Positions 1 through 64,000 of a stretch of DNA of 64,000 bases are shown here, piece after piece. The notes under the pieces were generated by a model that worked only from the letters and a program-made list of their open reading frames with translations, did no database searches and was not told the origin of the DNA. The translations under genes and the position numbers were made by a program. Within the stretch, counting starts at the first letter, position 1. Every line of letters begins with the position of its first letter. Source of the DNA: Cytophagaceae bacterium (GTDB lineage: Bacteria > Bacteroidota > Bacteroidia > Cytophagales > JAIYAX01); contig JAIYAX010000001.1 of the NCBI GenBank assembly GCA_027488815.1, positions 186,001-250,000 on the forward strand, given 5' to 3'.

Positions 1-243
1 AGACAAGATTTCTCTTTCATTTATTGTTTGCTCAACAATACCCTTAGGTTTTTTACCGGTTCCTATCTCTCTCAAATACACCGTTTCCTCGGGAAACATC
101 TTCTTAAATTGTCTAAAATAGGTAGGTTCCGTGTTTTGGTCTTCGCAAACTATAAGTATAAACATATCATACCTCTTTGGTCTGAAAGGTCTGATGTTTT
201 CATCTTTTGATTTCGTCTTTTTTAATGTTCCTCTTCTTGCCAT
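1..243 (-). CDS. RloB-like protein, N-terminal part (cut by window edge)
   Basis: Reading the minus strand from the ATG at 243 gives 81 open codons that run off the window start. The N-terminus is short and basic (MARRGTLKKTKSK) and is followed by a hydrophobic strand ending in an acidic motif, FILIVCEDQNTEPTYF at about residues 28-43. This matches the opening of the RloB family, whose usual form is CEGxxTExxYF. RloB proteins pair with an AAA ATPase in restriction-linked and abortive-infection loci; the lactococcal AbiL pair is, as I recall, of this type. The acidic motif resembles the first acidic motif of Toprim-fold nucleases, which is an inference. The start lies inside the last codons of the ATPase gene (22-base overlap), so the two are probably translationally coupled. 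Here CED replaces the usual CEG. The rest of the protein is not visible. Confidence 0.78.
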   Translation of the reverse strand, partial: MARRGTLKKTKSKDENIRPFRPKRYDMFILIVCEDQNTEPTYFRQFKKMFPEETVYLREIGTGKKPKGIVEQTINEREILS

Positions 244-1565
244 TGGGTATTGCGAATAAATTTTTGAAAATTACCCAATGCAGGGATTGATCCATATCTG
301 CCTTCAAAATAGCGTTTCTCTTTGTCGGTGTCAGGTCTTTCTTTTTCAGATTTGAACTCTCCGTTTTGCTCACCGAAATAAACAAAGTCAGAAAGTGAGT
401 ATATTTCAGTGCTTTCCCATTTGTTTTTTTCCGCAAAACAAATTTGGTCTCGTCTAAGATTTGAATAACTCAATAGGTTCGTGTCATGAGTTGCAAAAAT
501 CAATTGTGCATTATTAGGATTACTGCTTTTGTTTAAGAATACATCAATTGTATTCAACGTCATTACAGGATGCAGTTTGGCTTCAATTTCATCAATGATA
601 AGAACGCCCCCGTTAGCTAACGCCCATAAAACAGGCCCACTTAATTGAAATGCTTTTTTTGCTCCCGATGATTCTTTGTCTTCCCATTTCCAACTATGTG
701 TTTTGTCAGTTGGTAAAGCATTAGCATCATAGATGCGATGCTTAGCAAAGACTGTATAAATCTGTTTGCCTTTGAGTGTCTTTGCTAATCTAGATTTCAT
801 GTTTTTAGGCAAGTCGTCTGGTAATTCGGATTCTTCAAAATCCTGTGTTGTTACATCAACATCAACTATATTTAGACTTAATGATGCTAAGTATTGCCTA
901 ATCTTTTCTCTATATTCTTTTTCCTCCCAAAGTTCAACTGTTTGGATTTCTTCCATCTCTGTGTTTAGCCCGTCAACCATACTAAAATGTCTAAACCATT
1001 GCATTATACTTTTAGCTTCTTCAACATTTAACATGTCGCAAGTAGAAAGAAACAATGCATTAATTCTTGTTGCTTCAATTGCAGCATCAATGATTTTTTT
1101 TGAGCCATTGTAGCCTGAACTTACATCAATAGTTTCTCCCTCTCTTTCAAATAAATTGACTTCTCTTCCTGCTGATTTACGAAACAACCATTCCTTTTTT
1201 ATTTCACTTGCAGTAAACTCTAATCCGTAGCGATAACGATTATCCTCAATCACGAAAGAGATTTCAAATCCTGTTGGTTTGTCCTCCCAACCTTCTCTTA
1301 ATAAAAAAGGGTCGTAAGGCAAACGGGTAGTTGAAGATGTTCTTGCAGAAACATGAACCAATCTGTCTAAAAGGCTCATAGCTTTTAGAATGTTTGATTT
1401 TCCTCCGCCATTTGGGCCATATAACGATATAGCGTTTAACGCTTGATATCGTCCTTTAGTGACAATGTTTTGAAGATGGTCTTTTTGTTTAGGTGCAGGG
1501 ATTAAACTCATTGTCTGCTCGTCACCGATTGACCTGTAGTTGGAAACTTTAAATTCAAGCAACAT
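222..1565 (-). CDS. AAA15-family ATPase (COG1106/RloA-like), defence partner of RloB
   Basis: This 447-residue protein opens with MLLEFKVSNYRSIGDEQTMSL, the typical start of COG1106 ATPases, which are SMC/OLD-like. The Walker A motif GPNGGGKS is at about residues 50-57, and the Walker B region GGVLIIDEIEAKLHP is near 316-330. A D-loop/H-loop region follows, with FATHDTNLL. Between them lies a long insert, with ESSGAKKAF probably standing in for the ABC signature. No nuclease domain is seen in the chain itself, so any effector function probably sits in the RloB partner. The gene is clearly more AT-rich than phoH next door, which suits a horizontally acquired defence module. ATPase plus RloB is the composition of AbiL-like systems; antiphage activity here is inferred from family membership only. 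Confidence 0.85.
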   Translation of the reverse strand: MLLEFKVSNYRSIGDEQTMSLIPAPKQKDHLQNIVTKGRYQALNAISLYGPNGGGKSNILKAMSLLDRLVHVSARTSSTTRLPYDPFLLREGWEDKPTGFEISFVIEDNRYRYGLEFTASEIKKEWLFRKSAGREVNLFEREGETIDVSSGYNGSKKIIDAAIEATRINALFLSTCDMLNVEEAKSIMQWFRHFSMVDGLNTEMEEIQTVELWEEKEYREKIRQYLASLSLNIVDVDVTTQDFEESELPDDLPKNMKSRLAKTLKGKQIYTVFAKHRIYDANALPTDKTHSWKWEDKESSGAKKAFQLSGPVLWALANGGVLIIDEIEAKLHPVMTLNTIDVFLNKSSNPNNAQLIFATHDTNLLSYSNLRRDQICFAEKNKWESTEIYSLSDFVYFGEQNGEFKSEKERPDTDKEKRYFEGRYGSIPALGNFQKFIRNTQWQEEEH

Positions 1566-1607
1566 GGCTTATTTCGTATTTATTCCGCAAGTATAGTAAA
1601 CTTCGTT

Positions 1608-1615
1608 CAAATTTA
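1608..1615 (-). promoter_or_regulatory. Bacteroidota-type -7 element of the RloB/ATPase operon
   Basis: The minus strand reads TAAATTTG, an exact match to the Bacteroidota primary sigma core TAnnTTTG. It lies about 43 bases upstream of the ATPase start codon. A TTG that could serve as the -33 box lies 20 bases further upstream (1636-1638 on the plus strand as CAA). The start site is predicted near 1602. AT-rich context raises the chance of a random match. Confidence 0.45.
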
Positions 1616-1776
1616 AAGGTCGAATTTTGTTTTTACAATGTTAGTCAAAATTGGAAAAGTATTGAATTAAACTGTATCTAAGTCCATATCCATTAAGGCA
1701 CAAATGCTCCAAATTATGCACTGTCGCCCAAGCCTTACCGGTAACTGATGTGTAAATTAAATTCAATCAAACCGGC

Positions 1777-2223
1777 TCAAGCCAACCACTGCATTTTATA
1801 GTGCAGAATGTTGCACTCTGAAAAACGCTCTCCTACCATTTGGAAGTTAAAGCCTGAATAGAAAGGAATGGCATCCAGTTGAGCATGTAAATAAATCTTT
1901 TTGCCGTCTTTGTTTATGGATCGCACATCATCCAGAACACTTTGAAGTATGGCTGAACCCACTCCCCTCCCTCTGTATTCTTTCAAAACTGCAAATCGCT
2001 CGAGCTTGATGCCATCATTGGTAAAACGCCACCTTGCGGTACCCACAGCATGTTGATCGATAAGTGCGATAAAATGGATTGCGCTTTCTTCATGCTCATC
2101 ATACTCCTCCTCCTCAGCCACCTTTTGCTCCACAACGAACACTTTCCTCCGAATAGCAAAAGCTTCCTCTAGCCACTTATCCTTTGCGGCTAGTTTAAGG
2201 ATAGAGACTTTGTTCTTAGTCAT
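1777..2223 (-). CDS. GNAT family N-acetyltransferase
   Basis: The product is a 148-residue single-domain acetyltransferase. The N-terminal part has the AFAIRRKVFVVEQKVAEEEEYDEHE pattern shared by ElaA/YjcF-like GNAT proteins. The acetyl-CoA pyrophosphate loop is visible as EYRGRGVGSAIL at about residues 80-91. A C-terminal LHAQ...PFYSGFNF segment matches the last GNAT motif. The substrate cannot be told from sequence. Its start overlaps the end of phoH by 8 bases, so it is probably co-transcribed with it. This is a standard-length member with no visible damage. Confidence 0.88.
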   Translation of the reverse strand: MTKNKVSILKLAAKDKWLEEAFAIRRKVFVVEQKVAEEEEYDEHEESAIHFIALIDQHAVGTARWRFTNDGIKLERFAVLKEYRGRGVGSAILQSVLDDVRSINKDGKKIYLHAQLDAIPFYSGFNFQMVGERFSECNILHYKMQWLA

Positions 2224-3175
2224 TGTTTTGTTGTTCGTATTGATCGTAGGCTTTGATGATGTCCTTCACCAGACGATGCCGGACCACATCTGAAGCATCT
2301 AGCTCCACAAATCCGATGCCTTTTACATCTCTCAGGATCTGAACAGCCTCAACAAGCCCAGATTTCTGTTTTTTAGGCAAATCTATCTGTGTGGTGTCGC
2401 CGGTCACAATCACTTTTGACATAGGGCCCATGCGGGTGAGAAACATTTTAATTTGCATTGGGGTCGTATTCTGGGCCTCATCGAGCAGAATATAGGCATG
2501 ATGCAGGGTACGACCTCTCATGTAAGCCAGGGGAGCGATTTCAATTACCCTGTTTTCCTGATAAAACCGAAGCTTCTCAGGTGGGAGCATGTCATCCAAA
2601 GCGTCATAGATCGGCCGTAGGTATGGGTCTATTTTCTCTTTGAGGTCTCCGGGAAGAAAGCCCAGGTTCTCCCCTGCCTCCACAGCAGGTCGGGTGACGA
2701 TGATCTTTTTGATTTCTTTGTTCTTTAGGGCTCGTACCGCCATGGCCACAGAGATATATGTTTTGCCTGTCCCTGCGGGGCCGAGGGCAAAAACCAAATC
2801 GTTTTCCTGAATGGCACGTACCAATTTTTGCTGATTGGCGGTCTTGGGCTTGATCGCTACGCCTTTGGGACCGTAAACCAGCATCTCTTCAGGGTTTCCC
2901 TGCTCGTCTGACCCGCTCAATACATCCTGCTTGATGAGCCTCTGCACCTGCTCGCTTGAAATTTTACCAAACTTGTGGTAGTGCAGAAGCAAGCTGTTGA
3001 GGATATCATTTACTCTAAGTATTTCAGCAGAGGTGCCATTGATCCTAATCTCATTTCCTCTGGAAACGATCTTCGTGGCCGGGAAGGCTGATGCCAGATC
3101 TTTAATGTTCTGGTTCTCAATGCCTAGGAAATCAATCAGCGAGACATTTTCGAGGGTAATTACTTTTTCGACCAA
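2216..3175 (-). CDS. phoH: PhoH-like ATPase (YbeZ type)
   Basis: This 319-residue cytoplasmic P-loop ATPase has Walker A GPAGTGKT at about 132-139 and Walker B HHAYILLDEAQNT near 226-238. The VTRPAVEAGENLGFLPGDLKEK segment is diagnostic of the PhoH/YbeZ family. The N-terminal 110 residues hold a KH-like RNA-binding region. In other bacteria YbeZ works with the endonuclease YbeY in ribosomal RNA maturation and quality control; no ybeY is seen here. The first codon is TTG, with no ATG in frame nearby, and a minus-strand promoter core at 3228-3235 would leave a leader of about 46 bases. It heads a two-gene unit with the GNAT gene. Confidence 0.93.
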   Translation of the reverse strand: MVEKVITLENVSLIDFLGIENQNIKDLASAFPATKIVSRGNEIRINGTSAEILRVNDILNSLLLHYHKFGKISSEQVQRLIKQDVLSGSDEQGNPEEMLVYGPKGVAIKPKTANQQKLVRAIQENDLVFALGPAGTGKTYISVAMAVRALKNKEIKKIIVTRPAVEAGENLGFLPGDLKEKIDPYLRPIYDALDDMLPPEKLRFYQENRVIEIAPLAYMRGRTLHHAYILLDEAQNTTPMQIKMFLTRMGPMSKVIVTGDTTQIDLPKKQKSGLVEAVQILRDVKGIGFVELDASDVVRHRLVKDIIKAYDQYEQQNND

Positions 3176-3212
3176 GGATGAAAAGGAGATAGAAGGCTGC
3201 TGAATAAATTGA

Positions 3213-3220
3213 TAGTTTTG
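3213..3220 (+). promoter_or_regulatory. -7 element for the SAM hydrolase gene, facing the phoH promoter
   Basis: The plus strand reads TAGTTTTG, an exact TAnnTTTG match. Its predicted start site near 3226 lies downstream of the upstream in-frame ATG at 3209. Translation of the plus-strand gene therefore probably begins at the TTG at 3257. No clear -33 box is seen. Confidence 0.42.
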
Positions 3221-3227
3221 CTACTAA

Positions 3228-3235
3228 CAAAAGTA
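3228..3235 (-). promoter_or_regulatory. -7 element for phoH, facing the SAM hydrolase promoter
   Basis: The minus strand reads TACTTTTG, an exact TAnnTTTG match, 53 bases upstream of the phoH TTG start. It lies only 7 bases from the plus-strand core at 3213-3220. A short inverted repeat (GCTACT, 6-base loop, AGTAGC) at 3220-3237 overlaps it and could form an operator or a hairpin. Confidence 0.42.
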
Positions 3236-3256
3236 GCAGAATCCCTTTTACAATTT

Positions 3257-4027
3257 TTGGCTATCATCACCATACTTTCTGATTTCGGAACGAAAGACGG
3301 CTATATCGCCATTCTAAAGGCAAGCATTGACTTGCGTGCAACCGGCTTGCAATGGGTTGACCTTAGCCATCATATCGACTCTTTCAACCAGCAGGAAGCT
3401 GCTTATGTGTTGAAACAAGCTCTGCCTTATTTTCCGGCAGGTACCATCCATCTGGTAGCGATGGAAAATCATTCGGAAGGGCAGGCCAAAAATTATATCG
3501 CTGTGGCCTATCAGGGACAATTTCTCTTTTTGGCCGACAACGGATTGCTGACCCTGCTGAGTGATGAAGGTGTTGAGCAATGTGTCCTGTTGGGTGAGGC
3601 ACAGGGTGCTTTTGGCAGCCTCGAGATCTTTAAAGAGCAGGTTCCTGCATTTGTCGCTCACCAGACGTTGTCCAGACTGGGTCCAGTCCATCAGCCCATC
3701 AGGCTTCTGGGTAGGCAGGTGAGGCTAACCAAAAACGAAGTAGTGGGTACCGTGATGTATACGGACCATTTCGGAAACCTGCACACCAACATCACCAGAG
3801 ACCATTTTGAACGGTTCAGACAGGATCGGTCCTTCTACATCAAAATCGGAAGGTTTGAAATCCAGAAACTGGGAGCGGGCTATGCAAGTGTACCCCCCGG
3901 TGAGCTGGTAGTCTTCTGGAACAGTACCCAAATACTTGAAATTGCCATAAATGAAGGCCGGGCCGCCAACCTGCTGGGTTTAAAAACAGACAGCCCCATT
4001 TTCATCACCTACAACCCTGAAATTTAA
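3257..4027 (+). CDS. SAM hydrolase / SAM hydroxide adenosyltransferase (DUF62)
   Basis: The family (former DUF62, related to fluorinase and chlorinase) cleaves S-adenosylmethionine to adenosine and methionine using water. The N-terminal ITILSDFGTKDGYIAILKA matches the family start, with the Asp of SDFG at the active site. The central HLVAMENHS, FLFLADNG and TDHFGNLHTNI motifs, near residues 90-190, are all typical. At 256 residues it is normal length. An ATG at 3209 lies in frame, but it precedes the predicted promoter and would add a hydrophobic stretch the family lacks, so the TTG at 3257 is preferred. The next gene follows after 4 bases. Confidence 0.87.
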   Translation: MAIITILSDFGTKDGYIAILKASIDLRATGLQWVDLSHHIDSFNQQEAAYVLKQALPYFPAGTIHLVAMENHSEGQAKNYIAVAYQGQFLFLADNGLLTLLSDEGVEQCVLLGEAQGAFGSLEIFKEQVPAFVAHQTLSRLGPVHQPIRLLGRQVRLTKNEVVGTVMYTDHFGNLHTNITRDHFERFRQDRSFYIKIGRFEIQKLGAGYASVPPGELVVFWNSTQILEIAINEGRAANLLGLKTDSPIFITYNPEI

Positions 4028-4031
4028 AGCC

Positions 4032-4334
4032 ATGATTATCAGAATTGTAAAAATGACCTTTGCTCCCGAAGCCACTGATGACTTCTTACAGATTTTCAAT
4101 GAGTCAAAGCATGCCATCAGGTCATTTCCCGGGTGTATGCATCTGGAATTGATGGAAGGGATAGATGAACCCGGGGTGCTGATCACGTTTTCCAAATGGA
4201 TGGGACAAGAGTCGCTGGAGGCCTACCGTAATTCAGATTTGTTCAGAACCACCTGGCAAAGGACAAAAGTGTTGTTCATTAAGCCACCACTGGCATTCAG
4301 CATGTCACCAAAAGAATTGGTGGCAGCCTTGTAA
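4032..4334 (+). CDS. Antibiotic biosynthesis monooxygenase-fold (ABM) small protein
   Basis: This 100-residue protein has a dimeric alpha-beta barrel (ABM) pattern. It opens with IIRIVKMTFAPEATDDFLQIF, then the turn FPGCMHLELM at about 34-43, then ITFSKWMGQESLEAYRNSDLF. Similar small proteins include quinone or haem-linked monooxygenases and simple detoxifying enzymes; the real substrate is unknown. It starts 4 bases after the SAM hydrolase and is probably in the same transcript, ending just before tRNA-Leu. Confidence 0.8.
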   Translation: MIIRIVKMTFAPEATDDFLQIFNESKHAIRSFPGCMHLELMEGIDEPGVLITFSKWMGQESLEAYRNSDLFRTTWQRTKVLFIKPPLAFSMSPKELVAAL

Positions 4335-4373
4335 TTATTGAGCGGCTTTGTCATCTTTGCAGCCCATTTCTAT

Positions 4374-4457
4374 GCCCAGGTGGTGGAATTGGTAGACACG
4401 CTGGTCTCAAACACCAGTGATAGCAATATCATGCCGGTTCGACTCCGGCCCTGGGTA
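4374..4457 (+). tRNA. tRNA-Leu (anticodon CAA)
   Basis: The acceptor arms GCCCAGG and CCTGGGT pair, with a G-U closing pair, and an A discriminator follows. The anticodon stem CTGGT/ACCAG holds the loop CTCAAAC, giving anticodon CAA. A long class II variable arm (TGATAGCAATATCA) and a T arm GCCGG-TTCGACT-CCGGC are present. CCA is not encoded. CATCTTTG at 4352-4359 is one base off the TAnnTTTG core and sits at a suitable promoter distance. Confidence 0.96.
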
Positions 4458-4573
4458 CTTCTAAATTAAAATCTATAGTTTTTTTTAAACTTAGGCAAAT
4501 CAATATTGTAATTCAATCAGTTCTTCAAACACAGCATAATAATCTCTATTCACTAATTCTATTTTCATTTAGA

Positions 4574-5008
4574 TTACCGGTAGTTAGTAATAATCTCTTT
4601 TAATTCTTTTTCAGACAGTTGATCTGGTTTGTTTTCAATTATTACAACATAGTCTCCTCCTATCATTGCTCCAAAATCATTTAAGGTCATTCTCTCAACT
4701 GGATACACTTTAATAAATTCCATTTCTAATGGATGAATTACTAAGAATATTGATCTTGTATATTTTTCGTTACGACACAATTCATTTAGCATCTCTTTTC
4801 CTATGCTTTCAATTGCTACTGAATCGGCTATTAGTAAACGATCACAGGAAAAGGGAATTTTTGAATTTCTTCCAATAGATTTTCCGTTCAAAATATTTCT
4901 CATTTCTATTTTTTCACGAAATAAAGTGATGTAAATAAAAAGTTTAGGATTTATCTTTTTAAGAAAAAAACTAATTATTCCGACAAAATCATTTAATAAA
5001 GAAGACAT
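4574..5008 (-). CDS. Hypothetical protein, AT-rich orphan after tRNA-Leu
   Basis: I do not recognise this 144-residue protein. Residues 5-32 are hydrophobic (a region rich in Phe, Ile and Leu) and could be a membrane anchor or an amphipathic helix. The middle has FSCDRLLIADSVAIESIG and the C-terminal third IGGDYVVIIENKPDQLSEKELKEII, which look like a compact alpha/beta domain. Base composition is much more AT-rich than the flanking nuoH gene, and it sits directly downstream of a tRNA, so recent acquisition is plausible. No partner gene is present and no repeat of the tRNA 3' end was found by eye. Confidence 0.55.
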   Translation of the reverse strand: MSSLLNDFVGIISFFLKKINPKLFIYITLFREKIEMRNILNGKSIGRNSKIPFSCDRLLIADSVAIESIGKEMLNELCRNEKYTRSIFLVIHPLEMEFIKVYPVERMTLNDFGAMIGGDYVVIIENKPDQLSEKELKEIITNYR

Positions 5009-5074
5009 GTTATTGTTGTTGATAGAAAATTAAATATTTGATTTTTAATGGCTTATATGCGTATTATACTTTTT

Positions 5075-6097
5075 CTATCCAATTATCACCAACCTCCAAA
5101 CCCCTGCCACCAAGATCAAGAGCAGGCCTGCGGGGATCAGGTACTTCCAGCAGAGCCTCATCAGTTGATCTGCCCTAAGCCTTGGGTAGGTCCAGCGGGC
5201 CATGATCTGCAAAAACACAAGCACCATCGCCTTGGCCAACAGCCAGCAGGCACCAAAAACCTGACTTAGCCAACCCCCCGGCTCTGCGTTCAGCCAGGTT
5301 TTTAATTTAACCGGGCCAATATCCACCCATGGAGATGACCAACTCCCCCAAAACAATACCACCGCCACGATACTGGTAAGCAGCATCATGCCGTACTCAG
5401 CCAAAAACATAAAAGCCCAGCGCAATCCTGAATATTCGGTATGAAATCCACCTACCAATTCCGACTCAGCCTCCGGCAAATCAAATGGCCCACGGTTGCA
5501 TTCTGCCAATGAAGCCAAAAAGTAAATGACGAAAGAGAAAAACAAGAAAGGATACCTGAACACATTCCAGGTCAGGATACCCCCGGCAGATTGTTGCACC
5601 GAAATCTCCTGAAGGTTAAGCGAGCCGGTCATCATCACCACAGTCAACACACTCAAGCCAATCGGAAGCTCGTAGGAGACAATCTGAGCTATGGAACGCA
5701 TAGAACCGATCAGCGCAAACTTGTTGTTCGATGCCCAGCCCGCCATCAGTATTCCCATGATTTCCAGGGACAAAATGCCCAACAGATAGTACAGGCCGTC
5801 GGGCATATCGCTACCGCTGATGCCCGGAGCCAGAGGTAGTACTGCAAAACCTGCAAAAACCGACATGAAAATGATGACCGGAGCCAGTTTGAAGAGTGGC
5901 TTGTCCGCTGCATTTGGAACAATATCTTCCTTCGTCAGCAGCTTAATGATATCTGCGATGGTCTGAAACGCACCCTTGGGGCCGACCTCTGTAGGGCCTA
6001 GCCGATCCTGTACAAATGCAGAAATCTTCCTGTCTGCATAGACCCCTCCAAGTGCAAAAACCGGAACCGCAATCAGGAAAAATATTAGTGCAAACAT
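5075..6097 (-). CDS. nuoH: NADH-quinone oxidoreductase subunit H (complex I membrane subunit)
   Basis: This 340-residue polytopic inner-membrane protein has about eight hydrophobic segments. Diagnostic NuoH/ND1 motifs are DRLGPTEVGPKGAFQTIADI near 32-51, with the quinone-site loop, and FDLPEAESELVGGFHTEYSGL near 200-220. The conserved acidic residues of the E-channel lie in the latter. It would form the junction between the quinone chamber and the proton-pumping arm. No other nuo gene is within view on either side, so this copy stands apart from a nuo operon. It follows murI by 25 bases and probably shares its transcript. Confidence 0.94.
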   Translation of the reverse strand: MFALIFFLIAVPVFALGGVYADRKISAFVQDRLGPTEVGPKGAFQTIADIIKLLTKEDIVPNAADKPLFKLAPVIIFMSVFAGFAVLPLAPGISGSDMPDGLYYLLGILSLEIMGILMAGWASNNKFALIGSMRSIAQIVSYELPIGLSVLTVVMMTGSLNLQEISVQQSAGGILTWNVFRYPFLFFSFVIYFLASLAECNRGPFDLPEAESELVGGFHTEYSGLRWAFMFLAEYGMMLLTSIVAVVLFWGSWSSPWVDIGPVKLKTWLNAEPGGWLSQVFGACWLLAKAMVLVFLQIMARWTYPRLRADQLMRLCWKYLIPAGLLLILVAGVWRLVIIG

Positions 6098-6122
6098 GGT
6101 ATTGACCGGACTAGACTTAATC

Positions 6123-6932
6123 TCATTCCCATAACTTATACTCCGTCAAATGGACTTCCCTTCCAAAAAAGCGGGTAGTTGAATGCAGAAAGGACTCCGT
6201 AAAGTCAGAAACAAAAAAGCGGGGCTCTTCCTTAACTTTTGTTTTCCGGAGCAGGTTGCTGAGCATCAACCGGGCCTGAACTGCTTTTGCCACCAAAGCG
6301 GATGGATCCACTACCCTCACCTGGTTTTGGTAGTATTCTTCAATCTCCAGCCTGATCAATGGATAATGTGTGCATGCCAGCACCAGTGCATCGATGCCTT
6401 GCAACTGCTTGTCGGACAAGTACTGCGCAATTACCGAATGTGAAACTCCATTCTGATAAAAACCCTCTTCAATCATGCTTGCCAATAGAGGAGTTGGCAT
6501 GGCTTTAAGATCTATTCCGGCATTCAGGCCAGCCACTTTCTGCTGATAAACCCCTGAGTTAACGGTAGCTTTCGTTCCAATCAATCCCAACACCTTGCCC
6601 TTCATTTCTTCCCTTGCCCAGTCAACGACCGGATCGATCACGTTCATGACCAATGCACGGGAACCAACGTACGCTTTTACCAAGTCGTAGGCCGCAGCAG
6701 AGGCTGAATTGCAGGCGATGAGGATCAGTTTACAATCTTGCTCCAGCAAGAGGTTGCATATCTTTATTGCGTAGGACTGAATGGCAGCCGTCGATTTCTC
6801 ACCATAGGGCAGGTGAGCGGTGTCTCCGAAGTAAATGATCTCTTCCTCAGGCAGCAACTGCGTCACGGCAGAGGCAACTGTAAGGCCGCCAATGCCTGAG
6901 TCGAATATGCCAATAGGTTGCTCTTGCCTCAT
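6123..6932 (-). CDS. murI: Glutamate racemase
   Basis: This cytoplasmic enzyme makes D-glutamate for peptidoglycan. At 269 residues it has the family length. The start PIGIFDSGIGGLT is typical, with the catalytic Asp in FDSG. The two catalytic cysteines are visible in ACNSAS (Cys74) and ACTHYPL (Cys187). The upstream gene overlaps its start by 4 bases (ATGA), and nuoH follows closely. Confidence 0.95.
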   Translation of the reverse strand: MRQEQPIGIFDSGIGGLTVASAVTQLLPEEEIIYFGDTAHLPYGEKSTAAIQSYAIKICNLLLEQDCKLILIACNSASAAAYDLVKAYVGSRALVMNVIDPVVDWAREEMKGKVLGLIGTKATVNSGVYQQKVAGLNAGIDLKAMPTPLLASMIEEGFYQNGVSHSVIAQYLSDKQLQGIDALVLACTHYPLIRLEIEEYYQNQVRVVDPSALVAKAVQARLMLSNLLRKTKVKEEPRFFVSDFTESFLHSTTRFFGREVHLTEYKLWE

Positions 6933-7600
6933 ACAGGGGATTTGCCCATCATCTGAAATCCAATTTTCTCGCCCTGAGAAACCATTTGATTGGCTAACTT
7001 AAAGTTGTACGAAATCATCTGAATGTCCTGATAAGTGGGGCTGACGAGATCGTTGTCAATGGCAGTAAGCATAGCACTCTCAATAAACTCTTTCAGCAGC
7101 TCATCTGTTATCACGTTTTGTGAAATATCCGGGTATTTGAAGTCGAGTTGCCTAACTCCTTCAATATAAAAATGGTTGTCGTTGTTGACCAGTATTCGGG
7201 CAAGCAGATAGCCGGGATCATTTAGCCGGTGGTATTTGATGGTATCTGCCATAAAGTTGTACACCATGATATGCCCAAAATAACCGTTTTGCGGATTGGC
7301 TTTGATATAAGGGCTCTTCATGACAACGTGGTCTTCAGGTAAGGTAACCACATTCGAGTGACGAATAAAAGCCAGCAAGTCTCCGGAGAATTTCACCTGA
7401 AACTCAAATTCACTTTGAGACTTAAACTCCACTTTGACATGTTCATCAATGGGTAAAATTCTTGATGATAGGTAGTTGGATATTTCAAGTGCTTTGTTTT
7501 CAATTTTTTGAAACACCCGATGGGTGCTTCTTGAGACAGACTGCTTTAAGGTTGACTTTGAGCACAATTGGTCAAAGATCAGGTCAATTTTATCATCCAT
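6929..7600 (-). CDS. Conserved hypothetical protein upstream of murI
   Basis: This 223-residue soluble protein is not one I can assign to a named family. It lacks a signal peptide and membrane segments. The first 60 residues are charged and helical, the middle (EFQVKFSGDLLAFIRHSN, near 85-105) is beta-rich, and the C-terminal half has YHRLNDPGYLLARILVNNDNHFYIEG followed by helices. The pattern suggests a regular folded domain used for binding rather than a known enzyme; no catalytic signature stands out. It leads an operon with murI (4-base overlap) and nuoH. It is probably Bacteroidota-specific. Confidence 0.7.
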   Translation of the reverse strand: MDDKIDLIFDQLCSKSTLKQSVSRSTHRVFQKIENKALEISNYLSSRILPIDEHVKVEFKSQSEFEFQVKFSGDLLAFIRHSNVVTLPEDHVVMKSPYIKANPQNGYFGHIMVYNFMADTIKYHRLNDPGYLLARILVNNDNHFYIEGVRQLDFKYPDISQNVITDELLKEFIESAMLTAIDNDLVSPTYQDIQMISYNFKLANQMVSQGEKIGFQMMGKSPV

Positions 7601-7702
7601 GAAAGTTCAGTTTTGCTCCCAAATAAAGTGGAATAATGTTAAACCTTTGCAATTGCCCCGGTTGCAGCCCAAGTGCATGATTTTTTCTCCAATTTTACCC
7701 CC

Positions 7703-8482
7703 ATGCCAAAACTGAGCGTTGTCATCATTACCTTCAATGAAGAGCAAGTGCTCGAAGCTACATTAAAAGCCATCAGCTGGGCTGATGAAATCGTTGTACT
7801 TGACTCAGGAAGTACCGACAGCACCTGTCAGATTGCAGAGAAATATGGAGCCAAAGTTTTTCATGCCGGTTTTAAAGGCTTTGGACTTCAGAAACAAAGG
7901 GCCACAGCTTTGGCCAGTCACGATTGGGTATTCAATATTGATGCTGATGAGGTTGTCTCCCAAGAGCTTCAGCAGTCGATTCAAGAGTTGATGAAAACAG
8001 AACCTGCTCACCAGGCTTATTTTGTCAAAAGAACCCTGGTCTTTCTGGGTAAAAAGTTCAAATACGGCAGGGAAAGCAGCGAAAGGTACATCCGGTTATT
8101 TGATCGAAAAGTCTGCGGATTTGATGCTGCTGCAGTGCATGAGCAGGTGATTTTCAAAGGCAGGCCCGGCGAACTCAAGGGATTTCTTTTGCACTATAGT
8201 TACAAGGACCTTGAGCAATACCTTAGCAAACTCAATTCCTACACCAGCAAAGCCGCAGCAGAGCTTTACCTGAAAGGCAAAAGGAAAAGCGCCACCTTAT
8301 CCTTGATTTTTTTCCCTATTTACTTTTTCAAACACTTGTTCATTTCGGGCAATGTACTAAATGGCTATTCGGGGTGGCTATGGTCATTCTTAAGCGCAGG
8401 ATACCCGATCCTTAAATATGCCAAACTAAAACAACTCATTGATGCTCAGGATAAGTCAACTGGAAAAAGCCTACGGGACTAA
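7703..8482 (+). CDS. Family 2 glycosyltransferase, LOS core (WaaE/KdtX-like)
   Basis: The GT-A fold is clear from LSVVIITFNEEQVLEATLKAI at residues 4-24, SWADEIVVLDSGSTDST and the metal-binding FNIDADEVV near residues 85-93 (DxD). The later KYGRESSERYIRLFDRK and a hydrophobic C-terminal stretch (SLIFFPIYFFKHLF) match lipooligosaccharide core glucosyltransferases of the WaaE/KdtX group. It probably acts at the inner face of the cytoplasmic membrane. The ATG at 7703 is chosen because the family starts just before LSVVIIT; the 10 extra upstream residues are not conserved in style. The next gene starts inside its last 14 codons. Confidence 0.9.
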   Translation: MPKLSVVIITFNEEQVLEATLKAISWADEIVVLDSGSTDSTCQIAEKYGAKVFHAGFKGFGLQKQRATALASHDWVFNIDADEVVSQELQQSIQELMKTEPAHQAYFVKRTLVFLGKKFKYGRESSERYIRLFDRKVCGFDAAAVHEQVIFKGRPGELKGFLLHYSYKDLEQYLSKLNSYTSKAAAELYLKGKRKSATLSLIFFPIYFFKHLFISGNVLNGYSGWLWSFLSAGYPILKYAKLKQLIDAQDKSTGKSLRD

Positions 8483-9386
8483 ACAAGGCAAAGCGCTGGG
8501 CAGACTTAGCCTACTCATCAAAGAAAATTCGTTTACCGCCATTCTAGGCCATTCAGGAAGTGGCAAATCGACCTTGCTGCACTTGATTGCCGGATTAACT
8601 CAGGCTGACCATGGCGAAATTTGGTGGAGAGGTAATCGTGTGGGTGGGCCACTGGCAAAACTGGTTCCTGGTGAAGTCGGCATAGCACTCGTTTCTCAGG
8701 CAGATCTTCTGTTGCCTATGCATACCGTTTATGAACAAATGGAGTTTAAAATCAGGCACCTGCGGGAAGCTGAAAAGTCAAGGAGAATTAAGCAAATTAT
8801 AGGCCTTTTGGGACTTGCGGGCTTAAAAGGAAAACGGGTAAATGAACTCTCAGGAGGAGAACGCCAAAGAGTAAATCTGGGTGTGCAGCTTTGTGCCTAT
8901 ACCCCTCTCCTACTGCTCGATGAACCCTTCACCTATCTTGACAGTGCTTATCGCCAAAAAGTATTGAATTGGCTGAATGAGCTCAAAATGCAGAAAAAAA
9001 CTACCTTACTCATGGCCACTCACCTGCCCTCAGAGGCGTTCAGTCTGTGTGAGCGGGCACTCATCCTAAACAAAGGTAAAAAGGTGTTCTTTGGGGATTT
9101 GAAAGAGGCTTATTTCAACCCCAAAAACCTTTACCAAGCACAGGTTTTAGGTGAGGCTGAAGAGTTGGAGCTAACGGGTAAAACAAGCCTGGTGCGGCCT
9201 GAGTGGTGGCAGCTCTCCAAGGACGGGTTGCAGGTTATGGTCGAACAGATTCAATTCAGCCCCTATGGGTTTAACTGTTTGGTAATAAACAGACAAGGAG
9301 ATCAATTCCATGTGCTGCTGGCAGAAGAGCCCAGGCTAAACGAGGAAATCCGGGTTAGCCTGCGTATCCCTCCACATCACAGCTGA
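8442..9386 (+). CDS. Solitary ABC transporter ATP-binding protein
   Basis: This 314-residue ATPase has Walker A GHSGSGKST, the signature LSGGERQRV, Walker B LLLLDEPFTYLD and an H-loop MATHLP. The first 220 residues are the ATPase domain. The last 90 residues (LVRPEWWQLSKDGLQVMVEQIQFSPYG) resemble the TOBE-like regulatory domain of spermidine, iron or sulfate importers (PotA/CysA type). The ATG at 8442 overlaps the preceding glycosyltransferase by 41 bases. No permease or binding protein is nearby, so the substrate and partners are unknown. Confidence 0.87.
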   Translation: MLRISQLEKAYGTKQGKALGRLSLLIKENSFTAILGHSGSGKSTLLHLIAGLTQADHGEIWWRGNRVGGPLAKLVPGEVGIALVSQADLLLPMHTVYEQMEFKIRHLREAEKSRRIKQIIGLLGLAGLKGKRVNELSGGERQRVNLGVQLCAYTPLLLLDEPFTYLDSAYRQKVLNWLNELKMQKKTTLLMATHLPSEAFSLCERALILNKGKKVFFGDLKEAYFNPKNLYQAQVLGEAEELELTGKTSLVRPEWWQLSKDGLQVMVEQIQFSPYGFNCLVINRQGDQFHVLLAEEPRLNEEIRVSLRIPPHHS

Positions 9387-10240
9387 TCCACTATCTCAAA
9401 TGTCTTTTCTATCATCTGATCGATCAGGCTTTCAGGGTCATGGTAAAACCTGTTTTCCAGTCTAGATGCCAAAATAGCATTGACCGACAGACATGGTATC
9501 CCAAAATATCTCCCAAGATGATAATATCCGGAGGTCTCCATTTCGATGTTGCTTGCTGATTGTCCATGAAGCTGAAATTGACGATACATCTCTAAAATGT
9601 TGCTTCCATCATACAACTGAGGGATGCTACGGCCCTGTGGTAAGTAAAAGCCTGGCAAGGTTAAGGTGATACCGGATTTGAAATGCTTTGAAAACTCCTG
9701 GAAAAGCGATGGATCAGCTTCAGCATAATACGAATGAAGACCTGCTTGTTGCTGAAAGAAGGCTTTCACTTCCTTATTTCCAGATGTCCATTCCTCTGCT
9801 TCTACTTTGTAAAACTTATCCAGTTGATCGAAACCCAGTGCGGCAGCAGAAAGCAATAAATCGCCTTCTTTAACCTTTTCTGAGACACTTCCGGAAGTAC
9901 CTAGTCTGATTACTTTCAAAGGCCGAGCTTGGGCCAATGGTTTTTTTGTAGATGGGTCAATGGCAGCAAGGATATAAAGCTCATTAAGGAGTATTTCGAT
10001 GTTATCCGTACCCATTCCGGTTGATATAACCAACACGCTCTTCCCTTTGCGGTAGCCCCGATGGCTTATAAATTCCCTGTGAGCGCCCCTAAAATCAATT
10101 GAGTCTAAGTATTTTGACACCGCAGGGACACGGCCGGGGTCTCCTACTGTCAAAACAAAATCAGCAAGGTGCTCAGGGCGTATTCCCAGATGATAGATGT
10201 GCCCAAAAGGATCAAACAGGATATCAACAGAGTTAACCAT
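9377..10240 (-). CDS. Nucleoside phosphorylase (uridine phosphorylase-like)
   Basis: This 287-residue enzyme belongs to the NP-I superfamily, which splits nucleosides with phosphate for salvage. Key features are the phosphate-binding TVGDPGRV near 30-37, STGMGTDNIEI near 73-83 and RLGTSGSVSE near 111-120. The ribose-binding NIEMETSGYY segment is near residues 230-240. It is closer to uridine phosphorylase than to purine nucleoside phosphorylase, though base choice is not certain. Its 3' end overlaps the convergent ABC gene by 10 bases. Confidence 0.88.
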   Translation of the reverse strand: MVNSVDILFDPFGHIYHLGIRPEHLADFVLTVGDPGRVPAVSKYLDSIDFRGAHREFISHRGYRKGKSVLVISTGMGTDNIEILLNELYILAAIDPSTKKPLAQARPLKVIRLGTSGSVSEKVKEGDLLLSAAALGFDQLDKFYKVEAEEWTSGNKEVKAFFQQQAGLHSYYAEADPSLFQEFSKHFKSGITLTLPGFYLPQGRSIPQLYDGSNILEMYRQFQLHGQSASNIEMETSGYYHLGRYFGIPCLSVNAILASRLENRFYHDPESLIDQMIEKTFEIVDQL

Positions 10241-10308
10241 GTTGCAAATTTGCTAGTTTAATAAGATGAAAAGAGACAAATGATTAGATTTACCCGAGAG
10301 TATACGCC

Positions 10309-10854
10309 TTGATTTCCTTTCAGCATTTTCTGAAGTACACCCTTCTCCTTTTCACGGCTGTTTTGCTTGCCTGTGGAGATTGTGCTGCCCAATCAGCAAC
10401 TTCTAATCCGGAGTATAAACGCCTTAAGGCAGAGGCTCAATTTCTCTACATCAACAAGCAGTATGGGCTTGCAGTTGCCAAGTATGACTCTGCTCTTACT
10501 CTTGTACCCAACAGTAAGGCGATGTACGTAAACAGAGCTTTGGCCAGAATTGAAGTTAAAAATTACTCCGGGGCCATTGAAGATTGCGACAAAGCCATCG
10601 CCATAGACTTTTTACTGGCTGAGGCTTATTTTGTAAGGGGCTATGTAAACCATTTGGTTAAAGAGAATATTAAATCACTCGAAGACTTTGATCAGGCGAT
10701 TTTGCTAGACCCATCACATGTGGATGCCTTTTACAACAGAGCTGTTGTGAAGAAGGAGCTTAGTGATTACATAGGAGCTTGTAAAGATCTTGAAGTGGCC
10801 ATTCAATTGGGCTACAGCAAGGCGGAATATAAGAAAACAGAATTCTGCAAGTAG
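10309..10854 (+). CDS. TPR-repeat lipoprotein or exported protein
   Basis: The 181-residue product has a hydrophobic signal (LLLFTAVLLACGDCAAQ) with a lipobox-like LLAC, so it is probably exported and perhaps lipidated. Three to four tetratricopeptide units follow, for example SKAMYVNRALARIEVKNYSGAIEDCDKAI and VDAFYNRAVVKKELSDYIGACKDL, so it is likely a protein-binding scaffold. The only workable start is TTG at 10309; an ATG at 10280 is out of frame and stops after ten codons. It ends one base before the convergent acetyltransferase gene. Confidence 0.8.
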   Translation: MISFQHFLKYTLLLFTAVLLACGDCAAQSATSNPEYKRLKAEAQFLYINKQYGLAVAKYDSALTLVPNSKAMYVNRALARIEVKNYSGAIEDCDKAIAIDFLLAEAYFVRGYVNHLVKENIKSLEDFDQAILLDPSHVDAFYNRAVVKKELSDYIGACKDLEVAIQLGYSKAEYKKTEFCK

Positions 10855-10855
10855 T

Positions 10856-11494
10856 TTACTTATTCCACTCTACAGCAGGGTTGCCAAAAAAGGTTTTTCC
10901 TGCCGGAACTGGAGAAATCACCACAGAACCTGCCCCAATCCTTGCGTTTTTACCTATGCTCAACCCACTGATGATGACGGCCCCGGAGCCTACAAATACC
11001 CCATCGGCCAACTCAGTACCTCTTCCAATGAGTGCACCAGCACCAAGAGTGCAATAGTCACCCATCTTCGCTCCGGCTTCTACCTGAGCGTTGGCATTGA
11101 TGCTACAATAGGAGCCAATCTTCACCTGAGGATGAAGCACGGCGCCTGGGGCCAGGTAATTACCATGACCCAATTCTGACCCCGTAGAAACATAAGCCCT
11201 TTGGTGCAAGCAGTTGACGGGGATTACATTCCGTCTTTCTTTGAGCATTTCCACCAGGTGCTTCTTAAGTTTGATGTCTTCGGTTGCCACAAAAGCTTCG
11301 CACTTTTTTCCGATTAGCTTCAGAAAGCCATCATCGTCAGGCGAACCCAGCACTGTTACGGTGCCTATTTCTTTGCCTTTGTTGCTCTCTACATCATCTA
11401 AAAAGCCATAAACAATGACCGAATTCTGCTCAAAGGCTTCCATTGCGGCAATTCCTTCGGGGCCGGCTCCAAAAATAATTACGGGATTTTCCAT
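10856..11494 (-). CDS. NeuD/PglD-family sugar O-acyltransferase
   Basis: This 212-residue protein has two parts. Residues 1-90 form a small Rossmann-like domain (VIIFGAGPEGIAAMEAF). Residues 100-205 form a left-handed beta-helix with hexapeptide repeats (STGSELGHGNYLAPGAVLHPQ and the following VKIGSYCSINANAQVEAGAKM). The end (VPAGKTFFGNPAVEW) is the classic terminal motif. Relatives acetylate amino sugars or sialic-type acids for surface glycans. A catalytic His is expected in the helix domain, but the turn I see reads SINANAQV where many members have NHxxxxxHD, so activity or acceptor may differ. Confidence 0.83.
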   Translation of the reverse strand: MENPVIIFGAGPEGIAAMEAFEQNSVIVYGFLDDVESNKGKEIGTVTVLGSPDDDGFLKLIGKKCEAFVATEDIKLKKHLVEMLKERRNVIPVNCLHQRAYVSTGSELGHGNYLAPGAVLHPQVKIGSYCSINANAQVEAGAKMGDYCTLGAGALIGRGTELADGVFVGSGAVIISGLSIGKNARIGAGSVVISPVPAGKTFFGNPAVEWNK

Positions 11495-11512
11495 GGTAAG
11501 GGATTAAAAGAA

Positions 11513-11536
11513 AGAAGCCGCACAAAGGCGGCTTCT
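11513..11536 (-). terminator. Hairpin terminator after the TPR/OmpA-like lipoprotein gene
   Basis: A perfect 9-bp stem, AGAAGCCGC (11513-11521) with GCGGCTTCT (11528-11536), encloses a 6-base loop. On the minus strand it is followed by a T-rich tract (TTCTTTTAAT), which suits intrinsic termination of the gene that ends at 11558. It also separates that gene from the acetyltransferase gene downstream. Confidence 0.75.
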
Positions 11537-11557
11537 CTTAATTGTTTTAAAAACGTT

Positions 11558-13354
11558 TTACTTCAAAGCATCTTTGAAACCTTCGCTTGCAAAGTAGTTT
11601 ACAAACTCAAGGTCATCCAATGCGTATTCTTTAATCTTGGAATCAGCAGCGATTGCTTTTTTCAGGTTACTGAATACTTCCGACTCATTGCCTAATCTGG
11701 CAGCTGTAACGGCCTGTAGGTACGCTGCCCATCCATCACCAGTGTTTTGAGATGCTACTTCATTGAAACCTGTCTTTGCTTGGCTGAACTGCTTGTCAAG
11801 AAGATAGGCAAGAGACTGGTTGTACTTCACATCTGCTCCGGAAGGGGCTGCACCCAAGCTGCTGATCGCATTCTTGTACATTCCGGATTTGATCTCAAGA
11901 ACACCTTTCATAGCGTTGGCTTTTGCTTTAACTTCTGCATCCGGGTTCAGGTCGATGGCTTTTTTCAAATTACCCAGACCTGTCTGATAAGCCTCACGCT
12001 TCATCATCATCACAGCGGCATAGTTTGATAACGCTTCCGGAGTTTCCTGCTTTTTCAATGAGATGCTCACATGAGTAGCTGCAAGGTCGGCATACTTGGT
12101 CATTTCATTAGGATCAGTAGCTTTAGCGGCAAGCTCAATATAAGTTGCTGCCAGGTTGTTATGTGACTGCCAGCTATCGTCCTTCTTGGTAGCTGCTTTG
12201 AAAATAGCTGCACGGTCTTCAAGCACCGGAGTGTTCATCGCTCCGAATGCCAGTTCAGCATCAGTCAGAGTGGTATCTGCAGAGGTTCCATCAGCGATTG
12301 CTTTTGACAAAGCAATGATGGTTGCATCGGGCTTCTTGTACTTAACAGTAAGGATTTCTGTCTTGGCAACACGAACCTTAGGGTACACTTCATTCAGAAC
12401 GATTTTGTAAGAGGCCAAATTCTGAAGTCTCATTTCTTTTTCTTCGAAAGAACCTGCTGCATCATTCACGATGGCTAGAATTTCAGTCTTTTGCTCCTGA
12501 GTAAGCTTTTCATTTTTACCCAATTCCACATTAAACTCAGCGTAGTCTCTCACCACGGGCTTAATCACAAAATTGATCACTTTCGCAATGGAGTCCTGCT
12601 TGAACTTCTTCATTTGATCTCTGTAATACTTTTCGATCTCAGCCGGACGATCAGAAGACAGCTTTGTGTTCTTAGCTTCGGTTCCTTCTGGTGAGTGCAT
12701 ACCGGTGATCACAACGGTGCGTGTTACGTTTCTTGCGGCGATGAAGGCATCAAGGAACTTACCAGAAGTACCTTTGATTTCGGACTTACGGAGTACTGAC
12801 TTACCTTGCTCAAAGAAGAAATTCACATTGGTTGGCTCAAGCTCTTCTTTGTTATTGTATCCTCTGTCAACGTAGCTGGCCAGGTAAATATTCCTCACTA
12901 ATTTAGAAGTGGTGATGACTCCTTTAGCCAAAGGCAGTTCAGGAGTTGACTTTGATTTACCGTTCTGGTCAGAGGCGATACCTACGATTACCAGGTCACC
13001 ACGCTTGTAGTCTGGGTTGTATGGGAATGAAAAACGCTCTTTTACCTGAGGCTGTTGAGTTTTTGCATTAGGGAAATCCTCAAACTTGAAATTTACTTCT
13101 TTCAGTTTCAGAGCCTGATCTTTGTATTTGTAAGAAGGAGCAACAGTATAAACTTTGCCTTTGCGAAGCATATTTACTGGCAAGAGAGCCGACATTTCGA
13201 ATGAAACACTATCCGCATGAACCTCAAGTGGAGAAGGGGTGACAGTGAGCTTTTGCTGCGCTGCCATTTTGATCATTTTGGCCAGCGTACAACCCGAAAG
13301 GGATGTAATTGCGGCTAGGGCCAAAACAAGTAGTGATGAACGGAGTTGTTTCAT
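11558..13354 (-). CDS. Outer-membrane lipoprotein with OmpA-like and TPR regions
   Basis: The 598-residue product begins with a lipoprotein signal (LVLALAAITSLSGC, Cys near 22). Residues 35-190 form a beta-rich domain of unknown type. Residues near 195-290 hold NVNFFFEQGKSVLRKSEIKG and TVVITGMHSPEGTEAKN, then LSSDRPAEIEKYYR. These recall the OmpA C-terminal peptidoglycan-binding pattern but in a divergent form. From about 380 to the end there are helical TPR-like repeats (PEALSNYAAVMMMKREAYQTG). A role in cell-envelope organisation is inferred; similar OmpA-like TPR lipoproteins are common in Bacteroidota. It has its own promoter at 13420-13427 and its own terminator. Confidence 0.75.
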   Translation of the reverse strand: MKQLRSSLLVLALAAITSLSGCTLAKMIKMAAQQKLTVTPSPLEVHADSVSFEMSALLPVNMLRKGKVYTVAPSYKYKDQALKLKEVNFKFEDFPNAKTQQPQVKERFSFPYNPDYKRGDLVIVGIASDQNGKSKSTPELPLAKGVITTSKLVRNIYLASYVDRGYNNKEELEPTNVNFFFEQGKSVLRKSEIKGTSGKFLDAFIAARNVTRTVVITGMHSPEGTEAKNTKLSSDRPAEIEKYYRDQMKKFKQDSIAKVINFVIKPVVRDYAEFNVELGKNEKLTQEQKTEILAIVNDAAGSFEEKEMRLQNLASYKIVLNEVYPKVRVAKTEILTVKYKKPDATIIALSKAIADGTSADTTLTDAELAFGAMNTPVLEDRAAIFKAATKKDDSWQSHNNLAATYIELAAKATDPNEMTKYADLAATHVSISLKKQETPEALSNYAAVMMMKREAYQTGLGNLKKAIDLNPDAEVKAKANAMKGVLEIKSGMYKNAISSLGAAPSGADVKYNQSLAYLLDKQFSQAKTGFNEVASQNTGDGWAAYLQAVTAARLGNESEVFSNLKKAIAADSKIKEYALDDLEFVNYFASEGFKDALK

Positions 13355-13409
13355 AAGTTTTAAAGGTTTAATGTACAGTTAGAATGTTCTGAGAAGGATC
13401 AAGAATGTT

Positions 13410-13417
13410 TAAATTTG
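13410..13417 (+). promoter_or_regulatory. -7 element for the PspC gene (face-to-face pair)
   Basis: The plus strand reads TAAATTTG, an exact TAnnTTTG match, with a predicted start near 13423 and an ATG at 13466. It is separated from the opposing core by only two bases, so the sequence is close to a palindrome, TAnnTTTG-CG-CAAAnnTA. No good -33 box is seen. Confidence 0.45.
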
Positions 13418-13419
13418 CG

Positions 13420-13427
13420 CAAAACTA
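13420..13427 (-). promoter_or_regulatory. -7 element for the TPR/OmpA-like lipoprotein gene (face-to-face pair)
   Basis: The minus strand reads TAGTTTTG, an exact TAnnTTTG match. The start site is predicted near 13414 and would give a 60-base leader before the ATG at 13354. The two opposing cores cannot be bound by RNA polymerase at once. Confidence 0.45.
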
Positions 13428-13465
13428 ATCAGCAGAGTTCACAAAAAGAATTTTTACTAGTAACC

Positions 13466-13681
13466 ATGAATAAGTTCAAAGCATTGATGGAGGGTCAGGC
13501 CTTTGGAGTTTGCTCCTGGCTGGGTGATAAAATGGATATAGATCCCAATGCAATTCGCAAATTTTTCATCTATACGTCATTTTTAACAATGGGTTCTCCC
13601 GTTATCATATATATGTCTCTGGCCTTTCTGATGGATATGCGTAAGCATGTACGTCGCAGCTCAGCTATTTGGGACTGGTGA
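13466..13681 (+). CDS. PspC-domain small membrane protein
   Basis: This 71-residue protein has the PspC pattern: ALMEGQAFGVCSWLGDKMDIDPNAIRKFFIYTSF, then the transmembrane segment TMGSPVIIYMSLAFLMDM (about 42-59) and a basic tail. PspC proteins are inner-membrane stress sensors or toxin-like factors in envelope stress. The ATG at 13466 is chosen over an upstream start because the promoter core at 13410 points to a start site near 13423. No other psp genes are nearby. The last 21 bases overlap the convergent glycosyltransferase gene. Confidence 0.82.
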   Translation: MNKFKALMEGQAFGVCSWLGDKMDIDPNAIRKFFIYTSFLTMGSPVIIYMSLAFLMDMRKHVRRSSAIWDW

Positions 13682-14689
13682 CCAATCCAATGCGCTGAAA
13701 TATTTTTTCTTCTTTACAAAGTATGCCCATACCACACTACCCGGGTACAAGGTAGCAGGATAAAATTTATCTCTGGCCAAAGGTTCATACTTTGATTTCA
13801 ATTTGTAAAAAGCAACATGTGATCTGATAATGGCCCAGGTCAATTCCGGTTTTCCCTTCAATAGGTCCAGCGCACCAGCAATGCCGTCCAGAAGCAAGCG
13901 AGTCAACAACACAGGCCAAACCTTATGCTCAGGCAAATTTTTGTAAAGCATCAACAAGTTGTTTCTGTAATTCAGGAAACGTTTGTGTGGACTATCCACC
14001 GGCAATGTGCCTCCTCCAACATGATACACTTTGCTTTGGGTCACAACGGCCAGCTTTAGCCCCTGATGCTGAAGTCGCCAGCACAGGTCTATCTCCTCCA
14101 TGTGCGCAAAGAACTCTTCGTCAAATCCTCCCGCCTCCAGGAATGCCTTCCTTCTGATCATCATGCATGCTCCAGAAGCCCAAAAGACCGGAAAAGGTTC
14201 TGCTGAATCATACTGACCCACATGTTGCTCCAGGGTGTCAAACATACGCCCTCTGCAAAAGGGATAACCCATGTGGTCAATATAGCCACCCGCTGCTCCT
14301 GCATATTCAAATAGCTGAGGCTGATGATGGCTGAGGATATTGGGTTGAACAGCAGCCAGCAAGGGATCCTGGTTCAGTGCCACTGCTAGAGGCTCCAGCC
14401 ATCCCTGACTGACCTCCACATCTGAATTCAGCAAAACAACATACTCCTCCTTCAGCTGTGGGATGGCCCGGTTGTAGCCACCGCAAAAGCCATAGTTTTT
14501 TCCAAGATGAAGCCACCGGATTTCCGGAAATCGTTCTGCGAGTAATTTTTCGGGTTGATCATCGGAGCCATTATCAATCACATAAATGCTTGCACCTTGA
14601 CTAAAGGCGAATACCGAAGGCAAAAACTGTTCAAGAAATGACGTACCGTTCCAATTGAGAATGGCTACGGCGATGCCATCAGGGCTCAT
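13661..14689 (-). CDS. Family 2 glycosyltransferase (rhamnosyltransferase-like)
   Basis: This 342-residue GT-A enzyme has VAILNWNGTSFLEQFLPSV at residues 7-25, IYVIDNGSDDQP, and the nucleotide/metal site VVLLNSDVEVSQGW near 84-97. The catalytic-base region FAHMEEIDLCWRLQHQG lies near 193-209. The order matches the WbbL/rhamnosyltransferase-like group that builds O-antigen or exopolysaccharide. A short hydrophobic C-terminal region may associate with the membrane. Its start overlaps the end of ybaB by 4 bases, so it is the last gene of a five-gene minus-strand run. Confidence 0.9.
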   Translation of the reverse strand: MSPDGIAVAILNWNGTSFLEQFLPSVFAFSQGASIYVIDNGSDDQPEKLLAERFPEIRWLHLGKNYGFCGGYNRAIPQLKEEYVVLLNSDVEVSQGWLEPLAVALNQDPLLAAVQPNILSHHQPQLFEYAGAAGGYIDHMGYPFCRGRMFDTLEQHVGQYDSAEPFPVFWASGACMMIRRKAFLEAGGFDEEFFAHMEEIDLCWRLQHQGLKLAVVTQSKVYHVGGGTLPVDSPHKRFLNYRNNLLMLYKNLPEHKVWPVLLTRLLLDGIAGALDLLKGKPELTWAIIRSHVAFYKLKSKYEPLARDKFYPATLYPGSVVWAYFVKKKKYFSALDWSPVPNS

Positions 14690-15024
14690 CCTCCGGTCAT
14701 TTTGCTCAGATCAAGCCCGGGTATTTGCGGGAGCATACCCTCCGTCTGTTTCGACATAAAGGCTCTGGCTTCCCCATCAATATCCGCTAAGGCTTTATTT
14801 GCAGCAGAAAGGATCAAGGCATTGATCATGGGCTGGTCCTCCGGTTTGGTAAGTGTAGGGTCAACCTCGATAGATACCAATTGCTTTTGGCCATTCACAG
14901 TTACTTTCACCATACCTCCACCGGCCTCAGCTGTGGCTTTCAGATGGACCAATTGCTCCTGTGCCTCCTTCATCTTGGCTTGCAGGTCTTTCAACTTGCC
15001 CATCATCGATAACATATCAAACAT
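14686..15024 (-). CDS. ybaB: YbaB/EbfC family nucleoid-associated protein
   Basis: This 112-residue DNA-binding protein has the standard YbaB layout. It has an N-terminal coiled-coil helix (LKDLQAKMKEAQEQLVHL), then AEAGGGMVKVTVNGQKQLVSIEVDP, then ILSAANKALADIDGEARAFM. YbaB forms tweezer-like dimers that bind DNA. In many bacteria it sits beside dnaX and recR; here it sits between a T9SS cargo gene and a glycosyltransferase, with a 4-base overlap to the latter. Confidence 0.93.
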   Translation of the reverse strand: MFDMLSMMGKLKDLQAKMKEAQEQLVHLKATAEAGGGMVKVTVNGQKQLVSIEVDPTLTKPEDQPMINALILSAANKALADIDGEARAFMSKQTEGMLPQIPGLDLSKMTGG

Positions 15025-15034
15025 AACGCTCTAT

Positions 15035-16921
15035 TTATTTTATGATTGAAACGGTACCTCTCTGCTTAATCGGAGTACCAATTTCATCGGTTGCTTCCAG
15101 GTAGAACACATAAGTATCAGAGGGTAATACTTTGCCGTTGAACTTGCCATCCCATCGCTCATCAAAACGATTGGAACGGTAAACGATCTCTCCGTATTTG
15201 TTGAAAACGGTTAACTGGAAATCTGCAACAAAACGCCCTTGAACAAAGAATTCGTCATTCACTCCATCACCATTTGGAGAAAAGGCAGAAGGAACAAACA
15301 GGGTAGACAACTGGTCAAAAGTGGCCAAATTGGAATAAACCAATGGAAACTGAGGATCCGGATGGGTGACTCTGACTCTGAATCGAAGAACTTGTCCTCT
15401 GGTTTCGATCCCTTCATCCAAAAAGCTAAAGGTATTGTTTCCAAGATCGGTTTGCTCGATGATATTGCCTGAACCATCTAATTTTTCAAGGGTATATTCA
15501 AACCCGGTCGTGTCAAATCCCTCATAGCTCGTCCAGTTGAGCAGGGTAGTGGTTCTAGTTTCTTTGGTTCCGAAGAGGTAAACGGGACATACCAATCTGG
15601 AGGTGGCCGATAAGTTACCACAGGTGTCTTGCACGATCATTTGATAGCAATACCTGGCCGGTTGATTTAATGTGCTTTGATCAATGGCAGAGTCAGCAAA
15701 AGGAAATGTGAGTGAGCGGCTCAATCCTCCGTTTGTGGTGCGCTGTGCAAGTACAAATTTGCCGTTAACAGCCGTAGGTAAGGTCCAAAACAGCTCTACC
15801 TGCTGGCTTTTAAAGGTTGCCCAGGGTTTTCTAATGCCTTCCGGAGTACTTACCGATACAGCAGTTACACAAATGCTATCGGTCAATACAGTGACCGTCT
15901 GGCTACCAACGGTTCCGGTGCCCTGAAGGCGATAACAGTATACAGCACCACAACGAACAGCGGTATCGGTACGGATTTCAGGAAATGGAATTGTTGATGA
16001 GCTAAAGATATTTCCTATATCTGCCCTTATCAACTGGAGATCGCTAATGCCTGTGGCAGGCGACTTCCATCGGATGGTATTCTGGTCGTTTTCTGCAACG
16101 ACACTCAGGGCTGTGATGCTGCAAACCGTGTTGGAATTTTTCAAGGCAAGACAACCATCCACACTGGCTACCTGATAGCAAAAGGACTGAAGCCCACCAT
16201 CAGGAGGGGCATCTGTATAGCTCAATTGAGCAGAAGAGGCCGTAAGGGTATCTATGGCCAGCCCATCCCGGTAAATAACGTAAGGTATCCCTGCCTGTGT
16301 GCTCCAGTCGATGGTGTTTTTTCCCTGACTGTTCCTTAAACGGGTAATGACCGGCACAGAGATGCTTCCCAAAGGGGTTACCTGTCTGCTGGAAGAGGCT
16401 CCACAATTGCCCGGCACGTAGTTGCCCGTTACGACAATTGTTCTTTGCTGGGTGTTGGCATAGGTGTGAAGTGGCCCTAAAACAGTAGGGCTATTTATGA
16501 TATCATTAGGGCTGCCATCGCCATAATCGATCACATATTGCTCATAGGCCCCTCCATCAATTCGTACCCGCACCTGCTGCCCTTCACATCGTAAAACACT
16601 AAAAACAGGAGGGTCAAGAGATAAAGCTTCAAAAAATCCGGGGAATACTAATGTTTGACCTCCGATACTAAAGTTTGCGCTGAATGAAAATGTATAAGTT
16701 CCTGGAGTTGAATAAGTAAAAGTATCATAGATAAAAAATCCAGGTGGAACAGTTCCAAAATTAAACCGCTTTTGGGTAGCAGAGTCACATGCGCTGCCTG
16801 GCACAATATCAATTTTGACCGAAAAAGGTACACATCCCCTTCGCCGTGGAGCCGTAATGCACTGTGAAAAAGCCTCCGTGAGGGCAAATACGAATATGAG
16901 CGACAGAATTAATCCTTTCAT
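15035..16921 (-). CDS. T9SS-exported protein with gliding-motility type C-terminal domain
   Basis: The 628-residue product begins with a cleavable signal (LILSLIFVFALTEAFSQC). Residues 20-190 look like PKD-type domains (YVIDYGDGSPNDI, near 130-140), and residues 195-530 carry fibronectin-like beta domains. The C-terminus, FVPSAFSPNGDGVNDEFFV then LTVFNKYGEIVYRSNRFDERWDGK, is the type B T9SS sorting domain found in CHU_C/gliding-associated proteins. It is probably secreted across the outer membrane and kept at or released from the surface. The start codon shares one base with the hutH stop (TGATG), so translation is coupled. Confidence 0.9.
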   Translation of the reverse strand: MKGLILSLIFVFALTEAFSQCITAPRRRGCVPFSVKIDIVPGSACDSATQKRFNFGTVPPGFFIYDTFTYSTPGTYTFSFSANFSIGGQTLVFPGFFEALSLDPPVFSVLRCEGQQVRVRIDGGAYEQYVIDYGDGSPNDIINSPTVLGPLHTYANTQQRTIVVTGNYVPGNCGASSSRQVTPLGSISVPVITRLRNSQGKNTIDWSTQAGIPYVIYRDGLAIDTLTASSAQLSYTDAPPDGGLQSFCYQVASVDGCLALKNSNTVCSITALSVVAENDQNTIRWKSPATGISDLQLIRADIGNIFSSSTIPFPEIRTDTAVRCGAVYCYRLQGTGTVGSQTVTVLTDSICVTAVSVSTPEGIRKPWATFKSQQVELFWTLPTAVNGKFVLAQRTTNGGLSRSLTFPFADSAIDQSTLNQPARYCYQMIVQDTCGNLSATSRLVCPVYLFGTKETRTTTLLNWTSYEGFDTTGFEYTLEKLDGSGNIIEQTDLGNNTFSFLDEGIETRGQVLRFRVRVTHPDPQFPLVYSNLATFDQLSTLFVPSAFSPNGDGVNDEFFVQGRFVADFQLTVFNKYGEIVYRSNRFDERWDGKFNGKVLPSDTYVFYLEATDEIGTPIKQRGTVSIIK

Positions 16922-18414
16922 CAGCCTGCAAAATAACGCTGAATAAACAATTTGCCAGCCTGAATGTCAATCGAAAGCTGCCGGTCCTGCTCCACAATGG
17001 GAACCTGTTCACGAAAAGCCTTTAAAAGTTGCTCAAGAGCCGGTGAACTCGTGGCTGGCCTTCTGAATTCAAAAGCCTGTGCAGCGGTCAATAGTTCAAT
17101 GGACAAAATGGCCTCCACATTTTGGTACAAACTGAGGCATTTCATTGCTGCATTGGCCCCCATGCTCACATGGTCTTCCTGCCCGTTGGAGGAAACGATG
17201 CTGTCTGCACTGCTTGGTGTGCACCATTGCTTGTTTTGGCTTGCCAGAGCTGCTGCAGTATATTGAGGGATCATCAGGCCGGAATTCAAGCCAGGCTCTT
17301 TGACCAAAAACTCAGGCAGGTTCCTTTTGCCACTGATCAACTGAAAGGTCCGGCGTTCAGACAAGCTTCCGATCTCTGACAAAGCGATGGCTAGATAATC
17401 CAATGCCAAGGCTAAGGGCTGACCATGAAAATTTCCTCCGGAAAGAATTTCATCCGTGTCCGGGAAAATGAGTGGATTATCTGTAACCCCATTGACTTCC
17501 GTCATGAACACCTCTTGCACATGTGAAATGGCATCCCAGGAGGCACCTAATACCTGAGGGATGCACCTGAAAGAGTAGGGGTCCTGAACCTGCATTTTGG
17601 GTAAGGCTGCATGAGCACTATTTTCCAATAATTCACGCATCGCTTGAGATACCACTGAGTGTCCTTTGTGTGGCCTTACTTTAGCAATTTGATCGCTGAA
17701 AGGCTCCAATCTGCAACCAAATGCATCGCATGAAAGTGCAGCTATGGCTAGAATCGCTTTTTTCAAGCTCTCAATGGCAAGCAACAGGTGTAAGCCTATG
17801 GCCGACATAAATTGTGTTCCATTCAGCAGAGCCAAGCCTTCTTTAGCATCTAACTCAATGGGCCTGAGGCCTTCAGCTTCCAGGGCTTTTATCGCCTGCA
17901 CCCAATTGCCTTTGTAAAACACCCGACCTTCTCCCAGCAATGCCAGTGACAGGTGGGCCAGAGGGGCCAAATCGCCAGATGCACCCAGACTGCCTTGGGT
18001 AAACACTTCAGGATAAATTTCACGATTGTAAAACTCAACGAGCATTTGAGCTGTCTGGGTTTTAAGTCCGGAGTTTCCCCAAACAATTCCTTTGAGTTTT
18101 AATAGAAGCATCAGCCTGACGATCCGGGGCTCAAGCACCGCTCCTGTGCCACAGGCATGAGATCTTACCAGGTTTTGCTGCAGTTCCTTTAGCTGATGAT
18201 TGGAGATCGCAATGTTGCACAGAGAGCCAAATCCTGTGTTGATGCCATAGATAGGTTCATCCGACCTTGCCATTCTATTTTCAAGATAGCTACGCCCTCT
18301 TTCCATTTGAGCAATAGCTTGTGCTCCAAGCATAACTGGCCTGCCACTTTGAATGCATTCACTGAATTCACCTAAGCCCCAATGCTCAGGATTTATCTCA
18401 ATAGGCTTATCCAT
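16921..18414 (-). CDS. hutH: Histidine ammonia-lyase (aromatic amino acid lyase family)
   Basis: This enzyme removes ammonia from histidine to give urocanate, using an MIO group formed from an Ala-Ser-Gly triplet. That triplet is seen in QGSLGASGDLAPLAHL at about 145-147 of a 497-residue chain. The tyrosine-bearing loop YGINTGFGS is near 56-64, and LLNGTQFMSA is present. NLVRSHACG carries the His expected of histidine or tyrosine lyases rather than PAL. No hutU, hutI or hutG is adjacent, so substrate assignment rests on family only; a tyrosine lyase role is the main alternative. The ATG at 18414 overlaps the hisS stop by 8 bases; the longer open frame to 18447 lies within hisS. Confidence 0.87.
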   Translation of the reverse strand: MDKPIEINPEHWGLGEFSECIQSGRPVMLGAQAIAQMERGRSYLENRMARSDEPIYGINTGFGSLCNIAISNHQLKELQQNLVRSHACGTGAVLEPRIVRLMLLLKLKGIVWGNSGLKTQTAQMLVEFYNREIYPEVFTQGSLGASGDLAPLAHLSLALLGEGRVFYKGNWVQAIKALEAEGLRPIELDAKEGLALLNGTQFMSAIGLHLLLAIESLKKAILAIAALSCDAFGCRLEPFSDQIAKVRPHKGHSVVSQAMRELLENSAHAALPKMQVQDPYSFRCIPQVLGASWDAISHVQEVFMTEVNGVTDNPLIFPDTDEILSGGNFHGQPLALALDYLAIALSEIGSLSERRTFQLISGKRNLPEFLVKEPGLNSGLMIPQYTAAALASQNKQWCTPSSADSIVSSNGQEDHVSMGANAAMKCLSLYQNVEAILSIELLTAAQAFEFRRPATSSPALEQLLKAFREQVPIVEQDRQLSIDIQAGKLFIQRYFAG

Positions 18415-19789
18415 GTATTTTGTGAGCGTTGAGGTGTTGGATAGCATCTTGAGGACTCAGGGACCATTGCTCGCCACTATCCAGGTTTTTTAAAGTCCAG
18501 GTGGATGATTCTACTTCAGTGGCACCCAGTAAAACTGCAAAGGGAATCTTTTTTTGGTTGGCATACGTTAGTTGTTTCTTAAGTCTGGCTTCATCCGGGT
18601 AAATCTCGGCCTTCACACCTTGTGCCCTTGCCTCGGAAACCGCTTTTAATGCATACGGTAAGCTCTGGGGCTCCAGGGAGCAAAACAAGACAGAAGTCGA
18701 AGAACCTAAAAACTCTGGGAACAAATTCAATTGCTCAAGTACATCGTACATCCGGTCAACACCAAATGAGAAACCCACACCGGGAAGTCCAGGAACACCG
18801 AACAAACCAGTCAGATCATCGTATCGCCCTCCGCCACAGACAGAGCCCATCTGTGCATTGCTGATTTTAACTTCAAATATGCATCCTGTATAATAAGTCA
18901 ATCCCCTGGCCAAAGTTGGGCTAAACTCAATCTTACCTGCCGGCATTGACATTTGTTCTGACAACCTTATGACCTCCTGAACCTCATCAGCACTTGTTTG
19001 TATCTCAGAAACTGAGCTATGCCGGTTTTTAAACGCACTTAAACTCACCTGACCGCTGATGGATTGAATATGGTTTTTAGCATTTTCCTGAGAGATGCCC
19101 AAGGCTTCCAGCTCTTTAACGACTCCCTCCTCTCCTATCTTGTCCATTTTGTCAATTGCTGTACAGAAAGCCATCTCCTGACCTTCTAAACCTGCTGTTA
19201 GAGCCAGGCCTTTCAGCAATGCCCGGTGATTGAGTAGTATTCGATACTCACTGAGGCCCAATCTGCTCATTACTTCATGGATCATAAGCATCATTTCAGC
19301 TTCACAAATCAATGAAGGGGTGCCTACCACATCTGCATCGCATTGAACAAACTCTCTGTACCTTCCTTTCTGAGGGCGGTCGGCTCTCCAAACGGGCTGT
19401 ATCTGATATCTTCTGAATGGAAATGCCAAAGCTCCTTTATTCATTGCTACAAATCGTGCGAAAGGCACTGTAAGGTCATAGCGGAGGGCCTTTTCACTTA
19501 TCAAGGGAAGTAGTTGTCTGCTCTCTGGTAAAGTACCTGAGGCTCCCTGCTTACGGTAGTCTGACAGAAAGTCTCCGGAATTGAGAATCTTAAAAATCAA
19601 CTGATCGCCTTCTTCACCATACTTACCTGTAAGGACGGAAAGGTTTTCCATCGCCGGCGTCTCCAGAGGTTGAAAGCCGAACTTTTCAAAAGTTTCTTTG
19701 ATGACTTGAAACAGATAATTCCGCCTCAGCATCTTTTCCGGTGAAAAATCTCGGGTTCCTTTTGGGATGGATGGGGTGTCAGCAGCCAC
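18407..19789 (-). CDS. hisS: Histidyl-tRNA synthetase
   Basis: This class II synthetase charges tRNA-His. With the GTG start at 19789 it has 460 residues. SIPKGTRDFSPEKM at the N-terminus, the motif 2 region QPVWRADRPQKGRYREFVQCD and the histidine-A motif RGLTYYTGCIFEV are all present. A C-terminal anticodon-binding domain runs from about 365. The upstream in-frame codon at 19813 is TTG, and a near-consensus promoter core (TAACTTGC, minus strand, about 19810-19817) overlaps it, which favours GTG. It leads the hisS-hutH-T9SS-ybaB-glycosyltransferase run. Confidence 0.95.
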   Translation of the reverse strand: MAADTPSIPKGTRDFSPEKMLRRNYLFQVIKETFEKFGFQPLETPAMENLSVLTGKYGEEGDQLIFKILNSGDFLSDYRKQGASGTLPESRQLLPLISEKALRYDLTVPFARFVAMNKGALAFPFRRYQIQPVWRADRPQKGRYREFVQCDADVVGTPSLICEAEMMLMIHEVMSRLGLSEYRILLNHRALLKGLALTAGLEGQEMAFCTAIDKMDKIGEEGVVKELEALGISQENAKNHIQSISGQVSLSAFKNRHSSVSEIQTSADEVQEVIRLSEQMSMPAGKIEFSPTLARGLTYYTGCIFEVKISNAQMGSVCGGGRYDDLTGLFGVPGLPGVGFSFGVDRMYDVLEQLNLFPEFLGSSTSVLFCSLEPQSLPYALKAVSEARAQGVKAEIYPDEARLKKQLTYANQKKIPFAVLLGATEVESSTWTLKNLDSGEQWSLSPQDAIQHLNAHKIHG

Positions 19790-19886
19790 TTTAAAGTAAA
19801 TTTGGAGGTGCAAGTTAGGAAGATTGAAGGCTGCTTAGGAACCAATAAAAATTCGAAGGTTCATTTTTTTAATTAAGCACAACAGC

Positions 19887-19894
19887 TATATTTG
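19887..19894 (+). promoter_or_regulatory. -7 element for the small basic protein gene
   Basis: TATATTTG is an exact TAnnTTTG match, 20 bases upstream of the ATG at 19914. The predicted start near 19900 leaves a leader of about 14 bases. A run of eight T residues upstream (19863-19870) may act in place of a -33 TTG. Confidence 0.5.
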
Positions 19895-19913
19895 CACCTC
19901 AATTTTAAGCAAG

Positions 19914-20063
19914 ATGGGAGTTACCAGACTTAAGAGAAAAGATAAGCGCAACTTTGCAAGGGCAAATAACCGCACAGCCAGGATCAAGCAATTGACGGCT
20001 ACACCGGTTATCAAGAATATTGATGTAGAAGAAATCAAGAAAAGCTTCGAGGCTAAGGCCTAA
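19914..20063 (+). CDS. Small basic conserved protein (49 residues)
   Basis: This short gene reads MGVTRLKRKDKRNFARANNR, then TARIKQLTATPVIKNIDVEE and a nine-residue tail ending in FEAKA. Half of the first 25 residues are Lys, Arg or Asn, a composition like ribosome-associated or nucleic-acid-binding proteins, with a helical C-terminal end. I recall similar short proteins in other Bacteroidota but no function; it is not S20 or another ribosomal protein that I can identify. It has its own promoter core and a strong terminator, so it is a monocistronic gene and likely well expressed. Confidence 0.8.
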   Translation: MGVTRLKRKDKRNFARANNRTARIKQLTATPVIKNIDVEEIKKSFEAKA

Positions 20064-20088
20064 GTTTTTCGTTTTATTGAAATTAAAG

Positions 20089-20109
20089 AGGGGCTCAGGC
20101 CCCTTTTTT
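20089..20109 (+). terminator. Intrinsic terminator of the small basic protein gene
   Basis: A 6-bp GC-rich stem, AGGGGC (20089-20094) with GCCCCT (20099-20104), has a TCAG loop and runs into six T residues. It starts 26 bases after the stop codon. Its T tract lies within the last codons of the convergent phosphoesterase gene, whose final residues (KKGA) are encoded by the hairpin sequence. Confidence 0.85.
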
Positions 20110-20649
20110 GTTAGCCCCTAGTTCAATCACTCTCAGGTTTTCTGCTTTCCCGCCCGGGCTGACATCCAGCCTCATCAAAGTCCGAATACGATGGAATCCA
20201 TGATAACCTGCTGCTCCCGGATTGATGTATAGCATGGAAAAATGCTGATCGTATTGCACTCGTGCTATATGGGAATGGCCGCAAACCAGTATCCCCGGCT
20301 TTTGAGCGGTGATCATGTTACGCACTGTTGGTGTGTAGCTTCCGGGTTTTCCAACGATGTGAGTCATCATGAGCTTAAGTCCATTCAACGACCTGTGCAG
20401 GTACTCAGGAAAGTTAACCCGAATATCTCCTGAGTCGATGTTTCCAAAAACAGCATATACTTTGGTAATCAAGCTTAACTGATCGATAACCTGTGAAGAA
20501 CCAATATCACCTGCATGCCAGATTTCATCCACTCCTTCCAAATGATACAAAATCCGGTCATCCATGTGGCCATGTGTATCGGAGATAAATCCAAGCCGCA
20601 GTACCCTTGGTTCTGTCAGGCTTTCCAATGGGCGGGGTCCTTTCTCCAA
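20095..20649 (-). CDS. YfcE/MJ0936-family metallophosphoesterase
   Basis: This 184-residue phosphodiesterase has the two-metal signature: GFISDTHGH (about 19-27), HAGDIGSS (45-52), FGNID (68-72) and CGHSHIARV (118-126). Family members cleave phosphodiester or phosphomonoester bonds in the cytoplasm; the natural substrate is unknown. No ATG exists at the front: possible starts are TTG at 20649 or TTG at 20628. Both lie near the 3' end of pyrE, and the longer one overlaps it by 34 bases. The extra 17 residues before the core are not typical. Confidence 0.87.
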   Translation of the reverse strand: MEKGPRPLESLTEPRVLRLGFISDTHGHMDDRILYHLEGVDEIWHAGDIGSSQVIDQLSLITKVYAVFGNIDSGDIRVNFPEYLHRSLNGLKLMMTHIVGKPGSYTPTVRNMITAQKPGILVCGHSHIARVQYDQHFSMLYINPGAAGYHGFHRIRTLMRLDVSPGGKAENLRVIELGANKKGA

Positions 20650-21266
20650 CTCTCCAACACTGTCAGCTGCTCTTGCTTAAAAATCCCCATACTCAGGGCA
20701 GTTTGTAGTAAATGAGTATAGTCACTCAAGCAGTACAAAGGCAATTCAGCTTTTGCAAAGGCATCTTCTGCCTGTTGAAAGCCATAAGTAAACACCGCCA
20801 ACATTCCGAGTACCTGTACACCAGCATCCCTCAAACTTTCAACAGCCTTCAATGAACTGCCACCGGTGGAGACGAGGTCTTCGATGACTACCACTTTTTG
20901 TCCCGGATGAATTCTTCCTTCGATAAGATTCTGCATACCATGATCTTTTGGCTTAGGCCGCACATAACACATGGGTAACTGTAATGCATCACTTACTAAA
21001 GCTGCTTGAGGTATTCCAGCAGTAGCTACCCCGGCAAGTCCTTCAGCTTCAGGAAAATAAACCTGGCAAAACGATGCCAATCCCTCTTTAATTTTCTGAC
21101 GATGAGAGGGATAAGACAAAGTCACCCGGTTGTCACAATAAATGGGTGAGTTCCAGCCCGAAGCCCAGCGAAAAGGCTGATCGATGGAAAGGCGTACAGC
21201 TTCGGAAACAAGTAAAGATTGGGCAATAGACAAAGCCCTCTGTTGATCGGGGGTATTTATAAACAT
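20616..21266 (-). CDS. pyrE: Orotate phosphoribosyltransferase
   Basis: This enzyme joins orotate to PRPP to form OMP in pyrimidine synthesis. The PRPP-binding loop VVVIEDLVSTGGSSLKAV is at about 115-132 of 216 residues. The FRWASGWNSPIYCDNR region (substrate site) and YVRPKPKDHG (flexible catalytic loop) are in place. The ATG at 21266 is preferred to an upstream TTG at 21293. The rest of the pyr pathway is not in view. Confidence 0.94.
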   Translation of the reverse strand: MFINTPDQQRALSIAQSLLVSEAVRLSIDQPFRWASGWNSPIYCDNRVTLSYPSHRQKIKEGLASFCQVYFPEAEGLAGVATAGIPQAALVSDALQLPMCYVRPKPKDHGMQNLIEGRIHPGQKVVVIEDLVSTGGSSLKAVESLRDAGVQVLGMLAVFTYGFQQAEDAFAKAELPLYCLSDYTHLLQTALSMGIFKQEQLTVLESWRKDPAHWKA

Positions 21267-21358
21267 GTGGAAAACACTCTTTTGGCAACGCAAGGTAATG
21301 TTTTGAACAATGACTGAATTATAGCACCTTGCCTCAGCTTCGCAGCCCCTCTGAAATC

Positions 21359-22045
21359 ATGAAGTTTTTTATCAACAACAAGCTCCTGATCGTGGATTCA
21401 ATTGACTTGCATCCGATTAGGTTGAGTTACAAAAAGTTTGATGTGGTGATTCGTCCCGGCCATTTTATCACATCCAGAAAATTACACGGACATGTGCTTA
21501 TGCATGAAGTCGAAGCCTTTCAGATACAGGCTTTGCTTGATCTGATGGAGACCAAAAAACTTAAAAAGCTCTATTCAGTCACTTTTGCAGTCAGGTATCT
21601 GGATGAGGCGATACAATTCATAAAAGACCGGTTTAAAATGATCAAGGCAGCGGGTGGGCTGGTTGCCAAAGATGATAAAATGCTCATGATCTATCGTTTG
21701 GGCAAATGGGACTTGCCTAAAGGTAAACTGGATAAGAAAGAAAAAGCTGGTTCAGGTGCCCTCCGTGAGGTGGAGGAGGAATGCGGGCTCAAAGTGGCAT
21801 TAGGACATAAAATTTGTGTGACTTATCATTCCTACAGTCTGAATGGCAACAGGATTATGAAGAAGACCACCTGGTACACCATGCAGTGTCTCAGTGATCA
21901 GCGCATGAAGCCTCAACTGGAAGAAGGCATCACCAAATTGCAATGGATGAATAAGGCTGAAGTAAATGAGGCTCTTAAAAGCTCCTATCCCAGTATTGCT
22001 GAGGTCTTTCAGCAATACTATGCGCTACAGGTTCAAAGTTTGTAA
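21359..22045 (+). CDS. Nudix hydrolase with an extra N-terminal domain
   Basis: The complete Nudix box is present at about residues 122-144 of this 228-residue protein: GKLDKKEKAG, then SGALREVEEECGL. The pattern G-x5-E-x7-RE-x2-EE-x-G is met. The first 95 residues (MKFFINNKLLIVDS, RPGHFITSRKLHGHVLMHEV) form a separate domain that I do not recognise. Nudix enzymes split nucleoside diphosphate-linked compounds; substrate unknown. Its 3' end overlaps coaD by 13 bases, tail to tail. The ATG at 21359 is the first good start; the open frame extends upstream only by a non-ATG codon. Confidence 0.88.
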   Translation: MKFFINNKLLIVDSIDLHPIRLSYKKFDVVIRPGHFITSRKLHGHVLMHEVEAFQIQALLDLMETKKLKKLYSVTFAVRYLDEAIQFIKDRFKMIKAAGGLVAKDDKMLMIYRLGKWDLPKGKLDKKEKAGSGALREVEEECGLKVALGHKICVTYHSYSLNGNRIMKKTTWYTMQCLSDQRMKPQLEEGITKLQWMNKAEVNEALKSSYPSIAEVFQQYYALQVQSL

Positions 22046-22485
22046 GGAAGGAAACGGTCTACATTTCCGCCATATCGGTGCACTTCACGTATGATGGAAG
22101 AGCTGATTGCCGCAAACTGCGGTGAAGTAATCAGGAAAACAGTCTCCAGGTCATCAAACAGATACCTATTGACCTGAGATATTCCGTTTTCGAATTCAAA
22201 ATCAGTGGTGTTTCTAAGACCTCTCAGCAAAAACTTAGCACCTGTGCGTCTTGCTACTTCAGCCGTGAGCTCGTCATAAATCTCTACCCTTACCCTTTCA
22301 TTGCCTTGAAAAGCCTCTTCAATGAGCATTTTCATACGGTTCACATCGAAGCTGCGTTGCTTTTTGGTGTTGTGACCTATACCAATGATGATTTCATCAA
22401 ATAGTTTGAGGCCTCTGAGGACGATGTCCTGATGGCCTTTGGTAAATGGGTCAAATGATCCGGGGAAAAGAGCTTTACGTGGCAT
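22033..22485 (-). CDS. coaD: Pantetheine-phosphate adenylyltransferase
   Basis: This enzyme transfers AMP to 4'-phosphopantetheine, the fourth step of coenzyme A synthesis. The (H/T)xGH-type site is seen as ALFPGSFDPFTKGHQDIVLR, near residues 4-22. RSFDVNRMKMLIEEAF and the ATP-binding ISSSIIREVHRYGG near the end (129-142) complete the signature. The length of 150 residues (ATG at 22485) is close to the usual 160. It follows the DUF3822 gene, a neighbour pair seen in many Bacteroidota. Confidence 0.95.
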   Translation of the reverse strand: MPRKALFPGSFDPFTKGHQDIVLRGLKLFDEIIIGIGHNTKKQRSFDVNRMKMLIEEAFQGNERVRVEIYDELTAEVARRTGAKFLLRGLRNTTDFEFENGISQVNRYLFDDLETVFLITSPQFAAISSSIIREVHRYGGNVDRFLPYKL

Positions 22486-22490
22486 CAAAG

Positions 22491-23378
22491 CTATCGGCAC
22501 AAATTCATGCAATACAAATCAAGGTAGCGGTGGTCGTTGACCTCGTCGAATTGATAGGAAAACTTTAAAAAAGAAGGCTTATCGCCAAAACCTATGTTTC
22601 TGATGTACTCATAAAGCTTCTTGTACAACATGGACTCTTCTGTAATCTCTCCAAAGAGGATCACATTGTTCGAATTAGGGTCCATACCCAGCTCACGCAT
22701 GATCCAGAGCACGTAGTAAAGGAATTCCTCAGGGGAATGAAAAGTAAACACATTGCAAAACTCCAGCTTGCCTTTGAAGGTCACAATGCCTGTGAGTTGG
22801 TCTTCATCAGCAAACAGAAAAAGCTGTTTTTGCAGATCAGGCATGGTGTTATGCAGTGCACCTTCGATTAATGGGGAGGTGTTATGAATGAACTGTACCT
22901 CTTTGGAGGGATACATTTTTCTAAACCAGTCAGACAACTGTCGGTTGATGCTGAAGGCGCAAACAGCTTCTGAGTTTTGATGGGCATAAAAACCGAGCTC
23001 ATCCTGCTCAGGTTGGTAGCGGGTAGAAAGGCTCAGGTAGCTGTCCAGCTCGTTGGGGTCAAAAAGTGGTGCAGGGATAAAGGTAAAATGCCTGCTGCTG
23101 ATGATCAGCCTAACGGATTTCCAAAAACCTGCTTTTAAAAAAGAGTGGTCATCATAAATACGCTCCAGCAGGGTGATCCTGCCGTTAGAGGAAAGATCTT
23201 TATCGAGAGCAATGTGTTCAATGAAAAGGCAGCGGTGACTCTCTTCTTCGGTAATGCAAAACTTCAGCTTGGTCTCATCCAGCTTGAGCATAAGGTGATA
23301 GCCTGCGATGTGATCCACATTGAAGTGGTCATCCCTTATTTTTTGGATAAGTTCCCCGGTGGCTAGTTCAGCAGGCAC
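22491..23378 (-). CDS. DUF3822 family protein
   Basis: This 295-residue soluble protein belongs to DUF3822, a Bacteroidota family usually next to coaD. The fold is thought to be actin-like (ASKHA-type) by resemblance to other families, which is recollection rather than proof. Typical stretches are LFLFADEDQLTGIVTFKGKLEFCNVF and EEFLYYVLWIMRELGMDPNSN in the C-terminal half. The function is unknown. The start codon is GTG at 23378, six bases after the stop of the preceding gene, and the coaD start follows within a few bases, so these three genes form one unit. Confidence 0.82.
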   Translation of the reverse strand: MPAELATGELIQKIRDDHFNVDHIAGYHLMLKLDETKLKFCITEEESHRCLFIEHIALDKDLSSNGRITLLERIYDDHSFLKAGFWKSVRLIISSRHFTFIPAPLFDPNELDSYLSLSTRYQPEQDELGFYAHQNSEAVCAFSINRQLSDWFRKMYPSKEVQFIHNTSPLIEGALHNTMPDLQKQLFLFADEDQLTGIVTFKGKLEFCNVFTFHSPEEFLYYVLWIMRELGMDPNSNNVILFGEITEESMLYKKLYEYIRNIGFGDKPSFLKFSYQFDEVNDHRYLDLYCMNLCR

Positions 23379-23383
23379 TACAG

Positions 23384-23962
23384 TTATTCCCAGTTGCCCG
23401 ATGTGGTGACATCTACCCTACTTCCTATTTTCAAGGCTTTCTCGTTGTTGTTCTTTTTGCGAACCGGATTTACAGGGGCTACATCTTTCACTTCAAAAAC
23501 ATCCACCATAACCCCGGAACGGTCAATTCTGTCCGCAAAAATCTCAAAGGTTTTGCCGCTGAAGGGGATGCGTGATATTTCCGATATGTTGATTCCCGGA
23601 TAGTTTGTGGAGTTGAACACACTGTCTTTGAGATAGAATATTCCCAAGGTATCAACCCTGAAGATAGAAGTATCCGCACCGTAGCTCATGGTGATCACAT
23701 ACTCTTTGGTTTGCGTGATGACTTTTTTGCCCTCATTCACAAACATTTGCAAAGTATCCCAGCTGCGGCAATACTTGTTGTTTTGTAAGATATACTCTTT
23801 TTGAACATCACGAATGAATTTAAGCTTGTCAATTACTCTTGACTCGATCATCGCAATTCTTTTGGCCTCCTCAATCGGTTCCTGAATTTTGATGTACAGA
23901 AAGTAGCTTAGTCCAATACTTAAGATAAAAAGAACAGCGGAAAAAATCCTTAGCTTATTCAT
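23384..23962 (-). CDS. Membrane-anchored conserved hypothetical protein
   Basis: This 192-residue protein has an N-terminal membrane anchor (FSAVLFILSIGLSYFLYI, about 6-23) followed by a predicted helix and a beta-rich periplasmic domain. The sequence RVIDKLKFIRDVQKEYILQNNKYCRSWDTL recalls the long helix plus variable head of type II pseudopilins, but there is no prepilin peptidase site, so that is only a suggestion. It leads the DUF3822-coaD unit. The ATG at 23962 gives a conventional anchor; the open frame extends nine codons upstream. Confidence 0.72.
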   Translation of the reverse strand: MNKLRIFSAVLFILSIGLSYFLYIKIQEPIEEAKRIAMIESRVIDKLKFIRDVQKEYILQNNKYCRSWDTLQMFVNEGKKVITQTKEYVITMSYGADTSIFRVDTLGIFYLKDSVFNSTNYPGINISEISRIPFSGKTFEIFADRIDRSGVMVDVFEVKDVAPVNPVRKKNNNEKALKIGSRVDVTTSGNWE

Positions 23963-24044
23963 GAAATTAATTTTGGTGCAAGTATACAATTTTTGACAGA
24001 AATCGGGCTGCCGTTGGAGATGATTTTTAGCAGAAAGCCCACCA

Positions 24045-24530
24045 TTAACTCCCTGCCAAATACCCGCTTACTCTTCTGAGATCGTCCCAGGAGCCTACGC
24101 CCCTCAGGCAACCATGTAAATGAATGGGATTCAGCAGTGTCAATTCTTTCCAGCTAAGCCAGCGCACTTCCTCAATGATCTGGGTGCCGGTACTCAGCTC
24201 AGGGTCAGTTCCTTTTTTCAGCTCGTTTTTGGGCTCGGTAACATTGAAGAAAAGTTCAACTGCATGAAGAGGCTCTTGAAGAAACTCATAAACGAACTGC
24301 AAATCATTCACCTTGATTTCCAGACCAGTTTCTTCAAAAAATTCCCGTTTCAGTGCCTCATGTGTGGACTCTCCGTAGTTCATTCCGCCTCCCGGAGGCG
24401 CATAGAGCAACTTTCTATCTCCCGGAAACAAATGTTTGACAAGCAGAATGCCATCATGATTGGCCAGCAATCCGGAAACCCTCAGCCTAAGCCGGTTTCC
24501 AAAAGCATCAAGGATGGGATCTGATGACAT
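24045..24530 (-). CDS. Nudix hydrolase
   Basis: The Nudix box appears as GGGMNYGESTHEALKREFFEETGLEI at about residues 47-72 of 161, meeting the G-x5-E-x7-RE-x2-EE-x-G pattern. The preceding FPGDRKLLYAPPGGGM and the following YEFLQEPLHAVELFFNVTEP resemble ADP-ribose or nucleotide-sugar pyrophosphatases of the short type. The substrate is unknown. The divergent thioesterase gene begins 39 bases away. Confidence 0.88.
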   Translation of the reverse strand: MSSDPILDAFGNRLRLRVSGLLANHDGILLVKHLFPGDRKLLYAPPGGGMNYGESTHEALKREFFEETGLEIKVNDLQFVYEFLQEPLHAVELFFNVTEPKNELKKGTDPELSTGTQIIEEVRWLSWKELTLLNPIHLHGCLRGVGSWDDLRRVSGYLAGS

Positions 24531-24569
24531 CTGAGGCCAAATATCAACAGAAAGCCTTTCTTTTGCGCC

Positions 24570-25019
24570 ATGAGAGATGAACTAATCGTCAGGGATACGG
24601 AAAACCCTGACTTTGAAAGCCGTATTGCTGAAGTGCTGAAAGGGCAGCATTTCATGCACTTGCTAGGTTTTGAAATACAGGGCATCGAGGCAGGAATGGT
24701 TTGGGGAGAACTAAAGATCGGACAGCAGCACCGGCAACAAAACGACTTTTTACATGGTGGCGTAAATGCTACCCTCCAAGACATCGTCAGCGGACTTGCG
24801 GCCCTTACTCTGGTAAAGCCTGAGGTTAAAGTTGTTACTGCTGAGTTGTCCATCTCATTCCTGTATCCGGTGACACATTCGGGCATTGTTGCCAGAGGCT
24901 GGGTTTACAAGAAAGGAAAGCACCTGAACTATTGCGAATCTGAGCTGACCGTTCAGGAGAAAGGCAGGACTAAAGTAGTGTCAAGAGCTCGATCCATTAT
25001 GGCCAATGTGTTTGTATAA
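24570..25019 (+). CDS. PaaI-type hotdog-fold thioesterase
   Basis: This 149-residue protein has the hotdog pattern: QQNDFLHGGVNATLQDIVSGLAAL near 58-81, with the HGG motif and the catalytic Asp position, then VTAELSISFLYPVTHSGIV and KGKHLNYCESELTV. PaaI enzymes cleave acyl- or aryl-CoA thioesters. It is not in a phenylacetate operon, so the substrate is open. Start and length are as expected. Confidence 0.87.
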   Translation: MRDELIVRDTENPDFESRIAEVLKGQHFMHLLGFEIQGIEAGMVWGELKIGQQHRQQNDFLHGGVNATLQDIVSGLAALTLVKPEVKVVTAELSISFLYPVTHSGIVARGWVYKKGKHLNYCESELTVQEKGRTKVVSRARSIMANVFV

Positions 25020-25085
25020 AACATAGGCACGATACTTGAAAAGTTAAAAAGTACTAACTTTCGAGAAATTTAGATCCACTAACAC

Positions 25086-25487
25086 ATGAAAAACTTTATT
25101 GCTGCCATCATCTGTGTACTGGCATTTGCAAACATCGCTGCCTCACAAACTCCTGCTACTTCCGGAGCCAAAATCAAGTTTACCGAAGAGGCAAAAAACT
25201 TCGGTGATATCAAACAAGGCGAAGTGGTAAAACATGTTTTCAGTTTTAAAAATGAGGGCAATGAGCCTCTTATCCTTTCCAATGTAAGCACTACATGTGG
25301 CTGTACAGCCTCTAACTGGCCTAAGGAGCCCATAGCTCCAGGTAAAACAGCTAGCATTGAAGCAACTTTCAACAGTGCCGGAAAAGCAGGTCAGCAAAAC
25401 AAAGTATTGACTGTTTTCTCCAATTCAAGTAATGGCGAAGCAAGGATTTCAATCCTTTGCAACGTGGTAGTACCTGCTCCTAATTGA
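25086..25487 (+). CDS. DUF1573 periplasmic or surface protein
   Basis: This 133-residue protein has a signal peptide (NFIAAIICVLAFANIAASQ) and a single DUF1573 domain with an immunoglobulin-like fold: NFGDIKQGEVVKHVFSFKNEGNEPLIL, then STTCGCTASNWPKEPIAPGK. The CGC motif is characteristic. The domain is common in Bacteroidota surface and gliding-related proteins, but its function is not settled. It is preceded by TAACTTTC (25056 region), one base from the TAnnTTTG core. Confidence 0.87.
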   Translation: MKNFIAAIICVLAFANIAASQTPATSGAKIKFTEEAKNFGDIKQGEVVKHVFSFKNEGNEPLILSNVSTTCGCTASNWPKEPIAPGKTASIEATFNSAGKAGQQNKVLTVFSNSSNGEARISILCNVVVPAPN

Positions 25488-25866
25488 TTTTTTTAAACAA
25501 GTACATTATTCTGCCCAGCCAAGCCCAGGCGATGATCATGATCAAGCCACCAATGGGCGTAATGGCCCCTAAGGCTGACCAGTTGCTGAGACTGAGCAAG
25601 TAAAGCGATCCTGAAAACAGGATAAGACCGCCACACAACATGTAATACACAAAAACGACCGGCTGCTTGCCGGTTTTTTTGTATAAATATGCCACCAGAA
25701 ACAAACCCAAGGCATGGTAAAAGTGGTATTGGTTGGCTGTGGCCCATGTTTCAGTCTTATCATGATACGCCAAAAGCCTGCTAAGCGCATGTGCTCCAAA
25801 TGCTCCAAGACCTATGGCAGTGGCCATTAGCAAGGCAGCAATAGCGAATAACCGGTTTCCTCTCAT
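25480..25866 (-). CDS. DUF423 (YgdD-type) membrane protein
   Basis: This 128-residue inner-membrane protein has four hydrophobic segments. The first helix ALLMATAIGLGAFGAHAL and the WATANQYHFYHALGLFLVAYL stretch are typical of DUF423. A function has not been shown. It overlaps yggS by 4 bases (ATGA) and the convergent DUF1573 gene by 8 bases. Confidence 0.87.
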   Translation of the reverse strand: MRGNRLFAIAALLMATAIGLGAFGAHALSRLLAYHDKTETWATANQYHFYHALGLFLVAYLYKKTGKQPVVFVYYMLCGGLILFSGSLYLLSLSNWSALGAITPIGGLIMIIAWAWLGRIMYLFKKIN

Positions 25867-26540
25867 GACGGGTATGTTCTTTCTCCAAATAGTTTGCTTC
25901 CCACCCTGATCATGTTGCTGCCTTCCTCCAATGCAATGGGGTAGTCTCCACTCATGCCCATGCTCAGGGTGTCAAAATTTGCACAAATCTGCACACCATT
26001 CTTTAACTCAGTGTAAAGGGTATGTAAAGCTTTAAATTCACTGCGCACCTGCTGGCTATCTTCGGTGTTGCTCGCCATGCCCATCAACCCTTGTACTTTG
26101 GCAAACTTAAGCGTGTCCAGCATCCCTCCCTGAATGGCCTTTTTTAGTTCATCTCCATCCCAACCGAATTTGGTTTCTTCCTCAGCGATATGCACCTGAA
26201 GCAATACCCTGATTGTCTTTTGAATTCGCATAGCTTCTTTCTCAATCTCAAGAAGCAATTTAAGGCTGTCAACCCCGTGGATCATAAACACATAGGGTAA
26301 TAAGGCCCTGACTTTGTTACTTTGCAAATGCCCGATCATGTGCCATTGAATATCTGAAGGTAAGAGCGGGGCCTTTCGCTGGATCTCCTGAACTTTATTT
26401 TCCCCAAAATGGCGCTGCCCTGCCTGATAAGCCTCCATGATCAATGACTCGGGCTTGGTCTTGCTTACCGCAACCAAGGTTGCTCCATAGGGTTGTATTT
26501 CCTTGAGCAAAGGGGGGATTAGCTGAGCTGGAGAGGTCAT
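25863..26540 (-). CDS. yggS: YggS/PROSC pyridoxal phosphate homeostasis protein
   Basis: This single-domain PLP-binding protein of the alanine-racemase N-terminal fold keeps free PLP in balance. The PLP lysine is in LVAVSKTKP, near residue 27. HFGENKVQEI, WHMIGHLQSNKV, FGWDGDELKKA and DTLSMGMSGDYPIAL follow in the usual order. The ATG at 26540 is chosen because the promoter core at 26562-26569 would start transcription near 26555, after the more distal in-frame start at 26564. It is probably co-transcribed with the DUF423 gene. Confidence 0.92.
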   Translation of the reverse strand: MTSPAQLIPPLLKEIQPYGATLVAVSKTKPESLIMEAYQAGQRHFGENKVQEIQRKAPLLPSDIQWHMIGHLQSNKVRALLPYVFMIHGVDSLKLLLEIEKEAMRIQKTIRVLLQVHIAEEETKFGWDGDELKKAIQGGMLDTLKFAKVQGLMGMASNTEDSQQVRSEFKALHTLYTELKNGVQICANFDTLSMGMSGDYPIALEEGSNMIRVGSKLFGERTYPS

Positions 26541-26561
26541 GTGGGTTTGTGGATTGTCTTG

Positions 26562-26569
26562 CAAAAGTA
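26562..26569 (-). promoter_or_regulatory. -7 element of yggS
   Basis: The minus strand reads TACTTTTG, an exact TAnnTTTG match, predicting a start near 26555 and a leader of about 15 bases to the ATG at 26540. No convincing -33 box is seen. Confidence 0.42.
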
Positions 26570-26721
26570 CGAGATCAGGGTACCCTTAAGTAGAAGGAGT
26601 TGAAATACCAGCTACAAAAAAATATCAACGCTTTTTTTATTTAATGAGGCTCGTGGATACTTTGCAATGGCATTTGATGCTTAGGTTTTTAAAACGGCTT
26701 CATAATCCATAAAATCGCAAC

Positions 26722-27339
26722 ATGTTTGAGACCCTGCTCAGTGGTATTGCAACAGGCCTCCTGATCGCCATTTTACCCGGTCCGGTCTTTTTTAGCCTGC
26801 TAAAAACTTCTCTAAATCAGGGGTTTAGAAATGGGCTTTTCGTAGCCATTGGCATTGCCTTGAGTGATATTTTGTACATCATCGTCACTCAAAAAGGGCT
26901 ATCGGCTCTAATGGGAGAAGCCCATGTCACTGCCTTGATGGGTTATGCCGGCGGCGGTCTGTTGATCATTGTGGGTATCTCAGCTTTTGTTTTAAAAGTG
27001 AGTGACGAGACCCGTGACCTCGGTCGGGGTAAAGGTTATTTCAGAAGTTTCAGCCGTGGCTTTCTGATCAACCTGATCAATCCATTCGTTTTGCTGTTTT
27101 GGATCAGCACTGTAAGCCTTGTCTCTCTGGGTGATGGCTACACCGATGCGGAGCGATTTAGCTATTTCACTACTGCTGTGGCTACTATATTTCTTTCAGA
27201 TTTGTTAAAGGCTTACACAGCCATGAGGCTGAGCCGATGGATCACTCCTAAAATGCTGATGTACATCAATAAAGTATCAGGGGTAGCCTTAATCGTGTTT
27301 GGACTAAGGCTGATTTATTTTGCTTTTTCCGGAAATTGA
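26722..27339 (+). CDS. LysE family amino acid exporter
   Basis: This 205-residue inner-membrane transporter has about six hydrophobic segments. ATGLLIAILPGPVFFSLLKTSLNQGFRNGLFVAIGIALSD at the N-terminus is the LysE/RhtB signature. GFLINLINPFVLLFWISTVS is the conserved central helix pair. Family members export basic or small neutral amino acids; the substrate here is unknown. It stands alone and ends directly against the convergent DUF922-like gene. Confidence 0.88.
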   Translation: MFETLLSGIATGLLIAILPGPVFFSLLKTSLNQGFRNGLFVAIGIALSDILYIIVTQKGLSALMGEAHVTALMGYAGGGLLIIVGISAFVLKVSDETRDLGRGKGYFRSFSRGFLINLINPFVLLFWISTVSLVSLGDGYTDAERFSYFTTAVATIFLSDLLKAYTAMRLSRWITPKMLMYINKVSGVALIVFGLRLIYFAFSGN

Positions 27340-27885
27340 TCAGTCCATAGGCAGGTAAAAGGGGGCCAAAGGCTCCGATAACTCAGCAAGCTCCCCAGCG
27401 ATTTTTCGATCCCAAGTTGCCTGAGCTTCTTTGTTGGTGCCATGTCGGGTTTGCTTATCGTAGAAATCATGTGCATGATCCATCTGCTTGATGTGTTGTT
27501 CGACAATGTTTTTAAACTCCAGAGCAAACCGATCACTAAACTTCATTTTCTTTAGTTCTTTCTGAATCCGGCGGCTGTAGATTTCTGAAATATCAAAATG
27601 GCGCTGTTCATGGGCCAAAAGGGCGCTATCAGCCCCATCTTTTTTCATCCAGCTTCGCTCCGAGATAAACATATGGCTAATTTCTATCCTCATGCCCTTT
27701 TCGTCGCTTTGGTAGGACTGATTGATTTCTGAATAAGTAAGAGCAAAAAATGGAGAAAAACGATCCGGACGACCCTTAAAGTCAGATACGCTCAAAGGCC
27801 TGTCAGATCGCCATGAAATAGATTGGGCCTGTGCGAATGCACAGGCCCAGATCAATGAAGCAATGAAAAAGAGTTTAACTCTCAT
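27340..27885 (-). CDS. Secreted DUF922-like putative zinc protease
   Basis: This 181-residue exported protein has a signal peptide ending AFAQAQ. The DSALLAHEQRHFDISEIYSRRIQKEL segment (about 86-111) has HEQRH, an HExxH-type zinc motif, plus a downstream Glu. This layout matches DUF922-type metallopeptidase-like proteins. Activity is inferred from that motif. It is the last gene of a four-gene minus-strand set of secreted proteins and overlaps the DUF4476 gene by 4 bases. Confidence 0.75.
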   Translation of the reverse strand: MRVKLFFIASLIWACAFAQAQSISWRSDRPLSVSDFKGRPDRFSPFFALTYSEINQSYQSDEKGMRIEISHMFISERSWMKKDGADSALLAHEQRHFDISEIYSRRIQKELKKMKFSDRFALEFKNIVEQHIKQMDHAHDFYDKQTRHGTNKEAQATWDRKIAGELAELSEPLAPFYLPMD

Positions 27886-28937
27886 TTTCCATTTAAAAAC
27901 TCAGTAAGCTCGTCCACACTGGAGCTGAAAGAGAACAGGTCGCTGAGCGTGTAGTAGTTGGAATTGTCTACCGTAAAGTCATAGCCAAACTTTGCAAAAG
28001 CCAGCTTGTCCCCTTCAAATGAAAAGAGGGGCAGCAATTCACGCATTTGAGCAGTAGTCACGCATCCTCTGATGGCTTGCTTGGCTATATTCATTCTGGT
28101 CTCTGAAAAGCTTTGCTTAGCAATGCTGCTTTTGGCGTTTTCAAAATTTGCGGCTGACATGGCATTCACACATGACTGCGTTTTCTTCTCGGCCACAGGA
28201 GCAGGATTCTGCTTGGGAGCAGGTTGCTCTGTTGTGTTAGTCTGACGGGTGGTCGTGGTCGTAGTTGTGGTGGTCTTTACTGTGGTGGTGCCGGTTGTCT
28301 GGCCGTTAACTTTCACATCCATCGTCATATCCGTGGCAGGCATGGCTTGCATATCACTGTCGCTGTCAGGAGCCGTTACCTGCATGTTGGTGTTCAATCC
28401 ATCTGTAGTGATCTGAACGTTCAACTGCTGCTGTCCTGGAGGCACAGGATTCTGCTTTGTGGTGGTCTGGGTGGTGGTGGTTTGAGTTGTGGTGACTGGA
28501 GCTGGCTCTGGCAATGGCTCGGTGTGAAACTTTACCGTTTCCTGCCTAGGTTCTGGAGATTTAGTGCTCCCAGCTACTTTAAAACTGCTTCCCCGCATCA
28601 CCATTTTTCCTTTTTTGTCTTTCCTGAGCATCCACGTAACATCAGCTGGTTTCGATTCCATGCTCTCATCTACAAACCCCTCGGTCATGATTGACTGATC
28701 GATGTTGTTGATGGTTTCATCTTCGAAAATCACCTTCACTCTGTAGTTGGGATTGTTAAGGCCAGTCACCTTCACATTGGCCGATGGCTTTTCATTTTGC
28801 TTGATCCCATCGAGGATCACCCAAAAACGTTCACCATCCTGTGCAAAAAAAGTGGCTACACGCTCTTGTGCCTGTACACTCAGGAATGCCGAAAGGCTGA
28901 TTACCAGAGTCAAAAAGAACTTTAATGTTGTTTTCAT
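27882..28937 (-). CDS. Secreted DUF4476 protein with Thr-rich linker
   Basis: The 351-residue product begins with a signal peptide (FFLTLVISLSAFLSVQAQ). Residues 24-135 form a beta domain (RVATFFAQDGERFWVILDG) often seen before DUF4476. Residues about 150-245 are a low-complexity linker rich in Thr, Gln, Pro and Lys, with two poly-Thr runs. The C-terminal DUF4476 (NFENAKSSIAKQSFSETRMNI, LPLFSFEGDKLAFAKFGYDF, FSFSSSVDEL) is well formed. Function unknown; the linker suggests an extended surface or periplasmic spacer. Confidence 0.85.
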   Translation of the reverse strand: MKTTLKFFLTLVISLSAFLSVQAQERVATFFAQDGERFWVILDGIKQNEKPSANVKVTGLNNPNYRVKVIFEDETINNIDQSIMTEGFVDESMESKPADVTWMLRKDKKGKMVMRGSSFKVAGSTKSPEPRQETVKFHTEPLPEPAPVTTTQTTTTQTTTKQNPVPPGQQQLNVQITTDGLNTNMQVTAPDSDSDMQAMPATDMTMDVKVNGQTTGTTTVKTTTTTTTTTRQTNTTEQPAPKQNPAPVAEKKTQSCVNAMSAANFENAKSSIAKQSFSETRMNIAKQAIRGCVTTAQMRELLPLFSFEGDKLAFAKFGYDFTVDNSNYYTLSDLFSFSSSVDELTEFLNGK

Positions 28938-28941
28938 TTCT

Positions 28942-30237
28942 CTACTTTTTGGGTTTGGGTTTGCTGCTTGTCGCAGGTTTTTTTGTGGATGAAGGTTTTG
29001 AAGTGGTGTTTGTCTTTGTTGGACTCGCCGATTTTGCCGGAGTAATACTAGAATTAGCCGGAGTAGTGGTCGTTGTCGGGCTGTCAGCAGGTTTCTTTAG
29101 TTCAGGAACAATAACTCTTTGTGGTGCAAATGAAATCTGCCTTCCATAGATCAGTTTTACATCCAATACTTTCTCTTTAAATCCGGGAATGGCATCTGCG
29201 ATGTCCAGTATTTTATAGGCCAGATCATCAGCCGTGTTTTTAAAAGTGCAGTTTAACTTGGTAAAATTGTTGACTGAGGTAAACTCCATCTGACCGCCAA
29301 AGTCGGTATCCGATTTAAGCCTGGTTCTCAAATCACGGAAATCACGAAAAGTACCTGTTTGATAAAAGCGTAATTCAAAAGGGGTTCCGTTGTTGACCCA
29401 GTCTCCGATATAGCTGTTGAACACATTTAAAAGCTTGTTCAAATCCTTTGAAATGGCTTCCTGAAGTCCGTTTCTAATGGCAGCATCGGCTTCACGGGCG
29501 TTTTTCCAATCGCTTTCCATAAGCACTGTTCCCAGGCCTTCCGCTGTGCAGTTGTCGTAGGCTTTTACTTCAAGTACCACTCTGGAGCTGGTACGGGTGT
29601 CAAAGGCCTCACTCCTTGAGTTGATGGAAGCTTTTTTAACCAGTATTATAAACTGAGCATCGGCGAGCATACCCAGTCGCTGAACGTAGCTCAGCTCTGA
29701 GGTGTCGCTGGCCTCCATCATGTTCGATGCTTCACGGCGCAGGGCTTGAAACCTGCTCCTCTCAATGTACCGGTATTTGCGCTCGGCCAGGCCTGCATTA
29801 AGCCGCTCGGCTGCAAAATCCAACTGCTCTGCTTCCGGCTTTGACAACCCTCTTTCATCAAACATCACCAAAAAACGAACTCCACCAATCGCACGTGTAA
29901 GCAAGGTAATATCTGCTTTCAGGGGGTCCAGACTTACCCTTGCTTTGATGTTCATTTCATAATTGGCTCCGGGCTTTTCAGAAAGTACGTCGTAACCGGC
30001 GACATAGCCTGAAGATTTAGTAGCCACTGCATCCCGCACCACGATGAAGTTCTCCATATTGGTCTCGGCAACCACTGCCACTCCTGCGGCTGAGCTCACG
30101 GCATTCCTAAGTGCATCCTGTAAAGCATCTTCACGGTTTATTCCAAAACCTTTGGCTTCGACTTCACGGGTTTGCTGGGCAAAAACACTCTCTTCAAACA
30201 GTAAAAGAGCAGCCAGCAGAAACAGATATCTTTTCAT
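28942..30237 (-). CDS. Secreted FlgT-N-like/LPP20-related protein with basic tail
   Basis: The 431-residue product has a signal peptide (LFLLAALLLFEESVFAQ). Residues 20-110 have EVEAKGFGINREDALQDALRNAVSSAAGVAVVAE, the pattern of FlgT N-terminal and LPP20-type domains, which form envelope-associated scaffolds. The middle (RYIERSRFQALRREASNMME) recalls the FlgT/CsgG-like region. The last 60 residues are a Thr, Ser, Pro and Lys rich tail that is probably disordered. No flagellar genes are present, so a flagellar role is unlikely. The next upstream gene is of a related type. Confidence 0.7.
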   Translation of the reverse strand: MKRYLFLLAALLLFEESVFAQQTREVEAKGFGINREDALQDALRNAVSSAAGVAVVAETNMENFIVVRDAVATKSSGYVAGYDVLSEKPGANYEMNIKARVSLDPLKADITLLTRAIGGVRFLVMFDERGLSKPEAEQLDFAAERLNAGLAERKYRYIERSRFQALRREASNMMEASDTSELSYVQRLGMLADAQFIILVKKASINSRSEAFDTRTSSRVVLEVKAYDNCTAEGLGTVLMESDWKNAREADAAIRNGLQEAISKDLNKLLNVFNSYIGDWVNNGTPFELRFYQTGTFRDFRDLRTRLKSDTDFGGQMEFTSVNNFTKLNCTFKNTADDLAYKILDIADAIPGFKEKVLDVKLIYGRQISFAPQRVIVPELKKPADSPTTTTTPANSSITPAKSASPTKTNTTSKPSSTKKPATSSKPKPKK

Positions 30238-30258
30238 AAAAATGAAGGATAGAGCTTA

Positions 30259-31347
30259 TCAAATCAACATCAAGAGAAACTTGCCGATCTTAGCTGCTGT
30301 GCGGCCAATTTTCGCCCAGTTGATCTTCGACCTGCTGGTATCTACGGTTATTTTTCCTCCATCAGCCTGTAGCACATTGATGACCTCAAGCCCTTTTTTC
30401 ATGCCTAACTCTGACATGATTTCTTTTCCGGTCTGAATCACTTTGGGAAACTTACCGTTGGCAGAGTTATACACTTTTGACATATCAAGCAGCAGTTTGC
30501 CTTTCTCGTCAACCACAAGTGGAAACATGGTGGGATCGATTTTCTTGCCATTGAGGTTAAAAACCAATGGTCCGGGTTTGCCCTCATCAACAGTCTCTTC
30601 ATCCATTTTTTGATCACTCGAGGAGATTTGCATGCTCACAGGTTCGTCTTCTCTGGCTCTTAATGAAGTTTTAACTTCTGTTTCATCGGTACGGTCAACG
30701 ACTGCATTGGCAAGTGAACCGTTGCCATACATTCCGACTTGCATGCTTACTTCGATGGCACCGTCTTTTTCTACTGGTTCCCCAACCATCATCGCACCTT
30801 TGAGCACTCCTTCGACTCTGGTTTTCACCACATCGCTGCTGGTGATCATGTCATTGACAGTAGTTTCTCCAATTACGTGTACTCCCTTGATGGTTTCCAG
30901 AAGCTTACGCTGTGCATCGGCTCTTGCTCCCTGAATTGCCATGGCTCTGGCTTGAGCTTTGTTTTTGAAGCGCTCATAATCCAAAACCGACATGCCTTTG
31001 GCGACTACCACTTGATTGGTCCAATTGACCTGTCCTGTAGGCATCTCTTCGACAACATCCTGAAACTTAATCGGAGTACCTCCTATAGTGACGATGTTAT
31101 CACCTGTCTGCTCAATGGTGATTTCATCTTCGTTGATCTTCGTATCTTCCTGTGCTTCTTTTGCCGGGGGCATCGCTTTTTCAGTAGGCTTTTCTTCAGC
31201 TACCACTACGGAAGCACGTGATTTTGATTTGGATTTGGATTTAGCCGGCTTTTTCTTCGAGCTTTGGGCATTAACATCAGTTGAAGCAGCCAGGCCAATG
31301 GCAAGCATTACTGCTAGTGCAACTAAACGAATGGTGTTGGTTTTCAT
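30259..31347 (-). CDS. LPP20-family secreted protein
   Basis: This 362-residue exported protein has a signal peptide (LVALAVMLAIGLAASTDVNAQ), then a Lys/Ser repeat tract (AKSKSKSKSRAS). The VVVAKGMSVLDYERFKNKAQARAMAIQGARADAQRKLLETIKGVHV segment, near 110-155, is the LPP20 signature. After it come GETTVNDMITSSDVVKTRVEGVLKGA and a C-terminal domain with FPLVVDEKGKLLLDMS. It heads the four-gene secreted set, all on the minus strand, and has a promoter core at 31421-31428. A lipobox is not seen, so it may be periplasmic rather than lipid-anchored. Confidence 0.8.
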   Translation of the reverse strand: MKTNTIRLVALAVMLAIGLAASTDVNAQSSKKKPAKSKSKSKSRASVVVAEEKPTEKAMPPAKEAQEDTKINEDEITIEQTGDNIVTIGGTPIKFQDVVEEMPTGQVNWTNQVVVAKGMSVLDYERFKNKAQARAMAIQGARADAQRKLLETIKGVHVIGETTVNDMITSSDVVKTRVEGVLKGAMMVGEPVEKDGAIEVSMQVGMYGNGSLANAVVDRTDETEVKTSLRAREDEPVSMQISSSDQKMDEETVDEGKPGPLVFNLNGKKIDPTMFPLVVDEKGKLLLDMSKVYNSANGKFPKVIQTGKEIMSELGMKKGLEVINVLQADGGKITVDTSRSKINWAKIGRTAAKIGKFLLMLI

Positions 31348-31420
31348 GCGGAGTTAATGGTTTAATGAACCTGATTGTGGTGTAAGATTTGGAATGTGTG
31401 TGGTTTACCAAAACTTAAGC

Positions 31421-31428
31421 CAAATATA
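31421..31428 (-). promoter_or_regulatory. -7 element of the secreted-protein gene set
   Basis: The minus strand reads TATATTTG, an exact TAnnTTTG match, with a predicted start near 31414 and a leader of about 67 bases before the LPP20-family start codon. It sits in an AT-rich stretch, so random occurrence is possible. Confidence 0.38.
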
Positions 31429-31455
31429 TATAGTTGTTCAGGAAAGCCCTTTGAG

Positions 31456-32064
31456 ATGACAAAAAAAGTAAAAATCACAGTTACAATTGCACTTTTCTGC
31501 ATTGCCTTGCTCAGTTCCACAGCGGTTTTACATGCGCAGGATCTGGGTACCCTTAACCTTAAAAGGCAAAAAATTACAAACGTAGGGATGATGGCTCTGG
31601 GAACCTGGGCTATTGGTAATATGGTTAGTGGTGGGGTGCTGAGTCTAAACAGGCAAGGTGCGGCGGGGTACTTTCATCAAATGAACTTTCTATGGAACAC
31701 CTTTAATCTGGCATTGGCCGCTTCTGGGATCTATCAATCTATGGCTGAGGAAGCATTGACGTTAAGCCTGGTGGAAAGTGTTGAAGCCCAGCATAAAATA
31801 GAGCGTCTTCTTTTGTTGAATTCCGGTCTTGACTTGTCCTATATCATGGGCGGCTTTTACCTGATGGAACGTAGCCGAAGGGCTTCTCCGCAATCTGAGC
31901 GCTACCTGGGCTATGGCAGGTCGTTAATATTACAAGGCGGATTCTTATTGGTGTTTGACCTTAGCCTTTATGCATTGCTGCAACACCATGGACAGGCATT
32001 GATGCCATTACTCAGCAATATTTCCATCGGCCCAAATGGCCTCGGGTTGGTCATTCGTCTTTAA
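31456..32064 (+). CDS. Conserved membrane protein of unknown function
   Basis: This 202-residue protein has an N-terminal hydrophobic segment (ITVTIALFCIALLSSTAVLHAQ), which looks like a signal peptide or first helix, then about three more membrane segments, including MMALGTWAIGNMVSG and FHQMNFLWNTFNLALAASGIYQSM. The last resembles Bacteroidota DUF6992-type proteins, but I am not sure of that assignment. The ATG at 31456 gives a normal signal; the upstream open frame is not. It ends tail to tail with the VWA gene, overlapping by 4 bases. Confidence 0.72.
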   Translation: MTKKVKITVTIALFCIALLSSTAVLHAQDLGTLNLKRQKITNVGMMALGTWAIGNMVSGGVLSLNRQGAAGYFHQMNFLWNTFNLALAASGIYQSMAEEALTLSLVESVEAQHKIERLLLLNSGLDLSYIMGGFYLMERSRRASPQSERYLGYGRSLILQGGFLLVFDLSLYALLQHHGQALMPLLSNISIGPNGLGLVIRL

Positions 32065-33104
32065 TCTTCCAGGAAGTTGTTGACAAAGGTGCTTTTCAAC
32101 GCCAGCCAAGTCAAAAACAATACGACCCCCCAGTAGAGATAGTACTGATAAAAGTCACGGGTGTCTTTGAAGCGATACTCCTTTATTTCACTCTTTTCAA
32201 GCCGATCGATCTGCTGGAACACATTCCTCAAAGCAGAGGCGTTGGCTGCACGGTAAAATTTTCCATTGCCAATAGAGGCGATTTCCCTCAGCGAGCTTTC
32301 ATCAACGGTATTGTCCACATACTGCATTTGTCCGAAAAAATCCTGACCTACGGGTACTTTTCCATCCTTTCCGATGAGGATTGTATATATCCGGATATTA
32401 AACGCCTGCGCCAACCTTGCCGCTGTGATTGGATCAATGCTTCCGGCATTACTTTCACCGTCTGAGAGCAGAACAAGCACTTTTGACTTAGCTTTTGATT
32501 CTCTCATTCGGTTAGTGGACACTGCAATGGCACTCCCTATTGCTGTTCCGCCCCGGGGGATTAAGGTGAAGTCAAGGTCTTTGATATAAGTGCTCAGGAG
32601 ATCATAGTCGGTGGTCAAAGGGCAAAGTGAATAGGCATCCCCGGAGAAAATCACCAATCCGATGCGGTCTTTGAAACGGCCTTTTACGAAATCTCTTGCT
32701 ACTCTTTTGGCAACTTCAAGCCGGTTGGGCTTAAAGTCTTCGATTTTCATTGACTCGGAAATGTCGAGCGTAAGCATGATGTCGATTCCATCGGAGTACT
32801 TTTCAACCTGCTCATTGCTCAATTGGGGTCTTGCAAGGGCAACCGCCACCAGAGTGGCAAACAGGGCGAACAGTATGTCAGGTAAAAATCTAAGTATGGA
32901 AACGAAAGAGTTGCTGAACACCTTGCGCTCGATCGCTACCTTAAGCCGCTCTCTGAACCTGAAGTAAAACAACCATTTGAGGATAACAAGTGCCAAGATA
33001 AGGGGAATGAGCAGGAAAAAATCCGGGTGGGCCCACTCAAAGCTCCTGAACATTTCGGGGTCAAACCATCTCAGCGAAAACCACTCCTGCAAAAACTCTT
33101 TCAT
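32061..33104 (-). CDS. batA: BatA-like von Willebrand factor A membrane protein
   Basis: This 347-residue protein has an N-terminal membrane pair (FFLLIPLILALVILKWLFYF and ILFALFATLVAVALA). A VWA domain follows at about 88-310. The metal-ion-dependent adhesion site is complete: DISES near 95-99, then the Thr in RGGTAIGSA and the Asp in LLSDGESN. A C-terminal membrane helix (YLYWGVVLFLTWLALKS) follows. It belongs to the bat (Bacteroides aerotolerance) family, which builds MoxR-associated complexes in the envelope. It overlaps the gene upstream by 4 bases. Confidence 0.9.
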   Translation of the reverse strand: MKEFLQEWFSLRWFDPEMFRSFEWAHPDFFLLIPLILALVILKWLFYFRFRERLKVAIERKVFSNSFVSILRFLPDILFALFATLVAVALARPQLSNEQVEKYSDGIDIMLTLDISESMKIEDFKPNRLEVAKRVARDFVKGRFKDRIGLVIFSGDAYSLCPLTTDYDLLSTYIKDLDFTLIPRGGTAIGSAIAVSTNRMRESKAKSKVLVLLSDGESNAGSIDPITAARLAQAFNIRIYTILIGKDGKVPVGQDFFGQMQYVDNTVDESSLREIASIGNGKFYRAANASALRNVFQQIDRLEKSEIKEYRFKDTRDFYQYYLYWGVVLFLTWLALKSTFVNNFLED

Positions 33105-33997
33105 TTTCGTTTGCGGTGTTCTAGTTCGATAAGTTTACGTTCCATGGTGTTCTGTGCGTAGCTCAGCAGCTCTTCCAGACGCTGAGGCAGTTCTGCGGGA
33201 ACTTTTCGGCTGTAAACTGCCCGATCCAATGATTTGAGCAAGGTCTCCAGCTCTGCAAACTCTTTCCTTCCTGCCAGCTCTGACCCTGAAAGGGCAGTAA
33301 TCTTCACACCTGACAAGGTTTGAAGCCATTCCTTCCAACTTATAAATGCTTTTTCAATGGGTTCAGGCGTGGTTTCCTGCTGAGCCCGTTTCTGATATTC
33401 ATGAAAATTCCTTGAGAATTCAGCAAACTGCTTGATGAGCTTTCGCTTGCGAAAATGAGCAAACACTTTAGGGCCAAAGACAAGAACAAGGGTCCCCAGC
33501 ACCAGAATAGAAATGATCCCGCCTGCCGTCCAATAGTAGATGTTGAACATGGTATCTACGGGTAAAAAGGCTCCGTTTGCAATAAACTGAAGGGTATCCG
33601 GTGCAGGATTGGGTAATAACTCCTCCAGGTAAAAGGTTAAGCTATCCGTAACTTTGCTTAGGCTGTCATCCGGAGGATAAAAATAAACCGGCAGGGCAAC
33701 TTTCCTCTGGCTGTCCAGGTCAAAAGTCACTAATTTGTACCGCACACTATCGACTGAGGTGGCACCATAGCTTCTGGTCGGACCATACTTCTTGCCAATA
33801 CATAAAAAACCGGGGAATGAATAGCTGCTGTCCGGAAAAACGATTTGCCAATTCGCCGGATACCGGGCCACTACGATGAGGTCGAATGGCTCACCCAACT
33901 TGGCAAAAGGTTTTGAAAACTTAGATGTAAGGGAAACCTCTTCTGCCCATGAGAACTGTGTGCTTAACAGACAAATAAGAAATATCAATCTTCTCAT
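33101..33997 (-). CDS. bat-operon membrane protein (DUF4381/BatD-like)
   Basis: The 298-residue product has a signal peptide (LIFLICLLSTQFSWAEE). Residues 20-160 form a beta-rich periplasmic domain (SKFSKPFAKLGEPFDLIVVARYPAN). One transmembrane helix (WTAGGIISILVLGTLVLVFG, about 161-180) leads into a cytoplasmic helical domain. Its place between a DUF58 gene and batA matches the DUF4381 or BatD-like member in such operons. It overlaps both neighbours by 4 bases. Confidence 0.75.
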   Translation of the reverse strand: MRRLIFLICLLSTQFSWAEEVSLTSKFSKPFAKLGEPFDLIVVARYPANWQIVFPDSSYSFPGFLCIGKKYGPTRSYGATSVDSVRYKLVTFDLDSQRKVALPVYFYPPDDSLSKVTDSLTFYLEELLPNPAPDTLQFIANGAFLPVDTMFNIYYWTAGGIISILVLGTLVLVFGPKVFAHFRKRKLIKQFAEFSRNFHEYQKRAQQETTPEPIEKAFISWKEWLQTLSGVKITALSGSELAGRKEFAELETLLKSLDRAVYSRKVPAELPQRLEELLSYAQNTMERKLIELEHRKRK

Positions 33998-34866
33998 CTT
34001 CGTTTACGTCGTCTGAAAAGTTCAATGAGTTTATCAGAAAAGTCTTCCTGAGTGTACACCAGGCTGTAGTTGGCATTTAGTGCGGAAAGGTCACGGGCAA
34101 GGCGTGTCGAATTTCCTTTAAACACTTCTGAAAGCTTGTTTTTGAAAGCTGAGGATGAAGAGTTTACCCACATGGTTCTCCCCTCCTCAATTTGATACAA
34201 GGGTATAATGCCAAGCCCCGGAAGCTTGCTTTCCTTCTGGTCAGCCAAATGCAGAACGATGAGGTCATGTCGGCTTGCCATTACCTGAAGGGTGCGGTGG
34301 TAATCTTTATCAATAAAATCGCTTAGTACAACGACCACACTTTTTCTTTTCAGGAGCTTTAGCGTAAGTGACAAGGCCTGATGAAGGGAGGTTTTCCTGG
34401 AAACAGGCTTTAAGCGATAGAGGGTCTCAATCATTTTCAGTGCATGCAGATCACCCTTGCCCGGTTTTACATAGCTTTCTTTCTGATCAGAAAAGCAAAG
34501 CAATCCGGTTTGAGAGGACTCCTTCACTGCCGACAGGGCCAATACTGCACATATTTCTCTGGCGGCATCCAGTTTGGTTCGTTTGTTAGAGCCAATCAGT
34601 CCGGAAGCACTTACATCCACCACAAAAAAAACCGTTTGCTCTTTCTCTTCCTTAAACACTTTCACAAAAGTGCCATGGCCTTTGGCCGATACGTTCCAGT
34701 CAATGGTGCGCACATCGTCACCATATTGATATGCCCTTACTTCCTGAAACTCAAGACCGGTACCTTTAAACACCGAATGAAAGTCCCCTTGCATCTGCGC
34801 ATTCACCGCACGGCGGATTTTGATTTCGTATTTCCGAAGCTTTTGTAAAAGTGCCTTGGGCAGCAT
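33994..34866 (-). CDS. DUF58 protein of the bat operon
   Basis: This 290-residue protein has the DUF58 signature GTGLEFQEVRAYQYGDDVRTIDWNVSAKG near 32-60, then a VWA-like VVDVSASGL region near 97-105 and VVVLSDFIDKD near 190-200. DUF58 proteins pair with the MoxR ATPase. It is the first gene of this operon; no moxR gene lies upstream, where a divergent gene begins. Thus the usual ATPase partner must be elsewhere in the genome. Confidence 0.88.
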   Translation of the reverse strand: MLPKALLQKLRKYEIKIRRAVNAQMQGDFHSVFKGTGLEFQEVRAYQYGDDVRTIDWNVSAKGHGTFVKVFKEEKEQTVFFVVDVSASGLIGSNKRTKLDAAREICAVLALSAVKESSQTGLLCFSDQKESYVKPGKGDLHALKMIETLYRLKPVSRKTSLHQALSLTLKLLKRKSVVVVLSDFIDKDYHRTLQVMASRHDLIVLHLADQKESKLPGLGIIPLYQIEEGRTMWVNSSSSAFKNKLSEVFKGNSTRLARDLSALNANYSLVYTQEDFSDKLIELFRRRKRR

Positions 34867-34905
34867 AGTTCGATTTCCTTGGGCAAATTTGAATACTTTT
34901 GCCCC

Positions 34906-35253
34906 GTGAAAAATGTTTTTTTTATATGGGTGGTTTTACTCTTGTTCCAGTGTGGCTCAGCAACTGAAACGGGCGCAAAAATGCTCACAAAAGGGGAAAT
35001 GATCAATATTTTAGTTGACTTGCATGTATTGGAGCAATCGATTGCTTACCGCTCCTACACTGGCGACTCTGCCTTGCGTATTTACAATGAAGCCGCCAAA
35101 GAAGTTTACCGCAAACATGCCATTGACAGTCTGAGTTTTCACACGAGCTACGATCACTACCTGAAGAATTTTGCCCACATGAATGAAATATACAGTGCGG
35201 TAGTAGACACGCTCAGTTATAGGGAAGCATTGGCCAGAAGCACTTCGAAATAA
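34906..35253 (+). CDS. DUF4296 lipoprotein
   Basis: This 115-residue lipoprotein has the signal NVFFIWVVLLLFQCGSA, with the lipobox Cys at about residue 15. The following LTKGEMINILVDLHVLEQSIAYRS and YDHYLKNFAHMNEIYSAVVDTL stretches are DUF4296, a Bacteroidota family often near housekeeping genes. GTG at 34906 is the best start because it leaves a normal signal; upstream frame codons lie within the promoter core TACTTTTG (34894-34901). Transcription could begin almost at the start codon, making the message leaderless. Confidence 0.8.
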   Translation: MKNVFFIWVVLLLFQCGSATETGAKMLTKGEMINILVDLHVLEQSIAYRSYTGDSALRIYNEAAKEVYRKHAIDSLSFHTSYDHYLKNFAHMNEIYSAVVDTLSYREALARSTSK

Positions 35254-35293
35254 GCCTTTTACACCCATTCGAGACTACCCTTTGAAGGCGACC

Positions 35294-37717
35294 ATGTACC
35301 CTGAAACCCTGGAACAAAAGCTGGGTTTTGACAAGATCAGACAACGACTGGAGGAGCTCTGCATCAGCCCGATGGGCAGGGAATATGTGGGGAAGATGGG
35401 CTGCCTGAAGGACTTTGAAAAAATCAATCAGCTTCACCTTCAGACCCGGGAAATGATGCTCATCCTGGGATCGGGCGATTATTTTCCTCAGTCCAATTAC
35501 CATGACCTGCGTGCGGCTGTTTCACAGTTAAAAGTGGAAGGCACCTTCCTCCAGCTTGAAGAATGGCCTGATTTCATTAAAACCCTCAAGACTTACGCCT
35601 ACATCAGTAAATACCTGCTTGAGGAGCAAGTGAGCCAATACCCACAACTAAGTCAATTGATTGGTATGCCTTACCGGGCGGAGGAGGTCATCAGACAACT
35701 AGACCGTGTTTTTGATGATAAGGGAGCCATGAAGGATAAAGCCTCTGTTGCACTGTTTGAAATTCGCCAACAGCTGCAAAAGCAGCAATCTGAATTGCTC
35801 AAAAGGGTAGAACATGTGGTGAGAGGCTTGAAAAAAGCAGGGATGATGGAAGAAGATGCATCGCCTACTATCCGAAGCGGAAGGTTGGTGATTCCGGTGC
35901 CAGCTGAATATAAACGGAAGGTGAGAGGATTTGTGGTGGATGAATCCTCCACCGGGCAAACCGCTTATCTGGAGCCTTCAGAGCTGCTGGAATATCAAAA
36001 TGACCTACGTGAGTTGGAGTTGGCGGAAAGAAGAGAAGTACAACGCATCCTGTTGGAGATCAGTGACAGTTTGCGCTCAGATCATGTTCCTTTACTTTCC
36101 CTGCTTCGTTTCTTAGGGGTTGTTGATTTTATTCTGGCAAAGGCTAAGCTGGCACATGAGCAACAAGCCACAATCCCTGTTTTTGTGAAGGATACGCTCA
36201 TGAACTGGATGCAAGCCCGTCATCCCGTTTTGCAGCGAAGCCTCAGCGGGCAAGGTAAATCCATAGTACCACTAAACAATCAGTTAAAACCCACCTCCCG
36301 ATTGCTGGTGATTTCCGGACCGAATGCCGGAGGCAAATCAGTGGCGCTCAAAACCATGGGGCTGTTGCAATACATGTTGCAATGCGGGCTGGCCGTTCCC
36401 ATGAGTGCAGACTCGACCTGCGGTGTGTTTCAGGAGATCATGCTGGACATAGGAGACGAACAGAACATCGAAGACGATCTAAGCACCTACAGTTCTCACC
36501 TGCTTGCCATGAAGCATTTCATCGAGCATGCAGGAGAAGCCAGCCTGATCCTGATTGATGAGATGGGAAGTGGTACTGCTCCTGATGCCGGGGGAGCCTT
36601 GGCAGAGGCTATTCTAAACCAATTGGCTTTAAAAAAGGCATGGGGAGCTGTGACCACCCATTATGACAACCTCAAGACCTTTGCAGATAAAAGCCCGGGA
36701 ATTCAAAATGCATCCATGAGATATGATCCGGACGGACTAAGGCCCCTATTTGTGCTGGACATTGGCAAGCCGGGAAGCTCCTTTGCATTGGAGATTGCAC
36801 AAAATACGGGCCTGCCAACGGAGGTGTTGTCGCTGGCAAGAAAGCTACTAGGTCAGGAAAAAGTAAGTCTGGAAGAGATGCTGCTTCAACTGGAAAAAGA
36901 AAAAACCTCGTTTGAAGTGCAGAACAAATTACTGGCCCAGCAATTGGAAAAAGCCAAAGCCGATCAGCTCTTCTTTACCGAGATGAAGAAAAACCTAAAA
37001 GACAGGCAACAAGAGATTATAAAGAAGGCTAAGGAAGATGCCCGGATTCTTTTGAGCGATACGAACAAAAAAATCGAGCAAACCATCAGGGAAATCAGAG
37101 AGGGGCAAGCCGAAAAAACCAAAACCAAAAGCCTGAGAGAGGAGCTGAGGCAGTTTGAACAAAACCTGATAACACCTACTGAAAGCTCAGCAGATGAGGT
37201 ACCGGAACTGCTGCCTCTGGAAAAAAAGGCTGAAGACTTGACAGCCCCATTGGCTGTGGGTGATTTTGTGAAACTCATTGACCGGGGCAACTATGCTAAA
37301 ATTGAAGCCATCGAAGACCGTGAGTTGTTGGTCAGCATGGGACAGATCACCTCCAGAGTCAAAAAGAACCGGGTGGTAAAGGTGAGTTCAAAAGAATTTA
37401 AAGAAGAGACCGGCCTCCATCAGGAAATCAAAAGGGGAGCTATGATCGATCTGTTTAAAAAAATGGAAACCTTCAGCACACAGGTAGATTTCAGGGGTAA
37501 ACGAGGGGAAGAAGTCATGAGTGAAATACACCGTATGATGGACACTGCACTTTTACTTGGCACTCATGAGTTGCGAATTGTGCATGGGAAAGGTGATGGC
37601 GTTTTACGAAAGCTGATCAGGTCACAACTCAAAAGCTATCCTCAGGTCGTTGCGATGACGAATGAGCATGCCGACAGAGGAGGAGATGGAGTTACGTTGG
37701 TAAGCCTCAAATCCTGA
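35294..37717 (+). CDS. mutS2: MutS2 (Smr-domain MutS homolog)
   Basis: The 807-residue product shows the whole MutS2 plan. Helical core regions include EYKRKVRGFVVDESSTGQTAYLEP. The P-loop is SGPNAGGKSVALKTMG near 341-356, and the Walker B region is LILIDEMGSGTAPDAGG. A long coiled coil (about 530-630) follows. The C-terminal Smr nuclease domain has VDFRGKRGEEVMSEI and HGKGDGVLRKLI. MutS2 limits recombination and rescues collided ribosomes in other bacteria. The ATG at 35294 is used; a TTG four codons upstream also exists. Confidence 0.95.
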   Translation: MYPETLEQKLGFDKIRQRLEELCISPMGREYVGKMGCLKDFEKINQLHLQTREMMLILGSGDYFPQSNYHDLRAAVSQLKVEGTFLQLEEWPDFIKTLKTYAYISKYLLEEQVSQYPQLSQLIGMPYRAEEVIRQLDRVFDDKGAMKDKASVALFEIRQQLQKQQSELLKRVEHVVRGLKKAGMMEEDASPTIRSGRLVIPVPAEYKRKVRGFVVDESSTGQTAYLEPSELLEYQNDLRELELAERREVQRILLEISDSLRSDHVPLLSLLRFLGVVDFILAKAKLAHEQQATIPVFVKDTLMNWMQARHPVLQRSLSGQGKSIVPLNNQLKPTSRLLVISGPNAGGKSVALKTMGLLQYMLQCGLAVPMSADSTCGVFQEIMLDIGDEQNIEDDLSTYSSHLLAMKHFIEHAGEASLILIDEMGSGTAPDAGGALAEAILNQLALKKAWGAVTTHYDNLKTFADKSPGIQNASMRYDPDGLRPLFVLDIGKPGSSFALEIAQNTGLPTEVLSLARKLLGQEKVSLEEMLLQLEKEKTSFEVQNKLLAQQLEKAKADQLFFTEMKKNLKDRQQEIIKKAKEDARILLSDTNKKIEQTIREIREGQAEKTKTKSLREELRQFEQNLITPTESSADEVPELLPLEKKAEDLTAPLAVGDFVKLIDRGNYAKIEAIEDRELLVSMGQITSRVKKNRVVKVSSKEFKEETGLHQEIKRGAMIDLFKKMETFSTQVDFRGKRGEEVMSEIHRMMDTALLLGTHELRIVHGKGDGVLRKLIRSQLKSYPQVVAMTNEHADRGGDGVTLVSLKS

Positions 37718-37839
37718 ATTCTAATTTTGGAACAGTAGCCATCCAAATAATCACAAATTGTTAATATTGCATATATTTGATATTCAGTATTTTAACACAA
37801 AAAAGCTAGGAATGGGGCAGCTGTCTCTTAACATTTAGG

Positions 37840-37847
37840 TAATTTTG
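37840..37847 (+). promoter_or_regulatory. -7 element of gpmA
   Basis: TAATTTTG is an exact TAnnTTTG match 29 bases before the gpmA ATG, predicting a start near 37853. Two more matches (37722-37729 and 37772-37779) lie in the same AT-rich 158-base gap, so the choice of this one rests on distance. Confidence 0.35.
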
Positions 37848-37875
37848 CTTGTATTTTAGCAACAAAATTTAAAAA

Positions 37876-38478
37876 ATGCCTAAGCTTATCCTGCTTCGAC
37901 ACGGACAATCGGAATGGAACAAAGAGAATCGATTTACTGGTTGGGTTGATGTCGATCTGGCAGAAGCCGGGAAAGCCGAAGCACGTCAGGCCGGAACCAA
38001 GTTAAAGGGAATACCATTAGATCTTGCCTTTACTTCTGCTTTAAAACGAGCCCAAAATACGTTGGAACTGGCTATGGAGTCTGCAGGACTTGATCTTCCA
38101 GTTACCAAAGACAAGGCCCTAAACGAAAGAATGTACGGGGATTTACAAGGACTTAACAAAGCAGATACGGCCGCAAAGTATGGCGATGAGCAAGTGCATA
38201 TCTGGAGACGCAGCTTTGACATTGCCCCACCAAACGGTGAGAGTTTAAAAGATACGGCTGATCGGGTGCTCCCCTATTATACCTCAGCGATTGTGCCCCG
38301 CTTGAAAGAGGGTAAAAACATCATCATCGCAGCGCATGGTAACAGCCTTAGAGCCTTGATCATGCACCTGGAAGGACTAAGCCCCGCCGAAATCCTTAAA
38401 ATCGAAATCCCTACCGGTCAGCCAAAAATGTATGAGTTGGATGATCAACTTAAAGTGCTTAACAGTCGATACCTCTGA
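37876..38478 (+). CDS. gpmA: 2,3-bisphosphoglycerate-dependent phosphoglycerate mutase
   Basis: This glycolytic enzyme interconverts 3- and 2-phosphoglycerate. The phospho-histidine motif LLRHGQSEWNKENRFTGW is at residues 6-23. NERMYGDLQGLNK and the second catalytic His in AAHGNSLRALIMHLEG are intact. At 200 residues it is shorter than the 250-residue E. coli type, as in many Bacteroidota and other bacteria. The map gene follows after 2 bases, which suggests co-transcription. Confidence 0.93.
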   Translation: MPKLILLRHGQSEWNKENRFTGWVDVDLAEAGKAEARQAGTKLKGIPLDLAFTSALKRAQNTLELAMESAGLDLPVTKDKALNERMYGDLQGLNKADTAAKYGDEQVHIWRRSFDIAPPNGESLKDTADRVLPYYTSAIVPRLKEGKNIIIAAHGNSLRALIMHLEGLSPAEILKIEIPTGQPKMYELDDQLKVLNSRYL

Positions 38479-38480
38479 AA

Positions 38481-39263
38481 ATGATTGTCTACAAAAGCGC
38501 TGAAGAAATTGAGTTAATGAGACAAAGCTCCCAGTTGGTCTCCAAGACACTGGGAATGCTGGCTCCCTACATACAACCCGGAGTGACAACTCTTGAGCTA
38601 GATCGTATGGCTGAAGAGTTCATTCGTGACCATAAAGCCATTCCCGGATTTTTGGGACTCTACAACTTCCCCAACACCCTCTGCACCTCGGTAAACGATC
38701 AGGTGGTGCATGGTATACCCAACAACAAGCCTCTTCTAGAGGGAGACATTGTTTCTGTGGATTGCGGAGTGTTGATGAATGATTTTTACGGAGATCATGC
38801 TTTTACATTTCCGGTAGGTGAGATCAGCCCTGAAGTAGCCCAACTGCTTCGAGTAACCCGTGAAAGCCTCGAACTTGCCATTGAAAAAGTTAAGCCTGGC
38901 AACCGGATCGGAGACGTATCATACAGTATCCAGCAACATACCGAGGCCTATGGCTATGGAGTAGTTCGTGAATTGGTTGGTCATGGGCTGGGCCGCAACA
39001 TGCACGAGGACCCTGAAGTACCGAATTATGGTAAAAAAGGCACCGGTAAAAAGATACAGGAAGGTCTTGTACTTGCCATTGAGCCTATGATCAATATGGG
39101 GACACGTAGGATCAGGCAGCTGAAAGATGGCTGGACCATCGTAACGGCTGATGGGAAACCCTCCGCCCATTTTGAGCATAATGTGGCCATCCTAAATGGC
39201 GAAACCATCGTGTTATCCACTTATGCATATATTGAGCAGGCACTTGAATTGCAAGTTCGTTAA
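38481..39263 (+). CDS. map: Type I methionine aminopeptidase
   Basis: This metalloenzyme removes the initiator Met. Metal ligands are visible in order: DCGVLMNDFYGDHAF (two Asp, about 93-104), GHGLGRNMHEDPEVPNYG (His near 171), VLAIEPMINMG (Glu near 203) and SAHFEHNVAIL (Glu near 235). The 260-residue length is normal. The lipocalin gene begins within its last few codons. Confidence 0.95.
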   Translation: MIVYKSAEEIELMRQSSQLVSKTLGMLAPYIQPGVTTLELDRMAEEFIRDHKAIPGFLGLYNFPNTLCTSVNDQVVHGIPNNKPLLEGDIVSVDCGVLMNDFYGDHAFTFPVGEISPEVAQLLRVTRESLELAIEKVKPGNRIGDVSYSIQQHTEAYGYGVVRELVGHGLGRNMHEDPEVPNYGKKGTGKKIQEGLVLAIEPMINMGTRRIRQLKDGWTIVTADGKPSAHFEHNVAILNGETIVLSTYAYIEQALELQVR

Positions 39264-39801
39264 TCGATTTCCATTTGGCCCCGGGCTCAAATTTCTCCTA
39301 TGGGTACCCTTTTTCTGGGCCTGTGACTCAACCGGAACCAAAGAATTGAAAACAGTAGATGAGGTTGATCTGAATCGCTATCAGGGCAAGTGGTACGAAA
39401 TCGCCTCCTTCCCAAATAGTTTTCAAAAAGGCTGTGCCTGCACTACGGCTGAGTATACCCCAATCAACGAAACGGAAATCAGGGTAATGAACACCTGCCA
39501 AAAAGGAGAAAAAGTAGTGAAGGCCAAAGCGAAAGCCAAAGTTGTGGCAGGAAGCGGCAACTCTAAACTAAAGGTTAGTTTTTTCTGGCCGTTCTATGGG
39601 GATTATTATATCATCGCTTTGGATAAAGATTACGACTGGGCCGTTGTAAGTCACCCTTCCGGTAAATACCTTTGGATATTGAGTCGAAGCCCCGAAATGT
39701 CTCCCGATCTGTACCCGAAAATCTTACAACTCATCAAAGAGGCCGGGCTTGATACTCAAAAGCTTGTAAAAACTACCCAGGTTAACTGTAAACCCCACTA
39801 A
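39244..39801 (+). CDS. blc: Outer-membrane lipocalin (Blc family)
   Basis: This lipoprotein has a signal ending [12 protein letters not shown] (lipobox Cys near residue 27). Next comes the lipocalin core: [28 protein letters not shown], with GKWYE the first conserved block, [23 protein letters not shown], and [11 protein letters not shown]. Blc proteins bind fatty acids or lysophospholipids at the outer membrane. The start is uncertain: TTG at 39244 gives a normal signal and overlaps map by 20 bases; an ATG at 39223 is also in frame. ppa begins two bases after its stop. Confidence 0.88.
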
Positions 39802-39802
39802 T

Positions 39803-40345
39803 ATGAATCCTTGGCATGAGGTATCACCCGGCAAGCAAACACCTGGCCAGGTAAACGCCATCATTGAAATCCCCAAAGGCTCAAGAGCCAAGTATGAATT
39901 GGACAAAGAAAGTGGCCTGCTCTTGCTCGACCGGGTGCTTTACTCTTCGGTGTATTATCCGGCCAACTATGGGTTTATTCCACAAACGTACTGCGACGAT
40001 CATGATCCATTGGACATTCTGGTGCTCAGTCAGGTCGATGTGGTACCCATGTGCATCGTGCCAGCCAAGGTGATCGGTGTGATGCGAATGCTTGACAATG
40101 GAGAGGCCGATGATAAAATCATTGCTGTTGCTGCCCAAGACATGAGCGTGAGCCACATACATGACATTAAGGAACTGCCAAGCCACTTTATTTCGGAGAT
40201 GAAAAGCTTCTTCGAGGACTATAAAAAGCTGGAAAACAAATCCGTCGTAGTGGAGGATTTTCTTGACCGTCGCATGGCCGAAGCCATCATCGTAAAAGCC
40301 TTCAATGACTACCGGGTGAAATTTGGTAACGGGGGTATCGTATAG
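39803..40345 (+). CDS. ppa: Inorganic pyrophosphatase (family I)
   Basis: This soluble enzyme hydrolyses pyrophosphate. The key Asp residues are in [13 protein letters not shown] (about 70-82), the family signature. [19 protein letters not shown] and [13 protein letters not shown] precede it, and [13 protein letters not shown] follows. The 180-residue length is typical. It forms the end of the gpmA-map-blc-ppa run. Confidence 0.95.
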
Positions 40346-40391
40346 TTCAAACTTTAGTTTTCTATTTTAGCGGCTGAAAATCAAGCGTGAT

Positions 40392-41369
40392 ATGAGAGAA
40401 ATTCAGTTTCGGGAAGCCCTTAGAGAAGCCATGTCAGAAGAGATGCGTCGTGATGAGCGTGTTTTTTTGATGGGTGAGGAAGTTGCCGAATACAATGGAG
40501 CCTACAAGGTGAGTCAGGGCATGCTTGATGAATTTGGCGCCAAAAGGGTGATTGATACCCCTATCGCTGAGCTTGGCTTCGCCGGTATCGGCGTAGGTGC
40601 TGCGATGAATGGCCTCAGGCCGATCATTGAGTTCATGACGTTTAATTTTTCGCTTGTAGCGATCGATCAGGTCATCAATTCAGCGGCCAAAATGATGTCC
40701 ATGTCAGGTGGGCAATATACCGTTCCGATTGTTTTCAGAGGACCAACCGGTAATGCCGGAATGCTGAGCTCACAGCACTCTCAAAATTTTGAAAGCTGGT
40801 ATGCCAATACCCCCGGCCTTAAAGTAGTGGTTCCCAGTAATCCGTACGATGCCAAAGGTTTACTCAAATCTGCAATTCGGGATGATGATCCTGTCATTTT
40901 CATGGAAAGCGAGTTGATGTACGGAGATAAAGGTCAGGTTCCGGAAGAGGAATACCTGATTCCCATCGGACAAGCCGATATCAAGAGGGCCGGTACTGAT
41001 GTCACGTTGGTAAGCTTTGGCAAAATGATGAAGATTGCTCTGAAAGCCGCTGAAGAGCTTGAGGCTGAAGGAGTTTCTGCTGAAGTGATTGATTTACGAT
41101 CGGTCCGACCTATTGATTATGCATCTGTGGTAAGCTCAGTTCAAAAAACCAACCGACTGGTCATCATCGAGGAAGCATGGCCTCTCAGCTCTATATCCAC
41201 AGAAATCACCTACCATATTCAGCGATTTGCCTTCGATTATCTCGATGCACCTGTGGTAAGGGTAAACAGCCGTGACCTTCCCCTACCCTATGCACCCACA
41301 TTGATCGAAGAGATATTACCTAATATAAAGCGTACTCTTGAAGCTGTACGCACGGTTATGTATAGGTAA
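40392..41369 (+). CDS. pdhB: Pyruvate dehydrogenase E1 component, beta subunit
   Basis: This 325-residue protein is the beta half of the thiamine-diphosphate E1 enzyme that decarboxylates pyruvate. It has MGEEVAEYNGAYKVSQGM near 27-44, IAELGFAGIGVGAAMNGLRPI and TVPIVFRGPTGNAG, all typical of PdhB. It closes with a transketolase C-terminal domain (SVRPIDYASV, EEAWPLSSI). pdhA and pdhC are not adjacent, which is common in Bacteroidota. The terminator at 41406 ends this transcript. Confidence 0.94.
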   Translation: MREIQFREALREAMSEEMRRDERVFLMGEEVAEYNGAYKVSQGMLDEFGAKRVIDTPIAELGFAGIGVGAAMNGLRPIIEFMTFNFSLVAIDQVINSAAKMMSMSGGQYTVPIVFRGPTGNAGMLSSQHSQNFESWYANTPGLKVVVPSNPYDAKGLLKSAIRDDDPVIFMESELMYGDKGQVPEEEYLIPIGQADIKRAGTDVTLVSFGKMMKIALKAAEELEAEGVSAEVIDLRSVRPIDYASVVSSVQKTNRLVIIEEAWPLSSISTEITYHIQRFAFDYLDAPVVRVNSRDLPLPYAPTLIEEILPNIKRTLEAVRTVMYR

Positions 41370-41405
41370 AACTTCCATATTTTACGTCACTTTCCACATT
41401 TGGGA

Positions 41406-41442
41406 AAATAGAGGACTGGGTGATCTTGTCCTCTATTTTTTT
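41406..41442 (+). terminator. Intrinsic terminator after pdhB
   Basis: An 11-bp perfect stem, AAATAGAGGAC (41406-41416) with GTCCTCTATTT (41428-41438), has an 11-base loop and runs into a T tract. It begins 37 bases after the pdhB stop. Confidence 0.88.
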
Positions 41443-41532
41443 ATATCGCTCACTATCAGTTACTTATGTGATTTCAGTAAATTTATTCAGGATTAGTATT
41501 GCATTTGCCTTAGTAGAGGAAAAACAACAGCA

Positions 41533-41931
41533 ATGAATATCCAGAGAATAAGCCTGATAGACGATGATGAAGTAAGCAACTTTATCTATCGGAAACTAAT
41601 CAAGTTGATCAGCGAAGACATTCAAATACAGGAGTATACGAATGCAGACCAGGCGATAGAAAGCATGTACGCTTTACATTCGGAAGAGATGCCTCAGATC
41701 ATTTTCCTGGACATTAATCTTGCCGGAAAAACAGCCTGGGATTTCATCGATAGCTTCAGCTTGCTTCCTGACTTTCAGCGTAAGAACACCAAGATCTATA
41801 TCTTAAGTGCTTCTTTGGATGAGCGGGACATCATAAGAGCTCATCGCTCACCTTATGTGAATGGCTTTCTGGGTAAGCCGGTTTCTTTTGAGAAACTAAG
41901 GTTTATATGTGAGCAGTATGTTGAGGCTTAA
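41533..41931 (+). CDS. Single-domain response regulator
   Basis: This 132-residue protein is a bare receiver domain. Acidic residues DDDE (residues 10-13), the phospho-acceptor in FLDINLAG (Asp near 59), the Ser of LSASLDE and the Lys of GFLGKPVSF are all present. There is no output domain, so it should act by binding partners or in a phosphorelay. No histidine kinase is adjacent. The next gene is the convergent PorE-like gene, which overlaps its end by 4 bases; a T9SS link is possible by proximity only. Confidence 0.9.
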   Translation: MNIQRISLIDDDEVSNFIYRKLIKLISEDIQIQEYTNADQAIESMYALHSEEMPQIIFLDINLAGKTAWDFIDSFSLLPDFQRKNTKIYILSASLDERDIIRAHRSPYVNGFLGKPVSFEKLRFICEQYVEA

Positions 41932-44264
41932 AAACCAACCGCTTCCACCACATAAAACTCTATCCTCCTGTTGAGGGCACGTCCCTCTTCAGTGGAGTTG
42001 TCAGCGATCGGCTTCTCTGATCCGTGAACATTCACCACCAGCGCATTCTTTGGGATACCCCCTTTCATCAGGTAATCCAAAGCTGCCCTGCCACGACGCT
42101 CTGATAGTTTCTTGTTGTACTCCGCTGATCCTTTGCTATCGGTATTGGCGTTCATTTCAATCTGAATTTCAGGATACTGCTTGTAGTACCTGATAAGCCC
42201 GTCCAGAAGTAAAATGGTTTGAGCGTTTAACGCATAGCTATCAAAATCAAAATACACATTATCAAATAAACTGTTAGAGGCATCACGATTTGATCCTTTC
42301 ACAGACACATCCGACAGGTCAAAATCCATCTTGATGTCAGCACCTGTGTTAGGGTCTCCTATTCGGATGTTGTAATTCTTGTCGCTGGAGATATTCTCAA
42401 AACGGATTACTCCATCACTCCCTACCTGTGAATATTTCAAAACCGTTCCATCTTCATCAACCAGGTAAACAGGGGCATTCACCTGAGCATCGGTACTGTT
42501 GCTTTTGTAATTGACCTTAGCTAGGAAGGTAAAGCTCTTATAATCACCCAGGTGAACCGTTACATCTTTTGAGGCTATAGCATTGGCGTCAACAGCAGGA
42601 GCATCTGTATTTAGCTTAAACTTCACCTTGCGGTCCAGTTCCTGGAAACGTTTGCTCTCCGGCATGATCGTCTCCTGCTTGTCCTCAAAGTACTTTACCT
42701 CTCCGAGCTTGATATCAATATCGTTGTCCAGGGCGATCTTATAATTTCGGTTTCTTGGCAAATTCTCAAACACGACCATCCCGGCATCGTTGGTCTTGGC
42801 TTTGTCAAGAACGGTACCATCATCAGCGATAAGCAGTACTTCCGTATTGCTGGCGATTTCACCCCCAGCTTTAAATTCTACCTTGGAGATGATGTCGATT
42901 TTCTTCTCTTCGATCTCCATATTCTGGGCCAACTGTTTTACCAGGGTGACTTTTTTGTTCAGCTTGACCTCATAGATATCATCACTGCCGATAGCTCCTT
43001 CCCGGTTAGAGGTAAAAAAGGCAACATTCTGGCTGTACATGAAATAAAAATCGTCTCTGGATGAATTAAAAGGCAATCCCACGTTTTTCACCACTGCAAA
43101 ATCACGTCCATAAGCCATAAATATGTCTATGCCTCCAAAGCCTTCACGACCTGTACTGGAGAAGAAAAGGGCATGTTCTTTACTGTCATAAAACGGGGTG
43201 ATATCCATAAACTCGGTATTCACATGGGGACCGGCATTCAATGGCTCTTCCCAGTCTCCACCTTTCTTTCGGGTAGAAAACCAGATATCGGTCATGCCCA
43301 ACCCACCGGGGCGATTGGAGGCAAAATAAAGTGTATCCTCTGTGGAATTGATACTGGGTTGTTTGGTATCAAAACCGGGCATGTTCACGCTCTCATTCAG
43401 TTTTATAGCTGCTCCCCATTTCTTACCTTCTTTCTGTATGACATAAATGGCGCACTCATTCTCCTCTTCAGCGCATGAGGAATAGTAATACCTCAAACCA
43501 TCAGGACTAAACTGCCCGGTTCCATCATTTCGTATCGTATTGATCAGATCGAAATTATCACCCGGGCGAATGGGAGTCCATTTCTCCTTGGAATACAAAA
43601 ACCTAAAAATGTCACTAAAAAGCGTCCCTGATGCCCTGTCGACATCCGTTCCTCCCTTTACACCCGGCCTTGCAGAGGTGATGGCAAGTATGGTGTCTCC
43701 GCAGCAAATAGCTGGGGCAAAGTCCATGAACTTGGTATTCACAGGCGATGGCAGGTGCATGATCTCGTATTTGTTGGAGTTAAACTTGATTTGCTCCAGA
43801 GCCAGGTCACAACCCCGCTTTTCAAATTCTGCTTTGTAAAGGATCTTTTTTTCTTCATCCGTTTTGGGTTTGTAGTCCTGAATGAAGTCGCCAAAATACC
43901 GATCAGCATCTTCGTATTTGCCATTGGTTTTGAGCATCGTGGCTAGCCAGTATTTGTGCAGTGGGAAAGCGGTTGAGTCCACCTTCATCGCTTTTAAGTA
44001 CCAGCGCTCTGCATTGAGGTAATCAAAAAAACTGCGGTAGGCTTCCGCCAACTGGTAGGTGGCGTAGACATCATTCGCATCTTCCTTGATGGACAAGAGG
44101 TAGTATCTGGAAGCCTCGAAATATTCCTCCCGCTTAAAATACTGGTCTCCTATCCGGCTGTTTTTGGTTCGCTTCAACTTATTGTCCTGAGCCATGCTTT
44201 CAAAATGGCAAAGCAGAACAAGCAGAAACACCTGTAAACCGATAAAAAATATCCTCTTAGACAT
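41928..44264 (-). CDS. PorE-like TPR / beta-propeller / OmpA protein
   Basis: This 778-residue exported protein (signal IFFIGLQVFLLVLLCHFESMAQ) has several domains in order. TPR helices (EEYFEASRYYLLSIKED) span about 30-140. A PD40/WD40-like propeller (PSINSTEDTLYFASNRPGG, IDIFMAYG) spans roughly 165-440. Carboxypeptidase-regulatory-like repeats span about 470-650. The OmpA C-terminal domain (YFDFDSYALNAQTILLLDGL, MNANTDSKGSAEYNKKLSERRG, RRIEFYV) ends the chain. This is the layout of PorE, the peptidoglycan-binding T9SS part. Similar multi-domain OmpA proteins are abundant in Cytophagales, so a paralog is possible. ATG at 44264 is preferred for the signal. Confidence 0.82.
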   Translation of the reverse strand: MSKRIFFIGLQVFLLVLLCHFESMAQDNKLKRTKNSRIGDQYFKREEYFEASRYYLLSIKEDANDVYATYQLAEAYRSFFDYLNAERWYLKAMKVDSTAFPLHKYWLATMLKTNGKYEDADRYFGDFIQDYKPKTDEEKKILYKAEFEKRGCDLALEQIKFNSNKYEIMHLPSPVNTKFMDFAPAICCGDTILAITSARPGVKGGTDVDRASGTLFSDIFRFLYSKEKWTPIRPGDNFDLINTIRNDGTGQFSPDGLRYYYSSCAEEENECAIYVIQKEGKKWGAAIKLNESVNMPGFDTKQPSINSTEDTLYFASNRPGGLGMTDIWFSTRKKGGDWEEPLNAGPHVNTEFMDITPFYDSKEHALFFSSTGREGFGGIDIFMAYGRDFAVVKNVGLPFNSSRDDFYFMYSQNVAFFTSNREGAIGSDDIYEVKLNKKVTLVKQLAQNMEIEEKKIDIISKVEFKAGGEIASNTEVLLIADDGTVLDKAKTNDAGMVVFENLPRNRNYKIALDNDIDIKLGEVKYFEDKQETIMPESKRFQELDRKVKFKLNTDAPAVDANAIASKDVTVHLGDYKSFTFLAKVNYKSNSTDAQVNAPVYLVDEDGTVLKYSQVGSDGVIRFENISSDKNYNIRIGDPNTGADIKMDFDLSDVSVKGSNRDASNSLFDNVYFDFDSYALNAQTILLLDGLIRYYKQYPEIQIEMNANTDSKGSAEYNKKLSERRGRAALDYLMKGGIPKNALVVNVHGSEKPIADNSTEEGRALNRRIEFYVVEAVGF

Positions 44265-44295
44265 AGCAGGGTTTAGTTGTTTGGTTAGCTGATTA

Positions 44296-45624
44296 TCATC
44301 GCCCAAGGGCTTTCATTTTGTTCATATTGCCGGGTAGTGCTCCTTTATTAACGGTTTTCATCATCCGGCGCATTTCTGAAAACTGCTTGAGCAAGTTGTT
44401 CACCTGCTGTATGGTGGTACCACTACCGTCAGCAATCCTCTTTTTGCGGTTGGCATTGATCAGGTCCGGGTTTTCTCGTTCGGCAGGGGTCATTGACCGA
44501 ATAATGGCTTCTACAGGTTTAAAAGCCTGATCATCAATAGGCACATCTTTGAGCATTTTGCCCATACCGGGTATCATCCCCATGAGGTCTTTGATGTTCC
44601 CCATTTTTTTGATCTGCTGTATCTGTCCGAGGAAATCTTCCAGATCAAACTGGTTTTTGCGCAGCTTACTATTAAGTCGCTGAGCCTCTTTTTCATCAAA
44701 AGCTTGCTGTGCCTTCTCTACGAGTGAGACCACATCACCCATGCCCAATATCCTGGAGGCCATACGCTCCGGATAGAAGATGTCAAGGGTATCCATCTTT
44801 TCACCTGAGCTGATGAACTTGATGGGCTTGTTGACGATCGCCTTGATACTGAGTGCTGCGCCACCACGGGTATCACCATCCATTTTGGTGAGTACAACCC
44901 CATCAAAATCAATTGTTTCGTTGAATGCCTGAGCTGTATTCACAGCATCCTGCCCGGTCATGGCATCTACGACAAAGAGTGTTTCGGAAGGTTTAAGTGT
45001 ATCCTTGAGCGATTTGATCTCCTTCATCATCTGTTCATCCACCGCCAGTCGGCCGGCAGTATCGACGATTAGGATTTTCTTACCCAATGCTTTTGCCTGT
45101 TTGGCAGCATTCCGGGCGATGTAAAGAGGATTTTTGTTTTCAGCTTCGGTGTAGACCTCTACCCCGATCTGAGTACCCAGCACTTTAAGCTGTTCAATGG
45201 CGGCGGGGCGGTACACATCGCAGGCAGCCAGCATCACCTGACGGCCCTGCTTCTTCAGGTAATTGGCCAGTTTGCCGGAAAAAGTAGTTTTACCGCTGCC
45301 CTGTAATCCGGAAATAAGGATGATGGCCGGGTCGCCGTTTAGGGAGATCTCGGATTTACTGCCCCCCATCAAGTCCGTAAGCTCTTCGTTGACGATCTTG
45401 ATAAACAACTGACCGGGGGTAACTGACAGGAGCACATCACGTCCCATCGCTTTGTCTTTGATGCTGTCGGTCACCGACTTGGCCACTTTGTAGTTCACAT
45501 CGGCCTCAAGCAAGGCTTTGCGGATTTCCTTGGCCGTTTGCGCTACGTTGATCTCATTGATTTTGCCCTGCCCTTTGAGGGTCTTCAGGGCTTGCTCCAG
45601 CTTTTGACTTAAACTTTCAAACAT
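44296..45624 (-). CDS. ffh: Signal recognition particle protein Ffh
   Basis: This 442-residue GTPase targets membrane proteins co-translationally. The N domain is helical. The G domain has GLQGSGKTTFSGKLA (about 110-124), DTAGRL, TKMDGDTRGGAALS, and ACDVYRPAAIEQL. The C-terminal M domain has MGMIPGMGKMLKDV and a Met-rich helix (KQFSEMRRMMKTVNK), which binds 4.5S RNA. No 4.5S RNA gene was noticed in the window. Its promoter core is at 45647. Confidence 0.96.
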   Translation of the reverse strand: MFESLSQKLEQALKTLKGQGKINEINVAQTAKEIRKALLEADVNYKVAKSVTDSIKDKAMGRDVLLSVTPGQLFIKIVNEELTDLMGGSKSEISLNGDPAIILISGLQGSGKTTFSGKLANYLKKQGRQVMLAACDVYRPAAIEQLKVLGTQIGVEVYTEAENKNPLYIARNAAKQAKALGKKILIVDTAGRLAVDEQMMKEIKSLKDTLKPSETLFVVDAMTGQDAVNTAQAFNETIDFDGVVLTKMDGDTRGGAALSIKAIVNKPIKFISSGEKMDTLDIFYPERMASRILGMGDVVSLVEKAQQAFDEKEAQRLNSKLRKNQFDLEDFLGQIQQIKKMGNIKDLMGMIPGMGKMLKDVPIDDQAFKPVEAIIRSMTPAERENPDLINANRKKRIADGSGTTIQQVNNLLKQFSEMRRMMKTVNKGALPGNMNKMKALGR

Positions 45625-45646
45625 CCTCTATTTCAAAATCGAGGTA

Positions 45647-45654
45647 CAAAAATA
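45647..45654 (-). promoter_or_regulatory. -7 element of ffh
   Basis: The minus strand reads TATTTTTG, an exact TAnnTTTG match, with a start predicted near 45641, about 17 bases before the ffh ATG. Confidence 0.42.
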
Positions 45655-45660
45655 GTATTT

Positions 45661-45965
45661 CTTAGGTGCTGATCAGCAGGAGGTTTTCAAATGTGAGCGG
45701 TACCAGATCGTTTTTAATTACCCATAAACCCTGGATGAGAAGATTTTGATGGTAACGAAGACGAAGACAATTACGATGACAACAACTATGACTTAGACGA
45801 CTTGTGTTTGTCAGGTGTTTTTTGGCTAAACCCTTTCCTCATTTGCTCGGCTTCATCATTTGCTAGGCTGTGTTGAGAGATGATTACCAAATAGGTATCT
45901 TGCTGATTAGTTAAATGTTGAATATATTCGAGTTTTAATCGAACTTCACACTAAAAACATTAAAC
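45661..45965 (+). other. Gene-poor gap between ffh and the SBBP gene, with an acidic remnant
   Basis: No complete gene is seen in these 305 bases. On the plus strand 45739-45876 is open for 45 codons and would encode an acidic run (EDFDGNEDEDNYDDNNYDLDD) followed by ordinary residues and a TGA stop. It has no ATG, GTG or TTG at its front and is preceded by an in-frame TGA, so it may be the tail of a decayed gene. A small inverted repeat, TTCGA/TCGAA, lies at 45927-45943 just ahead of the next gene. Confidence 0.4.
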
Positions 45966-48900
45966 ATGAGACGGAGGCAAGAAACATGTAGGTCACTCGA
46001 AACAGTCGAGCGACTAACAAGTTCTGTTATTGTTGGATCTGTCGACAGAGGTGAGCAACTGAGTAGAAAAAGCGATAACCTCATAAGAACAAAAAAGACA
46101 TTATTAAAAACCACGCTCGCTTTCCTGCTCAGTATAGGTGTCAACATAGCCAATGCCCAAAACTATGAATGGGCAAAGTCCTTTGGTGGCAGCTCAGGTG
46201 ATCAAGGGTATTCCATCCATGTAGATTCCTCAGGGAATATATATACTACTGGAAGGTTTGAAGGGACAGTAGATTTCGATCCCGGAGCAGGAACAGCTAA
46301 CCGCACATCAGCAGGAAGTCGGGATGTTTTTGTTCAAAAACTAGATGCTTCAGGTAATTTTCTATGGGCCAAGTCCTTTGGTGGTAGCTCATCTGATGAA
46401 GGATGGTCCATCGTAGACGATTCAGGGAATGTATATACTACAGGATACTTTGAAGGGACAGTAGATTTCAATCCGGGTTCAGGAACAGCTAATCTAACAT
46501 CAGCAGGATTCACTGATGTTTTTGTTCAAAAATTAGACGCTTCCGGTAATTTTCTTTGGGCAAAGTCCTTTGGTGGCAGCTCCATCTCAGGTGATGCAGG
46601 GTATTCCATCACGGTAGATGCTTCAGGGAATGTATATACTACTGGAGATTTTGAAGGGACAGTAGATTTCGATCCGGGTGCTGGTACAGTTAACCTTAGT
46701 TCAGCAGGATTGGCTGATGTTTTCGTTCAAAAATTAGACGCTTCCGGTAATTTTCTTTGGGCAAAGTCCTTTGGCGGTAGCTCCAATGATTTAGGATATT
46801 CCATCACAGTAGATTTTTCAGGAAATGTGTATACCACAGGAATCTTTGGAGGGACAGTAGATTTCGATCCTGGGGCAGGAACGGCTATCCTAAGTTCAGC
46901 AGGAATTCAAGATGTTTTCGTTCAAAAATTAAACTCTTCAGGTAATTATCTATGGGCTAAGTCCTTTGGAGGGAGCTCCGCCGATTATGGGTTTTCAATC
47001 ACGGTAGATGCTTCAGGAAATGTATATACTACTGGATGGTTTGAAGGGACAGCAGATTTCGACCCTGGAGTAGGAACAGCTAACCTGACTTCAGCAGGGG
47101 GCGAAGATGTATTCGTTCTAAAACTAAACTCCTCCGGTAACTATCTATGGGTCAAGTCCCTTGGTGGGAGTTCCTCGGATCAAGGGTTGTCTATAGCAGT
47201 AGATGCTTCAGGGAATATATATACCACAGGATCCTTTGCAGGGTTAGTAGATTTCGATCCAGGAGCAGGAACAGCAAACCTAAGTACATCAGGAATCTTT
47301 GATCCTGATGTTTTTATTCAAAAAATTGACGCTTCCGGTAATTATCTATGGGCTAAGTCCTTTGTTGGCAGCTTTAGTGATATTGGGTGGTCCATCACAG
47401 TAGATGCTTCAGGGAATGTATATACCACAGGATATTTTTTCGGGACAGTTGATTTCGATCCGGGTGTAGGAACAGCTAACCTTAGTTCAACATTTGGAAC
47501 TATTGATGTATTCGTTCAAAAATTGAGTCAATGCACTAATAATGGTACTGATGTAATTTCCGCTTGTGGCAGCTACACCTGGCCTGCAAACTCAACTACT
47601 TATACTTCCAGTGGAACATACACCACCACACTGACGAATGCTGCTGGTTGTGACTCTGTGTTGATTTTGAACTTGACCGTCATTCCTTTGCCTTCTACTC
47701 CAACTGTTCCAACTCCAGCGGCAATATGTGCAGGAGGTACTGCTAAGATCACCCCAAATTCTGGAGGAGCCACGTATAATTTTTATGCAACTGCTACCGG
47801 AAGTAATCCCTTGGTGGGAGGTAACGGTGTATCTAGCTTTACCACGCCAGTTCTTAGCAGCACCACGACTTACTATATCGCCTCGGTGTCGGCACAAGGC
47901 TGTGAGAGCAGCACCAGAACGCCGGTAACAGTAACAGTCAACCCGTTCCCACAACCCAACCCCCAGCTCATTGGAGACAGCATCGCCTGTGAGGGGAACA
48001 GTTCTTTTCAAATCAGTGTAGCCAATGCTGCCCTAGTTTCAGTTTATCAGTGGCTGGTGCAGCAGGGGCAGGTCATCAGCGGACAAGGGACGGCCACTGC
48101 ACAGATCCGCTTTGATCTGCCCTTTGGCAATGCCCAAAGCCGCAGGGTCAACCTGATCGAAACTTCACAGCAGGGCTGTATCAGCGATACCGTCCGTAAG
48201 AGCATCTATTTGGATGGCAGTTCAGCAGAGATCCTCCGGGCCACGACTTTGGTCAACGATGAAAAACAAGTGGAAGTGCTGTACCGGATCAACAACCCAA
48301 GCCTGACCAACCAGTTGAATCGCAATTATGAACTGCAACGCTCGGTTAATCTGGGCATTTGGCAAACGGTGTTGAACAGTACCCTCGCCGACAACCGCTT
48401 CAGCGAGACTACACCAACAGGCTATCCTCAGGAGGCGGTGCAGTATCGGCTGCGGTATTCGGATGCCTGTAACGTGGAGCGGAAAAGCAGTGTTCACAGC
48501 CTCATCCGACTAAGCGGTAAGGCCAAAGAAGAGCCCATTGACCAAAGCCAAAGCGGCTACCGGCCGGGTACCACTGCTCTTAACTGGAGCCCTTACGGTG
48601 GTTGGCTGCAAGATGTCGATGAACGCTATGACCTCTACCGATCTACAACTCAAGCTCCGGCTTCGGACTTTCTCCATCGTCAGCGGGTCAACCCACCCTG
48701 GGAGGAAGCCAACGGCAGCGATGCGTTTGTGCAGACCTACCGGTTGAGGGCCAGCACACAGGACGAAGCCGACACGATCCGTTTCAGTTGGAGCAACAGC
48801 CTCACTTTGCGCTACCAAAACCCGCTCAAGTTCTTCAATCTGGTGACCGCCAACGGCGATGGGCTGAACGAGACTTTTGTGATCAGCAATGTGCAGCTCT

Positions 48901-49064
48901 ACGAACACCGCCTCACGATCCTGGATCGCTGGGGCAGAACGGTACTCCAAACCGATCGGTACAACAATGATTGGAGTACAAAGGTGGGAGGCACCTATTT
49001 CTACCGACTGGACAACAAGAGCACCGGGGAGCAGTATAGTGGTTGGGTGATGGTGGTGGAGTAG
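45966..49064 (+). CDS. Large T9SS cargo with seven SBBP beta-propeller repeats
   Basis: The 1032-residue product holds, in order, an unusual N-terminal extension (about 1-40), a signal peptide (TLLKTTLAFLLSIGVNIANAQ, ending near 65), seven SBBP repeats (about 66-520; each WAKSFGG, YSITVDASGNVYTTG, GTVDFDPGAGT), a CGSYTWP module, an Ig-like domain and beta domains. The C-terminus is a gliding type B sorting domain (NLVTANGDGLNETFVISN, LTILDRWGRTVLQTDRYNNDW). It is likely secreted by the T9SS and exposed at the surface. No ATG, GTG or TTG lies in frame between 45966 and the signal, so the long N-terminus is either real or the gene uses another start. Confidence 0.85.
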   Translation: MRRRQETCRSLETVERLTSSVIVGSVDRGEQLSRKSDNLIRTKKTLLKTTLAFLLSIGVNIANAQNYEWAKSFGGSSGDQGYSIHVDSSGNIYTTGRFEGTVDFDPGAGTANRTSAGSRDVFVQKLDASGNFLWAKSFGGSSSDEGWSIVDDSGNVYTTGYFEGTVDFNPGSGTANLTSAGFTDVFVQKLDASGNFLWAKSFGGSSISGDAGYSITVDASGNVYTTGDFEGTVDFDPGAGTVNLSSAGLADVFVQKLDASGNFLWAKSFGGSSNDLGYSITVDFSGNVYTTGIFGGTVDFDPGAGTAILSSAGIQDVFVQKLNSSGNYLWAKSFGGSSADYGFSITVDASGNVYTTGWFEGTADFDPGVGTANLTSAGGEDVFVLKLNSSGNYLWVKSLGGSSSDQGLSIAVDASGNIYTTGSFAGLVDFDPGAGTANLSTSGIFDPDVFIQKIDASGNYLWAKSFVGSFSDIGWSITVDASGNVYTTGYFFGTVDFDPGVGTANLSSTFGTIDVFVQKLSQCTNNGTDVISACGSYTWPANSTTYTSSGTYTTTLTNAAGCDSVLILNLTVIPLPSTPTVPTPAAICAGGTAKITPNSGGATYNFYATATGSNPLVGGNGVSSFTTPVLSSTTTYYIASVSAQGCESSTRTPVTVTVNPFPQPNPQLIGDSIACEGNSSFQISVANAALVSVYQWLVQQGQVISGQGTATAQIRFDLPFGNAQSRRVNLIETSQQGCISDTVRKSIYLDGSSAEILRATTLVNDEKQVEVLYRINNPSLTNQLNRNYELQRSVNLGIWQTVLNSTLADNRFSETTPTGYPQEAVQYRLRYSDACNVERKSSVHSLIRLSGKAKEEPIDQSQSGYRPGTTALNWSPYGGWLQDVDERYDLYRSTTQAPASDFLHRQRVNPPWEEANGSDAFVQTYRLRASTQDEADTIRFSWSNSLTLRYQNPLKFFNLVTANGDGLNETFVISNVQLYEHRLTILDRWGRTVLQTDRYNNDWSTKVGGTYFYRLDNKSTGEQYSGWVMVVE
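46161..47524 (+). repeat. Seven tandem SBBP repeats of about 195 bases
   Basis: Each unit encodes about 64-67 residues from YEWAKSFGG or LWAKSFGG to QKLDASGNF. The second unit lacks one codon in SIVDDSGN compared with SITVDASGN. Unit-to-unit identity is high at DNA level in stretches such as TGGGCAAAGTCCTTTGG, so copy number could change by recombination. Confidence 0.9.
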
Positions 49065-49130
49065 GCTTCGACAAGCTCAGTCTGACATAAGGAGGTACGA
49101 GCTGCAAGCTCGCACCAGCGAAGGGGCTAT
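49064..49130 (+). repeat. REP-like palindromic sequence after the SBBP gene
   Basis: Just after the stop codon comes GGCTTCGACAAGCTCAGTCTG, a motif that I know as a frequent intergenic repeat in many bacteria (the CTGAGCTTGTCGAAG type). Next to it is a hairpin at 49094-49116: GGTACGAGC and GCTCGCACC pair with one mismatch around a TGCAA loop. There is no T tract, so it is not a standard terminator. A mobile REP-type element is the likely reading. Confidence 0.5.
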
Positions 49131-49174
49131 GAGTAATTCAATCAAAGTCAGATGCTGCTTTCCTGATTTTCTAA

Positions 49175-49945
49175 TCAATAAAGCTTACCCCTTTTTGCTA
49201 TAAACCAAACCGACCGAAGCACAATAAGCCCATGATTGAACAGGTTTGGCCAAAAACCAAAATGCTTCTTCAAGACCTGAAAGCGTTCCTTAAGAGAACC
49301 TTTCAGTTTTTTTCTGGAAAGCCCACCCTCCAAAAACCTACACACAATGCCCGGGTATCGGTAAATGTTACTTGAAGATTTGAGGCAGCGGATCACCCAG
49401 TCCACATCGGCGCAATACTTCCATGAAGTGTCGTACAACCTTGCCAGCTCTCTCCTGACGGCAAACGACTGGTGGCAAACGACCATGCCTCTCTGCATGG
49501 AGCGGTAAGTAAGGTGCTCAGATAGTCGCAAGGGCAGCCTCTCGGAACGTAGGCCCAACTCCTCCCCTGCCACATTGACCATCATGGTCTCTCCGTAAAC
49601 AACATCTGCCTGCCGGGCTGCTTCATTTGCAAACATCTCTTCCAAGGTCTGAGGGCTGTAGAAACGGTCCCCGGCATTCATGAACATCACAAATCTCCCG
49701 GTTGCCAGCATAAGTCCTTTGTTCATCGCATCATACAGGCCTTTGTCGGGCTCGCTGATCAAGTGGGAGATTTGTGCTCGGTAAGGTTCGATGATCTCTA
49801 GTGTCTTGTCTTTTGAAGCTCCATCGATGATGATGTATTCTACTTCCTTTAGGCTCTGTGAAAGCACCGATCGAAGGGTTGGCAGAATGACTTCTTCCCC
49901 ATTGTAAACCACAGTGATGACGGAAATGAGAGGCTGGACGGACAT
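49175..49945 (-). CDS. Family 2 glycosyltransferase
   Basis: This 256-residue GT-A enzyme has LISVITVVYNGEEVILPTLRSV near 6-27, YIIIDGASKDKTLEII and the acidic FVMFMNAGDRFYSP near 85-98. GLYDAMNKGLMLATG is the typical acceptor-side helix of colanic-acid or capsule-type transferases (WcaA-like). The ATG at 49945 is used; the longer open frame begins at a TTG. TATCTTTG on the minus strand at 49952-49959 fits a promoter core that would start transcription next to the ATG, so the message may be leaderless. Confidence 0.88.
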   Translation of the reverse strand: MSVQPLISVITVVYNGEEVILPTLRSVLSQSLKEVEYIIIDGASKDKTLEIIEPYRAQISHLISEPDKGLYDAMNKGLMLATGRFVMFMNAGDRFYSPQTLEEMFANEAARQADVVYGETMMVNVAGEELGLRSERLPLRLSEHLTYRSMQRGMVVCHQSFAVRRELARLYDTSWKYCADVDWVIRCLKSSSNIYRYPGIVCRFLEGGLSRKKLKGSLKERFQVLKKHFGFWPNLFNHGLIVLRSVWFIAKRGKLY

Positions 49946-50069
49946 GGGCGGCAAAGATACATTCCCTCTTCCTTATGCCCTAGTGCCGGTCAAAGGCGAA
50001 AACCTTCCGCTATGCCTTAACCATTATATTTGCGGAGCCTCTTAACCCACAGGCCTGCGAAACAGCCCC

Positions 50070-52523
50070 ATGAGCACAAAAGTCAATTTCAATTGGAAGC
50101 AGCACCTCCTTGCTGCAGGTCTTTTTACCGCTATCACCCTTTTTTACTGCTTACCCATGCTGCAAGGGAAAGTACTTCTGCAAAATGACCACATCCAGGG
50201 GGAAGGTATGTCGAAGGAAGCGCAGACGTTTTATGAAAAAACAGGAGAGCTCAGTCTATGGACGAATAGTGCTTTCGGGGGGATGCCCACCTACATGATC
50301 TTTATGCGGTATGAGAACAATCTGATGAACACCATTGGAGGCTATCTCTCATACGGCATTCCCATTCCCTTGAACATCATCCTGCTCAACCTGCTGATTT
50401 CGTATTTCTTGTTTCAGGTCATGCGATTTGACTGGCATATCAGCGTGGCAGGAGCCATCGGCTATGCGCTTTGCTCTTACAGCATGATTTCCATCGAGGC
50501 AGGTCATGTCTCAAAAATTCTGGCACTGGCTTACGCACCCGGTGTTGTGGCTGGAGTCATTCTGGTGTTCAGGAAGCAATACTGGTCAGGTGCTGCGGTG
50601 ATGGCCTTTTTTACCGCTTTGGAGGTTTATTCCAACCACATTCAGATTACCTATTATTTGTTTTTAGGACTGGCTGTCTATGGAATTTTTGAACTGGTTT
50701 GGGCGATCAGGGAAAAGGCTCTAAAGCATTTCGCACTCTCAGTGCTCATCCTGGGGCTTGCTGCTGCAATCGGAACTGCCACCAAAACAAGCACGCTCCT
50801 GCTTAATCAGGAATATGCTAAAGAAACCATCCGTGGGGGCTCGGAGCTCAGTAAAAACAGCCAGGCCAGCGGCGGTCTGGACAAAGACTATGCCTTTGCT
50901 TATAGTCAGGGGGTGATGGAAACCTTCACGTTGTTGATCCCTAACTTGTATGGTGGCTCCAGTGGTGGGGCTCTCGGCGATGGATCGGCCACTTTCAGCA
51001 CCTTAACCGGTCGGGGTGTACCTAAAAATTCTGCAAGAGATTTTGTTCAGCAACTGCCACTTTATTGGGGAGATCAAACCTTCACTTCGGGGCCTGTATA
51101 TGCCGGCGTGGTCATTTTGTTTTTCGCAGTGCTGGCATTAGTTGCCTCTGCTAACCGATTGAAATGGTGGCTTCTTGCGGCTATTTTATGGTTCATCACC
51201 CTGGCCTGGGGCAAAAATTTTTCCCTGCTTAATGACCTGATGTTCGACTATTTCCCTGTGTACAACAAGTTCAGGGCGGTGACGATGATTTTCGGGGTCA
51301 TTCAGCTTCTGCTGGTCATCCTGGCCTTATTGGGTCTGCAATGGCTCATTGATCAGTCAGAAAACAAAGCCGAAGTCATTAAGAAAGCCAAGCCGGTGGT
51401 GTATGGCTTTGCCGGTCTGCTGGTGTTGTTTTTGGTTTTTGGAGGCGCATTTCTTGAGTTCAGCGGGCCCAACGATGAGGCTTTCAGAAGCAATATGGTC
51501 CAAATGACAAAGGATGAGGGCTTTGCAAATGACATCCTTTCAGCCATCCGGGAGGACAGGGAAGGCATGATGAGGGGTGATGCCACACGTTCTCTCTTGT
51601 TCCTTGGCCTGACATTGGGTGTTGGGTATTTGTTCATCACGAAAAAACTAGGAAAAAGTACAGCTCTGTGGATCATAGTCGCTTTGGTATTGGTGGATGC
51701 CTGGAGCCTGGATAAACGCTACCTGAATGACAAAAACTTTGTCAAGAACAAAGATTACAAGGGTCAGTTTGCCGTAACTGCCGCTGACCAACAAATCCTG
51801 GCTGATCCGGATCCTAACTTCAGGGTGCTGAACAACACGGTGAACACCTTTAACTCAGCCATACCTTCTTACCATCATAAAAGCATCGGTGGTTATCATG
51901 GAGCGAAAATCAGAAGGTATCAGGAGTTAATTGAATACCATATCTCTCAAAACAACCAGAGTGTGCTCAACATGCTCAACACCAAGTATTTCATTGTTGC
52001 AGGCGAAGACAGGCAACCGGTAGCCATGCAAAACCCCGGGGCTATGGGTCATGGATGGACAGTTCCTGAAATACTCTGGGTAGATAGCCCTGATGCCGAA
52101 CTGGATACCTTGCGAACCACAGACCTGAAGCAATATGCGATCGTAAATAAGGCCATGGAAAGTCTGACCAGCGGGTATCAGCCCGGAGTCGATAGCAGCG
52201 CTCAGGTAAAACTGATCAGCTATGCACCCAACAAACTGAAGTATGAAGTAAGTGGAAGCAAAAGCAATGTGGTTGTGTTTTCAGAAATCTACTACCGTGG
52301 CAATGTAGACTGGATCTCAAGCCTTGACGGTAAAGAAAGTCCGCATTTCAGGGCCAACTACGTGCTAAGGGGGATGGTTGTCCCAGCCGGTAAGCATGAA
52401 GTGGAGTTTCGATTTGAACCGCCATCGAATAGCAAAGGGCAGATTGTGGATATCAGCTCCTCTATATTGGTATTGTTGCTGGCTGGTGTGGCCATTTTTA
52501 TGGTCTACAAAGGCAAAGAATAA
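50070..52523 (+). CDS. YfhO family polytopic membrane protein
   Basis: This 817-residue inner-membrane protein has about a dozen hydrophobic segments, starting WKQHLLAAGLFTAITLFYCLPML. YfhO features include NSAFGGMPTYM near 70-80, YGIPIPLNIILLNLLISYFLFQ and the long C-terminal soluble region (NMLNTKYFIVAGE, FSEIYYRGNVDW). Members are linked to glycosylation of teichoic or lipid-linked glycans and to GT-C-like chemistry. Here it stands among glycosyltransferases and a flippase, so a surface-glycan role is inferred. It ends directly against the convergent GT4 gene. Confidence 0.88.
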   Translation: MSTKVNFNWKQHLLAAGLFTAITLFYCLPMLQGKVLLQNDHIQGEGMSKEAQTFYEKTGELSLWTNSAFGGMPTYMIFMRYENNLMNTIGGYLSYGIPIPLNIILLNLLISYFLFQVMRFDWHISVAGAIGYALCSYSMISIEAGHVSKILALAYAPGVVAGVILVFRKQYWSGAAVMAFFTALEVYSNHIQITYYLFLGLAVYGIFELVWAIREKALKHFALSVLILGLAAAIGTATKTSTLLLNQEYAKETIRGGSELSKNSQASGGLDKDYAFAYSQGVMETFTLLIPNLYGGSSGGALGDGSATFSTLTGRGVPKNSARDFVQQLPLYWGDQTFTSGPVYAGVVILFFAVLALVASANRLKWWLLAAILWFITLAWGKNFSLLNDLMFDYFPVYNKFRAVTMIFGVIQLLLVILALLGLQWLIDQSENKAEVIKKAKPVVYGFAGLLVLFLVFGGAFLEFSGPNDEAFRSNMVQMTKDEGFANDILSAIREDREGMMRGDATRSLLFLGLTLGVGYLFITKKLGKSTALWIIVALVLVDAWSLDKRYLNDKNFVKNKDYKGQFAVTAADQQILADPDPNFRVLNNTVNTFNSAIPSYHHKSIGGYHGAKIRRYQELIEYHISQNNQSVLNMLNTKYFIVAGEDRQPVAMQNPGAMGHGWTVPEILWVDSPDAELDTLRTTDLKQYAIVNKAMESLTSGYQPGVDSSAQVKLISYAPNKLKYEVSGSKSNVVVFSEIYYRGNVDWISSLDGKESPHFRANYVLRGMVVPAGKHEVEFRFEPPSNSKGQIVDISSSILVLLLAGVAIFMVYKGKE

Positions 52524-53777
52524 TCAAACGGTTTTGGCAAGCAATTGATGGTAAACAGTTTTGTAGCGATCTGAAATTCTGGGATAGGAATAGTGATCAA
52601 GTACCCATTGCCAGGCTGAGCTTTCATATTGGCGAGAATGGGTCAACACCTGATCAATTGCATGAGCCAGCAATAAGCTGTCAAAGGGGATAGCCAGTTC
52701 GCCTGTTTGCCCCGGAATGACCATTTCAGGAATTCCTCCGATCTTAAAAGCAGCTACCGGGAGGCCACAGCTCATAGCTTCCATGATGGTGTTGGGCAAG
52801 TTGTCCTGTCGGCTAGGCAGTACCATCGCATCCGCCAAGGCATACACTTCAGGCATTTTATCAGCCGGTAGAGGGCCTACTAAATGGGCTTTGAATGGCA
52901 GCCTGCTACCTAATTCCTGAGATGACTTACCTGCAATCAATAACAAAGGCTGAAATTCGGGTTTAATTCGTGCCAATTCATGCAATGCCTTTTCCAGCAA
53001 ATCAAATCCTTTGCGCTGATCGTGCAGGCTCATTGCGGTGAAAAGCAACACCTTTTGGCCATTTGGGACACCATACTTTTTACGAAGCAATTCTTTGTTA
53101 CCCGGCTTAAAAAAGTCCGTCTGAATGGGGTTGGGAATTGCCTGTAAGGGCTTATGGCTCCAAAGCGACGATTTTGCGGCCTCCCGGGTGATCCATTCGC
53201 TGCAACCCACTCCTGCCCAGTTACCTGTGGCGAACAACATTCTTTTTGCTTTGCGTTGCTGAGCAGAAACATCAGTCGTTGAGGGAGATTTCAACATCGG
53301 ACAATGGCCACAATTTTTCATAAATCCCTCACAATCGCCTGAATAATGGCAACCACCTGTAAATGGCCACATATCGTGGAAGGTCCAAACGATGGGTTTA
53401 TTCAACCTTGCAAGTGCTTGAAGACCTTCGATAGAAAGAAACCCGTCATTGACCCAATGCAAATGGATCAGATCAGCCTTTCTCACCAAGGGATGTGAGG
53501 CAAGGTCTAAACCCCACCGCCCGCTGGACCAGGCAAACCTAAGCTCTTTCGATGCCGCCTGGGTGAAAAACAAAATTCTATCCAAAGCAAAGCGTGCAAA
53601 GCCTTTTTTTCTGTCAACCCAGTTCGTTTCTAAGGGAGTTGATCCTTCACTTAATGGGCCATCGAGTGTGATTAATTCAGCTTCAAGTCCTTGTTGGCGA
53701 TGGGCCTCCCAAAGCCTTCTTGCGGCTATTGCAGCTCCTCCACCCTGAAAACGGGCATTCAAAATGACAACCTTCAT
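52524..53777 (-). CDS. Family 4 glycosyltransferase
   Basis: This 417-residue GT-B enzyme starts MKVVILNARFQGGGAAIAARR, the glycine-rich acceptor loop. HLHWVNDGFLSIEGL, VWTFHDMWPFTGGCHYSGDCEG and a Cys cluster (GDCEGFMKNCGHCP) resemble WcaC-like colanic acid transferases. The donor-site region DAMVLPSRQDNLPNTIMEAMSCGLPV near 318-343 carries the conserved Glu pattern. It leads no operon but follows two methyltransferase genes on the same strand, overlapping the nearest by 4 bases. Confidence 0.9.
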   Translation of the reverse strand: MKVVILNARFQGGGAAIAARRLWEAHRQQGLEAELITLDGPLSEGSTPLETNWVDRKKGFARFALDRILFFTQAASKELRFAWSSGRWGLDLASHPLVRKADLIHLHWVNDGFLSIEGLQALARLNKPIVWTFHDMWPFTGGCHYSGDCEGFMKNCGHCPMLKSPSTTDVSAQQRKAKRMLFATGNWAGVGCSEWITREAAKSSLWSHKPLQAIPNPIQTDFFKPGNKELLRKKYGVPNGQKVLLFTAMSLHDQRKGFDLLEKALHELARIKPEFQPLLLIAGKSSQELGSRLPFKAHLVGPLPADKMPEVYALADAMVLPSRQDNLPNTIMEAMSCGLPVAAFKIGGIPEMVIPGQTGELAIPFDSLLLAHAIDQVLTHSRQYESSAWQWVLDHYSYPRISDRYKTVYHQLLAKTV

Positions 53778-54499
53778 TCAGGCTTGCGGGCTAGCACGAC
53801 ATTGTTGAAATACAAACCTTTATGCCTTGGGCTGATCAAAGAAAGTAATCCCACCAGCAGGTTAAATGGAGAAATGAAGAGTAAGCAAAGAATGAGATTG
53901 AGGTATTTATTGGGTGTTCTGATCAGGTTAAATAGATACAGAATCCAAAGTTGTCCGATGACTAAAAAGAAATGCCCTGTTTTCTCAAGCGAAACTATTT
54001 CGAACCCATTCTTTTCCAGAAGGTGCCTGATCCCAAATGAGCTGTATCGACCATAGTCAAAAGGAACTTCATGTTCGTCCCAAACAAATGGAACGGTTAA
54101 CAAAAACTGACCCCCCGGCTTAAGTACCCTGTACAGTTCAGGAACCATTTGCTCCAGGTTAAAAATATGTTCAAAGGTTTCAGATGAAAACAGGCTATCG
54201 AACTTCTCATCAGGAAATGGAAGCGATTTTCCATCATAGTACACATCTATTTCTTCTTTGCGGTGATCATGTCCGCTGACTTCAACATCCACTCCCAAAT
54301 AAGTATTTAAATGGAACAGGGAGCGATAGGGTTTACGCCCACAACCAAAGTCCATCAGATCGCCCTTAAGTTTCTTGCTTTGCCTTTGGATAGCTTTCAG
54401 AAGTGCCAAACGAATAAAAAAGAAGGGATTGAGAAAAATACTCAATGGATGAATGAGGAACTGCTGCCGCAGATAGAAATTGTTGAGTGCCTTGATCAT
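53774..54499 (-). CDS. Class I SAM-dependent methyltransferase
   Basis: This 241-residue protein has the SAM-binding motif LMDFGCGRKPYRSLF near 48-62, then SLPFPDEKFDSLFSSETFEHI and VPELYRVLKPGGQFLLTVPF, the methyltransferase type 11 set. The C-terminal 60 residues are hydrophobic (LNLILCLLFISPFNLLVGLLSLI), so it may sit at the membrane. It lies in a glycan cluster and may methylate a sugar. It overlaps both neighbours by 4 bases. Confidence 0.88.
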   Translation of the reverse strand: MIKALNNFYLRQQFLIHPLSIFLNPFFFIRLALLKAIQRQSKKLKGDLMDFGCGRKPYRSLFHLNTYLGVDVEVSGHDHRKEEIDVYYDGKSLPFPDEKFDSLFSSETFEHIFNLEQMVPELYRVLKPGGQFLLTVPFVWDEHEVPFDYGRYSSFGIRHLLEKNGFEIVSLEKTGHFFLVIGQLWILYLFNLIRTPNKYLNLILCLLFISPFNLLVGLLSLISPRHKGLYFNNVVLARKPE

Positions 54500-55188
54500 G
54501 TGGATGGCGAGGCTAAGACAAAATAAGCTGTATTTGTTCCTTCCTGAAGAAAAGGCCGATCCATTGATCCCTCAGAAACAACCTGGCAATCAAAGCCCTC
54601 TGCCTTTAGTCGTTGCAGGATAGTGGCCATTTGATCAACTGTAGTGCAATGAACAAACAGATGCCTGAATTTTCTGAGTTGGTTTTCCGATATCAAACCC
54701 AAATCTTCTGCTCTGGTTTTTAACAGGTCAAATGACTTGTTCTCCAAACCCTTCACCTGATCCATTACCTCAAGGATGGTGGCTGCTGAAAGGACTTCAA
54801 CCGGTTTATATCGGGTGGAGTCCATGTTTCGTATCAAAAGATCACGTTGGGTTGGATCAGCTTCCCAGCAATAGACTTTTGAATCCGGATAGGCTTCAGA
54901 GAAAAATGCGGGACCAAGGCCTTCCCCGGCAGCAAGATCAACAATGATGGGTTGAATACCGGCCCTGCGTTTAAACAGAAGAAGCCTGTAAACGAAGAAT
55001 AGTTTAAACCTGGAGAGAAAGGCCTGCATCTGGTTAACCTCCAATCGAAATGAGCGGGCATAAACGATCTGAGTTTCCTGGTCTTTGATATCGCCAAAAC
55101 GGATAAGAAGCCAATGGTAAGCCCTCCAATTGCCATCTGTTATCCAGAGAAACAAGGGTTTGAACAGCAATAAAAGCCAGTGAAGCAC
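54496..55188 (-). CDS. FkbM-like methyltransferase
   Basis: This 230-residue protein carries a Rossmann-type SAM site: IIVDLAAGEGLGPAFFSEAYPDSKVYCWEADP near 80-111, similar to FkbM methyltransferases. The N-terminal 70 residues are basic and hydrophobic with helical stretches (LLLLFKPLFLWITDGNW). The first codon is GTG at 55188. The family also includes non-methylating relatives, so activity is inferred. It leads the GT4/methyltransferase run. Confidence 0.72.
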   Translation of the reverse strand: MLHWLLLLFKPLFLWITDGNWRAYHWLLIRFGDIKDQETQIVYARSFRLEVNQMQAFLSRFKLFFVYRLLLFKRRAGIQPIIVDLAAGEGLGPAFFSEAYPDSKVYCWEADPTQRDLLIRNMDSTRYKPVEVLSAATILEVMDQVKGLENKSFDLLKTRAEDLGLISENQLRKFRHLFVHCTTVDQMATILQRLKAEGFDCQVVSEGSMDRPFLQEGTNTAYFVLASPST

Positions 55189-55286
55189 GTAAGGTGGGGT
55201 TTATGGGGGGCGAAGTTAGCCGATTTGCTTCGATGAGGGATCGACTATGCAGTGCCTATTCAAAGTTTTATTCTATTTGCAGCGTC

Positions 55287-56798
55287 ATGGGAGTGGTCAT
55301 CAAAGAGAGTATCATATCGAGTTTCTACAGTTACATCGGTATAGGGATAGGCACGGTCAATGCCTTGTTCCTTTATACCCATTTTTTAAGTCCGGAAGAC
55401 CTTGGACTGGTGAGGATTATTCCCGAAATCGCTTTAATCTATTCGACATTTGCTCAGTTGGGTGCTCCTTATATCGCCTCAAGGTTTTTCCCGTCTTTCA
55501 GGGGCAATGAGCAAACTCAACCCTATTTCGTGATTTACACTCTGTTGGTGGCTTCAGGGGGTTTTCTTGTTTTTGCATTGTTCTATCTGTTTTTTCATGA
55601 CTGGCTGTTATCCTTCTATTTAGAGAGGGCAGGAGCGATAGTCGACTATCATTGGATTCTGATGCCCTTTACCTTGGTGTACATCCTGATCAACATGGTG
55701 GAAACCTATGTGCGCAACAATCTCAATATCACCCTTTCAAACTTTTTAAGGGAAGTATTTCTTAAACTTGGGGCCACCCTGCTGATCCTTCTATATGGAT
55801 ACCAATGGATCAGTTTAACTGCATTTCTCTGGTATTTCCTTAGTTTGCATCTGGTGGTTTTTTATGTGCTTTACAGACGTCTAAAAAAAACCAATTTTTT
55901 CAAGTTCAGTCTTCGTTCCAAATGGTGGACGATCTCCCAAAAAAGAGAAATGTTTCAATATGGCGTCTTGATCATTATTGGAAGCTTCGGACTGCTTATC
56001 ATTACGAAAATCGATATGCTTATGCTGCCTGCACTGGCAGGATTAAGTGCCACAGGGATTTACTCCACTGCCATCTTTTTTGCGACAGTGATTGAAGTAC
56101 CCAAGCGGTCAATCAACCAAATCGTTCTGCCGATTTTAATCAACGCCGAAAGCCAGGGGGATAGGCAAAAGATACATGAGCTGTATCAAAAGTCTGCCAT
56201 GAACGGATTAATTGCCGGCATGATCTTGTTTTGCCTGATAGCCTTTAATCTGGATTCCCTTTTCGAGTTTATACCTAAAAAGGAAATCTACAGCACCGGA
56301 AAATGGGTCATCATTCTGCTTGGTCTCTCCAAGCTTATGGACATGGCGACAGGCATTAGTTATGAAATAATGGCCTATTCAAAGTATTATAAAATGATGT
56401 TTGTAATGCTTTTGTTTATCGGCATTTTCTCCTTCGCCGGAAACTATTGGCTCATTCCCCCTTATGGAATTAATGGAGCTGCTGCTGCCACACTTATGGC
56501 AACAATGGTGTTTTGCCTTATTCGAATCATCATGGTCAAAAGGCTGTTTCAGGTCACTCCCTTCAGTAAACAAATGGGAAAACTGACCCTGCTTTTTGTC
56601 ATCCTATGCCTGATTTACACGTTGACTCAGGGGTACTTGAAAGGCCTACATCCATTGCTATCCATGGCTATCTGGGGAAGCTATACCCTTGTCTTCCTGG
56701 TCGGAGGCATTTACTGGCTAAAAGTTTCCGTTGAGGCCAATGCGGTGATTGACAGGTCCATCGTTGAGGCTTTGAAGCTTCTACATCTTTCCAAATAA
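55287..56798 (+). CDS. Wzx-type polysaccharide flippase (MATE/MVF fold)
   Basis: This 503-residue inner-membrane protein has about 12-14 hydrophobic helices. The N-terminal IKESIISSFYSYIGIGIGTVNALFLYTHFLSPEDLGLVRI is the polysaccharide biosynthesis (Wzx) start. Other typical segments are GLSATGIYSTAIFFATVIEVPKRSINQIVLP and INGAAAATLMATMVFCLI. It would flip lipid-linked oligosaccharide across the membrane. The ATG at 55287 begins the conserved sequence; the open frame runs 31 codons upstream. Confidence 0.9.
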   Translation: MGVVIKESIISSFYSYIGIGIGTVNALFLYTHFLSPEDLGLVRIIPEIALIYSTFAQLGAPYIASRFFPSFRGNEQTQPYFVIYTLLVASGGFLVFALFYLFFHDWLLSFYLERAGAIVDYHWILMPFTLVYILINMVETYVRNNLNITLSNFLREVFLKLGATLLILLYGYQWISLTAFLWYFLSLHLVVFYVLYRRLKKTNFFKFSLRSKWWTISQKREMFQYGVLIIIGSFGLLIITKIDMLMLPALAGLSATGIYSTAIFFATVIEVPKRSINQIVLPILINAESQGDRQKIHELYQKSAMNGLIAGMILFCLIAFNLDSLFEFIPKKEIYSTGKWVIILLGLSKLMDMATGISYEIMAYSKYYKMMFVMLLFIGIFSFAGNYWLIPPYGINGAAAATLMATMVFCLIRIIMVKRLFQVTPFSKQMGKLTLLFVILCLIYTLTQGYLKGLHPLLSMAIWGSYTLVFLVGGIYWLKVSVEANAVIDRSIVEALKLLHLSK

Positions 56799-56839
56799 GT
56801 CTTCACCCAAATAAATCGGGCAATCAAGCCCATAATGGC

Positions 56840-57658
56840 TTATTTATCTCCGCCTAAAATGATTGGCAGCCCGTCTTTGCCAGATCCGATGACCACTACC
56901 TTGGCATTTGGAGATTTGGCCAGGTCCTGAGTAGCTTCTATGCCTTTCCATTTCAATAGTTTATCTGAGATTCCTTCTGAAACAATGGTCTGGAAGTCCT
57001 GAATACCTTTTGCCTCAATACGTTTACGCTCAGCCTCTTTGGTCTCTTTCTCAATGCGGAAGGCATACTCCTGAGACTCTTGCTCCTGCTTCAGTTTGCG
57101 CTCAATTGCTTCTCGGATGGTGAGTGGAAGCTCAACCGAGCGGATCAAAATGGCGTCTAGTAACAGGTGGTTTTTGTTCAGGATATCCTTGGTGGACTCA
57201 ATGATTTCAGACTGAATGACTTCTCTTTTTGATGAGTACAACTGCTCCGGAGTGTATTTGCCGATCACTTTACGGGTCGCCGAGCGCACTTCGGGGATAA
57301 TAATTTTTGCTAGAAAGTCAGATCCCACGGTATTATGGATATATCCAATCATTTCATCCATTGGCTTGTAGCGAACAGAAATATCTACTTTTATGGACAA
57401 CCCATTGTTGGAAAGCACATCCATCACCTCTGCCTGCTCCTGTAGTCGAACATCATAGACATACATTGTATTCCATGGTGCGATCACCTGAAAACCTGGC
57501 TGATACGACTCATCAACCTGGATACCTCCGCCAAATGGCCTGAAAAGCACTCCACGGTGGCCCGCTTCAATGGTGATAAACATGGAACTCATGGCGACAA
57601 TGGAGAAAATGACCCCAAACACAATGACAATGACAAGCAACACTTTTCTAGGATCCAT
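56840..57658 (-). CDS. Prohibitin/SPFH-domain membrane protein
   Basis: This 272-residue protein has one N-terminal membrane anchor (VLLVIVIVFGVIFSIVAMSSMF, about 6-27) and an SPFH/band 7 domain (TIEAGHRGVLFRPFGGGIQVDESYQPGFQVIAPW). The C-terminal half is a coiled coil with EQESQEYAFRIEKETKEAERKRIEAKGIQDFQ. Prohibitins assemble into ring- or cage-like membrane complexes that influence proteases. No protease partner is adjacent. Confidence 0.92.
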   Translation of the reverse strand: MDPRKVLLVIVIVFGVIFSIVAMSSMFITIEAGHRGVLFRPFGGGIQVDESYQPGFQVIAPWNTMYVYDVRLQEQAEVMDVLSNNGLSIKVDISVRYKPMDEMIGYIHNTVGSDFLAKIIIPEVRSATRKVIGKYTPEQLYSSKREVIQSEIIESTKDILNKNHLLLDAILIRSVELPLTIREAIERKLKQEQESQEYAFRIEKETKEAERKRIEAKGIQDFQTIVSEGISDKLLKWKGIEATQDLAKSPNAKVVVIGSGKDGLPIILGGDK

Positions 57659-57662
57659 GGGA

Positions 57663-59522
57663 TTATCTGATTACGTTAATGGTGGTAAAGTACTCCTTTT
57701 GTTCGTAACTAATCAAGGCAAAATAAATACCGGAGGGCAATCCTGATGGATCCCACACCAGATCAGGCCCTTCCTTATCCATTAACTTTCTTCCCCAGCG
57801 ATCTGTGATGCGCAGGCCGAGAACAGCCGACTGGCATGGGTCACCTGCCGTTGCCTCTACCCGAAACAAATCATTGATCCCATCTCCATTCGGGGTCACC
57901 AGATTGGGCACTTCAAAACTGGAGGATACAGTTTTGGGAGTTTCAGTTTTGATCCAAAACCGTCGGCTTACTGCATTTGAAGCATAACAGCTGCCATCAA
58001 ACAAAGTGAGTACAAAAGGATAAGGCTGTTTGCGATTTTTCGAGCAAGAGCTAACGAAGTCCAACTCTGTTCTAAGTTGAGATTTTCCTCTCAGGAGCTT
58101 CCAGTTGCTTTGCCAGATAGCAAGCGTAAAGCCTTCAGCTCGCAAGTCCAGATATAAACTATCCTGATCCAATGTGTCAAGGCCTTCTACCTCCAGAGAA
58201 ATAGGGCTGTCAATTGATACCAGTAATGTATCAGTTGCGGGGTTAAGTTTTAGCTGAGGTGGGCTATTGGGGCTAGGCTGAGACTTTAAGAACACGCTGA
58301 ACGTATCTACCCTTGCCAAAGGACATGTACCGTCTTGATAGATGAGGTGCAAGGTTTGAGGATTGGCCAGAGCCGTTCCACAATCAGGTAAGCATATCTT
58401 AAAATCAGCTGTGTCGATTACCCCGTTTATTCTTGCGCTGGTCTTGTCCAACTGCACTGACCCTGTCCAGTTAGGCAGCAGGGAAGCCCTAAGTTGTACC
58501 ACTTCCGGTTGACTGCGGTCACTTACTCTCAACTGAAGGCATCGGTCATTGGCATCACGCAAAGTGACAGTGTCTTGTTCATTGTACATGATGCTGAGTC
58601 CCGGTTTTCCAAGCCATGCCTGCGGGCTTAACGCCTGTGGGCAGGTCCTCACCTGGTATTGAAAATCTCGTCTGACTTCGCCTATTTTCACTCCAGCTCT
58701 GAACTCACTTACTTTGACGGAGAAGAGGTAGACCCCGTTCTGAACGGGATTAATTCGCAGCACACCAGCAGTGCTCAATGTTGCCTGTGGATTGCTAGAG
58801 AAAGGGCTGTTAGTAGAAAAACTTGATGCCCAAATAACGGGAATATAGGGCCCAGGCAATGCAACGGGTACGACAGGCCCTATGCTGAGGGAAGTGTTTC
58901 CCCATAGCGGAAGAGCAAACTCATAAGATAGGCTGTCTCCATTGGCATCCACAGCTCTTAAATCTGCTTGGTACGGAACACCGTTGCAGAGGTAATCTGA
59001 TTTCCAGGGAGCCCATTCAGGCGAGGAATTATTGCGGTAGGTACTGAGCGAGGGAAACTCAAGGTAAAAAACCATCCCTGTAACTAAAGGGTTCAGCAAG
59101 TTGGTGGCAATGGCATTCCGGCAACAGCGCTCATAAGCCATATAGTAGCCACCGGGCTCATTATAAACAGCCGGGGAAAGGGTAACTTCCAGTTCATAAA
59201 AATGGCGTGTAATGCTGTAATTGGAGGCTCTGCAAGCAGGGTTGGTGTATTCCAAAATACGGCCGGAGCGGTAGGGAATTGTTATTGCTTGCTTAAGCTG
59301 ATTGTTTGCTTTGCTGAAAACCCCCACCAGCGCCGAGGCATCGATTGCTTCCAGACCACCATTTACGTTGTCAAACAATAAGTTCACCCTGATCAGATAG
59401 CGATCGTTTCCACGAGACAACATCTGAATATCTCCGCCAACAATGTGATTTGCTTCAAGCTCCGAAAAGCTAACTAGATAAATACATGCGAACAGAAGTA
59501 TCTTTAGCCCTTTAAAAATCAT
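57663..59522 (-). CDS. T9SS-exported protein with gliding type B C-terminal domain
   Basis: The 619-residue product has a signal peptide (ILLFACIYLVSFSELEANHIVGGDI). HIVGGD near the mature end is typical of gliding-associated adhesin-like proteins. About 25-500 are beta-sandwich repeats (AVDANGDSLSYEFALPLWGN, PVQNGVYLFSVKVSEFR). The end has VPNLVTPNGDGINDLFRV then LRITDRWGRKLMDKEGPDLVWD, the type B sorting signal. It is likely surface-attached. It ends close to the prohibitin-like gene on the same strand and begins opposite RlmD. Confidence 0.9.
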   Translation of the reverse strand: MIFKGLKILLFACIYLVSFSELEANHIVGGDIQMLSRGNDRYLIRVNLLFDNVNGGLEAIDASALVGVFSKANNQLKQAITIPYRSGRILEYTNPACRASNYSITRHFYELEVTLSPAVYNEPGGYYMAYERCCRNAIATNLLNPLVTGMVFYLEFPSLSTYRNNSSPEWAPWKSDYLCNGVPYQADLRAVDANGDSLSYEFALPLWGNTSLSIGPVVPVALPGPYIPVIWASSFSTNSPFSSNPQATLSTAGVLRINPVQNGVYLFSVKVSEFRAGVKIGEVRRDFQYQVRTCPQALSPQAWLGKPGLSIMYNEQDTVTLRDANDRCLQLRVSDRSQPEVVQLRASLLPNWTGSVQLDKTSARINGVIDTADFKICLPDCGTALANPQTLHLIYQDGTCPLARVDTFSVFLKSQPSPNSPPQLKLNPATDTLLVSIDSPISLEVEGLDTLDQDSLYLDLRAEGFTLAIWQSNWKLLRGKSQLRTELDFVSSCSKNRKQPYPFVLTLFDGSCYASNAVSRRFWIKTETPKTVSSSFEVPNLVTPNGDGINDLFRVEATAGDPCQSAVLGLRITDRWGRKLMDKEGPDLVWDPSGLPSGIYFALISYEQKEYFTTINVIR

Positions 59523-59551
59523 AGTTCATGTTTATCAACCAAAAGTAAGGC

Positions 59552-60979
59552 TTGAGCAGAAGAAAAAAAACGAAAAATAAAGGCTTTGAACCATTGCCGG
59601 AACTGATTGATGTAAAAATCGAGGCAGTAGCTGCAGAGGGGAAGTGCATTGCGCACCATCAGGATAAGGTGGTTTTCAGTGAATATACTGCTCCCGGTGA
59701 TGTGGTGGATTTGAGCATCATCAAGAACAAATCCAGGTACATGGAAGCAAAGCTGTTGAGGATTAAAAAGCCTTCTGAGTATCGGAAAGAGCCTTTTTGC
59801 AAACATTTTGGAGTATGTGGTGGCTGTAAGTGGCAGCATCTGGACTACAAGCAGCAAGCGCTTGCCAAACAAAATCAGGTGACGGAACAATTGCAACGTA
59901 TCGGGCAAATTCAAGTTGAAGAAGTATTTCCCATCCTTGAAGCCCCTGAAACCCAATACTACCGTAACAAGCTGGAATTTTCTTTTACTCATAAAAGGTG
60001 GCTTAGCATAGAGGAAACGCAGGGCACAGAGCGTTTTGACCGAAGAGGGCTAGGATTTTACTTGCCGGGTCAGTTTGATAAAATACTGGATATTCAGGAG
60101 TGTTTTCTGCAAGCTGAACCCTCCAATACCATCCGAAATCTGATCCGGCAGAAAGCTGTGGAATGGGATATCCCTTTTTACCAGAGAGTTGATCATCAGG
60201 GGATTTTGCGAAATGTGATTATCCGCAACAGCTCAACCGGAGAGCTCATGGTCATCCTAATTGTAAAGGAATTGAGCGATGGGGTTTTTGCGCTTTTGGA
60301 AGAGCTCAAAAGTCAAATCAAAGAACTCAGCTCATTGCACTATGTGATCAACCCTAAACTCAACGACACCATCCATGACCTGGAGGTACATCTGTATCAT
60401 GGTAAGGCCTATATCAAAGAAAGGATGGAAGACCTGTTCTTCCGGATTGGTCCTAAGTCGTTTTTCCAAACCAACTCAAAACAAGCCCTGGCCTTATATC
60501 AAGTCGTCAGGGAGTTTGCAGGCTTGAAGGGTGGTGAAATCCTATATGATTTGTACAGCGGCACCGGAACCATTGGGCTCTTTCTGGCAAAGGAAGCCGC
60601 CAAAGTGGTAGGTGTTGAATACATCGAAATGGCGGTAGCCGATGCTAAAACGAATGCAGTAGAAAACGGGATCGCACACGCTGAGTTTTTCGCAGGGGAT
60701 ATGAAATCAATGCTCAATGAAGACTTTTTCAAGCAACATGGCTACCCTGACGTAGTCATTACCGACCCTCCAAGGGCAGGAATGGATGAGGCTGTCGTTC
60801 AAAACCTATTGTTGAGCAAGGCCAAGCGGATCGTGTATGTGAGTTGCAATCCGGCCACACAGGCAAGAGACCTGGCGCTGATGGCTTCGCAGTACAAGGT
60901 CAGAAAAATACGACCGGTGGATATGTTTCCTCATACCTCACATGTAGAAAATGTAGCTTTGCTGGAGCGATATGCATAA
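59552..60979 (+). CDS. rlmD: 23S rRNA (uracil-C5)-methyltransferase RlmD family
   Basis: This 475-residue SAM-dependent RNA methyltransferase has an N-terminal TRAM domain (LIDVKIEAVAAEGKCIAHH and following). The 4Fe-4S cysteines are in CKHFGVCGGCKWQHL (about 85-99; C-x5-C-x2-C). The methyltransferase domain has LYDLYSGTGTIGLFLAKEA (about 330-348), DPPRAGMDEAVV and the catalytic Cys in VYVSCNPATQARDL. Members include RlmD, RlmC and TrmA; which uridine is used cannot be told from sequence. The start is TTG at 59552, because a nearby in-frame ATG is followed by a stop. Confidence 0.9.
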   Translation: MSRRKKTKNKGFEPLPELIDVKIEAVAAEGKCIAHHQDKVVFSEYTAPGDVVDLSIIKNKSRYMEAKLLRIKKPSEYRKEPFCKHFGVCGGCKWQHLDYKQQALAKQNQVTEQLQRIGQIQVEEVFPILEAPETQYYRNKLEFSFTHKRWLSIEETQGTERFDRRGLGFYLPGQFDKILDIQECFLQAEPSNTIRNLIRQKAVEWDIPFYQRVDHQGILRNVIIRNSSTGELMVILIVKELSDGVFALLEELKSQIKELSSLHYVINPKLNDTIHDLEVHLYHGKAYIKERMEDLFFRIGPKSFFQTNSKQALALYQVVREFAGLKGGEILYDLYSGTGTIGLFLAKEAAKVVGVEYIEMAVADAKTNAVENGIAHAEFFAGDMKSMLNEDFFKQHGYPDVVITDPPRAGMDEAVVQNLLLSKAKRIVYVSCNPATQARDLALMASQYKVRKIRPVDMFPHTSHVENVALLERYA

Positions 60980-61340
60980 CGACCCTGAACTCAATGGCAA
61001 ATATCTGGGAAGCATTACCAAGGACTTTGCCCAAGTAAGTGAGCTCCTCCGTGAGGCTTGCTACCAGTGCCATAAAAGAGGAATATCGGAGTACCCGATC
61101 GTGACCATTTCCCGTGAAAGCCTCCCCTTCGGTGCAGTGATCATGGACAAAGGCCAACAGGGATTGCAATGGTTTTTTGGGCTTTCCATGCTTGAGGAGT
61201 TTATTCAGCGAAACCTCATCAGCCCTGAAGCCGAGCAGGATTTTATCAGCACATACAAAAACGTGGATGAATATTGCTGTTGCTTCGTGGTGGACAAGGA
61301 GTTTTTAAATTTTGTGTACATCCCCTTCCCAGAGGATTAA
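60972..61340 (+). CDS. Conserved hypothetical protein after rlmD
   Basis: This 122-residue protein has no signal or membrane segment. It holds REACYQCHKRGISEYPIVTISRESLPFGAVIMD and, near the end, YKNVDEYCCCFVVDKEFLNFVYIPF. I do not recognise the family; it looks like a compact alpha/beta domain with several Cys residues (including a Cys triplet) that could bind metal. It overlaps the rlmD stop by 8 bases, so the two are probably translated together, and the CoA pyrophosphatase gene follows after 3 bases. Confidence 0.75.
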   Translation: MHNDPELNGKYLGSITKDFAQVSELLREACYQCHKRGISEYPIVTISRESLPFGAVIMDKGQQGLQWFFGLSMLEEFIQRNLISPEAEQDFISTYKNVDEYCCCFVVDKEFLNFVYIPFPED

Positions 61341-61343
61341 AGT

Positions 61344-61988
61344 ATGCAGTCCGGCGAACTATATCAACGACTAGCTGAACAACTGCAAAGCGGCTTACCT
61401 GGCAAGGAGGCGCAATACCTGATGGCTCCCTTTCGCCGGCAGCAGCGGGAAATCGAGGCGCTCGCAGAAGGAAAAGTGCCCAAAGAAGGGGGCGTACTGG
61501 TCTACCTCTACCCTGTTGAAGAACATGAATACCGTATACTTCTCACGTTGCGCAACGATTACAAAGGGGTTCACAGCGGACAGGTGAGTTTCCCCGGAGG
61601 CAAAAAAGAGCCTCAGGACCTTAGCTTGTACTATACATCTTTGAGAGAGGCTGAAGAAGAGACCGGTGTAAAAGTAATGGAACCTGAAGTGCTGGGCCCA
61701 ATGACTGACCTGTATATCCCTCCAAGCAATTTTATGGTGCACCCTTTATTGGCCATGAGCAGCCAGACCCCTGAGCTAAAACCCGACCCGGTGGAAGTGA
61801 AACGGATTGTGCCTTTCACCATTCAGGAACTGCTGGACCAAAGCAAGGTAAAAAGTGCTCCGATGCAGGTTTTTAACAATATGACGGTGGATGTACCTTA
61901 TTTTGACGTGGATGGCCTGCGGGTGTGGGGGGCAACGGCGATGATACTAAGTGAGCTGAAGGAATTAATTAAAAAGGTGTGGGATTGA
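61344..61988 (+). CDS. CoA pyrophosphatase (NudL-type Nudix)
   Basis: This 214-residue Nudix enzyme has the CoA-pyrophosphatase arrangement. VLVYLYPVEEHEYRILLTLRNDYKGVHSGQVSFPGGKKE is the family front, and LSLYYTSLREAEEETGVKV is the Nudix box, with RE and EE intact. The SFPGGK motif and the distal PPSNFMVHPLLAM match NudL/CoA diphosphatases. It removes 3',5'-ADP from CoA or related compounds. Its last codons (TGG GAT TGA) lie inside the repeat at 61981, so the original C-terminus may have been replaced. Confidence 0.87.
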   Translation: MQSGELYQRLAEQLQSGLPGKEAQYLMAPFRRQQREIEALAEGKVPKEGGVLVYLYPVEEHEYRILLTLRNDYKGVHSGQVSFPGGKKEPQDLSLYYTSLREAEEETGVKVMEPEVLGPMTDLYIPPSNFMVHPLLAMSSQTPELKPDPVEVKRIVPFTIQELLDQSKVKSAPMQVFNNMTVDVPYFDVDGLRVWGATAMILSELKELIKKVWD

Positions 61989-62063
61989 CGATTGGGGGAT
62001 TGACGATTGAAGGGATTGACGATTGGGGGATTGACGATTGAAGGGATTGACGATTGACGATTG
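61981..62063 (+). repeat. 5' tandem repeat block of the four-helix-bundle element
   Basis: The block is built on GGGATTGACGATTG. Five copies are seen at 61981, 61996, 62012, 62027 and 62043, with alternate G and AA spacers, so a 31-base composite repeats twice. It ends in heptamers (ATTGACG ATTGACG ATTGATG), the last of which runs into the next gene's start codon. It also overlaps the last two codons and the stop of the Nudix gene. Confidence 0.9.
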
Positions 62064-62447
62064 ATGGTTATGGTAGAATTGTTAAAAAATAGAACAAAGA
62101 AAATCGGATTGGAAGTCATTAAGCTTGTTGATGAATTGCCAAGCAAGCCTTCGGCCTGGGCTGTTGCCAAACAAATAATCAGGAGCTCAACTTCAATAGG
62201 TGCAAATTACAGGGCAGCTTGTCGAGCAAAATCATCCGCTGATTTTATTTACAAACTGAAAATAGTTGAAGAAGAAGCTGATGAAACCCAATATTGGCTG
62301 GAAGTATTGGAAGAAAGTAACTTAATTCAATCTAATAGGATCATTCAATTGAAAAAAGAGGTTAACGAAGTCGTCTCAATAGTAGTAGCATCAATTAAAA
62401 CTGTTCGTGAAAACGAAAACAACAAATCAAAAAATCGTAAATCGTAA
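62064..62447 (+). CDS. Four-helix-bundle protein (23S rRNA IVS/TIGR02436 family)
   Basis: The 127-residue product matches the S23/IVS four-helix family: KKIGLEVIKLVDELPSKPSAWAVAKQIIRSSTSIGANYRAA near 10-50, then CRAKSSADFIYKLKIVEEEADETQYWLEVLEESN near 52-85. The family includes proteins encoded inside 23S rRNA intervening sequences and the Avd accessory protein of diversity-generating retroelements. No reverse transcriptase or variable repeat is here. The start may be ATG at 62064 or 62070. Both ends of the gene lie in heptamer arrays, and the stop codon falls inside the 3' array. Confidence 0.88.
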   Translation: MVMVELLKNRTKKIGLEVIKLVDELPSKPSAWAVAKQIIRSSTSIGANYRAACRAKSSADFIYKLKIVEEEADETQYWLEVLEESNLIQSNRIIQLKKEVNEVVSIVVASIKTVRENENNKSKNRKS

Positions 62448-62457
62448 ATCGTAAATT
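62432..62457 (+). repeat. 3' heptamer array of the four-helix-bundle element
   Basis: Three AAATCGT heptamers (62432-62438, 62439-62445, 62446-62452) are followed by AAATT. On the minus strand they read ATTTACG, one base different from the ATTGACG heptamer of the 5' block. The two arrays therefore form imperfect terminal inverted repeats around the gene, whose TAA stop is supplied by the second unit. Confidence 0.88.
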
Positions 62458-62594
62458 AAATATATACAAATACTAATCTCGCCTAAGCCCGCAACAAATA
62501 ACAACGAATAATCTTCACCCCTGAAATTGATAAAAAACTAAATTACACGCTGAAAATGCAATAAATTAGCCTTATTACTGTCAACAATTATTCC

Positions 62595-64000
62595 ATGAAA
62601 AAGCTGCTTTTTTTTGTTTTGGCCCTAATACCAAGTATTGGCAATGCCCAGCAAGACCTAAGGTACCAAAGCCCTGACGATACGCTCAAGGCTCTTGCGC
62701 TTGCTCCCTTACCTCCTCAATTGCTGTTTAGCCTCGACAACCAGTGGATGGTTTTCCTTCAGAGGCCCGGCTACCCCTCCATTGAAGACCTCTCCAAGCC
62801 GGAAAAAAGACTTGCAGGCCTTCGTTTCGACCCCAAAAACTTTGGAAGCAGCCGACAGCTAATTTACACCGGGCTTGAAATAAAAAGCATGAAAGGGCGA
62901 AAAGGCTTGGCTATTTCCGGCCTTCCAGAAAGACTCAAGATCAGTGATTTCCGTTTTTCACCTTCTGGAAAGTATGTCTCCTTTGTTCAGAACTATCCCG
63001 ACAAACTGGAGTTATGGTTCATTGATTTAAGCACAGGCAAAGCAGCAAAAGCCATTGACCGTGCGGTTCATGGCTTTCTGGGCAGTCACATCTGGCTTTC
63101 CGGCGATCAGGGACTGGTGGTATCGTTGGTTCCTCAGGGAAGAACCGACCTTCCTGCCGATCAAAGCACCCCGACCGGGCCGACAGTGGATGAAAACTTA
63201 GGTAAAAAAGCTCCCTCCAGAACCTATCAAGACCTGCTCAAAAAGCCGGCAGATGAGCTAGCTTTTGAGTACTATGCAAGCTCAGAAATCTGGCTCGTTG
63301 TACCCGGGAAAAGCACAAAAAAGCTTAAAGATGCCGAGCTCTATACCGATGTGAGCGGCTCACCAGATGGCCGGTTTTTGATGATCGAGCAGCTTAAGAG
63401 GCCATTCTCTTATCTGGTACCTTTCAACCGCTTTCCAAGGACCATCAGCGTAATGGCCGTAGACGGCAGCTTGCAAAAAACACTGGCAGACCTCCCTCTG
63501 CAAGATCAAATCCCCAATGGATTCAATGCAGTGGAAAAGGAGGCTAGGTATTTTAATTGGAGAGCTGATGCTCCGGCTACAATTTGCTATGTACAGGCTA
63601 TGGATGAAGGAGACCCTAAAAAGAAGGCTGACAAAAGAGATGCAGTGTACCTCTGGCAAGAGCCCTGGCAAGCTCCGGCGAAGCTACTGATGGAGTTACC
63701 ACTTCGCTTTGCAGGAATTACCTGGGGTGATGAAAAGAGAGCCCTCATCAATGAAAGCTGGTGGGCTGACCGCAAAACCAGAACCTACCTGTTGGATCCT
63801 TCCGGTGCTTCTAAGCCTAAAGTGCTTTTTGACCGTTCGTCTGAAGATCGATACAATGATCCGGGATCGCCTCTGACCAAATTGAATTCCTTCGGCCGAA
63901 ATGTGATCGCTTTTGGTAAAAAAGGAAACATGTGGCTCAGCGCCTCAGGAGCCTCAGCGGAAGGGGATTATCCTTTCATTCAGGAGTTTGACCCTGTTTC
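62595..64000 (+). CDS. S9-family peptidase (prolyl oligopeptidase-like), N-terminal part
   Basis: From the ATG at 62595 the frame stays open to the window end (468 codons seen). A signal peptide (LLFFVLALIPSIGNAQ) opens it. The remainder has WD-type propeller repeats such as LKISDFRFSPSGKYVSFVQN, ELWFIDLSTGK, DVSGSPDGRFLMIEQL and ALINESWW, as in the propeller of S9 peptidases. Relatives include the glutamyl-peptidase-like group with LPPQLLFSLDNQWMVFLQRPG near the start. The catalytic hydrolase domain lies beyond the window, so activity cannot be checked. It would be exported and act on peptides in the periplasm. Confidence 0.82.
   Translation, partial: MKKLLFFVLALIPSIGNAQQDLRYQSPDDTLKALALAPLPPQLLFSLDNQWMVFLQRPGYPSIEDLSKPEKRLAGLRFDPKNFGSSRQLIYTGLEIKSMKGRKGLAISGLPERLKISDFRFSPSGKYVSFVQNYPDKLELWFIDLSTGKAAKAIDRAVHGFLGSHIWLSGDQGLVVSLVPQGRTDLPADQSTPTGPTVDENLGKKAPSRTYQDLLKKPADELAFEYYASSEIWLVVPGKSTKKLKDAELYTDVSGSPDGRFLMIEQLKRPFSYLVPFNRFPRTISVMAVDGSLQKTLADLPLQDQIPNGFNAVEKEARYFNWRADAPATICYVQAMDEGDPKKKADKRDAVYLWQEPWQAPAKLLMELPLRFAGITWGDEKRALINESWWADRKTRTYLLDPSGASKPKVLFDRSSEDRYNDPGSPLTKLNSFGRNVIAFGKKGNMWLSASGASAEGDYPFIQEFDPV

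Follow-up and report, generated by a model that had tools for sequence, protein, structure and literature searches.

Layout of the locus

The window, that is, the whole 64,000-nucleotide stretch of DNA analyzed here, contains a short four-helix-bundle gene held between two arrays of tandem repeats and read in the same direction as the genes on either side of it. The features are as follows.

61344..61988, + strand: upstream neighbor (host), Nudix / CoA pyrophosphatase-like gene (PF00293, 42.6 bits)
61981..62457, + strand: whole cassette (left array, gene and right array), 477 bp
61981..62064, + strand: left array of GATTGAC-type units (GGGATTGACGATTG), from TRF and the sequence
62064..62447, + strand: four-helix-bundle (S23 / 23S rRNA IVP) gene, 127 aa (TIGR02436, PF05635 and structural model)
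62432..62456, - strand: right array, AAATCGT x3.6, equal to ATTTACG on the opposite strand, from TRF and the sequence
62595..63998, + strand: downstream neighbor (host), continuing past the window end

The preliminary description of this DNA had placed repeat arrays on both sides of the gene at 62064-62447, and TRF as well as direct reading of the sequence confirm them there. The right array (62432-62456) has a period of 7, a score of 50 and 100% matches. The left array (61981-62064), which had been described as built on ATTGACG, is real, but it is not strictly heptameric: ATTGACG alternates with ATTGGGGG and ATTGAAGGG, and TRF reports periods of 7, 16 and 31, the 31-mer scoring 152 with 100% matches. 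The arrays also reach into the neighboring reading frames, as had been claimed. The Nudix gene ends GTG TGG GAT TGA and its stop codon thus lies within the first left-array unit; the last ATTGATG of the left array overlaps the ATG of the four-helix gene (62064), while the right array supplies the stop TAA of that gene (62445-62447) together with the codons for its final residues. The NF007980 match of the Nudix gene falls below the cut-off of that model, and the in-window part of the downstream gene (62595-63998) has no Pfam or NCBIfam match. The outer boundaries of the cassette were set by analogy with a pair of copies in another genome (L049/L055), between which homology stops at the outer array ends. 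The four-helix gene stands alone between the window arrays; ORFs and Pfam/NCBIfam searches revealed no recombinase, transposase or reverse transcriptase (RT) of the cassette's own, in line with the earlier remark that no transposase is present. Elsewhere in the window, at 46169-47524, a 195-bp tandem repeat in seven copies (77% matches) probably encodes a repeat protein.

The arrays had further been described as imperfect terminal inverted repeats. When the two arms are aligned locally (GATTGACGATTGACGATT / GATTTACGATTTACGATT), 16 of 18 positions agree; the alignment score of 14 is equaled by 34 of 1000 shuffles and by 14 of 2000 random window positions, and the pattern ATTKACGATTKACGATT has no second occurrence in the genome. 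The inversion at this locus is by itself only modestly significant, and, being little above chance, it makes the argument depend on the relatives, in which the inverted repeats around the S23 ORF, imperfect at the window, are strong family-wide.

The four-helix protein

The window protein scores 95.1 bits against TIGR02436 (cut-off 24) and 71 bits against PF05635 (cut-off 33.8). Its monomer model (pLDDT 94) consists of four helices and matches 2rld and Xcc0516 (2gsc) and, more weakly, the Avd protein 4dwl (Foldseek TM 0.73, with a sequence identity of about 14%). With both profile cut-offs passed and the four-helix fold modeled, the protein is a member of the TIGR02436 / PF05635 family. The structure of the S23/IVS protein has been solved since 2006, and we know of no function for it. 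The S23p of X. campestris is reported to be a homopentamer (PMC4990558); the window protein is expected to form pentamers as its solved relatives do. Purifying selection acts on the family protein, with a median dN/dS of 0.11 for 48 pairs taken from one site in one genus. A value this low among single-site copies goes beyond the needs of an element that is purely selfish and stays where it is, so a locally retained function is possible.

Association of the gene with 7-bp arrays

The genome to which the window belongs (G000) carries three family genes, each lying between inverted repeat arrays and each with its own unit. The second of them (L001, G000:C22:99303-99614) has in-frame stops and is still flanked by inverted GGTTTATGA-type arrays. 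Within the order, the family is present in 40 of 59 genomes, with a maximum of 15 copies, and at the 119 loci with full flanks at least 20 of 28 lag-7 matches were reached in 39% of flanks and in 0 shuffled flanks. A wider sample of the window's subtype comprised 80 relatives from Bacteroidota, Verrucomicrobia, Chloroflexi, Planctomycetes, Acidobacteria, Cyanobacteria and others, whose gene and start coordinates are the ends of tblastn matches and not annotated starts. A 7-bp array lies on at least one side of the gene in 72 of the 75 measurable relatives and on both sides in 48, about a third having an array on a single side only at the threshold used; of the 524 other genes at these loci, which serve as controls, 76 (14.5%) have such an array on one side or both and 12 (2.3%) on both. 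These counts come from hand-set array thresholds and from loci selected by gene, and they ignore the relatedness of the genomes except where permutations are named. Five cyanobacterial genomes have arrays at 15 of 19 family genes, on both sides at 13, with units such as GGGAACA, GGGGAGT and GGGGATC. The association of gene and arrays across the family is not due to chance, and the comparison of flanks that had been proposed for other four-helix genes thus supports the original observation. No description of the general association was found in the literature searched, outside which lie most subscription papers and preprints, and it may already be published. Two further loci may be mentioned: L040 (G050:C10:59200-68300), which holds five four-helix genes in about 7 kb at sites that include a dcw-type ftsW-murG junction, and L054, in which a perfect 57-bp inverted repeat with GGTCATAGTGAGCGAAGTCGAACTA, not heptameric in appearance, is found in both arms around the gene.

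The inverted similarity of the two arms of a locus has a median of 21, whereas shuffles and mismatched loci both give 13, and on these alignments the arms of a cassette are shown to be inverted copies of each other. Arms have a median length of about five units. The unit differs from locus to locus but agrees across the gene, and even the order of variant units is common to both arms; at one site in one genus, both arms change together among GATTTACG, GAGTTACG and GAAGTACG types. In 141 phase-aligned arrays, about four conserved positions (0.88-0.91) are followed by three adjacent variable ones (0.64-0.72), the phase having been picked so that the least conserved positions come last, with a contrast of 0.215 compared to 0.189 (sd 0.006) for permuted phases. 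For the window's subtype, GATT recurs at a spacing of 7 in 39 of 70 left flanks, 26 of 70 right flanks and 6 of 298 background stretches. Unit similarity follows protein similarity, even between families, and does so in one orientation only.

Presence, absence and dispersal of the cassette

Three cassette sites in congeners of G029 lack both the gene and the arrays. At one of them, the L043 site, a full-length match that includes the cassette was obtained in 7 of 101 species, with arrays alike in all seven, and the cassette is absent from a species whose flanks are 94-97% identical. No target-site duplication is visible at this site, where the intergenic DNA differs strongly between species; because it differs between filled and empty species, loss is not distinguishable from gain and no duplication can be read. 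At empty sites of genus g12 (L135, L137 and L247), the same operon gaps hold other palindromic repeats (CGTCATGCTGAGC...). Genome G051 has two copies (L049/L055) with genes 84% identical at the DNA level and the TGATTAG unit in common; beyond the outer array ends, the DNA of the two is unrelated. Arrays and gene had been proposed to form one unit inserted between genes, and the relatives that lack both together and the extent of homology in the G051 pair bear out the single unit, which looks like an insertion. As far as these comparisons go, gene and arrays are shown to be present together and absent together.

Among the relatives, the whole unit is thus found present or absent at colinear sites and as dispersed copies with unrelated flanks, as befits a mobile element; these findings come from the relatives only. 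In the relatives found, the downstream gene had no Nudix gene next to it, and the window's gene neighborhood is not conserved. A pair of Calothrix plasmids was rejected as a case of transposition: several neighboring genes also match in position, so it is a larger duplication. On Planktothrix agardhii plasmids (L222-L224), the four-helix gene lies between the DISARM gene drmD and a methylase/restriction gene, with arrays that are palindromic within each side and whose units vary in number and order from strain to strain.

In genus g33, the gap before folD (L257-L286) is occupied by the window's subtype in about 20 listed species; in other species of the genus, the same gap has an ATTCGAT unit and an ORF without a match to the query DNA, which, judged from its first residues, looks like another four-helix subtype. 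The folD gap is a possible insertion hotspot in this genus. Some of its cassettes adjoin left-over arrays of the other unit type.

The preliminary description would have held it against a mobile cassette if arrays turned up at unrelated sites with no gene beside them. Such arrays do occur: about 1.6 Mb of loci contain 238 arrays, of which 65 are separated from any family gene by over 700 bp; for 31 of the latter, an inverted partner is nearby. We read the mirrored, gene-less arrays as MITE-like derivatives and not as a refutation.

Possible mechanism and alternative explanations

The explanation that we hold to be somewhat more probable than its negation is that of an IVS-type DNA cassette, roughly 0.45-0.6 kb long and made of one four-helix gene and two inverted arrays, in which a pentamer-type protein would recognize the arrays as ends and which would spread through probably host enzymes. 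Points against it are the arrays on a single side in about a third of the relatives at the threshold applied, the low dN/dS at a fixed site, and the L043 site, where no target duplication is visible and loss looks the same as gain. The distribution of these units across many phyla suggests a widespread mobile element and a source of unexplained 7-letter repeats.

The same layout could act in RNA: the inverted arrays would pair in the operon transcript, RNase III would excise the cassette as it does in 23S rRNA, which would let the host tolerate the insert, and any movement would proceed via RNA. Out of 150 cases, the cassette is sense to both neighbors in 121 and antisense to both in 9, which makes read-through expression likely and also speaks for an RNA-level intervening sequence, as does the pairing of the window arrays in the predicted fold. 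Folding of the window RNA, however, equals that of shuffles (z 0.05), and arm mismatches do not favor G-U wobble (188 vs 182); with neither a wobble bias nor a fold excess, selection on the arms for RNA structure was rejected. RT was also not found in several element-rich genomes, the window's own included, and together with the lack of G-U preference this favors recognition by the protein at the DNA level. We consider an RNA-level route unlikely.

It is quite improbable, in our judgment, that the gene and its arrays form a vertically kept regulatory module in which the protein binds the arrays and controls its own operon, patchiness then reflecting loss and not movement. The low dN/dS (about 0.11) among copies of one site in a genus, the sense placement among operon genes and the similar arrays of the seven L043-site species would all fit such a module, but unrelated operons serve as sites in different lineages, the two related copies of G051 have flanks unrelated to each other, mirrored arrays exist without the gene, and other species have different units at the same site. 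The fold match to Avd raises the question as to whether the unit instead depends on a resident RT, with the four-helix protein as its Avd-like partner; this is very improbable and was rejected, as no RVT_1 match was found in G000, G049, G008, G018, G034, G044 or G029, genomes with 3 to 10 or more copies. Chance, with slippage-prone intergenic heptamer repeats merely adjoining the gene, is barely credible: heptamer arrays do occur without the gene and the Planktothrix plasmid copies do vary in unit number, but both-side arrays at 48/75 family genes against 12/524 others, arms that are inverted and share a unit, a unit that covaries with the protein, and empty sites free of arrays led to its rejection.

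For the DNA cassette recognized by its own protein, the following steps may be envisaged. Read-through from the operon neighbors would express the gene-sense cassette, the protein oligomer would bind the tetramer cores of the arrays, and host recombination or replication enzymes, proposed for want of any known recombinase gene in the cassette, would probably cut and join it; slippage and hairpin-templated copying could alter the unit number while keeping the arms alike. A broader generalization is offered tentatively, with more doubt than conviction: these would be minimal, phylum-spanning mobile DNA elements without a recombinase, whose pentamer-type protein reads a tetramer core spaced at 7 bp and specific to the lineage and which host enzymes move, rRNA IVSs being copies that landed there and orphan heptamer arrays their remains. 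Should cassettes indeed move with no recombinase gene, theirs would be a type of mobile element for which no mechanism has been described.

Comparison with known systems

The Avd protein of diversity-generating retroelements shares the four-helix fold of the window protein. Unlike in the setting of Avd, no RT, template or variable repeat was found alongside the cassette, and the window's genome G000 gave no RVT_1 match, so that the gene lacks the RT, template and variable repeat that an Avd accessory would have as neighbors.

Like MITEs and other short transposable elements, the cassette family is short and intergenic, has inverted ends and comes with gene-less mirrored derivatives; it differs from them in its array ends with a copy-specific unit, in having no known transposase, and in that no target duplication was seen.

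That heptameric repeats are over-represented in many bacterial genomes has been known since 2007, and as a class they have received no detailed study (PMC4692102). Described arrays include GGGAATC in Xanthomonas and GGGGA(T/C)T in Nostoc (PMC4692102) and TAACTGA in Beggiatoaceae and others (PMC4679880); their origin is not known and no linked gene has been described (PMC4692102, PMC4679880). Such arrays, including cyanobacterial STRR, resemble those of the cassette in being 7-bp, intergenic, close to start or stop codons and in some cases inverted. In cyanobacteria, similar heptamer arrays do flank a four-helix gene, and the complement of the Xanthomonas GGGAATC, GATT+CCC, belongs to the same class of unit as the window's subtype. 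Cassettes may account for the orphan heptamer repeats seen in cyanobacteria and perhaps in Xanthomonas, the latter link being a lead. The data tie the S23/IVS protein to the heptamer repeats of bacteria, the repeats being the ends of a protein-coding cassette whose unit and protein covary; this offers a likely origin for many heptamer repeats and, for the four-helix protein, a candidate ligand in its own array.

The closest comparison is with the 23S rRNA IVS. In Coxiella burnetii, this element has terminal inverted repeats, an S23 ORF and, before the ORF, a strain-dependent number (two to three) of GACAGAT heptamers; it is excised by RNase III in vitro, and a mobile origin of S23-encoding IVSs has already been proposed (PMC4990558). 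The preliminary description had named the 23S rRNA IVS proteins as kin but overlooked that the IVS element itself has this kind of layout and, in Coxiella, heptamers. Both the S23 IVS and the cassette consist of a four-helix ORF, sense to the host transcript, within terminal inverted repeats spanning about 0.43-0.5 kb. The cassette differs in its heptamer arrays on both sides, its many copies per genome and a unit particular to each copy; it lies between two protein-coding genes and not inside a 23S rRNA gene, and is therefore not a 23S IVS by location. Given an architecture like that of the Coxiella IVS, we incline to regard the window cassette as belonging, in free-standing form, to the IVS/S23 family of elements, a relationship that would provide a natural account of how IVSs reached 23S rRNA.
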